From a virus, in the IMG/VR virus record IMGVR_UViG_3300010885_029758, positions 1 to 24,525 of that record: 24,525 nucleotides of DNA. One strand, written 5' to 3'. Under the pieces are notes generated by a model. That model ran no database searches, had not been told where the DNA came from, and saw nothing but the letters and a program-made list of their open reading frames with translations. The translations under genes were made by a program, and so were the position numbers. Shown here in pieces: positions 1-24,525 of the stretch (position 1 is the stretch's first letter; each line of letters opens with the position of its first letter).

Positions 1-578
1 ACTGTCAAACCAACAGTTAGCTGGCGACCAGCCCACTGGGTATTTTTACCAAAATTAACCATTTCTGTACCAAGACCACGAACAACTGAGTTCATAACCT
101 TGGCTTTAATCATTACAGCATCTTCTTGTGCACCTAATGTTTTTAGGTCGGCAGTAAGGTTAGTAATAGCTCTTGACCATCCAGTTTTAAGAGCATCTGG
201 AAGTATAAAAGATTTTCCAAGTCTGGCTTGTTGATCAACTAATTGATTAAGCTCTGTACTTGCTTTACTATTTCTTTGTGACCATAGGCTGTAATAATCG
301 TGAAGTTTTAATTTACCCCGCTCAAGATTTTGACCGAGTGTTTTAATATGGTCAGCTGACTGAACCATCTGAATATTAAAGGCACGAGAAGATCCAACCA
401 TCTGGTCAAATCTGTCTTGTACCTTTTTAATATTGGCAACATCTTGTGCTGCCGTTGAACCAATAAGCGGGGTGGATTGGACGGTCCGAATTGTTTTTTG
501 AAGTTTAGCAATTTCTGTTTCTAGCTGTGTGAAATTGCCAATAGCCCTAACGGTAAAGTTAATATTGTTACCAGCCAC
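1..578 (-). CDS. Tail tape measure protein, N-terminal part (runs off the window)
   Basis: The tape measure protein sets tail length and is threaded through the tail tube. I read it from a GTG at 578-576 preceded by GGAGG (587-591 region, 8-9 nt upstream); about 192 residues are in the window and the frame stays open to base 1. The protein starts VAGNNINFTVRAIG and contains the stretch NTQWAGRQLTVGLTV near residue 178, typical of the region just before the first hydrophobic segment of TP901-type tape measures. The sequence is helical and Gln/Lys/Ala rich. It sits directly after the two-frame chaperone gene, the usual place for a tape measure. The GTG start is shown by the ribosome binding site; no upstream ATG in frame fits. 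The family call is from memory of typical motifs and from position. Confidence 0.85.
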   Translation of the reverse strand, partial: MAGNNINFTVRAIGNFTQLETEIAKLQKTIRTVQSTPLIGSTAAQDVANIKKVQDRFDQMVGSSRAFNIQMVQSADHIKTLGQNLERGKLKLHDYYSLWSQRNSKASTELNQLVDQQARLGKSFILPDALKTGWSRAITNLTADLKTLGAQEDAVMIKAKVMNSVVRGLGTEMVNFGKNTQWAGRQLTVGLT

Positions 579-581
579 TAA

Positions 582-1192
582 TTATTCCTCCACATAGCCA
601 AGACCGACTCCAATGCCAAATCCCGCTTCTTTTGCTTGCCATCCTTTAAGTGTTGTTACATCAGATTGTTCATCTTTGTTGCTTGACTCAAGGTCAACAC
701 CCTGTATGGCAGCCAAAAATCTATTATGTCGGTCTTCTTTTTCGTGAATTGCTTTAATTGTAAGAACCAATTCATCAACCGAAATACTAGATTCAAGTTC
801 GTCATAATTTTTCCAATGACCCAGAAGAAAAACTTCTGCTTCAAGGGAGGCGAGATCTAGTTCAGACCAACTAGATCCGCCACTGCTAGGTTTGGGTCAT
901 TTAACTTTAGACCCCCAGCGACTTCAAGAATCTTCATCAAAGTTGGGACTTCAATGATTTCTTCAAACTTATCTTTATCTTCTGCCAATTTTGGCATTAG
1001 CTGCTCAAGGCAGACCATTGCACCCTCAACAAAGATTTCCATAATTTGGTCTTCTTCTGTAACTGATGGGTCATCCATTTTCTTGATTACCGCCAGAAAT
1101 TTCTTTAGGTGCTTAATTGTTAGTGGTTTGATAACTAGTGTATCACCATTCGACAACTGAATTTCTTCAATGTCATATACTGTTGTTGCCAA
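582..1192 (-). CDS. Tail assembly chaperone, long -1 frameshift form (G-T type)
   Basis: In siphophages two overlapping chaperones coat the tape measure during tail assembly, and the long one is made by programmed frameshifting. Here the first frame (857-1192) ends DLVGLN-stop. The -1 frame is open only from a TGA at 899-897 onward, continuing through residues such as SSWSELDLASLEAEVFLLGH to a stop at 584-582. A canonical slippery heptamer C-CCA-AAC sits at 896-890, right after that TGA, in exact X-XXY-YYZ register. A slip there joins 101 codons of frame 0 to 102 of frame -1, giving a 203-residue protein. It ends 3 bases before the tape measure start. The heptamer and open frame are seen; the product and ratio are inferred from the family. 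Confidence 0.85.
857..1192 (-). CDS. Tail assembly chaperone, short form (G type)
   Basis: This is a 111-residue protein, MATTVYDIEEIQLSNGDTLV onward, the size and position of gpG-like tail assembly chaperones between the major tail protein and the tape measure. It is acidic and mostly helical, with no catalytic motif. Start ATG at 1192 with an AAGGAGG-like site 6-9 bases upstream (around 1198-1203). It has its own extended -10 promoter at 1221-1229 and lies just after a terminator, so its dose can be set apart from the very abundant tail tube protein. Most ribosomes should make this form; a minority should shift at 890-896 to make the long form. Confidence 0.85.
   Translation of the reverse strand: MATTVYDIEEIQLSNGDTLVIKPLTIKHLKKFLAVIKKMDDPSVTEEDQIMEIFVEGAMVCLEQLMPKLAEDKDKFEEIIEVPTLMKILEVAGGLKLNDPNLAVADLVGLN
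890..896 (-). other. Programmed -1 frameshift slippery heptamer (C CCA AAC)
   Basis: The minus strand reads CCCAAAC in the register gaC-CCA-AAC of the chaperone frame. The -1 frame has a stop (TGA, 899-897) immediately before it and is open for 100 codons after it. This position and register match tail chaperone frameshift sites across siphophages. Confidence 0.8.
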
Positions 1193-1220
1193 AGCAACCT
1201 CCTTATTTGTCTATAGTAAG

Positions 1221-1229
1221 ATTATACCA
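1221..1229 (-). promoter_or_regulatory. Extended -10 promoter for the chaperone operon (TGGTATAAT)
   Basis: The minus strand carries TGGTATAAT between the terminator at 1246-1280 and the chaperone start at 1192. The start would lie about 20 bases downstream of the predicted transcription start. No good -35 hexamer is visible; the box matches those upstream of 5144, 9838 and 13943. Confidence 0.65.
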
Positions 1230-1245
1230 AAAGATTATATAAAAA

Positions 1246-1280
1246 CATAAATACCCCCGAATTTTTCGAGGGCATTTATG
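1246..1280 (-). terminator. Rho-independent terminator after the major tail gene
   Basis: The minus strand folds into a hairpin whose outer stem is CATAAAT/ATTTATG and inner stem CCC/GGG plus CG pairs, with an A-rich loop, followed directly by TTTTTAT. It separates the major tail gene from the chaperones. Confidence 0.8.
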
Positions 1281-1296
1281 TTAATTTATTAAGTTA

Positions 1297-2025
1297 TTAG
1301 CTTGCTAGAACACGGTCAATGATTACACCATATTCTGCACCATCGTACTTATCTGCATCGTCTGGTAAGCAACGGAACTGAACTGGGAATACAGTTGCAG
1401 TATCACGCTTCAAACCATGTGAAGATGCTTCGATCTGTACAACACGGCGAGCAACATAGACACGCTCTGATTTTGTTCCAGATGTACCTAGTGGAGTTGC
1501 TGAACCTGTTACGCTTGTGGTAATGCTACCTGGAGCATTGCCAACAGCAACCAAAGAACGCTCGACTGGAGCGTCACCAAGTGCACCACCTGCAATGCTT
1601 AGTACTGCTGAACCTGTTCCAGATCCAGTGTATGAGCCTGTAAGTGCGCTTGCGGTTGAAGCTGCGCCAGCTGCTGTGTATACTGTTGAAGTTTCAGCCT
1701 GACCAAATACCAAGTTGATATTCTGAAGGGTACCTTCTGACAGTTCTGTCTTTAGCATAACCTTAACTGTTGCTTTGAACAAACGAGCTGCGTCAAGCAG
1801 CTGGTCAACCATAACATCGTTGTAGCCTGGCTCATAAGATACTTCAAGACCAGCATTTGTGTAGCCGACATCTCTCCAGCTAGCTGAGTTACTAAGAGTT
1901 GTCTTTGAACTTGTAGCTGCTGTAAATCCAAGACTTGCTGCTGTTGTATCGGGGCGTAGTGCGCCAGTGCCAGTAGATATAAAAATCTGTGCTGCACCGA
2001 CAATAATATTTTTTACGTCTGCCAT
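1297..2025 (-). CDS. Major tail protein (tail tube)
   Basis: This is a 242-residue protein starting MADVKNIIVGAAQIFIS. It is rich in Ala, Gly, Ser and Thr with a low-complexity middle (about residues 115-170), and ends in a Phe-Arg-Cys-Leu-Pro plus DDADKYDGAEYGVIIDRVL segment, all usual for siphophage tail tube subunits. It lies between the tail terminator gene and the chaperones, exactly where the tube gene belongs, and is bracketed by its own promoter (2087-2095) and terminator (1246-1280), as expected for a gene needing very high expression. ATG at 2025 has an AGAGGTG site 12-15 bases upstream. The call rests on position and composition; I see no single diagnostic motif. Confidence 0.8.
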   Translation of the reverse strand: MADVKNIIVGAAQIFISTGTGALRPDTTAASLGFTAATSSKTTLSNSASWRDVGYTNAGLEVSYEPGYNDVMVDQLLDAARLFKATVKVMLKTELSEGTLQNINLVFGQAETSTVYTAAGAASTASALTGSYTGSGTGSAVLSIAGGALGDAPVERSLVAVGNAPGSITTSVTGSATPLGTSGTKSERVYVARRVVQIEASSHGLKRDTATVFPVQFRCLPDDADKYDGAEYGVIIDRVLAS

Positions 2026-2054
2026 AATTTATTTTTCACCTCTATTCATTTTTA

Positions 2055-2071
2055 GAATATTGGCAATATTC
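2055..2071. repeat. 17-bp palindrome in the leader of the major tail gene
   Basis: GAATATTG-G-CAATATTC is a perfect 8-bp inverted repeat with one central base. It lies in the 5' leader of the major tail gene, between the predicted -10 box and the ribosome binding site, so it could be an operator or an RNA stem that protects the mRNA 5' end. Confidence 0.6.
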
Positions 2072-2086
2072 ACTTCCTCATTTATA

Positions 2087-2095
2087 ATTCTAACA
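2087..2095 (-). promoter_or_regulatory. Extended -10 promoter for the major tail gene (TGTTAGAAT)
   Basis: The minus strand shows TGTTAGAAT in the gap between the tail terminator gene and the major tail gene. It fits the TGnTAnAAT type seen at other left-arm units. The leader would be about 55 bases and contains the palindrome at 2055-2071. Confidence 0.5.
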
Positions 2096-2116
2096 CAATG
2101 AGATGTAAAAGCCAAT

Positions 2117-2626
2117 TTATAGGAATCTTCCACCTGAATCTAAATTTCTTACATAAGATACACATAGTTGTATCTCGCCCATCATAAATCCACCTTCAGA
2201 TGCAAAGTGTTGGGGCGATACAATCTTATCTACATAAATATAGTGAAATTCGTAGTTTCCTGATTTTTCAGACCATCCATTTAAATCCTTTGCTGAATCA
2301 TCATACCTGCGAAATTGATCTTTTAAATAGTTTAATATTTGATTGATTTTGTCATAATTTGGAGAAACAATATAATATGTTGCTATAATCTCAGATGTCC
2401 ACCAATGCTCTAGTGTTTGTTTTTCCTCAAAATCATAAATTAAATATGTTTCACCTGGAAGCAAATTGTTAAATTCTGGAATTTGTTGAGCTGGAACTAC
2501 AGGAATAAGAGTAGTTTCAAGTTCATCAACATAGTATTTGTTTGGATCTAATATTTGTTTATCTTTCAAATTTTTCCAAATAAAACCATTTATGTCAAAT
2601 ATTGGAAATTTTGTATAATCTGCCAT
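2117..2626 (-). CDS. Tail terminator (tail completion) protein
   Basis: This is a 169-residue protein starting MADYTKFPIFDINGFIWKNL and ending SYVRNLDSGGRFL. Size, alpha/beta look and place (after the neck protein, before the tail tube) fit the gpU/gp17-like tail terminator, which caps the tube and docks the tail on the head. The motif with YYIVSPNYDKINQILNYLKD followed by mixed strands agrees with proteins of this role. Its ATG overlaps the stop of the gene before by one base (TAATG), so the two are probably translationally coupled. Assignment is by context; the sequence alone is not diagnostic. Confidence 0.6.
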   Translation of the reverse strand: MADYTKFPIFDINGFIWKNLKDKQILDPNKYYVDELETTLIPVVPAQQIPEFNNLLPGETYLIYDFEEKQTLEHWWTSEIIATYYIVSPNYDKINQILNYLKDQFRRYDDSAKDLNGWSEKSGNYEFHYIYVDKIVSPQHFASEGGFMMGEIQLCVSYVRNLDSGGRFL

Positions 2627-3354
2627 TATAGCTCAACAACTCCTTGTGCATACTTTTCTGTGACTAACCTAATGGCTTCTTTTGAAGCATTTTTACCTGC
2701 CCCCAAATTTTCTAAAGAATTACCAACAGCATTCTCTATGTTTTGAAACAAACCTGAAGATTTAAGGGTTTGATCAACTTTAGTTGCATACCACTTTTCT
2801 ACAAATTTAGTAAAAGAATGTTTTGTTGCTTTACCACCAGGATTCATAATGTTAACTACAGTTCTTGCGGGTATAAAATGAATATTTTTATCATCATTAG
2901 AAAAGAAAACAATTGCTTGTTTTGTAGTAAAAGTTACTGGTTTACCAGATTCCATAATTTCTGCTTTATTAGCAAATATAGATTTTTTAGATACAGATCT
3001 TCCTTTTTTATTTGATGGAAATTGAAGTTCTTTTGGAATTGGAACGGTTTTTTTAGATTTTTTAAAATCTATTTTTATTGTCATATTTGGACCAGTTACC
3101 GACTGTCTTTTAATCACAAATAACTTTTCTTTTGGATTTCCAACTTCTCCCCATTCAAAAACATGAAAATACTTTTTTGGATTAAAGGCGGATTCTATAG
3201 AAAAATCTTTTAAAAATTTTTTTGTAGTTATTGTAAAAACAGCTTTATTAATTTGTGTTCTTGTACTTGCATTAAGTAATTCTGAAATACCATCTACTTT
3301 TATATCTAATTCTTTAAATAAAGAATCTACATTTTCAAACTGCAATGATATCAT
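2626..3354 (-). CDS. Neck / head-tail joining protein (HK97 gp10-like position)
   Basis: This is a 242-residue basic protein, MISLQFENVDSLFKELDIKV onward. It lies between the stopper and the tail terminator, where siphophages carry the gp10-type neck protein. The frame opens further up, to an ATG at 3408, but that start would overlap the stopper gene by 74 bases and has no ribosome binding site. The ATG at 3354 has AGG nine bases upstream and leaves a 20-base overlap, so I take it. The middle is Lys-rich (KKSKKTVPIPKEL), and the end is helical. No enzyme motif is seen. Confidence 0.55.
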   Translation of the reverse strand: MISLQFENVDSLFKELDIKVDGISELLNASTRTQINKAVFTITTKKFLKDFSIESAFNPKKYFHVFEWGEVGNPKEKLFVIKRQSVTGPNMTIKIDFKKSKKTVPIPKELQFPSNKKGRSVSKKSIFANKAEIMESGKPVTFTTKQAIVFFSNDDKNIHFIPARTVVNIMNPGGKATKHSFTKFVEKWYATKVDQTLKSSGLFQNIENAVGNSLENLGAGKNASKEAIRLVTEKYAQGVVEL

Positions 3355-3790
3355 TATTTTGTACCTGTGCTCTCTGTAAGTTAATTTCATAATATGCAAT
3401 ATGACCAAATGGGTCTAAAACAGGATGATTAGATATAACATCAAAAATAGTGTCATCCAAAGTTATTTTATCTGGTTCAAGAAATACTTTTTCTCCGTCT
3501 GCTGCTGTTACATTTGTAATTCTCCAGCGTTTAGATAATCTTATTGGTGATTGCATCTTAACGTGTACATTTTCCTTGTAGCCTTCTGCGCCCGTACCAT
3601 AACTTTTATCATCGGTAATTGTTCTACCAGATTTATTTTGAACTGGCATAACTTTGCAATTTATGGTCTGAGTATATTTCCATTGACGGGTAACTGCTCC
3701 AGAATCTGACTGTACATTTTTTTGAGTATAAATATCACAAGTCATATTCATAAAAGTATTAATAAATGAATTTAATTGAAATAATGGCAT
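3335..3790 (-). CDS. Head closure protein (stopper)
   Basis: This is a 151-residue protein, MPLFQLNSFINTFMNMTCDI onward. The pattern near residues 17-60 (DIYTQKNVQSDSGAVTRQW then INCKVMPV) and the later strand-rich part (WRITNVTAADG) are the usual shape of head-tail joining proteins of the SPP1 gp16/HK97 gp7 class, small beta-barrels that close the portal channel. The ATG at 3790 abuts the TAA of the adaptor gene with no gap, and its 3' end overlaps the neck gene. Together adaptor, stopper, neck and terminator form one tightly packed connector operon. Confidence 0.7.
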   Translation of the reverse strand: MPLFQLNSFINTFMNMTCDIYTQKNVQSDSGAVTRQWKYTQTINCKVMPVQNKSGRTITDDKSYGTGAEGYKENVHVKMQSPIRLSKRWRITNVTAADGEKVFLEPDKITLDDTIFDVISNHPVLDPFGHIAYYEINLQRAQVQNNDIIAV

Positions 3791-4732
3791 TTATACCACC
3801 ACAATATTAAAATTACGATATTGGTCTAAAATTCCGTCAACAATGACGTTACCAGTACCATTAAAAGCACCACCAGCTAATTCAAAGCCAACTTCAGCAA
3901 GACTTACTTTCTTAAGATATTTTGTTCTCCATGCTGCATCATTGCTTAATAGATCCCCTACAAGCAACATAGAGCAAAGTTTAATATCTTGGGGTACATA
4001 ATTATACCCAATTTCTCCAACAATTGTATAGCGGGCATTTTGACGAAATCTTCCGTAGTATAAAATTGTAGGGTCAACTTGATTATCATAACGAACATCT
4101 GCAAAATCATTAATAATTCTTACAGCTTTTCCAGTTGGAGTTAGCTCTACCTTAAATCCAAAAACATTATATGTTGGACTTGCTGTATAATCAATAACCA
4201 AACTGGTATTTTCATATACTTTATCGATAAATAACATACGCTCCGTCATTTCTAATGCATCGCTACCCGATCCAAATATCTCTTGAGATCCATATCTTTT
4301 GCCAAAATCAAGGTTGGTATAGTTATTAATCATTGTTCTTGCTATCTGTTCCGCCATTAAAATATCAGCTTCTGACTGATAATTAATATCTGATGGTTTG
4401 GCACCAATTCTATAATAATCAACCAGGTCGCTAATAGTAGCGTATGGGGTAACAATTTGTGCAAATTGATTTTGATAGGTAGATTTTCCACTCAACGAAT
4501 ATGACCATGTAATTTGTATAACACGATTAAGTTGAGTGATATCTGGTGTAATTTCATAAGAGTATTGACCAGTAGGTGGGTCATTAACAGCAGATGCAGA
4601 TGAAAGCAAAACTGTGCCATCATCTGCATCCTTTATGCTTACTAAAACATTTCCGTCAGCATTTGTTAATTGCCCTTGTTTATAAATAACTAATGAAACT
4701 GTCTGTTGTGTTCCATTGTGAATTTGTTGCAA
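3791..4732 (-). CDS. Head-tail adaptor with an extra N-terminal beta domain
   Basis: This is a 313-residue protein. Residues about 95-313 look like a head-tail adaptor: YATISDLVDYYRIGAKPSD, then helices with MAEQIARTMINNYT, a strand-rich middle and a terminal LLVGDLLSND region. Residues 1-92 form a separate strand-rich unit (VSLVIYKQGQLTNADGNVL ... PTGQYSYEI) resembling the Ig-like or BppU-type N domains of phage decoration and fibre proteins. Ordinary adaptors are only 100-200 residues, so this is a fusion. The start is TTG at 4732, supported by a strong GGAGG seven bases upstream. The next gene starts at once after its stop. Confidence 0.6.
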   Translation of the reverse strand: MQQIHNGTQQTVSLVIYKQGQLTNADGNVLVSIKDADDGTVLLSSASAVNDPPTGQYSYEITPDITQLNRVIQITWSYSLSGKSTYQNQFAQIVTPYATISDLVDYYRIGAKPSDINYQSEADILMAEQIARTMINNYTNLDFGKRYGSQEIFGSGSDALEMTERMLFIDKVYENTSLVIDYTASPTYNVFGFKVELTPTGKAVRIINDFADVRYDNQVDPTILYYGRFRQNARYTIVGEIGYNYVPQDIKLCSMLLVGDLLSNDAAWRTKYLKKVSLAEVGFELAGGAFNGTGNVIVDGILDQYRNFNIVVV

Positions 4733-4751
4733 TTAAATTCCTCCAATAAGA

Positions 4752-5144
4752 TTAGCCGTAGAATTCCTGGACTTCTCTAGGTGTAGCTAATCTAAAACCT
4801 TGATGTAGGTCAAACACTGCCTGTGCATCATTTTCTGTCATTGGAACAAATGGGTGCTCTTGCGAGAAAATATAATTACCAATCTGATAAGACATATTAT
4901 TTCTATCCATTTTAACCAAAACAACATTTGGTGCAGTGGCATCAAGATTCTGTGATCGTGGACTTGGGTCTGGTTGTGGTTCAACCTTTTCACTATCAAA
5001 GAATCTCTGATAAGTTTCGTAGGTTACGCCTTCTTCTTCAAGTAGCAGGATTAGCTGCTGTTTTGAAATTTTTCCTGGTAACTCTACAGCGAAAGATTCT
5101 GCAATCTCTCGCAATTCTTGTACTTTTAGTGTATCAAATGACAT
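4752..5144 (-). CDS. SAP/Rho-N-like phage structural protein
   Basis: This is a 130-residue protein. Residues 4-38 (LKVQELREIAESFAVELPG then KISKQQLILLLEEEG) match the helix-turn-helix shape of SAP, LEM or Rho N-terminal folds that many phages place just after the capsid gene. A Pro-rich linker (EPQPDPSPR) leads to a C-terminal half with YIFSQEHPFVPMTENDAQAVFD that repeats in capsid-adjacent proteins. It is preceded by its own TGGTATAAT promoter (5168-5176) and the capsid terminator. Role unknown: possibly a head accessory or fibre-like protein. ATG 5144 has an AAGGAA site upstream. Confidence 0.6.
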   Translation of the reverse strand: MSFDTLKVQELREIAESFAVELPGKISKQQLILLLEEEGVTYETYQRFFDSEKVEPQPDPSPRSQNLDATAPNVVLVKMDRNNMSYQIGNYIFSQEHPFVPMTENDAQAVFDLHQGFRLATPREVQEFYG

Positions 5145-5167
5145 TTGATTCCTTTCTATCTAAAAAT

Positions 5168-5176
5168 ATTATACCA
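5168..5176 (-). promoter_or_regulatory. Extended -10 promoter after the capsid terminator (TGGTATAAT)
   Basis: The minus strand has TGGTATAAT about 25 bases before the start at 5144 and just after the terminator hairpin at 5197-5221. It restarts transcription for the connector genes. Confidence 0.65.
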
Positions 5177-5196
5177 AATAATATTAAAAATGAATA

Positions 5197-5221
5197 AAGG
5201 GAGCCAATATATGCTCCCTTT
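5197..5221 (-). terminator. Terminator after the major capsid gene
   Basis: The minus strand shows AAAGGGAGC, a short AT loop, GGCTCCCTTT, then TTCATTTTT. The stem is at least 7 bp. The T-tract is imperfect, so some read-through is likely. Confidence 0.7.
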
Positions 5222-5240
5222 ACCCATAATCTGCTTAATG

Positions 5241-6437
5241 CTAGAATGTTGAAACAACACCTGCGCCAGCTTGTAGATTCACATTGGAACCCTTGACGTA
5301 TGATCCGTTTGTTAGACCAGAACCGTCTGCGAATGATCCAAATGCTGAACCCTGCGGTACAGTTGAACCTGCCACCTTAATGTTCTTAACAAGAACATGT
5401 GCATCATAGTTTTCCAAAGCACAACCAACACGAATGAATAGTGTGTATTCAATTGTGTCTTTCTTTGGCTGGAAGAGACGATATACGACAACATCACGCT
5501 TGATACCAACGATAAAGTTCTGCGGGAATGTAAGGTGTAGATCACCATGCAAACCTGTAGCAGTACCGTTAGGACCAGCTGTGTAGTCACCTGCACGAGT
5601 CTCATCAATTAGCGGAACGTTGATAACAGGGATACCAAACGCAAATGGCGTTGTAGTACCTGGACCACCATCATTAGCAGCAGTTTCTCCACGAAGGATA
5701 CCTGAAGAGATATCAAATGGGAGGAAGTTACCGCTTGTGTTAGTCAGGTTGTATAGATAATCCTGTACCAAGTTTGAACCTGCGTAGAATCTCAACTGAT
5801 TACGGCGTTGCTTGTACTTACGAGGTAGTTGCTTGATAGCTGCATTGAATACAGCTTTATCCAAACCATAACCCTGTGCATCAACAACGTGTGCCTTTGT
5901 GTTAGCAAGTGCACGGAAACCGCTGAATGCTGACATAAGACCACCACTGTAAGTTGAATCACCATTGATCAATACATCTTCAACATCGTTACCAGCCTGG
6001 GTAGCCATCAATCTTGCGATATGATCTTCTAGATCTGGACCTTCAATATTATCTTCTAGAGATTCTGCTGAAAGTTCCCAGTCAAGACGTAGCTTGCGAG
6101 TTGTCAAAGAGATCTTTGAGAACAGTGCATTCTGAGCTGTAAAACCAGCACCTGTTGAGTTTGTGTAATCACGAGGATTATCTTCTGATGCAAGCTGCAT
6201 GATTCTCTGACCAACTGCGACACGATCAATTTCGGTTGTATTTGAGCGCATACGGATTGTACGAGCCTGTTTTGCCAAAATTGTGGCATCCCACATGTAG
6301 TCAAGGAAACGATTAGCCTGATCTGGGTAAAGGAGACCAGTTCCGCTAGGAACGGATACGCCGTTATCACCAGTTACTGTCTGGGTTGCCCCAAGATTGC
6401 TTGTGTCAATTACTTTCTGTAAAAGTTCGTTACTCAT
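5241..6437 (-). CDS. Major capsid protein
   Basis: This is a 398-residue protein building the icosahedral shell, HK97 fold by inference. It starts MSNELLQKVIDTSNLG. A hallmark is the segment ISLTTRKLRLDWELSAESLE around residues 100-120, followed by ARLMATQAGNDVEDVLINGD, in which capsid subunits of this group carry their long helix; the end is Gly/Ser rich. An in-frame GTG lies four codons upstream (6449), but the AGGTAGGTG site spaces correctly only for the ATG at 6437, the same layout used by the tail tube gene. It follows the protease/scaffold gene directly and is closed by a terminator, as expected for the most abundant product. Confidence 0.9.
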   Translation of the reverse strand: MSNELLQKVIDTSNLGATQTVTGDNGVSVPSGTGLLYPDQANRFLDYMWDATILAKQARTIRMRSNTTEIDRVAVGQRIMQLASEDNPRDYTNSTGAGFTAQNALFSKISLTTRKLRLDWELSAESLEDNIEGPDLEDHIARLMATQAGNDVEDVLINGDSTYSGGLMSAFSGFRALANTKAHVVDAQGYGLDKAVFNAAIKQLPRKYKQRRNQLRFYAGSNLVQDYLYNLTNTSGNFLPFDISSGILRGETAANDGGPGTTTPFAFGIPVINVPLIDETRAGDYTAGPNGTATGLHGDLHLTFPQNFIVGIKRDVVVYRLFQPKKDTIEYTLFIRVGCALENYDAHVLVKNIKVAGSTVPQGSAFGSFADGSGLTNGSYVKGSNVNLQAGAGVVSTF

Positions 6438-6473
6438 ATTTTTTTTCACCTACCTTTCGGAAATAGATTTTTT

Positions 6474-6479
6474 ATTATA
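6474..6479 (-). promoter_or_regulatory. Possible -10 box for the capsid gene (TATAAT)
   Basis: A TATAAT on the minus strand overlaps the last codons and stop of the protease/scaffold gene, about 37 bases before the capsid start. There is no extended TG and no clear -35, so it is weaker evidence than the other left-arm boxes. Confidence 0.35.
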
Positions 6480-6957
6480 GGCTTTCTGCGCCGAGGAAGC
6501 GACCTTGCCAAATTGATTCGTTACTTTTTTCGATCTTGGCTGGATTATCCACTTCTCCAGATTTTTTGAATGCTGTGTCATTTTCATACATAGCAATTCT
6601 TTCTCTTGTTTCATCAAGAGACTTTTGTAGATCTGTAACAAGATTAGTTAAAGAGTCAATAGACTTTGTAAGCTCCTGCTTTTCTGTAACTACTTCATCA
6701 AATCTTTTAGCAAGATCTGACTTTTCATTATCTAGGGCTTTTCGTAGTTCGGCTGTGTCAGCCTTTGTGTCTTCAATACTCTTTTCAAGCTTTTCACCAA
6801 CAAAGTCTTTGAGGTCTGTAACCATCTTTGTGAAGTCTAAATCATTGACCTCTACTTCTGAAATTTCTGCAGCCTCTTCATTTGCTGCATCATCACTTTC
6901 TTCAACGACTTCGTTGATTTCTTCAGCTTCTTGGTTTTCTAGATTTTCTTCTGTCAC
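6475..6957 (-). CDS. Scaffold protein from an internal start (nested in the protease gene)
   Basis: Inside the protease/scaffold gene, in the same frame, a GTG at 6957 (codon 304) is preceded at a 6-base distance by AAAGGAGGT (6964-6972), the best ribosome binding site in the window. Starting here gives a 160-residue acidic protein, VTEENLENQEAEEINEVVEE onward, with a long coiled coil and no protease. This is the layout of lambda C/Nu3, where free scaffold is made from the 3' end of the protease gene. The site and frame are seen; free scaffold production is inferred. Confidence 0.75.
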   Translation of the reverse strand: MTEENLENQEAEEINEVVEESDDAANEEAAEISEVEVNDLDFTKMVTDLKDFVGEKLEKSIEDTKADTAELRKALDNEKSDLAKRFDEVVTEKQELTKSIDSLTNLVTDLQKSLDETRERIAMYENDTAFKKSGEVDNPAKIEKSNESIWQGRFLGAESL

Positions 6958-7866
6958 GATACTACCTCCTTTGCTGATTTTATTATTTTTTTTCTTCTTT
7001 TTCTTGGCTTTTGTAGTGCCAATGTTGTTTTGATCTGGATACAAATTAATTGTATCTTCAGAGTCAATAACACTTAGTGGGGCGGATGGGGAATCTGTGG
7101 TTCCATTTGGTCCATGATTTGGACCTGGAGCATCATCTTTCTTAAAATATGAATCTACTACTTTTTTAATAGATGAATTTTTTTCTTCATCCATTTTCTC
7201 AACCCACCCGATGGTTTCCATTGAATCTCCGCAAATGCTGCAATCCTTTGTTTCTCCCGAATAAGCCGTAGCAATCTGATCTGTTCCGCACCAGAATACG
7301 TTTTCCGCTTCAACTTCTGTTGCCATCCCCTTAAAAATTAATTCATCTCCACTTTTTTGAATTGAAAATACATTTGCAAGTGGGTTGGCGGGATTATCAA
7401 CAAGACTTAGCTCATGTAGGTCATACTCTTTGATAACTCTACGCTCCTCATCTTCTTCTTTTTCTCCAGGCTCCATAGAAGCCTTTACAATATTACCGCC
7501 AATTGAAAAACCAGTAAGGGTGCCATCAAGAACTTTTTCCCAAGTATCTTCTGCACCCTTTGAAATATATGCCTGTACAAAAACGCCTTTATAGTTTTTT
7601 CCAGAATCTGCGTCATAGTAATCTTCTTCATTAAATGACAAAACTTTTCCTACAGCAATTGGCTGATGCATTTCGCGAATGTTTCCACGAAACCTTTCGA
7701 ATGCGCCTTTACTTGCTTCTGACGTAACAATATCACCGTGTCTGTCAACATTATCTAATGTTGCAAAGCCTGATACGGTGCGATTTTCTTTATCTACTTT
7801 GGCAAATGGAAAAGCTAGACTCATCTTGCGGTCTCCATTAGACCATGTGGCTTTTTGAATATTCAT
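6475..7866 (-). CDS. Prohead protease fused to scaffold
   Basis: This is a 463-residue protein with three parts. Residues 25-165 are an XkdF-like prohead serine protease: GFATLDNVDRHGDIV, likely catalytic His67 (REMHQP), Ser121 (GTLTGFSIGG), and the family's HELSLVDNPANP near 151-162. Residues 190-215 hold three cysteines (C193, C209, C212; CSIC) that may bind zinc. Residues 270-463 are an acidic, coiled-coil scaffold following a Lys-rich linker. The protease cleaves scaffold and capsid during head maturation. The ATG at 7866 lies nine bases after a TATCAT -10 box and has no ribosome binding site. An ATG at 7824 with GGAG eight bases upstream is an alternative start. Confidence 0.85.
   Translation of the reverse strand: MNIQKATWSNGDRKMSLAFPFAKVDKENRTVSGFATLDNVDRHGDIVTSEASKGAFERFRGNIREMHQPIAVGKVLSFNEEDYYDADSGKNYKGVFVQAYISKGAEDTWEKVLDGTLTGFSIGGNIVKASMEPGEKEEDEERRVIKEYDLHELSLVDNPANPLANVFSIQKSGDELIFKGMATEVEAENVFWCGTDQIATAYSGETKDCSICGDSMETIGWVEKMDEEKNSSIKKVVDSYFKKDDAPGPNHGPNGTTDSPSAPLSVIDSEDTINLYPDQNNIGTTKAKKKKKKNNKISKGGSIVTEENLENQEAEEINEVVEESDDAANEEAAEISEVEVNDLDFTKMVTDLKDFVGEKLEKSIEDTKADTAELRKALDNEKSDLAKRFDEVVTEKQELTKSIDSLTNLVTDLQKSLDETRERIAMYENDTAFKKSGEVDNPAKIEKSNESIWQGRFLGAESL
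6964..6972 (-). promoter_or_regulatory. Internal ribosome binding site (AAAGGAGGT) for nested scaffold
   Basis: This is a near-perfect anti-16S match placed six bases before an in-frame GTG, in the middle of a coding region where such a site is not expected by chance. A run of eight A (minus strand, 6993-6986) lies just upstream, in the Lys-rich linker codons. Confidence 0.75.
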
Positions 7867-7875
7867 ACTATTTAA

Positions 7876-7884
7876 ATGATACCA
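7876..7884 (-). promoter_or_regulatory. Extended -10 promoter for protease/scaffold (TGGTATCAT)
   Basis: The minus strand has TGGTATCAT, nine bases before the ATG at 7866, so the transcript may begin at or next to the start codon. An AT-rich inverted repeat (AATTTTGTAAA / TTTACAAAAATT) lies just upstream at about 7880-7915 and may end portal transcription. Confidence 0.5.
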
Positions 7885-7919
7885 ATTTTTGTAAAGAATA
7901 CAAAATTTACAAAATTATT

Positions 7920-9500
7920 TTATTCTTGCTTTCTTCCTTCACCCTTTGGGTTTCTTGCATCACCCTGAGTGTCAGCAGCGTTTATATTTCTTTTTTGATC
8001 TCTTTCTCTTGTGCCTTTTGCATTAGCTACTGCATCAGCTGCTTGTTGTGGTTTTAATTCTAACGGATCGTCCCCGCCATCTCTTGGTGGAAGACCCTTA
8101 CGAAGTCTAACATCATTAGGAACAATAACCTTATCCTTAAGATAAACATCATCAATTCTTGCTTGAGTTTCTTCGTCTGTAAGTGTAAGTTCATTAAATT
8201 TAAGAACAAAGGCATCTGTAATTTCAGCAATTACTGGCTTTAGCTTATGCTCTAAGTAGTCCTGTTGCGGTCTACATACTTGTTCTTTAAAGGTTTTATC
8301 TGCATCTTTTGCTCCCGCCAAAGACATTCCCTGTGGTGTTCCAAGCTTTGAAATTGGAACACGGTGAGCCAAAAGAATACGATCTCGGGATTCAATTGCA
8401 TACTCTTTAAATGATGAATCTTGAATGCCAGCTTCAATTGGCTCCATATTGAATTCTACACGAGCATTTTCTCCATCTGAAGGAAGCGGTATATAAAGGG
8501 TTCTATGATTACGACCCTTAAGACCAGTTTGAAAGAACTCTAAAAGTTTTCTTTCTGAATCTGCATTAAGTTTTGCACCCTTTACTGTAATAATATATCT
8601 AGGAACAGCTTTATTTTCAAAGTAGTCAAGATTGAATCTCTGGGCAAATTCATCACCAGCTACAGCATTTTTTGCAGACATAATGTCTGGGATACCATAA
8701 TATGTATTTGTTGGAGAATATTTCTTTAAATGAATTACTTCATTTGGTCGGGGATCTGTGCCAATTTGATCTTCTGTTATTGTATCTCCATAATTTCTAA
8801 AGAATGTATAACGATTATAAACAACCTGTACAAATCCATCACGGTGACGGCGAATACGCATTGTAATTGCGGGAATATGACCAATGTATCCAATCTTACC
8901 ACTTGATGTTCTGCCAATTTCAATGTAACCGTTTCCAGTTACTTCTAAATCTGTGTATGCTTTTTTGAGGGTTTCCAAAAAACCATCATCGGAGTTCATA
9001 CTCTCCATATAATCTTTTAGCTCTGATTTTCCACGAGTAATATTTTTTCTAATTTTATCTAGTTTTTTGGGATCACTTAATACATCCTCTACCCTAGATA
9101 ATGTTTTAGGGCTTTCTTCAAATTCATAGCCAAGTCCAATAACATTGGCTGTTTTAGCCTCTACCGCAGAATGATGAAATGGAGACATATCAAATAGTTG
9201 AGCCAAATACATAACATTGTATGGTGGTTGAACAATCATGAACAGGGAATATCCTGTTAGGTCAAGTGGGTCTAGTTTTTTTGATTTAGCGTCTTCTACC
9301 CCAGTAAATGATTTTTCTAGTCTATTTGCTCTACGTTTAAAGTTTTCACTAAGACCATCAATTTTTTTAAGATCGTCCCAGTTTTTAGCAAATGGGTCTT
9401 CAAATTCGGAGTCTGGTGCTCGTCTAACACGATCACGATCAGAAACAATATTTACTGTTTTAAAATCATCATCGTCATCTACTGGTACCAAGTTAGCCAT
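7920..9500 (-). CDS. Portal protein
   Basis: This is a 526-residue protein forming the dodecameric channel for DNA packaging. Typical features in order: YNVMYLAQLFDMSPFHHSAV near residue 94, where the portal clip and wing begin; LEVTGNGYIEIGR near 186; IHLKKYSPTNTYYGIPDIMS near 256, followed by FNLDYFENKAVPRYIITVKG, the PBSX-type portal hallmark; RDRILLAHRVPISKLG near 373; and a charged C-terminal tail. Size is normal for the family. Its ATG overlaps the stop of the upstream gene (TAATG). It is followed by the protease, the standard head gene order. Terminase genes, which usually come just before the portal, are missing here. Confidence 0.92.
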   Translation of the reverse strand: MANLVPVDDDDDFKTVNIVSDRDRVRRAPDSEFEDPFAKNWDDLKKIDGLSENFKRRANRLEKSFTGVEDAKSKKLDPLDLTGYSLFMIVQPPYNVMYLAQLFDMSPFHHSAVEAKTANVIGLGYEFEESPKTLSRVEDVLSDPKKLDKIRKNITRGKSELKDYMESMNSDDGFLETLKKAYTDLEVTGNGYIEIGRTSSGKIGYIGHIPAITMRIRRHRDGFVQVVYNRYTFFRNYGDTITEDQIGTDPRPNEVIHLKKYSPTNTYYGIPDIMSAKNAVAGDEFAQRFNLDYFENKAVPRYIITVKGAKLNADSERKLLEFFQTGLKGRNHRTLYIPLPSDGENARVEFNMEPIEAGIQDSSFKEYAIESRDRILLAHRVPISKLGTPQGMSLAGAKDADKTFKEQVCRPQQDYLEHKLKPVIAEITDAFVLKFNELTLTDEETQARIDDVYLKDKVIVPNDVRLRKGLPPRDGGDDPLELKPQQAADAVANAKGTRERDQKRNINAADTQGDARNPKGEGRKQE

Positions 9501-9838
9501 TATTTATAAAGACCCAATTTCCTTTTTTGTTCGATATCCTCTTTAATTGCTGGAACATCTAGTTCATCTGGAACAAGACCAAGATTCATTCTTTGGTGCT
9601 GTTCATTCCATTCATCTTCTGTGATTTGTCGGTGTCCAGAAAACCAAACTGGCTCTCCCTCTAATCCATAAGATTTTGCTGCTGCTTTAAGTTTATTTAT
9701 TTTTCTAATATCACCTTTCATAGCAGCAATATTAAGATAATTACCATCATCATCAGCAACCAATTTGCCGTCAGTGGTTTGCCACAAATAAAGTCCATAA
9801 TTGACTTCTTCTACTTCTGTTACATTCATTCTAGCCAT
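9500..9838 (-). CDS. Small conserved-looking protein coupled to the portal gene
   Basis: This is a 112-residue protein, MARMNVTEVEEVNYGLYLWQ onward, with FSGHRQITEDEWNEQHQR in the middle. Function not recognised. It is charged, soluble and probably mixed alpha/beta. Its stop overlaps the portal ATG in TAATG. The ATG at 9838 lies six bases after a TAAAAT -10 box, so the portal operon is probably transcribed as a leaderless mRNA. It occupies the place where terminase is usually found but is far too small to be a large terminase; a head accessory or packaging partner is possible but not shown. Confidence 0.75.
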   Translation of the reverse strand: MARMNVTEVEEVNYGLYLWQTTDGKLVADDDGNYLNIAAMKGDIRKINKLKAAAKSYGLEGEPVWFSGHRQITEDEWNEQHQRMNLGLVPDELDVPAIKEDIEQKRKLGLYK

Positions 9839-9844
9839 AACAAG

Positions 9845-9853
9845 ATTTTACCA
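9845..9853 (-). promoter_or_regulatory. Extended -10 promoter of the portal operon (TGGTAAAAT)
   Basis: The minus strand has TGGTAAAAT followed by CTTGTT and then the ATG at 9838. Six bases from box to start codon predicts leaderless transcription. Confidence 0.6.
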
Positions 9854-9872
9854 TTTTTATTGCTGAAAACGA

Positions 9873-9890
9873 AATTTTTGAACAAAAATT
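9873..9890 (-). terminator. Weak AT-rich hairpin after the large adhesin gene
   Basis: AATTTTTG and CAAAAATT form an 8-bp inverted repeat with a two-base centre, followed on the minus strand by TCGTTTTC. It lies between the adhesin gene stop and the portal operon promoter. It is a possible terminator, AT-rich and therefore weak. Confidence 0.4.
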
Positions 9891-9895
9891 AACTA

Positions 9896-12622
9896 TTATT
9901 TACCTTGAGTGGATACGGAAGATACAATTTGTTTAACAAAATACCTATCTTGTGACAAAGTACTGTACGGTTTTGTTGCCAATGGTTCATCAAACACCGA
10001 TGATGAAGATATAAAGAAAAATGAATCAAACCTATTTAATAACTCAATTTCTGTTGGAATATAGTGCCAAAATTGTAAATGACCATATGTAGCTAGTCCT
10101 CTACTAGCACTAACCCCAAGTTTTTCTCCATTTAAATAAAGGTTATCGGATGATGAATTATTTAAAAGTAAAGCTAAGTGATACATTTCACTTTGACTTG
10201 CTGTAAATGTTCCATCTGTATAAGAAGCTCCATTAATATATAGTTTACCACCCAAAGATTTAAATTTTCCAGAAGAATCTACCCATATTGCGGGAGAAGC
10301 AGATGATCCAGAAACATTATTTAAAATATAGTTGGATACAGCATTATACAAATAATCTGGTCTATACCACATTTCAATTACGTTATATGCAGAACCATTT
10401 GGATTATTTATGAGTGCACTTCCTTGCGGTTTTATAGAGTCTCCAGTAAACTTTATTCCAAAATTTGCGGGTCTTGAGTAAACTGAAGAAGTTTCATCAT
10501 AATCCATAATAGTATAATTAGAAAATGATCTTGGTGTATATGGCTGTATTGTAAAGTTTGCAACATCTGAAGATACCCCCAAATTTCTAAACATATAGTA
10601 TGATAAATTATTAAAAAACTTTTTATTAGAATCAATAACTACTGGATCATCTATAATTTCTATTTTTATATTAAATGGTTTTGTCATATCATATAAATCA
10701 TATGGCGTTATTGATTGAAATCTTTTAATTTTTGAGTATGTGTTTCCGCCATCAGTAGATATAGAAACTATAGTGTTATCTAAAGTATTCCAATTTACTT
10801 GGTTTCCAACAAAATAACAATTTATACCTGATAAATGAGATGCAATAGTTTTTGTATAAGTTCCTTTTAATGAAGGTGGTAATAAAATTTGATCTGTAGA
10901 TCTATCTTTAGATGTTGATGTAAATCTTGTCATTAAAAATTTCACTTCGTTAAAATCATATGATGTAAAATTTGAATTATATTTTGGATAAATTCCAACA
11001 TTTTTTATATATCCTGTAAAATTATTTGCACTTTGTTTTTCAAAAGAGTAGCGGGAATTATTACCAACACTAATTTGAAGACTTTGTGATGATATTGGTA
11101 CAAAAGAATTATCTGAATTTATTGTGGTTGTCCCACCTTCTGTTGTATATAATGTTAATTCTGAGTCTGAAAAAGATAATGCTATATTAGAACTTGCTGA
11201 AGATGCAGAAAAAACTTGATCTATAACACTTATTTCTAAAGAGCCAAAATGATCATATAGAAAAAGAGTATAGTGCCAGCTAGAAGTAATTTTATCTAAA
11301 TAGTATTTTAAATATAAAGCTAAAGGTATGCTAAAATTTCCATAATTAGAGTATACTCCAGGTATTCCAAAAATCATTTCCGAAGATGCTGAACCTTTAG
11401 TTATTTGCATAGAAAAGGTTGTTCCAGGAGTTTCACCACTCTTTAAAATATTAATATTTGGAGAAGAAATGTCAGAAATTATTTTTTCATCTATTGTCCA
11501 ATAAAGTTTTTGAGTACTTGATGTTGATAGTTTTATCCCAGAGGAAGAGTTTATTGTATAGTTAGAATAATCACTCTTAACATCCGAATCTGAAAAAATT
11601 TGTGCAAAATTTTCATTTGAATCTATGTTGATATTTTTTAACCCGTATATACTTGAGTCCATAAGTATAGCTTTAGATTCTCCATAAGTTGCATCTGTAA
11701 AATTTTCTCCATAAATATTAGCTTTTGATATTGTTGTATTTCTAATTGAATAAGAATTAAAGTCAAAATATGACGTAGATGCGTTTAGCCTTGAATTATT
11801 TTTTGGTTCACTATTTATAAACGCTGATTTGTACATATAGTTAAATTTTTGATTAGACCCGTCAGTACTCCTTTGAGTTCCAAGGTCTTTTGCAAAAGAT
11901 TGTGCCCCACTTATAGCTAATGATGTAATAATAAAATTATTTGGTTTACCAGTTGTATTAAATAATGAAGACCCATCAATTCTTAATCTACTAGCTATTG
12001 AACTCCACAAACTTGTTGTGTTTAAATAAATTTTTCCAGCTCCAGTATTATCTGTTTTTCCATTTATAAATAAATTAATACTTCCATATTTATCTGTAGG
12101 TTTATTTGGAGGAACATATTCTGCCACAACCAAATAACTTCTATCAAATTGTGGTAAAACAGCATAGGCATCTGTATTTGAGGCAGACCCAATTGTTTCT
12201 AGCAAATTAAACCTAATTGTATTAGTTAAATAATCATAATAAATTGAACCCAATTCACTATAACTATCACTCAAAATTTTTAATATTTTTAATTGATTAT
12301 TTTGATAGGGTGTTGTCCCATAGCCCCCGCCATCTAATTGATTATTAAAGTTAAACCAAAACGATATGGACCATCCATAGCCAGAGGATTTAAAGAGGTC
12401 TCTTGCGGGACCAGCTGGTGTTAATATGTCTACTACACTATTTGATTTTATCAATAGACTTTTTGATTCTGATTGTTCATTATTAATAATTGGGGTAGAT
12501 GTGTAGCCAACATTAGTAAAACTAGCATAATAATTACTGTTATTCCAAATTTGTTCAACATTAGATCCTAATGACCAATATGCTGTTGGATTTATTATTG
12601 ACATTGCAGCTGTTGTATACAT
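9896..12622 (-). CDS. Large LamG-like adhesin / minor tail protein
   Basis: This is a 908-residue Ser/Asn/Tyr-rich, beta-strand-rich protein. Two parts look like concanavalin/LamG jelly rolls. Residues 8-230 have NPTAYWSLGS, then WSISFWFNFN and INLFINGKTDNTGAGKIYL. Residues 749-880 have IEMWYRPDY, then MYHLALLLNN, NLYLNGEKLG and LQFWHY. The middle (230-740) has strand-rich segments with no motif I recognise. LamG units bind sugars or proteins, so this is a candidate receptor-binding or decoration protein on the tail or capsid. ATG 12622 has AAAGG about 12 bases upstream. It lies in a fibre cluster just downstream of a 48-codon gene whose first lines resemble its own N terminus. Confidence 0.65.
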   Translation of the reverse strand: MYTTAAMSIINPTAYWSLGSNVEQIWNNSNYYASFTNVGYTSTPIINNEQSESKSLLIKSNSVVDILTPAGPARDLFKSSGYGWSISFWFNFNNQLDGGGYGTTPYQNNQLKILKILSDSYSELGSIYYDYLTNTIRFNLLETIGSASNTDAYAVLPQFDRSYLVVAEYVPPNKPTDKYGSINLFINGKTDNTGAGKIYLNTTSLWSSIASRLRIDGSSLFNTTGKPNNFIITSLAISGAQSFAKDLGTQRSTDGSNQKFNYMYKSAFINSEPKNNSRLNASTSYFDFNSYSIRNTTISKANIYGENFTDATYGESKAILMDSSIYGLKNINIDSNENFAQIFSDSDVKSDYSNYTINSSSGIKLSTSSTQKLYWTIDEKIISDISSPNINILKSGETPGTTFSMQITKGSASSEMIFGIPGVYSNYGNFSIPLALYLKYYLDKITSSWHYTLFLYDHFGSLEISVIDQVFSASSASSNIALSFSDSELTLYTTEGGTTTINSDNSFVPISSQSLQISVGNNSRYSFEKQSANNFTGYIKNVGIYPKYNSNFTSYDFNEVKFLMTRFTSTSKDRSTDQILLPPSLKGTYTKTIASHLSGINCYFVGNQVNWNTLDNTIVSISTDGGNTYSKIKRFQSITPYDLYDMTKPFNIKIEIIDDPVVIDSNKKFFNNLSYYMFRNLGVSSDVANFTIQPYTPRSFSNYTIMDYDETSSVYSRPANFGIKFTGDSIKPQGSALINNPNGSAYNVIEMWYRPDYLYNAVSNYILNNVSGSSASPAIWVDSSGKFKSLGGKLYINGASYTDGTFTASQSEMYHLALLLNNSSSDNLYLNGEKLGVSASRGLATYGHLQFWHYIPTEIELLNRFDSFFFISSSSVFDEPLATKPYSTLSQDRYFVKQIVSSVSTQGK

Positions 12623-12646
12623 AATTATTTTATACCTTTTGTTTAC

Positions 12647-12793
12647 CTAATCTAAACATTTTAACTCACCACTAAAATTATAAGAAACACTACTAGAAAC
12701 AAAATTATTACTACTTAAATAATCATTAGTGTTTCCGTTAAATTCCCAATATCCAATTGGGTTTCCTAATAAAATATTTAAACTATATGACAT
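12647..12793 (-). CDS. 48-residue LamG-start fragment or small gene
   Basis: This short ORF begins MSYSLNILLGNPIGYWEFNG and stops after KCLD. Its first 20 residues match the opening of the neighbouring large adhesin (SIINPTAYWSLGS), the usual start of a LamG domain (NP-x-x-YW). The ATG overlaps the stop of the fibre gene in TAATG, so it is set up to be translated. The domain ends where a LamG would need a hundred more residues, so it is either the remnant of a duplicated and truncated adhesin or a small fibre tip or cap. Too short for standard gene-length cutoffs. Confidence 0.6.
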   Translation of the reverse strand: MSYSLNILLGNPIGYWEFNGNTNDYLSSNNFVSSSVSYNFSGELKCLD

Positions 12794-13566
12794 TAGGAAA
12801 TTGTCACCACTGCAAAAGTATTACTAGCAGTGCCGTCAACGCCATAAAATCTGATTGAATTAAATTGTTTTGTAATTGCAAAACCATTATTTCCGTTACT
12901 TATATTACTACTAGATAAGCCATTAATGCTAATAGAACCACCACTAGTACTTCCCCATTGGGCAAGTAGTTCAATTTCTTTTCCAGCATTAGAATTAAAA
13001 TTAGTAAAAGTAATTCCTAAACTTCCACTATTAACATGTAAATGTACAATTTTGTCTGTAGCCCAGTCAATTGTTATATTATTCACATATCCTGGAACTA
13101 CACGAATATTTCCAGTTGTTGCTGCCGTATTTTGAACTGTTCCATCTGGAAATTTAATACCTCTTGCAGTAGAAAGATATCCTGTATCTCCTGTATTTCC
13201 AATTGTAATATCTTGGGCGGAAGCGGTAGAATTAATACCAGTTGGAGTAATTCTAATATTACCCGTCTGAATTTGAACAGAACCAGATATATTAAGCACA
13301 CCATTTGTCACAGTTAATCCAATATTGCTTGCAGTTACTGTATCTGTAAGATAAAGAGTTGATGCTCCAAGAAACAAACCTTTCCAACGCATTGATGCAG
13401 ATCCTAAATAATAAGTATTGTCTGATGCTGGAATTAAACTTGAAGTAATTGCAAGTGGATTTATTGCTGTTGCACTAGCACCCTGTGTACCTGGAATACC
13501 CTGTGGACCTGGAGTTGTCACAAAAACTTGATTAATTGTATTGTTTACTGAAATATTATCTGTCAT
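12793..13566 (-). CDS. Tail fibre protein with short collagen-like segment
   Basis: This is a 257-residue protein. Residues 19-30 hold a short Gly-X-Y run (PGPQGIPGTQGA), a trimerising element common in phage fibres. Residues 50-66 (DNTYYLGSASMRWKGLFLG) are the typical fibre shoulder found before triple-beta shafts. GIKFPDGTVQNTAA near 140 is another repeated fibre motif, and the end is a strand-rich head domain (SISINGLSSS ... NSIRFYGVDG). The ATG overlaps the upstream stop (TAATG). The product should be trimeric and part of the host-recognition apparatus together with its neighbours. Confidence 0.8.
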   Translation of the reverse strand: MTDNISVNNTINQVFVTTPGPQGIPGTQGASATAINPLAITSSLIPASDNTYYLGSASMRWKGLFLGASTLYLTDTVTASNIGLTVTNGVLNISGSVQIQTGNIRITPTGINSTASAQDITIGNTGDTGYLSTARGIKFPDGTVQNTAATTGNIRVVPGYVNNITIDWATDKIVHLHVNSGSLGITFTNFNSNAGKEIELLAQWGSTSGGSISINGLSSSNISNGNNGFAITKQFNSIRFYGVDGTASNTFAVVTIS

Positions 13567-13943
13567 TATTCAATCGTACCTGCATCCACATCAAGCCAGC
13601 CTTTAACTAGAGTAGATTTGATACCTGAAGGGCTTTCAACTCTAAGTTGATATGAAGATCTGGGATAATTTAAATTATTAGTTATATTTCCAGGAACATT
13701 AATATTTATTATTCCGCTACTAGCACTTGGTGTACTTAAATATAAGCCTGAGAGGGAGCCACTAGATGGAATAGTAGAAAGCGAACCACTAGCACACAAA
13801 ATTAAACCACCTGGCTGATTTCTAATTTCAAAAATTGCTGAATAGCCATTTAAATTAATAGCACTGCCACTAGCATCTAACCAGGATACCTGCAAAACAA
13901 AACTATCACCTTGCGTTATGTAATAATTTTCGCCTGTTGCCAT
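13566..13943 (-). CDS. BppU-like N-domain protein of the tail fibre operon
   Basis: This is a 125-residue protein, MATGENYYITQGDSFVLQVS onward, with LNGYSAIFEIRNQPGG in the middle and YQLRVESPSG toward the end. The pattern (a short ligand-like start, polar strands, a DASG turn, then IFEIR) matches the Ig-like N domain of baseplate upper proteins and fibre adaptors. Probably anchors the fibre encoded next; their TAATG overlap suggests matched synthesis. First gene of the fibre operon, after the RNR terminator and a TGGTATAAT promoter. Confidence 0.7.
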   Translation of the reverse strand: MATGENYYITQGDSFVLQVSWLDASGSAINLNGYSAIFEIRNQPGGLILCASGSLSTIPSSGSLSGLYLSTPSASSGIININVPGNITNNLNYPRSSYQLRVESPSGIKSTLVKGWLDVDAGTIE

Positions 13944-13975
13944 AATTCACCCACTTTATAAATATTTATAACAAG

Positions 13976-13984
13976 ATTATACCA
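13976..13984 (-). promoter_or_regulatory. Extended -10 promoter of the fibre operon (TGGTATAAT)
   Basis: The minus strand reads AAATGGTATAATCTTGTTAT, a sequence shared almost letter for letter with the box at 9845-9853. It follows the strong terminator at 14004-14039 and precedes the start at 13943 by about 33 bases. Confidence 0.7.
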
Positions 13985-14003
13985 TTTAGAATAGGAAATA
14001 CAA

Positions 14004-14039
14004 AGACCCCGCCCTCTCGTGAGATTGAAGGCGGGGTCT
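14004..14039 (-). terminator. Strong terminator after the ribonucleotide reductase gene
   Basis: On the minus strand AGACCCCGCC and GGCGGGGTCT form a perfect 10-bp GC-rich stem around a 16-base loop, followed by TTTGTATTT. Confidence 0.9.
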
Positions 14040-14053
14040 GGAGAGGGCACTAT

Positions 14054-15982
14054 TTATGCGCCAATATCTACCAATTCACATTCTCCACTTACACAAGCAA
14101 GTGATTGAGAACCAGTAGTATTATCTTCGGTTTCGTATAAAGATAGATTTTCCCAAGCAATATGCTTTGGCATCTTTTTTACGAATGCTTCATATTCTTC
14201 TTTTGTAGCATCCTGATAAGGAGCTTGTACATAGGTGTGTTCTGAGTAGGGAAGAAATGAAACACCAGATAATTCGTCAAAATGTTTAAATACCCAAGCA
14301 CCAACTTCCATCCATTCGTCTTCACGAATAGAAACGGTAATTGATGGTTTGTGCTCGCACCAATGTCTTTGATAAGTTAACCAAACATCTAAATGTTCAA
14401 TTGCCGTAAGATCATTACGTTTAATTGCATTTTTTGGTGCTTTCATTGGAAATGAAAAAACTGTAGTGTCATTTGGTTTCATAAAATCATCTTCGGCGGG
14501 AATACCAGAATCTTTAAGGAACTGAGTTAGTGGATCTTTCTTATCCCCACGCACAGTACGAATATAGTAATCACTATGCCAAGGATGCATACCAGATGAT
14601 ACACCAACTAACTGAGATACTGTTCCAGATGGTTTAACACAAGTAATTGCTGCGGATGGATTAATGCCAATTTTACCTGCTTCTTCAATATTTGTTGTTA
14701 CTGCAAGCTCTCTAAGGAAATCAAGTGTCTTAGATAGTTTATCTAGACCTTGCTGACCTGACATATACTTATGACCAAACTGACCTGTCAAAGAAACGCC
14801 AAGTAGACGCTCTTCTTCTGTATTATCTTTCCAGATTTTACGAAGATACTTGAAATCTGTAAGTGTTGACTGCCAAGTTCCAAGAATTGTAGCAAGTTCT
14901 ACCTTACGAGCAATATCTTCAACTGAGTCATCTTCACGAAGTACAACCTCTGAAAGATTACAGAACTGATATGGTCGTAGAATAATTTCAGAGCATGGAT
15001 TAGTTCCATAATGAACTTCTGGGTCTCTACGACCAAACTTAGAAGCTTGTGACTGAGCAGCCTTTACATTGTAAATACCACGCTCACCAGACTTAGAGTC
15101 ATACACTGATTTCCATTCTGCAATAAAGTCATTCATTTCTGGCTTACCAGCAAATGCAACTGAATTGTTTGATAATGCTCTTTGTGGATGATTTTCCCAC
15201 CATGCACCTGCTTTTGCAGTTGCCATATCATGATCGTTAAGATCTGAAAGAGAAATCATGGCACTACGGCGTACACCACCAACTACAACTACCTCACCAA
15301 TCTTACACATAATATCATGTGCTTCAATTGGCTTTAGTTTGCGACCAGCAGCATTACGAAATGTTTTGATTGTGAAATCAAAAAGATTAACTAGCGGTTG
15401 TGGACCCGATGCACGACCACCAAATGTTTTTAGTCTTGCTCCAGCAGGTCTAACCTTAGTTACATCAATTGCAGGAATCTGACCTTGATACAACAAAGCA
15501 ATAAGTTCACGAAGAGCTTTTGACCAGCCCGCCTTTGAATCCTCTACAACAATAATTGTTTCGGTCTTTTCAAATTTTTCTGCAATTACTGGAAGTTTAT
15601 TCACATATACACTCTCTACTGAGAAACCTACCCCTGTTCCACACATAAGAATATACATTGCCTCATCGAATGAACGAAGTGAGTCGACAGGAAGAAATGA
15701 ACAGTTATATCCTGCTACATGATCTCGTTCTAATGCAGGACCTGCGGTCATAACAGAACGCATAGATGGCATAACATTTCTATCGAATACAAATTGTTTT
15801 AATTCTGTAACAAGCTTCTCATCTGGAGCATAGCTATGTTTTTCTTTGAGATGCTTCTGAATATAATCGAAGTATCTATCTACGGTCTCTGACCAAGTTT
15901 CTCGTCTATTTTCTTCACCAAGCCAACGAGCATAACGGCTTAGAGCAATAAAGTTTTCATAAGGATTTTCAATCCCACTCAT
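14054..15982 (-). CDS. nrdJ: Class II adenosylcobalamin-dependent ribonucleoside-triphosphate reductase
   Basis: This enzyme makes deoxynucleotides from ribonucleoside triphosphates with vitamin B12 coenzyme and without oxygen. The 642-residue chain is shorter than the Lactobacillus enzyme (about 739). It keeps the key residues: Cys94 (GYNCSFLPVD); the NPCSE active loop with Asn328, radical Cys330 and Glu332; partner Cys341 exactly 11 residues on (YQFCNLSE); the CVKPSGTVSQLVGVSSGMHP loop; and the C-terminal redox pair Cys630/Cys635 (CVSGEC). It is a single-subunit enzyme, consistent with there being no second subunit. ATG 15982 has GGTG upstream and a TGATACACT box. It supplies nucleotides for phage DNA and implies the host makes or imports cobalamin. 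Confidence 0.93.
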   Translation of the reverse strand: MSGIENPYENFIALSRYARWLGEENRRETWSETVDRYFDYIQKHLKEKHSYAPDEKLVTELKQFVFDRNVMPSMRSVMTAGPALERDHVAGYNCSFLPVDSLRSFDEAMYILMCGTGVGFSVESVYVNKLPVIAEKFEKTETIIVVEDSKAGWSKALRELIALLYQGQIPAIDVTKVRPAGARLKTFGGRASGPQPLVNLFDFTIKTFRNAAGRKLKPIEAHDIMCKIGEVVVVGGVRRSAMISLSDLNDHDMATAKAGAWWENHPQRALSNNSVAFAGKPEMNDFIAEWKSVYDSKSGERGIYNVKAAQSQASKFGRRDPEVHYGTNPCSEIILRPYQFCNLSEVVLREDDSVEDIARKVELATILGTWQSTLTDFKYLRKIWKDNTEEERLLGVSLTGQFGHKYMSGQQGLDKLSKTLDFLRELAVTTNIEEAGKIGINPSAAITCVKPSGTVSQLVGVSSGMHPWHSDYYIRTVRGDKKDPLTQFLKDSGIPAEDDFMKPNDTTVFSFPMKAPKNAIKRNDLTAIEHLDVWLTYQRHWCEHKPSITVSIREDEWMEVGAWVFKHFDELSGVSFLPYSEHTYVQAPYQDATKEEYEAFVKKMPKHIAWENLSLYETEDNTTGSQSLACVSGECELVDIGA

Positions 15983-16016
15983 AATAACACCTTTTTCAAT
16001 TTTGATTTAGACATCT

Positions 16017-16025
16017 AGTGTATCA
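16017..16025 (-). promoter_or_regulatory. Extended -10 promoter of the reductase gene (TGATACACT)
   Basis: The minus strand has TGATACACT, 35 bases before the start at 15982. It fits the TGnTAnAmT form of the left-arm promoters less perfectly than most. Confidence 0.45.
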
Positions 16026-16035
16026 TTGTTTTTTT

Positions 16036-17013
16036 CTAAAATCTAGATTTTTGAATTTTTTTCAATCTTCCGACAGCAGGTCTTGTAACTAGCTCCCAGT
16101 CATATTCTTCATGAATTTTAAGAGCATTCTTAAATGCTACTGCACAATATTTATCATAGTTTTCTACAACCTCTACCATATGTTGAGACAATTGCTCCAT
16201 ACTTGGTCTAAGCATGTTTCCAATGTGTACTTCTTGCCAAGGACTCATAGCTATTTCAGATTCAAGGGGTAGGGTAATTCTATTTGCGTATTCCGCCCAC
16301 CCGCTTGTACAAATTGTTGGAATTCCCATAGCCATTGCCTGAAGTGGATTAAATCCAAAACCCTCGCCCCAAGAAGGATAAACAAAACATTGAACAGATG
16401 AATACAAATCAATGAGTTGCTCACGAGAAACAACATCTGTCATAATTGTAATATTGTTATACTTGATATCGGGTGGGAGTCCAAGAGTTTGCAACTTATG
16501 ACTACCAGTACATTTCATAATAAGACGATATCTAGGATCATTGCCATATAGTCTTGCAAATGTATCAACAACAAGTTGACCATCTTTGCGGTCAAAGGGT
16601 TCTCCAATGTGCAGGAAGGTAAATGGTTGTGATCTATCCCATCTTCTTTTCATTGGATAAAATGCGTGATCTATTCCATGTAGGTAAACAAAAACTTCTT
16701 TATCAAGTTTGGCTTCAAAAATTTTCTTATTCCATTGAGATGTAGTCCATATTTCATCACATTGTTGTAAGCCTGGATACCAATCTGCATGAAATTCTGT
16801 TGATTCCCAAGGTGTATAACCAATTTTATATTGATTTTCGAACCAGGAATACTGAGGCGGTTGACAGAAAGAAATACCAATATTGGCTTCACTATCCAGT
16901 ACAACTGGATCTAAGCCTAACTTTTTCATATTTTGAAACATATGCCAAGAAGCATTGCCAAAGCCTAGAGCTACATACATATATTCGGGGGCACCTGAGA
17001 AGGAAACTTTCAT
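16036..17013 (-). CDS. GT4-family glycosyltransferase
   Basis: This is a 325-residue GT-B-fold protein. Signs: the N-terminal YVALGFGNASWHM, HGID at 112-115, the C-terminal domain start FTFLHIGEPFDRKDG at 131-145, and the sugar-nucleotide site EGFGFNPLQA at 217-226 (E-x7-E type) followed by MAMGIPTICTS. GT4 enzymes move sugars from nucleotide donors, retaining the anomer. Targets could be phage virion proteins, modified phage DNA or host cell-surface glycans; the sequence does not say which. The start codon follows a TATACT -10 box by six bases, so the mRNA is probably leaderless. It is the first gene of the minus-strand arm, facing the early plus-strand genes. Confidence 0.85.
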   Translation of the reverse strand: MKVSFSGAPEYMYVALGFGNASWHMFQNMKKLGLDPVVLDSEANIGISFCQPPQYSWFENQYKIGYTPWESTEFHADWYPGLQQCDEIWTTSQWNKKIFEAKLDKEVFVYLHGIDHAFYPMKRRWDRSQPFTFLHIGEPFDRKDGQLVVDTFARLYGNDPRYRLIMKCTGSHKLQTLGLPPDIKYNNITIMTDVVSREQLIDLYSSVQCFVYPSWGEGFGFNPLQAMAMGIPTICTSGWAEYANRITLPLESEIAMSPWQEVHIGNMLRPSMEQLSQHMVEVVENYDKYCAVAFKNALKIHEEYDWELVTRPAVGRLKKIQKSRF

Positions 17014-17019
17014 TTGAAA

Positions 17020-17048
17020 AGTATAGCATAATTGTTTTAATTTGACAC
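17020..17048 (-). promoter_or_regulatory. Divergent promoter, minus side (leaderless glycosyltransferase mRNA)
   Basis: The minus strand has GTGTCA (17048-17043), 17 bases, then TATACT (17025-17020) with extended TGC before it. The ATG at 17013 comes six bases after the -10 box. The -35 overlaps that of the plus-strand promoter. Confidence 0.75.
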
Positions 17049-17070
17049 TTTTAAATTTACTCGCTATAAT
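17042..17070 (+). promoter_or_regulatory. Divergent promoter, plus side, perfect sigma-70 consensus
   Basis: TTGACA (17042-17047), a 17-base spacer, TATAAT (17065-17070). Both hexamers and the spacing are ideal for the main sigma factor, so this should be a strong early promoter needing no activator. It shares bases with the minus-strand -35 box. Confidence 0.9.
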
Positions 17071-17169
17071 CCTTATATATATAGATAAGGGGTATATAAT
17101 ATATATATAATATATAACTAATATAGATAATATATTAATATATATAATATTATATTATTAATAATAATA
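17071..17169 (+). other. AT-rich leader between the early promoter and the first early gene
   Basis: About 100 bases made almost only of A and T, with many TATA/ATAT palindromes, apart from one AAGGGG. No ribosome binding site stands just before the ATG at 17170. The stretch could stay unfolded to ease translation, form weak hairpins, or contain further -10-like boxes. I see no gene in it. Confidence 0.6.
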
Positions 17170-17406
17170 ATGGAATTTAAAGTATTTGTGAGATATTATC
17201 GACTTTCTACTTTTGATAATAAATTGCCTGAAATTTTGTGTGCAAATGACGCAGAGCATATGTCACTTATTCCAGCAATTGACGAGCATGACAATATTTG
17301 GTTAGAGTGCTATGCTTGCGGATACACACTAAGACCAGGCTTAGATATGTATAATAAACTCAGTAAGGCGGTACAGGAAATAGATGGCGAATCTGCAGGA
17401 TATTAG
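17170..17406 (+). CDS. Early small protein with possible zinc-binding cysteines
   Basis: This is a 78-residue protein, MEFKVFVRYYRLSTFDNKLP onward. A single Cys near residue 28 and the close pair C-Y-A-C (LECYACGYTL) at about 54-57, followed by a helix, resemble small actinophage proteins that sense or bind zinc. Not recognised further. It is the first gene after the strong divergent promoter, so one of the earliest expressed. The ATG has only AT bases upstream; no Shine-Dalgarno is seen. The 3' end overlaps the next gene by 23 bases. Confidence 0.65.
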   Translation: MEFKVFVRYYRLSTFDNKLPEILCANDAEHMSLIPAIDEHDNIWLECYACGYTLRPGLDMYNKLSKAVQEIDGESAGY

Positions 17407-17611
17407 TCCAGAAGAACCTAAAATTAATTCAGAGGCTCTCTACGAGCTTCTAGGAGGCATGTATATCCAATTGCTTCGTGTATACGACCTATTGGCTCTT
17501 ATAGCATCAGGTGATAGTAATAATACTAAAGTAGAGCAATTGATTTCTTTGCATGAGTCAGGAAAGGTCCTGTCTCCAGATCCCGCCCTAGTGTTGGATG
17601 ATAATGAATAA
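17384..17611 (+). CDS. Small early protein, function unknown
   Basis: This is a 75-residue protein, MANLQDISPEEPKINSEALY onward, mostly helical (YELLGGMYIQLLRVYDLLAL) with an acidic end. No motif is recognised. An AGGAAATAG site lies just before the ATG, and it overlaps genes on both sides, which suggests translational coupling in the early operon. Confidence 0.65.
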   Translation: MANLQDISPEEPKINSEALYELLGGMYIQLLRVYDLLALIASGDSNNTKVEQLISLHESGKVLSPDPALVLDDNE

Positions 17612-17669
17612 AATAATTTTTGCACTATTGATACTATGGTGGTTTACTTATGCCTATTCAGGAAAGTAA
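17604..17669 (+). CDS. 21-residue hydrophobic peptide
   Basis: The ORF starts MNKIIFALLILWWFTYAYS and ends with Gly-Lys. It is one membrane-spanning segment with a positive N end. It overlaps the genes on both sides, and its ribosome binding site is weak. It may be a real membrane microprotein, matching several others in this window, or only a translational bridge. Confidence 0.4.
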   Translation: MNKIIFALLILWWFTYAYSGK

Positions 17670-17874
17670 TCTAAGTATATTTGTGTGTCCGTATTGTTTT
17701 GACTATAAAATGCTATATCAGAAGCCTATGAGTGTAAATGCGACAAACTCAATGCATGAACATATGATTTCTTGCTCCCCCCGCCGAAAAAGTATGATAC
17801 AAGATGCAATTAATAAAACAATTGACGAAAATTATGATCTTCTGCTACAATTAGGTGATTCTGATGATGAGTAA
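17650..17874 (+). CDS. Small zinc-finger-like protein
   Basis: This is a 74-residue protein, MPIQESNLSIFVCPYCFDYK onward. C13-P-Y-C16 and later H36-EHMISC make a plausible C2HC zinc site. It ends acidic (LLLQLGDSDDE). GGTGG lies seven bases before the ATG. A nucleic-acid or protein-binding role is possible; no function is shown. It sits in the early operon of small cysteine-containing proteins. Confidence 0.65.
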   Translation: MPIQESNLSIFVCPYCFDYKMLYQKPMSVNATNSMHEHMISCSPRRKSMIQDAINKTIDENYDLLLQLGDSDDE

Positions 17875-17974
17875 TATGACTCTAGAGGAATTTGCAGAGA
17901 TTTTACACAAAGTTATCTCAAGAGATGACTACGATTTAACAGAAAGAGAACAAAATAATGTCTTGGACAACTAA
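17867..17974 (+). CDS. 35-residue acidic helical peptide
   Basis: The ORF encodes MSNMTLEEFAEILHKVISRD followed by DYDLTEREQNNVLDN. It is an amphipathic helix and acidic. It overlaps the previous gene by 8 bases and the next by 17. No motif is recognised. The packed overlaps on both sides speak for a real gene, but the ribosome binding site (AGGTGAT, 12 bases off) is poor. Confidence 0.5.
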   Translation: MSNMTLEEFAEILHKVISRDDYDLTEREQNNVLDN

Positions 17975-18137
17975 AATGGGTGTTTTGACCTGCCATAAGT
18001 GCAAAAAGTTCAAAATGTCAGTAAGAATTCCATTCAACAAAATTACAATGGATGAATTTGACAAGCATACAACAGCTTGTGTAGGAAATCCTTACAAAGA
18101 TTCTAAACCAACCAATGTTACACTTGGATATAACTAA
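17958..18137 (+). CDS. 59-residue zinc-finger-like protein
   Basis: The ORF starts MSWTTKMGVLTCHKCKKFKM. C12-H-K-C15, a Lys-rich strand, then H37-TTAC41 form a C2HC zinc-finger pattern like that of the 74-residue neighbour at 17650, so the two may be distant relatives. Basic overall, which suits nucleic-acid binding, but nothing proves it. It is the last of the overlapping early genes; a small AAATAC/GTATTT hairpin follows at 18139-18154. Confidence 0.65.
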   Translation: MSWTTKMGVLTCHKCKKFKMSVRIPFNKITMDEFDKHTTACVGNPYKDSKPTNVTLGYN

Positions 18138-18172
18138 TAAATACAGTAGTATTTATATAAATTAGGAGAATT

Positions 18173-18334
18173 ATGAAAATTTTATCAGTTTTTTACTTAT
18201 TTTTACTTTCACTTGTTGCCAAGAGTGCTATATCTGATGTCAGAAGCAATAGGATAAGTGTTTCTGATCTTTTATTTCCCGCATTTTTTATTTTTATATG
18301 TCTTATTGTCATATTTTCGGTGCTTACTGCATGA
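18173..18334 (+). CDS. 53-residue membrane protein
   Basis: The ORF starts MKILSVFYLFLLSLVAKSAI and has two hydrophobic stretches (residues 3-20 and 34-52) joined by a charged loop (DVRSNRISVSD). A good AGGAGA site is five bases or so before the ATG. Its TGA overlaps the next ATG in ATGA, so the two membrane proteins are probably made together. It could alter the host envelope, for example in exclusion or lysis timing; no holin signature is clear. Confidence 0.65.
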   Translation: MKILSVFYLFLLSLVAKSAISDVRSNRISVSDLLFPAFFIFICLIVIFSVLTA

Positions 18335-18489
18335 ATTTTGTAAATTTTCTGACTTTAGGTCTGATATTGTATCCAATATTTTATTTTATGTTTCCAAATC
18401 AGAGATATAAGCTGCATCCCTTGTCATATGTTAGCTGGATATTTATCTCTTATGTATTTTATTTGTTTTTTGGATCCCGCCATTCTTAA
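18331..18489 (+). CDS. 52-residue membrane protein, coupled partner
   Basis: Start ATG at 18331 overlaps the stop of the previous gene in ATGA. An earlier in-frame ATG at 18298 exists, but has no binding site and would overlap more. The protein MNFVNFLTLGLILYPIFYFM onward has two hydrophobic segments with a basic loop (NQRYKLHP) and a Gly-Ser-Arg-His-Ser end. Gene pair of two small two-pass membrane proteins, function unknown. Confidence 0.6.
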   Translation: MNFVNFLTLGLILYPIFYFMFPNQRYKLHPLSYVSWIFISYVFYLFFGSRHS

Positions 18490-18491
18490 AA

Positions 18492-18507
18492 TGTGACGAA
18501 TCTCACA
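18492..18507. promoter_or_regulatory. CRP/GlxR-type palindrome TGTGA-N6-TCACA
   Basis: TGTGACGAATCTCACA is a perfect match to the Crp-family operator. In Actinobacteria, Crp-like GlxR proteins bind this. It lies just after the early operon and has no promoter visibly next to it, so its role is unclear. Confidence 0.45.
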
Positions 18508-18575
18508 TATAAATTCAGTTTTGGCAAAATGTTAATATATTTTAAATTTGTATCATACACATTTTTAATCAGTCT

Positions 18576-18610
18576 ATAAAAAAAGATAGTGCGCCCATAC
18601 GGGCACACTA
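18576..18610 (-). terminator. Strong terminator of the minus-strand microgene pair
   Basis: On the minus strand a 10-bp stem (TAGTGTGCCC / GGGCGCACTA with one G-T pair, loop GTAT) is followed by TCTTTTTTTAT. It closes the small minus-strand unit and faces the end of the early plus-strand genes. Confidence 0.9.
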
Positions 18611-18628
18611 CTTAAGTCTATGAAATAG

Positions 18629-18748
18629 TTATTCTGCGATTGCTTCGCAGATTAGGCATAAGTTATTTTCAAAAGGTGCTAACTTATCGCCACACTCAAC
18701 ACACTTAGCGTTAGTGATAACCTCAACATCGTTATCGTAGTCGTACAT
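18629..18748 (-). CDS. 39-residue zinc-ribbon microprotein
   Basis: The ORF reads MYDYDNDVEVITNAKCVECG then DKLAPFENNLCLICEAIAE. Two CxxC knuckles (C16-VE-C19 and C31-LI-C34) make a rubredoxin-like zinc ribbon. It is a clear paralogue of the plus-strand protein at 20002 (KCAVCGDKL...ENSICILCED). The ATG comes right after the stop of the upstream gene, with GAGGTAAAG as binding site. Zinc ribbons this small often act on RNA polymerase or other host proteins; that role is only a guess here. Confidence 0.75.
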   Translation of the reverse strand: MYDYDNDVEVITNAKCVECGDKLAPFENNLCLICEAIAE

Positions 18749-18883
18749 TTACTTTACCTCTTTCATTTGGTTGACTAATTCTTTATAGTGGCGTGTCTGC
18801 TTAGGTTTAGCGTAGGTATCAAAACCCCAAGCAATAATAGCGACAGTCTGGATGATTAGTAATGCGATGCGAATTATGTTCAT
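18749..18883 (-). CDS. 44-residue single-pass membrane microprotein
   Basis: The ORF starts MNIIRIALLIIQTVAIIAWG, one membrane segment, followed by a basic tail (KPKQTRHYKELVNQMKEVK). The ATG at 18883 lies six bases after the -10 box TACTTT of a PafBC-type promoter, so the message is probably leaderless. It is first of a two-gene unit with the zinc-ribbon gene, separated by no bases, and ends at a strong terminator. Confidence 0.65.
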   Translation of the reverse strand: MNIIRIALLIIQTVAIIAWGFDTYAKPKQTRHYKELVNQMKEVK

Positions 18884-18889
18884 ACAACT

Positions 18890-18911
18890 AAAGTAGCACA
18901 TAACGCAGACA
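18890..18911 (-). promoter_or_regulatory. PafBC-type (RecA-NDp) promoter 1, minus strand
   Basis: TGTCTGCG, eight bases, TACTTT. The R of the consensus TGTCR is T here, so it is the least perfect of the sixteen. TTGACA lies upstream. Drives the two minus-strand microgenes. Confidence 0.65.
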
Positions 18912-18945
18912 TTTTTTGTCAATTCCCGCCTAATTTTTATAAAAC

Positions 18946-18957
18946 ATTGTATACAAT
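18946..18957. repeat. Palindrome ATTGTATACAAT, copy 1
   Basis: A perfect 12-bp palindrome followed by CTTTTTTTATTT. The same sequence with the same T-rich tail is found at 19063-19074, so the pair flanks the hairpin repeat R1. It looks like an operator (GntR-type sites have this form). Confidence 0.6.
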
Positions 18958-18973
18958 CTTTTTTTATTTTATC

Positions 18974-19048
18974 GGCGTGTCGATTTGACAGATCAGGAGC
19001 TGCGGGGCTACCCCCGCCTTTGCTATATTTGTCAAGCTACGACACACC
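18974..19048 (+). repeat. Nested hairpin repeat R1
   Basis: Outer arms GGCGTGTCG and CGACACACC, middle arms TTGACA and TGTCAA, and an inner GCGGGG-CTAC-CCCCGC hairpin. TCTCTGG follows. It has no third C-rich arm before the inner hairpin, unlike the other copies. Part of the 274-base gap 18884-19157, which otherwise holds only promoters and two palindromes. Confidence 0.8.
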
Positions 19049-19062
19049 CTATTTTTCTCTGG

Positions 19063-19074
19063 ATTGTATACAAT
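19063..19074. repeat. Palindrome ATTGTATACAAT, copy 2
   Basis: Identical to copy 1 and followed by the same T-rich tail; overlaps the TCTCTGG end of R1. Confidence 0.6.
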
Positions 19075-19108
19075 CTTTTTTATTTATTTTAGTGTTTCGT
19101 GTTGTTTT

Positions 19109-19130
19109 TGTCGGTGGCGTGTGTTAGTTT
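19109..19130 (+). promoter_or_regulatory. PafBC-type promoter 2 (perfect consensus)
   Basis: TTGTCGGTG, eight bases (GCGTGTGT), TAGTTT: every defined position of tTGTCRgtg-N8-TAgnnT is met. 28 bases before the start at 19158. Confidence 0.85.
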
Positions 19131-19157
19131 TATCTTGTAAGCAAAAAAGGAGAAAAA

Positions 19158-19259
19158 ATGCTAACAGTTCTAAAGGTTCTAATGGTTCTAAGCGTTGCGC
19201 TATTTGTAACTCTTGTAGTGCTTGAACTAAAGCCAAACAAATACACCGACAAATTCTAA
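19158..19259 (+). CDS. 33-residue membrane microprotein (MLT family, copy 1)
   Basis: The ORF starts MLTVLKVLMVLSVALFVTLV, one membrane segment, followed by a short polar end (ELKPNKYTDKF). An AAGGAG site is seven or so bases before the ATG. It is a paralogue of the protein at 19482 (MLTFLNVTMVLAVVVF). Function unknown; damage-type promoter. Confidence 0.65.
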   Translation: MLTVLKVLMVLSVALFVTLVVLELKPNKYTDKF

Positions 19260-19261
19260 CC

Positions 19262-19276
19262 CACGCCTACGGCGTG
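19262..19276 (+). repeat. Small hairpin, degenerate R outer arm
   Basis: CACGCC-TAC-GGCGTG followed by TCG: the outer arm GGCGTGTCG of the R repeat with its own pairing partner and no inner hairpin. Marks the end of the first MLT gene. Confidence 0.6.
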
Positions 19277-19289
19277 TCGTTACTAAAAA

Positions 19290-19311
19290 TGTCAGTAGGG
19301 TGTGCTACATT
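19290..19311 (+). promoter_or_regulatory. PafBC-type promoter 3, upstream of the structured RNA
   Basis: TGTCAGTA, GGGTGTGC, TACATT. Transcription would begin at about 19318, just before the RNA at 19338-19441. Confidence 0.8.
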
Positions 19312-19337
19312 ATTACTATAACTAAATAGAGGTAAAA

Positions 19338-19441
19338 AGAATCAAGTCTCGGACATAGGGTAGATGACTTCACTAGGTCAGGACATAGAGCCACCAAAAA
19401 ATTGGATTCGGCTGGATACATAGGCACTAAGACTTGATTCT
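19338..19441 (+). ncRNA. Candidate structured RNA, three-stem, closed by a 12-bp helix
   Basis: Bases 19338-19349 (AGAATCAAGTCT) pair perfectly with 19430-19441 (AGACTTGATTCT), with three more pairs beyond a mismatch. Inside are two hairpins: TGAC/GTCA (19365-19380), and AGCC/GGCT with nested CCAA/TTGG (19389-19413). The three single-stranded joints each carry the same element: GGACATAG at 19351 and 19381, and GGATACATAG at 19414. A T-rich tail follows. It starts about 20 bases after a PafBC-type promoter and lies before a membrane microgene. A 19-codon ORF (19364-19423) fits inside but has no good binding site. It could be a small regulatory RNA or a leader with switch function. I do not recognise a known family. 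Confidence 0.6.
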
Positions 19442-19481
19442 CTTTATCTTTATTTAGTACCCAACAAACAAAGGAAAATAA

Positions 19482-19592
19482 ATGCTAACTTTTCTAAATG
19501 TAACAATGGTTCTAGCGGTTGTGGTGTTTGCTTCTTTGCCGTTCGTATTTATCTGGGCAGCCGTTGCAGATGATAAGGACAGCAAAAAATAA
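19482..19592 (+). CDS. 36-residue membrane microprotein (MLT family, copy 2)
   Basis: The ORF starts MLTFLNVTMVLAVVVFASLP, one membrane segment, then FVFIWAAVADDKDSKK. Sequence and start resemble the 33-residue protein at 19158. AAAGGA is seven bases or so upstream. It lies about 40 bases after the structured RNA, which would be in its leader if they are co-transcribed. Confidence 0.65.
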   Translation: MLTFLNVTMVLAVVVFASLPFVFIWAAVADDKDSKK

Positions 19593-19594
19593 TC

Positions 19595-19690
19595 GGCGTG
19601 TCGGCTTGACAAGCTGTCCCCTGCGGGGCTACCCCCGCAGTCGGGCGTGTCGTGTTACGGGGATCTAAAAAATCTCTGGCGTGTCGTTAC
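19595..19690 (+). repeat. Nested hairpin repeat R2
   Basis: GGCGTGTCG, CTTGACA, then CTGCGGGG-CTAC-CCCCGCAG (8 bp) with an alternative CCCC/GGGG pairing upstream, and the GGGATCTAAAAAATCTCTGG type of 3' half instead of TGTCAAG. Sits between the MLT gene and promoter 4. Confidence 0.8.
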
Positions 19691-19696
19691 CAAAAA

Positions 19697-19718
19697 TGTC
19701 GGTGGGGTGTGCTATGGT
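19697..19718 (+). promoter_or_regulatory. PafBC-type promoter 4
   Basis: TGTCGGTG, GGGTGTGC, TATGGT, followed by a leader with AACGAAAGGG. Confidence 0.85.
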
Positions 19719-19742
19719 GTAACTATAACGAAAGGGCAAAAA

Positions 19743-19952
19743 ATGACAATTTATGTAGATTTTGAAGTAATGGAAAATCGTGAGTTTGTAAAGGCTAACC
19801 CAAACAACTCTCGCCTAGTAAATACAGTTTTAGATTCTTGCAAGGGTGACGCTAATTGCACCAACCTAAACGAAATCCGTTCAAAAGATTTTGGGTTTAT
19901 AACTTGGTACTGCCCCGAACACTACCACCTAGCAACTTGGGCTAACGACTAA
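19743..19952 (+). CDS. 69-residue protein of a duplicated cysteine-containing family
   Basis: The ORF starts MTIYVDFEVMENREFVKANP. It shares its layout with the protein at 21384 (MTVFVSGEVEENRILASEQP), with a VxxxxLxxC start of the second half, an Asn-rich turn (CTNLNEIRS / CDNRLEVFQ), and an FxxWxC end (FGFITWYC / ADFISWLC). Cysteines in the second half may bind metal. Function unknown. An upstream GTG in the same frame lies in the promoter and is not used; GAAAGGG spaces to this ATG. Confidence 0.7.
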   Translation: MTIYVDFEVMENREFVKANPNNSRLVNTVLDSCKGDANCTNLNEIRSKDFGFITWYCPEHYHLATWAND

Positions 19953-19955
19953 AAA

Positions 19956-19977
19956 TGTCAGACCCTTGTGCTAGATT
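19956..19977 (+). promoter_or_regulatory. PafBC-type promoter 5
   Basis: TGTCAGAC, CCTTGTGC, TAGATT. It begins three bases after the stop codon of the previous gene. Confidence 0.8.
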
Positions 19978-20001
19978 GTAATCATAATCAAAGGAGAAAA
20001 A

Positions 20002-20109
20002 ATGTCGGACTTAGAAATTGTTGAGAACATCACCAAAGCAAAATGTGCGGTATGTGGTGACAAACTTACCGCTTGGGAAAATTCTATTTGTATTCTATGT
20101 GAGGACTAG
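20002..20109 (+). CDS. 35-residue zinc-ribbon microprotein
   Basis: The ORF reads MSDLEIVENITKAKCAVCGD then KLTAWENSICILCED. CxxC pairs at C15/C18 and C30/C33 form a zinc ribbon. It is a paralogue of the minus-strand gene at 18629, with the same spacing between the pairs. AAAGGAG seven bases upstream of the ATG. Short single-domain zinc proteins of this kind may contact host machinery; not shown here. Confidence 0.75.
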   Translation: MSDLEIVENITKAKCAVCGDKLTAWENSICILCED

Positions 20110-20112
20110 ACT

Positions 20113-20205
20113 ATGTATCGTGAACCTATCCTGAACCCCGCCGAAACTTGGCTATTTATTATTGCTTTAGGTACTTTTATCTACGCCATTTTTTCTAAAA
20201 AATAA
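20113..20205 (+). CDS. 30-residue membrane microprotein
   Basis: The ORF starts MYREPILNPAETWLFIIALG, one membrane segment, ending TFIYAIFSKK. It comes four bases after the zinc-ribbon gene, so the two share a transcript, mirroring the minus-strand pair of a membrane peptide and a zinc ribbon. Its stop overlaps the start of repeat R3's upstream arm region. No strong ribosome binding site; coupling is likely. Confidence 0.55.
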   Translation: MYREPILNPAETWLFIIALGTFIYAIFSKK

Positions 20206-20206
20206 T

Positions 20207-20325
20207 CGGCGTGTCGGCTTGACAACCCGCCCAAGGGCGGGGCTACCCCCGCCTGTGGATAACTTGTTGATTACGGGAGCTGCAAAAATCTCTGGATTGT
20301 ATACAAAGTTTTTTGCGACACGCCG
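20207..20325 (+). repeat. Nested hairpin repeat R3 with DnaA box
   Basis: Outer arms CGGCGTGTCG (20207-20216) and CGACACGCCG (20316-20325) pair over 119 bases, 10 bp perfect. Inside, the centre GGCGGGG can pair either with CCCGCC upstream or with CCCCGCC downstream (loop CTAC). It also carries TGTGGATAA (20254-20262), a perfect DnaA box on the minus strand, and ATTGTATACAAA (20296). Confidence 0.8.
20296..20307. repeat. Palindrome ATTGTATACAA(A), copy 3
   Basis: One base differs from copies 1 and 2. It follows TCTCTGG of R3 as copy 2 follows that of R1. Confidence 0.5.
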
Positions 20326-20341
20326 AATAAAATACCAAAAA

Positions 20342-20363
20342 TGTCGGTGGGGTGTGCTAAGGT
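20342..20363 (+). promoter_or_regulatory. PafBC-type promoter 6
   Basis: TGTCGGTG, GGGTGTGC, TAAGGT; 30 bases before the gene at 20393. Confidence 0.85.
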
Positions 20364-20392
20364 AGTATTACTACACAGAAAAGGGGTTCCAA

Positions 20393-20593
20393 ATGGAATT
20401 TGACAAATTGAAAAACTTGCTTATCGGCGGTGCTATTGTTAGCCAAAAGTCGGGCGTACTTATCCAAGACATTGACACCGTAGAGGATAAATTTTTTGGT
20501 ATTGTTGTTGGCGGTTATGTCGTAACCGTTGATTGGAATAATCAGGTAAAGCGTACACCACGCTACACAACAATAGACCTATCCGACTACTAA
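20393..20593 (+). CDS. 66-residue beta-rich small protein
   Basis: The ORF starts MEFDKLKNLLIGGAIVSQKS. It has alternating short strands (GVLIQDI, FFGIVVGGYVVTVDW) and could be a small barrel, for example SH3-like. No motif decides the function. AAAGGGG is six or so bases before the ATG. Next promoter starts right after its TAA. Confidence 0.65.
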   Translation: MEFDKLKNLLIGGAIVSQKSGVLIQDIDTVEDKFFGIVVGGYVVTVDWNNQVKRTPRYTTIDLSDY

Positions 20594-20596
20594 AAA

Positions 20597-20618
20597 TGTC
20601 GTACCCCTATGCTATAAT
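20597..20618 (+). promoter_or_regulatory. PafBC-type promoter 7
   Basis: TGTCGTAC, CCCTATGC, TATAAT. The -10 is the full sigma-70 consensus with extended TGC. Confidence 0.8.
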
Positions 20619-20647
20619 AATTTTATTCAATTGAAACGGAGAAGCAA

Positions 20648-20821
20648 ATGGCAACATTCTTAGAAACAACAGAAACCCCACTCTATGGACAAATTTGGGA
20701 AAGCCCAATTGACGGACAATTTTTTTATTTGCGTGAGCGTAGTTTCCCTCGTGGTAATCGTATGGTTTGCCTAATGGAAAATTTACAGGGATACCACGAG
20801 TATTTTGTCTTCCCCTACTAA
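20648..20821 (+). CDS. 57-residue small protein, function unknown
   Basis: The ORF starts MATFLETTETPLYGQIWESP and ends YHEYFVFPY, aromatic-rich and probably beta. No motif is recognised. CGGAGAA lies five to eight bases before the ATG. Bracketed tightly by two class-B promoters. Confidence 0.65.
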   Translation: MATFLETTETPLYGQIWESPIDGQFFYLRERSFPRGNRMVCLMENLQGYHEYFVFPY

Positions 20822-20825
20822 AAAA

Positions 20826-20847
20826 TGTCAGACCCCTATGCTAGAAT
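20826..20847 (+). promoter_or_regulatory. PafBC-type promoter 8
   Basis: TGTCAGAC, CCCTATGC, TAGAAT; the preceding gene's TAA ends five bases before it. Confidence 0.8.
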
Positions 20848-20873
20848 AGTCACATAACGAAACGGAGAAAAAA

Positions 20874-20996
20874 ATGACTTGCAATTACTGCGACAAAATC
20901 GCAACGGTAGAATTGACTTCAACAATTGGTTTTTGTGACGAGTGCAACCCAATTTGTTCAGGTTGTGAAAATCTAGATTGCGATTGCACCTGCTAA
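20874..20996 (+). CDS. 40-residue cysteine-rich microprotein
   Basis: The ORF starts MTCNYCDKIATVELTSTIGF and continues with CDEC, CSGC, CDC and a final TC: nine cysteines in forty residues. C3/C6 with C21/C24 would be one zinc ribbon; the tail C28, C31, C36, C38, C40 could bind a second metal, or act in redox chemistry. Metallothionein-like or zinc-hook roles are possible. CGGAGAA precedes the ATG. Confidence 0.75.
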   Translation: MTCNYCDKIATVELTSTIGFCDECNPICSGCENLDCDCTC

Positions 20997-20999
20997 AAA

Positions 21000-21021
21000 T
21001 GTCAGACCCTTATGCTAGATT
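21000..21021 (+). promoter_or_regulatory. PafBC-type promoter 9
   Basis: TGTCAGAC, CCTTATGC, TAGATT; begins three bases after the previous stop. Confidence 0.8.
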
Positions 21022-21048
21022 AGTTATACAACGAAACGGAGAAAAAAA

Positions 21049-21246
21049 ATGAATGCAATTTTATTCGCAACAGCACTAACCGCACTAACAATTGGTTTTG
21101 GAATCTTTACCGCAATTGAATTAGATTCTTATGAAAAGAAAAATCACAAGCCACACCGCCTTGATGTGCCTCTAATGTTGCTTGCTTGTTTTTCACCATT
21201 CTTTACTTTTATTGGTACAATTTATTTATGGGCTAGCGTGTCATAA
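21049..21246 (+). CDS. 65-residue two-pass membrane protein
   Basis: The ORF starts MNAILFATALTALTIGFGIF. It has two hydrophobic segments (residues 3-22 and 42-62) around a charged, His-containing loop (YEKKNHKPHRLD). CGGAG is eight or so bases before the ATG. Its last codons (AGC GTG TCA TAA) are supplied by the outer arm of repeat R4. No lysis or transporter signature is seen. Confidence 0.7.
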   Translation: MNAILFATALTALTIGFGIFTAIELDSYEKKNHKPHRLDVPLMLLACFSPFFTFIGTIYLWASVS

Positions 21247-21330
21247 TTTGACAAACCCCGACAGGGCGGGGCACCCCCGCCCCTCCCCAAAGCTTAATTA
21301 CGGAGATCTAAAAAATCTCTGCGTGTCGCT
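21236..21330 (+). repeat. Nested hairpin repeat R4
   Basis: GCGTGTC, TTGACA, CCCCG-ACAG-GGCGGGG and CCCCCGCC, then GGAGATCTAAAAAATCTCT (GAGAT/ATCTC hairpin) and TCTCTGC in place of TCTCTGG. Overlaps the end of the membrane protein gene. Confidence 0.8.
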
Positions 21331-21339
21331 ACCCAAAAA

Positions 21340-21361
21340 TGTCGGTAGGCTGTGCTAGTAT
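21340..21361 (+). promoter_or_regulatory. PafBC-type promoter 10
   Basis: TGTCGGTA, GGCTGTGC, TAGTAT, 22 bases before the gene at 21384. Confidence 0.8.
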
Positions 21362-21383
21362 TATTTTTAGAAAGGTGGTCAAA

Positions 21384-21620
21384 ATGACTGTATTTGTTTC
21401 TGGTGAAGTTGAAGAAAATCGTATTCTTGCGAGCGAGCAACCTGAAATTTTCAAGTTGGCTGTCACTACACTTATTTGTTGTGACAATAACATCTGCGAT
21501 AATCGCTTGGAAGTTTTTCAAAAAGATGCCGATTTTATTTCTTGGTTGTGCGAGTTTTGCGATGTTGATGATGCCTCTGATGATTTCCCTCTATGGTTAG
21601 AGTATGACGAAGGCGAGTAA
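21384..21620 (+). CDS. 78-residue protein of the duplicated cysteine-containing family
   Basis: The ORF starts MTVFVSGEVEENRILASEQP, with CC at about 35-36, C at 41, then WLCEFC at about 55-58 and an acidic end. Related in layout to the protein at 19743 but longer by nine residues. The start is chosen by AAAGGTGG eight bases upstream; an earlier in-frame ATG at 21339 lies inside the promoter. Function unknown. Ends directly before repeat R5, which takes its first arm from the gene's last codons. Confidence 0.7.
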   Translation: MTVFVSGEVEENRILASEQPEIFKLAVTTLICCDNNICDNRLEVFQKDADFISWLCEFCDVDDASDDFPLWLEYDEGE

Positions 21621-21698
21621 ACTTGACAAAGCCCGCTATGGCGGGGCACCCCCGCCTTGATCAAATGTCAAGTTACGACACACCCCAATTTTCTCTGG
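21621..21698 (+). repeat. Nested hairpin repeat R5
   Basis: CTTGACA / TGTCAAG middle arms around GCCCGC-TATG-GCGGGGC and CCCCGCC, followed by GTTACGACACACC and TCTCTGG. The left outer arm is replaced by the end of the upstream gene (GGCGAGTAA). Confidence 0.8.
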
Positions 21699-21705
21699 AT
21701 AAAAA

Positions 21706-21727
21706 TGTCAGACCCTTGTGCTAAGTT
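21706..21727 (+). promoter_or_regulatory. PafBC-type promoter 11
   Basis: TGTCAGAC, CCTTGTGC, TAAGTT; the only class-B sequence directly abutting TCTCTGG. Confidence 0.8.
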
Positions 21728-21755
21728 TGTATTGTTCCCAACCGAAAGGCTCAAA

Positions 21756-22043
21756 ATGACAATTTTTGACACATCTGCCCCAATTGCTTTCAAGACCTCA
21801 ACCTCTGACTGGGTTGCTGACTTGCAACAGTCAATCGTTGATGAGTTTATTTCTCGTAATGGTGCTATGTATCATACGCCTAGCGTTGTGTCGGTTGCCA
21901 ATGGTGTTCAGTACGCAATTTGTGCTTCTTGCGAAAAAAATGTTGAAGCGTGGCTTGATGACGAAACTATGCTTTTTGGCAATTTTGGCGTTCGTGTAGA
22001 GTTTGTCAATGGTGCTATGCTAAATAAAGTTTGTGAAATGTAG
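21756..22043 (+). CDS. 95-residue small protein with CxxC
   Basis: The ORF starts MTIFDTSAPIAFKTSTSDWV. It contains ICASCEKNVEAW (CxxC) near residues 58-62. The same MTI/MTV start and leader GAAAGGnnnnAAATGAC as the genes at 19743 and 21384, suggesting reuse of a start module. An in-frame ATG at 21657 lies in the repeat upstream and is not taken. The stop TAG shares its last base with R6. Function unknown. Confidence 0.65.
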   Translation: MTIFDTSAPIAFKTSTSDWVADLQQSIVDEFISRNGAMYHTPSVVSVANGVQYAICASCEKNVEAWLDDETMLFGNFGVRVEFVNGAMLNKVCEM

Positions 22044-22128
22044 GCGTGTCGGCTTGACAAGCCCCGCCAAGGCGGGGCACCCCCGCTCTTATCATTTGTC
22101 AAGTTACGACACACCTAAAAATTCTCTG
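22043..22128 (+). repeat. Nested hairpin repeat R6 (most complete copy)
   Basis: GGCGTGTCG ... CGACACACC outer, CTTGACA ... TGTCAAG middle, and GCCCCGC-CAAG-GCGGGGC inner, where GCGGGG can alternatively pair with CCCCGC through loop CAC. TCTCTGG follows. Best template for the family. Confidence 0.85.
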
Positions 22129-22144
22129 GCTTATTATAGAAAAA

Positions 22145-22166
22145 TGTCGGTGGCATGTGCTAGGAT
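22145..22166 (+). promoter_or_regulatory. PafBC-type promoter 12
   Basis: TGTCGGTG, GCATGTGC, TAGGAT, 29 bases before the gene at 22195. Confidence 0.85.
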
Positions 22167-22194
22167 GTAATCACATCAACCGTTAGGAAATTAA

Positions 22195-22728
22195 ATGACC
22201 TACTTCAACCGCTATCTCGCAATCGCACAACAGGCAACACTTGCCCAAATTGAATTGGCGACACAATGGTACGCAGACGCAGAATTAGTGGCACACGATG
22301 TTGTTCGTATTCTTGCGACTCGTGGCATTAACGCAACACTTGAAAATGGTGCTAGTGTTGTTTCATCGTTCTCACCTCGTCAGCGTTGGAATCGCAATGT
22401 TGTTCAGGCGTTAGAGTTTGCACATACAGGAAAAGCAACAGGACTAAAAAATAATTTAGTTATGGCACAAAATAGTTTAGTGCTAGGGTTCAATGCACTA
22501 AAAGGATTAAAAACAAATGCGTTCGCTCGTGCAATCGCTGGCGATGAAAATGCCGTTACCATAGATGTGTGGATGTGCTACGCTGGCGGATTAGATACTA
22601 ATGCACCAAATAAAACACAATACCGAGAAATGGCACAAGCGGTTAAAGATGTTGCGAGAGAATTAGGCTTGACACCTCGCACAACTCAGGCACTAATCTG
22701 GATTATCTTTAGGGGTTCGCATGAATAG
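22195..22728 (+). CDS. 177-residue actinophage-type protein, possibly DUF7178-like
   Basis: The ORF starts MTYFNRYLAIAQQATLAQIE. It is the largest plus-strand gene. Motifs: VSSFSPRQRWNRNVVQALEF near residue 57, GLKNNLVMAQ, ARAIAGDENAVTIDVWM near 111-127, then RTTQALIWIIF close to the end. I recall this pattern (SP-x3-W-x2-N, GD..VTID-W) from conserved small actinophage proteins whose role is not assigned. The VTIDVW segment looks a little like the VDTHVxR of HhH-GPD DNA glycosylases, but the key catalytic Lys/Asp and hairpin are not clear. If the likeness held, a DNA-repair link would suit its damage-type promoter. AGGAAAT lies six bases upstream. Confidence 0.6.
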   Translation: MTYFNRYLAIAQQATLAQIELATQWYADAELVAHDVVRILATRGINATLENGASVVSSFSPRQRWNRNVVQALEFAHTGKATGLKNNLVMAQNSLVLGFNALKGLKTNAFARAIAGDENAVTIDVWMCYAGGLDTNAPNKTQYREMAQAVKDVARELGLTPRTTQALIWIIFRGSHE

Positions 22729-22783
22729 AATTGTTTACATACTATTAACTTTTATCATAACTTTATTTAGTAAAGATTCTTAA
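22721..22783 (+). CDS. 20-residue membrane peptide
   Basis: The ORF reads MNRIVYILLTFIITLFSKDS, one membrane segment with positive residues at both ends. AGGGG is five bases before the ATG, and it overlaps the previous gene by 8 bases. Likely coupled. One of several single-pass microproteins here. Confidence 0.5.
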   Translation: MNRIVYILLTFIITLFSKDS

Positions 22784-22798
22784 ACCACCGCCCCCCCA

Positions 22799-22874
22799 AC
22801 TTGACAAAGCTGGGGGAGCGGGGCACCCCCGCCCTTCTTACTATCCTATTTACGGAGATCTAATAAATCTCTGG
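22799..22874 (+). repeat. Nested hairpin repeat R7
   Basis: CTTGACA, GCGGGG-CAC-CCCCGC, and the GGAGATCTAATAAATCTCTGG half. The C-rich arm has moved upstream of CTTGACA (CCCCC, about 22791-22797) and pairs with GGGGG at 22812-22816, keeping a competing stem by a different route. Confidence 0.75.
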
Positions 22875-22878
22875 AAAA

Positions 22879-22900
22879 TGTCGGTGGGGTGTGGTATAGT
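22879..22900 (+). promoter_or_regulatory. PafBC-type promoter 13
   Basis: TGTCGGTG, GGGTGTGG, TATAGT; 22 bases before the gene at 22922. Confidence 0.8.
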
Positions 22901-22921
22901 ATTATTAGAAAGTAGGTAGTT

Positions 22922-23128
22922 ATGGGATTTATTAAAGCGTTTATTATGGACAACGATGGTGCGGGTTGGGTTGGGCTTGACGAACTAACCGAAGAAGAAA
23001 AAGCACAGTTAGAAATTGCAATTACAAAACAAGAGTCAGGACTTGCTTGTGTAATCTGCTATCTGCCAATTCTTGCAGGTACAGGCAACACTTGTGAAAA
23101 GCACATTGGCGTTATACCTAATTGGTAA
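22922..23128 (+). CDS. 68-residue protein with CxxC and C..H
   Basis: The ORF starts MGFIKAFIMDNDGAGWVGLD. A C43-V-I-C46 pair and C58-EKH61 may form a zinc site. GLDELTEEEKAQLE forms a helix in the first half. Function unknown. AGTAGGTAGT precedes the ATG closely, a moderate binding site. Its stop is followed at once by the next promoter. Confidence 0.65.
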   Translation: MGFIKAFIMDNDGAGWVGLDELTEEEKAQLEIAITKQESGLACVICYLPILAGTGNTCEKHIGVIPNW

Positions 23129-23132
23129 AAAA

Positions 23133-23154
23133 TGTCAGACCCCTATGCTAAGAT
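23133..23154 (+). promoter_or_regulatory. PafBC-type promoter 14
   Basis: TGTCAGAC, CCCTATGC, TAAGAT. Its bases can be misread as the start of a protein (MSDPYAKIS). Confidence 0.8.
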
Positions 23155-23182
23155 AAGTTTATCAAACGAAATGGAGAGCCAA

Positions 23183-23422
23183 ATGGCAAATAATAAATCA
23201 CTCGCAGACCTTACCCAAGAATTAGTAGATGTTATGTATGAATTGGACAAGGCAAAATACTCACGACCTGAACGCATACACGGTTGGATAAAAGTGGGTT
23301 GGCTTTTGTCAATCGGTTTAGATAACGGTTTAGGCAAGCGACAACTTGCAACCACATTGCAACGAGAAATTGACGGTGCAAAGCAAGAACTAGAAGCCAA
23401 ACTACTACAAACAACAAACTAA
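23183..23422 (+). CDS. 79-residue helical protein
   Basis: The ORF starts MANNKSLADLTQELVDVMYE. It is helical, with HGWIKVGWLLSIGLDNGL in the middle and an acidic-basic coiled-coil tail (REIDGAKQELEAKLLQ). GGAGAG lies six bases or so before this ATG; upstream ATGs in the frame belong to the promoter. Not recognised. It shares a transcript with the following small gene. Confidence 0.65.
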   Translation: MANNKSLADLTQELVDVMYELDKAKYSRPERIHGWIKVGWLLSIGLDNGLGKRQLATTLQREIDGAKQELEAKLLQTTN

Positions 23423-23431
23423 GGAGAGCAA

Positions 23432-23539
23432 ATGAAACTGCACGAATGGAAAGAAATGGTAAAGGCAGAGCGTGAAGCAGAAGCCAAAGCCAATGCCCAA
23501 AAGACCGCACAAATTGCAAAGGTAACTAAGGAGTCATAA
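23432..23539 (+). CDS. 35-residue charged helical peptide
   Basis: The ORF starts MKLHEWKEMVKAEREAEAKA, one long Ala/Lys/Glu helix ending KVTKES. AAGGAGAG lies seven bases before the ATG, so translation is well supported despite the size. It lies nine bases after the previous gene. Function unknown. Confidence 0.65.
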   Translation: MKLHEWKEMVKAEREAEAKANAQKTAQIAKVTKES

Positions 23540-23615
23540 CTTGACACCCGCCCAAGGGCGGGGCACCCCCGCTTTTCTTATTTGTCAAGTTACGACACGC
23601 CCAATAAATCTCTGG
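23540..23615 (+). repeat. Nested hairpin repeat R8
   Basis: CTTGACA / TGTCAAG around CCCGCCC-AA-GGGCGGG with the alternative GCGGGG/CCCCGC stem; GTTACGACACGCC and TCTCTGG follow. The reverse strand of its left half reads GGCGGGTGTCAAG. Confidence 0.8.
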
Positions 23616-23630
23616 ATTACTCTTGAAAAA

Positions 23631-23652
23631 TGTCGTACCCTTATGCTATAGT
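23631..23652 (+). promoter_or_regulatory. PafBC-type promoter 15
   Basis: TGTCGTAC, CCTTATGC, TATAGT; leader with AACGAAAGGGA before the gene at 23682. Confidence 0.8.
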
Positions 23653-23681
23653 AAAATTATCAAATCAACGAAAGGGAACAA

Positions 23682-23987
23682 ATGTTCACTCTAAACAACA
23701 TCACCAAGACCGCCGACCACTCTGCTTATTCAGTTTCTTCACGACCTTGCCCTACCTGTGAAGATGTAATCACTATTCAGATTGCCCCAGAAAAATTATT
23801 CCTTTACAATCAGGGTGGCTATGTTCAAGATGTTCTTAGCAATTTTGATGTTGATACTCGTGAGCGTTTTATTACAGGCACTTGCGCTGATTGTTGGAAT
23901 GCTATGTTCGGCTCTGATGATGAAGGTGACCTAGATTATCTAATTGACGATTATGCAGAGGCATCTTTATTTGGTTGGGAGAACTAA
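23682..23987 (+). CDS. 101-residue zinc-ribbon-like protein
   Basis: The ORF starts MFTLNNITKTADHSAYSVSS. C23-P-T-C26 and C68-A-D-C71 (GTCADCWNAMFG) give two knuckles about 42 residues apart, a zinc-ribbon pattern with an inserted strand-rich part (ITIQIAPEKLFLYNQGGYVQ). The end is acidic. The family occurs in actinophages as small proteins of unknown role; this is from memory. The stop lies in the loop of an 8-bp hairpin (GGTTGGGA / TCCCAACC) that spans the end of the gene. Confidence 0.7.
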   Translation: MFTLNNITKTADHSAYSVSSRPCPTCEDVITIQIAPEKLFLYNQGGYVQDVLSNFDVDTRERFITGTCADCWNAMFGSDDEGDLDYLIDDYAEASLFGWEN

Positions 23988-24058
23988 TCCCAACCCCCTG
24001 CGGGGGATCCCCCGCCAAAGCTGCGTGTCAAGTTACGACACGCCAAAATTATCTCTGG
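23973..24058 (+). repeat. Nested hairpin repeat R9 with added hairpin at the stop codon
   Basis: GGTTGGGA (23973-23980) pairs with TCCCAACC (23988-23995) around the stop; then CCCCC-TGC-GGGGG competes with GCGGGGG-AT-CCCCCGC; GTGTCAAG, TTACGACACGCC and TCTCTGG follow. The left arms of the standard repeat are missing. Confidence 0.75.
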
Positions 24059-24073
24059 GTTATTGTTGAAAAA

Positions 24074-24095
24074 TGTCAGACCTATGTGTTATAGT
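24074..24095 (+). promoter_or_regulatory. PafBC-type promoter 16 (leaderless)
   Basis: TGTCAGAC, CTATGTGT, TATAGT; the ATG comes six bases after the -10 box. Confidence 0.8.
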
Positions 24096-24101
24096 GTAAC
24101 T

Positions 24102-24248
24102 ATGAACAAGAAAATGATTACAGCAACACAAGCAACACCTGAGCAATTACAGGCTCGCTTGGAACTTCGCCGTTCTAACGCAAGCGGTGGTCATAAGAAT
24201 AAGAAAGCCTACACTCGCAAAACAAAACACAAAGGAATAGGATACTAA
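24102..24248 (+). CDS. 48-residue basic peptide
   Basis: The ORF starts MNKKMITATQATPEQLQARL. The second half is strongly basic (GGHKNKKAYTRKTKHKGIGY), which suits nucleic-acid binding. No ribosome binding site, but the ATG is placed at the expected transcription start of promoter 16, so a leaderless message is likely. Its stop overlaps the next ATG in TAATG. Function unknown. Confidence 0.6.
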   Translation: MNKKMITATQATPEQLQARLELRRSNASGGHKNKKAYTRKTKHKGIGY

Positions 24249-24525
24249 TGGGATACAATACAGCAATCGGAATTGCAGAGTCAGATGTTACTTTTGAGCA
24301 ACAAATTGCTTGGCACTTGCAAGGTAATCATTACCCGCCAATTCCAACAACTATGGTACAGCCTTGTATTGAAGCCATTAACGCTTACAACGAAGACAAC
24401 GGAAGTCTAGAAATTGAATTACCTGAAGGCGTAATTTACAAAGGCAAAACTACTGCACCCGCTTGGGCAATCATTGAACAGCACCACCTTAATGCTTGGT
24501 GCTATGATGAAGACTACATAGATGA
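24248..24525 (+). CDS. Small phage protein, cut by the window end
   Basis: The ORF starts MGYNTAIGIAESDVTFEQQI and is open to the last base (92 codons so far). It contains WHLQGNHYPPIPTTMVQPCI, then ELPEGVIYKGKTTAPAWAII and ends in an acidic region. The pattern PxPxxMVxxCIEAI with a later WxIIExHxLxAW is found in hypothetical actinophage proteins, as far as I recall. Function unknown. Translationally coupled to the basic peptide through TAATG. Confidence 0.65.
   Translation, partial: MGYNTAIGIAESDVTFEQQIAWHLQGNHYPPIPTTMVQPCIEAINAYNEDNGSLEIELPEGVIYKGKTTAPAWAIIEQHHLNAWCYDEDYID

Follow-up and report, generated by a model that had tools for sequence, protein, structure and literature searches.

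In the middle promoters of phage T4, the MotA box replaces the −35 element and is combined with an extended −10; MotA is made by the phage itself. According to excerpts of PMC11804915, actinobacterial PafBC acts together with SigA at a −26 motif, with single-stranded DNA (ssDNA) as the trigger. Phages whose genes are tied to a host damage regulator are known from LexA-wired examples such as GIL01 (excerpts of PMC6182141 and PMC4551915). In Cluster K mycobacteriophages, a short non-palindromic and mostly one-way repeat (SAS/ESAS) precedes many non-structural genes; excerpts of PMC3203893 place SAS typically 3–7 bases 5′ of the start codon, term it start-associated and not a −10/−26 promoter, and give the exact SAS sequence as absent from the host genomes named there. 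Among the matches listed by searches of one open-access library without preprints, no description of a PafBC-type regulon in phages was seen, and a literature search with the letters TGTCAGACC gave nothing on this subject among the matches listed. Here, we describe 15 sites in a 24,525-nucleotide stretch of viral DNA (the window) that are probably phage promoters of the actinobacterial PafBC type (RecA-NDp, with a −26 box), served by host PafBC and the SigA holoenzyme.

A one-way array of sites in the window

A pattern search of the whole window for TGTCR-N11-TAnnnT gave 16 matches over both strands, 15 of which lie on the + strand in the interval 19109–24095; the sixteenth, at 12771 (−), is probably due to chance and is not on the list of the preliminary description. 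None of 100 dinucleotide shuffles reached 16 matches (mean 2.02, sd 1.47). On the + strand of the island, a spacer of 11 yields 15 matches and no alternative length in the range 4–21 more than 7, and the minus strand of the island has none with a spacer of 11. The preliminary description had listed sixteen sites, of which the 15 on the + strand are exact at their starts and the one on the minus strand reads TGTCT. The 15 sites are followed by a Shine-Dalgarno (SD)-led microgene in 13 cases, a leaderless gene in one and a structured RNA in one, with the start codon 43–51 bases after the start of the site, or 28 bases when leaderless. The array is real; its spacing, strand and start-codon coupling rule out chance or a repeat artefact.

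The full motif is longer than first noted and consists of an A-tract, TGTCRG, W-S-S and then TRTGCTAnnnT, i.e. an extended −10. TGTCR with the spacing to TAnnnT that marks a PafBC/RecA-NDp box is present in 15/15 sites, the TGTCRGWSS form, with which small actinobacterial genomes were searched successfully, in 11/15, and the complete TGTCRGTG in 5/15. Two sub-classes can be distinguished, TGTCRGTRG (TGG; n = 7) and TGTCRKACC (ACC; n = 8); by eye, a hairpin lies upstream of 6/7 TGG sites versus 3/8 ACC sites, a difference that is not significant (Fisher p 0.12). The box is at −26, and 13/15 sites match TTGACA at no more than 4/6 positions at spacings of 15–19. TTGAAA (5/6 of TTGACA) is found at −35 distance in the sites at 23631 and 24074, and TGGAAA in a third window site. 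An A occupies the predicted transcription start, 7 bases past the −10, at 81% of the 688 sites of 101 loci (two loci are non-viral), and the leaderless ATG falls at this position in phage and host sites. The LexA box CGAACN4GTTCG, the mark of a LexA-regulated phage promoter, is absent from the window.

A divergent promoter-like site, TGTCTGCGTTATGTGCTACTTT (18911–18890, −), has the R of TGTCR broken and the −10 intact, with a leaderless ATG 28 bases past its first T, an offset seen elsewhere as well. Between the divergent promoters lies the palindrome ATTGTATACAAT (18946–18957), which recurs as a second copy at 19063 and a third, partial one at 20296, and which is possibly an operator. Downstream, a + strand candidate promoter of the TGTCRGTG class (19109–19130) precedes a 33-aa ORF with ATG 19158, and one of the TGTCRGTRG class (19290–19311, +) is followed by no ORF and instead by a structured RNA with a long stem (19321–19458, +), the segment 19318–19485 folding with −45.5 kcal/mol (z −4.9). 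This RNA has no Rfam match. With its 16-base core as the query, 11 stretches were retrieved, the near-identical relative described below among them; none of the remaining 10 has an upstream TGTC site or, by eye, a similar fold.

The remaining candidate promoters are all on the + strand. The TGTCRGTG class comprises 19697–19718 (ATG 19743), 20342–20363 (ATG 20393, 66 aa), 22145–22166 (ATG 22195) and 22879–22900 (ATG 22922, 68 aa); the ORF at 22195–22728 (+) encodes a DUF7178 protein of 177 aa with relatives in mycobacterio- and gordoniaphages. To the TGTCRGTRG class belongs 21340–21361 (ATG 21384), and to the TGTCRGACC class 19956–19977 (ATG 20002), which leads into a 35-aa ORF with paired CxxC motifs. 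The TGTCAGACC class is represented by 20826–20847 (ATG 20874, 40 aa), 21000–21021 (ATG 21049, 65 aa, hydrophobic by eye), 21706–21727 (ATG 21756, 95 aa), 23133–23154 (ATG 23183, preceded by GGAG, with an alternative ATG at 23171) and 24074–24095, where a leaderless ATG (24102) stands 28 bases past the first T. The TGTCGTACC variant occurs at 20597–20618 (ATG 20648, 57 aa) and 23631–23652 (ATG 23682, 101 aa); here at 23631, and likewise at 24074, TTGAAA lies 18 bases 5′ of the −10. One of about nine repeated intergenic hairpins, at 22043–22117 (+), is a probable terminator; it is made up of a GC-rich hairpin within a longer inverted repeat and is without a T run.

The sites had been assigned to a right arm of the phage; this placement was not borne out, and the island is internal. 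A longer contig that differs from the window by 7 mismatches in 14,240 shared bases carries ten more motif matches further on, the last at about window-equivalent position 34,391, and beyond these, minus-strand genes; one of the ten (24006 of the relative contig) lies inside an ORF. Small + strand ORFs 5′ of the island (17170–18489) are without a motif site.

Related arrays and the same geometry in actinobacteria

Similar arrays recur in viral contigs retrieved by either sub-class (TGTCRGTGG or TGTCRGACC), reaching up to 28 sites in a locus; many array-bearing relatives are known from environmental DNA alone. It is important to point out that the viral loci were retrieved by motif and that sub-class frequencies and site totals are therefore biased. 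Across the window and viral loci L001–L099 (671 sites; L100 and L101 are excluded here and included in the 688-site set), an SD-led ORF follows 470 sites and a leaderless ORF 62, as against 821 and 57 for 5000 random positions, and 139 of the 671 sites have no ORF by the rule used. In orthologous phage genes, the three bases after the box switch between promoters. Some arrays, e.g. those of L012, L032 and L247, are two-way.

The downstream products are mainly microgenes of no assigned role (median 56 aa, 201 clusters), and a Pfam scan of 61 proteins gave DUF932, GP88, DUF7178, ThyX, DUF7246, WhiB, DUF1281_C and Mrr_N, one each; over these 201 clusters and 61 scanned proteins, DNA-damage or repair genes are not the rule downstream of phage sites. 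CGAACN4GTTCG occurs in 22/177 viral loci scanned and adjoins a TGTC site in L032 and L314 only. Judging by the LexA boxes that a number of relatives have as well, these phages may draw on both arms of the host damage response. The TGTCRGWSS box was found in 0/15 cultured actinophages, despite being common in the class of their hosts; in five of these phages TGTCRN8TGNTANNNT was counted 1, 0, 1, 0 and 1 times versus 1, 0, 0, 1 and 2 times for the reversed pattern. Cultured phages were also considered as the source of the motif and rejected, single-site blastn matches being chance-like only. For the freshwater actinobacterium 'Ca. Planktophila', which is itself cultivated, two cultured phages are described (PMC10202952).

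In a comparison that covers actinobacterial genomes at large, the box recurs at DNA-repair genes with identical spacing and start offset. TGTCRGTGG-N7-TAnnnT is present in 255 of 296 genomes, with up to 50 occurrences per genome, and the reversed pattern has 40 matches in 36 of those genomes (hand count). In small actinobacterial genomes, the TGTCRGWSS box stands 5′ of recA, LysM, DUF6504, ligA and DUF222 genes; most of the recA, LysM and DUF6504 sites have a CGAACN4GTTCG box 3′ of the −10, and in the DUF6504 promoter of four genomes TGTCAG is followed by ACC, TCC, AGC or AGG. A recount over all 70 loci gave 51 distinct host sites that are followed within 260 bases by an ORF of 60 aa, and 11 that are not; the first ORF starts 28–30 bases past the first T at 23 of the 51, versus 131 of the 3256 random positions that have an ORF. 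Conserved host stretches such as TGTCAGACCCCATCCCTAATAT and its like (L184–L186, L192 and L193), as well as L188 and L189, have no ORF after them and were discarded as promoters.

The ACC class makes up 9/51 host sites, from loci partly picked for ACC, and 1/41 without those loci; the first host count, of 41 sites, left out L176–L181, L183–L189 and L192–L194. Its narrow phage form was matched by 95 stretches in viral contigs but by just 2 in 257 Gb of genome sequence, and TGTCRGACC with an extended −10 occurs in 8/296 actinobacterial genomes (reversed pattern, 0). Overall, host sites have a shorter and less uniform motif than phage sites; an A-tract lies 5′ of the box in phage sites and is missing from the host copies, and viral −10 boxes are often TATAAT-like and better than host −10 boxes. 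The extended −10 is found in 111/159 viral sites versus 3/51 host sites, the viral figure being taken from the non-searched classes alone because the loci had been fetched by motif.

Candidate readers of the box

An adjacent pafB-pafC (WYL) pair is present in 29/32 small actinobacterial genomes; in one genome read by eye, its neighbour looks like tatC. On the phage side, 30 array-bearing contigs were searched, chosen mainly for large arrays or length among the viral loci, and neither WYL, WhiB nor sigma-70 region 4 is common to all 30; since most of these contigs are fragments, the absence of a regulator carries little weight. A phage-encoded WYL regulator (0/30 contigs) and a phage sigma factor (region 4 above the cut-off in just 1/30, below it in one more) were set aside. 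WhiB genes occur in 15/30 contigs, and one lies inside the island of the near-identical relative directly after a site, and a WhiB-like protein was therefore kept as a rival.

Such a phage-made SigA co-activator, most likely WhiB-like, would read the −26 box and make the array the phage's own middle or early regulon, for which T4 MotA and AsiA are a phage-made precedent. The A-tract and the longer, more uniform phage motif are in keeping with this idea, which we nevertheless consider unlikely: half of the contigs (15/30) are without WhiB, though most are fragments, sigma-70 region 4 is rare, and a phage factor would not explain the box variants and the switching common to host DNA-repair promoters. 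Alternatively, the sites could be plain strong SigA promoters in which TGnTAnnnT suffices and TGTCRG is a weak contact or a relic, making them constitutive or immediate early and independent of damage. The extended, near-consensus −10 boxes and the TTGAAA and TGGAAA elements of three sites would suit such promoters, but the box keeps one spacing island-wide, 13/15 sites are without a good −35, and in a separate set of 11 contigs (from the 12 viral contigs with most sites) many sites lacking the TG of the extended −10 retain the box, which leaves this explanation quite improbable. The repetition of units, the hairpins between genes and the modular make-up of the cassettes could also point to other repeated DNA that resembles promoters, such as repressor stoperators or recombination sites between gene cassettes; given the single orientation, the fixed −10 distance and the regular position of the start codon, this is very hard to credit.

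Reading by host PafBC is favoured by an array beyond chance, its fixed spacing, the sharing of the box with hosts, the retention of pafB-pafC and the lack of a phage WYL regulator, and is weakened by the rarity of the ACC class in genomes, the two TTGAAA sites and the result for the cultured phages. The original assignment to PafBC-type promoters is partly supported: it agrees with the −26 box, the mostly missing −35 and the box variants common to the recA, LysM, DUF6504, ligA and DUF222 sites, and fits less well with the stronger phage −10 boxes. We infer that PafBC reads the box and that ssDNA is the signal, as well as where and when transcription begins. The TAnnnT −10 would be read by the SigA-bound RNA polymerase of the host, and the host PafB-PafC heterodimer, activated by ssDNA, would read TGTCRG, which occupies about −28 to −23 and stands in for a −35, with transcription beginning at the predicted start. 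Possible sources of ssDNA are DNA damage, the processing of incoming phage ends and phage replication, and its appearance would jointly switch on the whole island, both its tiny accessory genes and its structured RNA. Because their −10 is extended and often TATAAT-like, the phage promoters may also fire without an activator. As a more tentative proposal, a large group of uncultivated actinophages might use host PafBC as an infection sensor, with ssDNA from entry, replication or host-chromosome breakdown simultaneously turning on an island of 10–28 accessory microgenes and, in this phage, also an RNA.

If true, many environmental actinophages, forming a large group, have placed their accessory genes under the control of the main RecA-independent damage activator of the host, which would make it possible to ask directly when phage infection registers as DNA damage, and offer a route to the roles of dozens of microgenes and to PafBC box variability. 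The motif also provides a sequence handle with which metagenomes can be searched for islands of this kind and for the hosts.

Comparison with described systems

Like T4 middle promoters, the sites combine an extended −10 with an activator box instead of a −35; MotA is phage-made, whereas the 30 phage contigs have no WYL, WhiB or sigma-70 region 4 in common. The SAS repeats, as portrayed in excerpts of their description, resemble the window array in being a one-way repeat ahead of many phage genes. The LexA system of GIL01 relies on a RecA-dependent repressor, while the activator proposed here would be independent of RecA and LexA and its sites are many. PafBC (RecA-NDp) promoters of mycobacteria and other actinobacteria share with the phage sites the TGTCR-to-TAnnnT distance, the mostly missing good −35, the predicted start and the box variants. 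The phage sites differ from them in forming arrays of up to 28, in mostly having an extended −10 and an A-tract, and in standing ahead of tiny phage genes, not of repair genes.

A promoter island inside the phage genome

Structural genes lie on the minus strand in the left part of this 24.5-kb virus record: tail tube, head completion, major head protein, protease and a portal sharing 55% identity with its counterpart in Streptomyces phage Wakanda (Stanwilliamsviridae). The left part also encodes a glycosyltransferase and a ribonucleotide reductase of class II; plus-strand microgenes begin at 18884. A near-identical viral contig (7 mismatches in 14,240 shared bases) extends further right and adds ten TGTC matches, one of them within an ORF and the last near window-equivalent 34,391, beyond which lie minus-strand genes. 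The promoter island, placed in the right arm by the preliminary description, is therefore internal to the phage genome.

The pattern TGTCR-N11-TAnnnT matches 15 times on the plus strand between 19109 and 24095, and the 16 matches in the whole window, against 2.02 expected, lift the array beyond chance. The spacing is fixed: among spacers of 4 to 21 scanned on the plus strand of the island, 11 gives the 15 matches and any other at most seven. Fifteen of the sixteen promoters originally proposed thus stand, while the minus-strand member reads TGTCT. The sites fall into two sub-classes, TGTCRGTRG (7) and TGTCRKACC (8); all 15 have an extended -10 (TGnTA) and most an upstream A-tract. A start codon with a Shine-Dalgarno-like sequence follows 43-51 bases past the first T at every plus-strand site except 24074, where it lies exactly 28 bases away and lacks such a sequence, and 19290, the sole plus-strand site that leads into a structured RNA instead.

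This RNA (19321-19458, plus strand; about 140 bases) forms a long imperfect stem with repeated GGACATAG-like segments (fold z -4.9); an Rfam search returned no matching family, and its 16-base core was found only in the window and the near-identical relative. About nine copies of one intergenic inverted repeat, with limits set partly by eye (18973-19049, 19595-19640, 20208-20260, 21237-21290, 21612-21690, 22043-22117, 22795-22838, 23533-23603 and 23991-24045), each hold a GC hairpin at the centre, GGCGGGGCACCCCCGC, in many cases enclosed by a GTGTCGnnnTTGACA/TGTCAAGTTACGACAC stem; they are probable terminators that lack a run of T. The palindrome ATTGTATACAA(T), likely an operator, occurs at 18946, 19063 and 20296, with a fourth copy at 14310 of L226, a relative of the window.

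The promoter across viral contigs

The TGTC promoter is widespread among phages, and the phenomenon is far larger than this single phage. The form AATGTCRNACCCYTRTGCTANNNT occurs in 95 stretches of viral contigs versus two in 257 Gb of bacterial and archaeal genomes, and AATGTCRGTGGNNNNTGNTANNNT in at least 120 viral stretches. Viral loci carry arrays, mostly on a single strand (28 sites in L009, 22 in L070). In 78 loci of form AATGTCRGTGGNNNNTGNTANNNT, TGTCRN8TGNTANNNT gives 382 sites, including the matches by which the loci were fetched, versus two for the reversed pattern, and 48 loci have at least four. Scanning for TGTCRGWSS revealed arrays of 7-16 sites, reversed 0, in all of 11 records taken from those richest in sites, and matches in none of 15 cultured actinophages of Streptomyces, Mycobacterium, Gordonia, Microbacterium, Rhodococcus and Arthrobacter.

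An ORF with a Shine-Dalgarno sequence follows 470 of 671 sites (window plus 99 viral loci), a leaderless ORF 62 and neither 139; among 5000 random positions the first two numbers are 821 and 57. The genes behind the sites are small and fall into 201 clusters (111 singletons); taking the longest member of each cluster, the median length is 56 aa. An island DUF932 gene (L227:270-1262) has its closest relatives in Streptomyces phages such as Angela and StarPlatinum, as gene 2 or 3 near the left genome end, in two places per record; the TGTC box is absent from both phages.

LexA-type boxes (CGAACN4GTTCG) are present in 22 of 177 viral loci (examples at L032:5712, L001:3958 and L314:1259). They total 26 copies, where three control palindromes give 0, 0 and 2, and just two of the 177 loci, L032 and L314, have one next to a TGTC promoter.

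Matching promoters in actinobacterial genomes

By hand count, TGTCRGTGG-N7-TAnnnT occurs in 255 of 296 genomes from the class of Candidatus Ancillula, at up to 50 copies per genome, and the reversed pattern 40 times, spread over 36 genomes. For TGTCRGWSS-N7-TAnnnT, the total over 36 small genomes of this class is 138 versus 45 reversed (summed by hand). The sites precede recA, a LysM gene, DUF6504, ligA and DUF222, confirmed by Pfam for two proteins (recA) or one (each of the others), with orthologues judged by eye. A LexA-type CGAACN4GTTCG box lies closely 3′ of the -10 at recA of four loci (L196, L204, L210 and L214) and also at LysM and DUF6504 genes; at recA of L182 none occurs within the stretch examined.

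The 51 distinct host sites that have an ORF come from loci chosen partly for ACC; their triplets after TGTCRG are TGG (17), ACC (9), TGC (8), AGG (7), TCC (5), AGC (3) and ACG (2). In the DUF6504 promoter, the bases following TGTCAG are ACC, TCC or AGC in three genomes with the rest nearly unchanged, and AGG in a fourth that is more diverged. Orthologous phage genes switch likewise (DUF7178 cluster: ACC 3, TGG 3, TGA 1, counting both the window and its near-identical relative). Because orthologous promoters exchange triplets in hosts and phages alike, a single reader would seem to accept both phage sub-classes as variants. The first ORF starts 28-30 bases past the first T, as in the phage leaderless genes, at 23 of the 51 host sites versus 131 of 3256 random positions. 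In a Candidatus Ancillula genome (L100:2866), a leaderless ORF that resembles citrate synthase by eye starts at offset 28 from a TGTCATACCCCTGTGCTATAAT site.

The candidate reader and its known counterpart

PafBC is an actinobacterial WYL-domain heterodimer that is activated by single-stranded DNA and sends the SigA holoenzyme to -26 motif promoters (PMC11804915); the motif it binds is very similar to RecA-NDp (PMC8223512). Two adjoining WYL genes, mostly 300-350 aa, were found in 29 of 32 small genomes, followed in the one genome read by a tatC-like gene, a feature of pafB-pafC loci. Of 30 phage contigs with arrays, none yielded a WYL family member, one had a sigma-70 region 4 above the cut-off and 15 had WhiB, so that host PafBC is the simplest candidate reader. 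The relative L226 has a WhiB-like gene within its island, directly after one promoter (14519-14761), and a second at 29137-29310.

This reading has its limits, since the extended -10 is far commoner in phages (111 of 159 sites outside the searched class versus 3 of 51 host sites), and the ACC class in its narrow form, frequent among viral contigs, hardly occurs in genomes. TATAAT, TACAAT and TATACT make up 109 of the same 159 -10 boxes. Given the -10 and the viral ACC form, the island may have basal expression without PafBC, boosted by PafBC.

PafBC would already be present, idle, in the cell; infection would yield single-stranded DNA from end processing, replication or host-DNA breakdown, PafBC-SigA would start all cassettes simultaneously, and hairpins found between many of them would terminate transcription. 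An additional repressor is suggested by two palindromes, at 18946 and 19063, that lie between the divergent first promoters.

The published consensus, as given in the preliminary description, is tTGTCRgtg-N8-TAgnnT. The proposed PafBC-type reading fits the build, the box variants and the offset of leaderless ORFs, shared with actinobacterial promoters, and fits less well the extended -10, in which phage copies differ. Phage island sites resemble PafBC promoters in build, and the candidate PafBC reading of these sites is well supported by sequence comparison.
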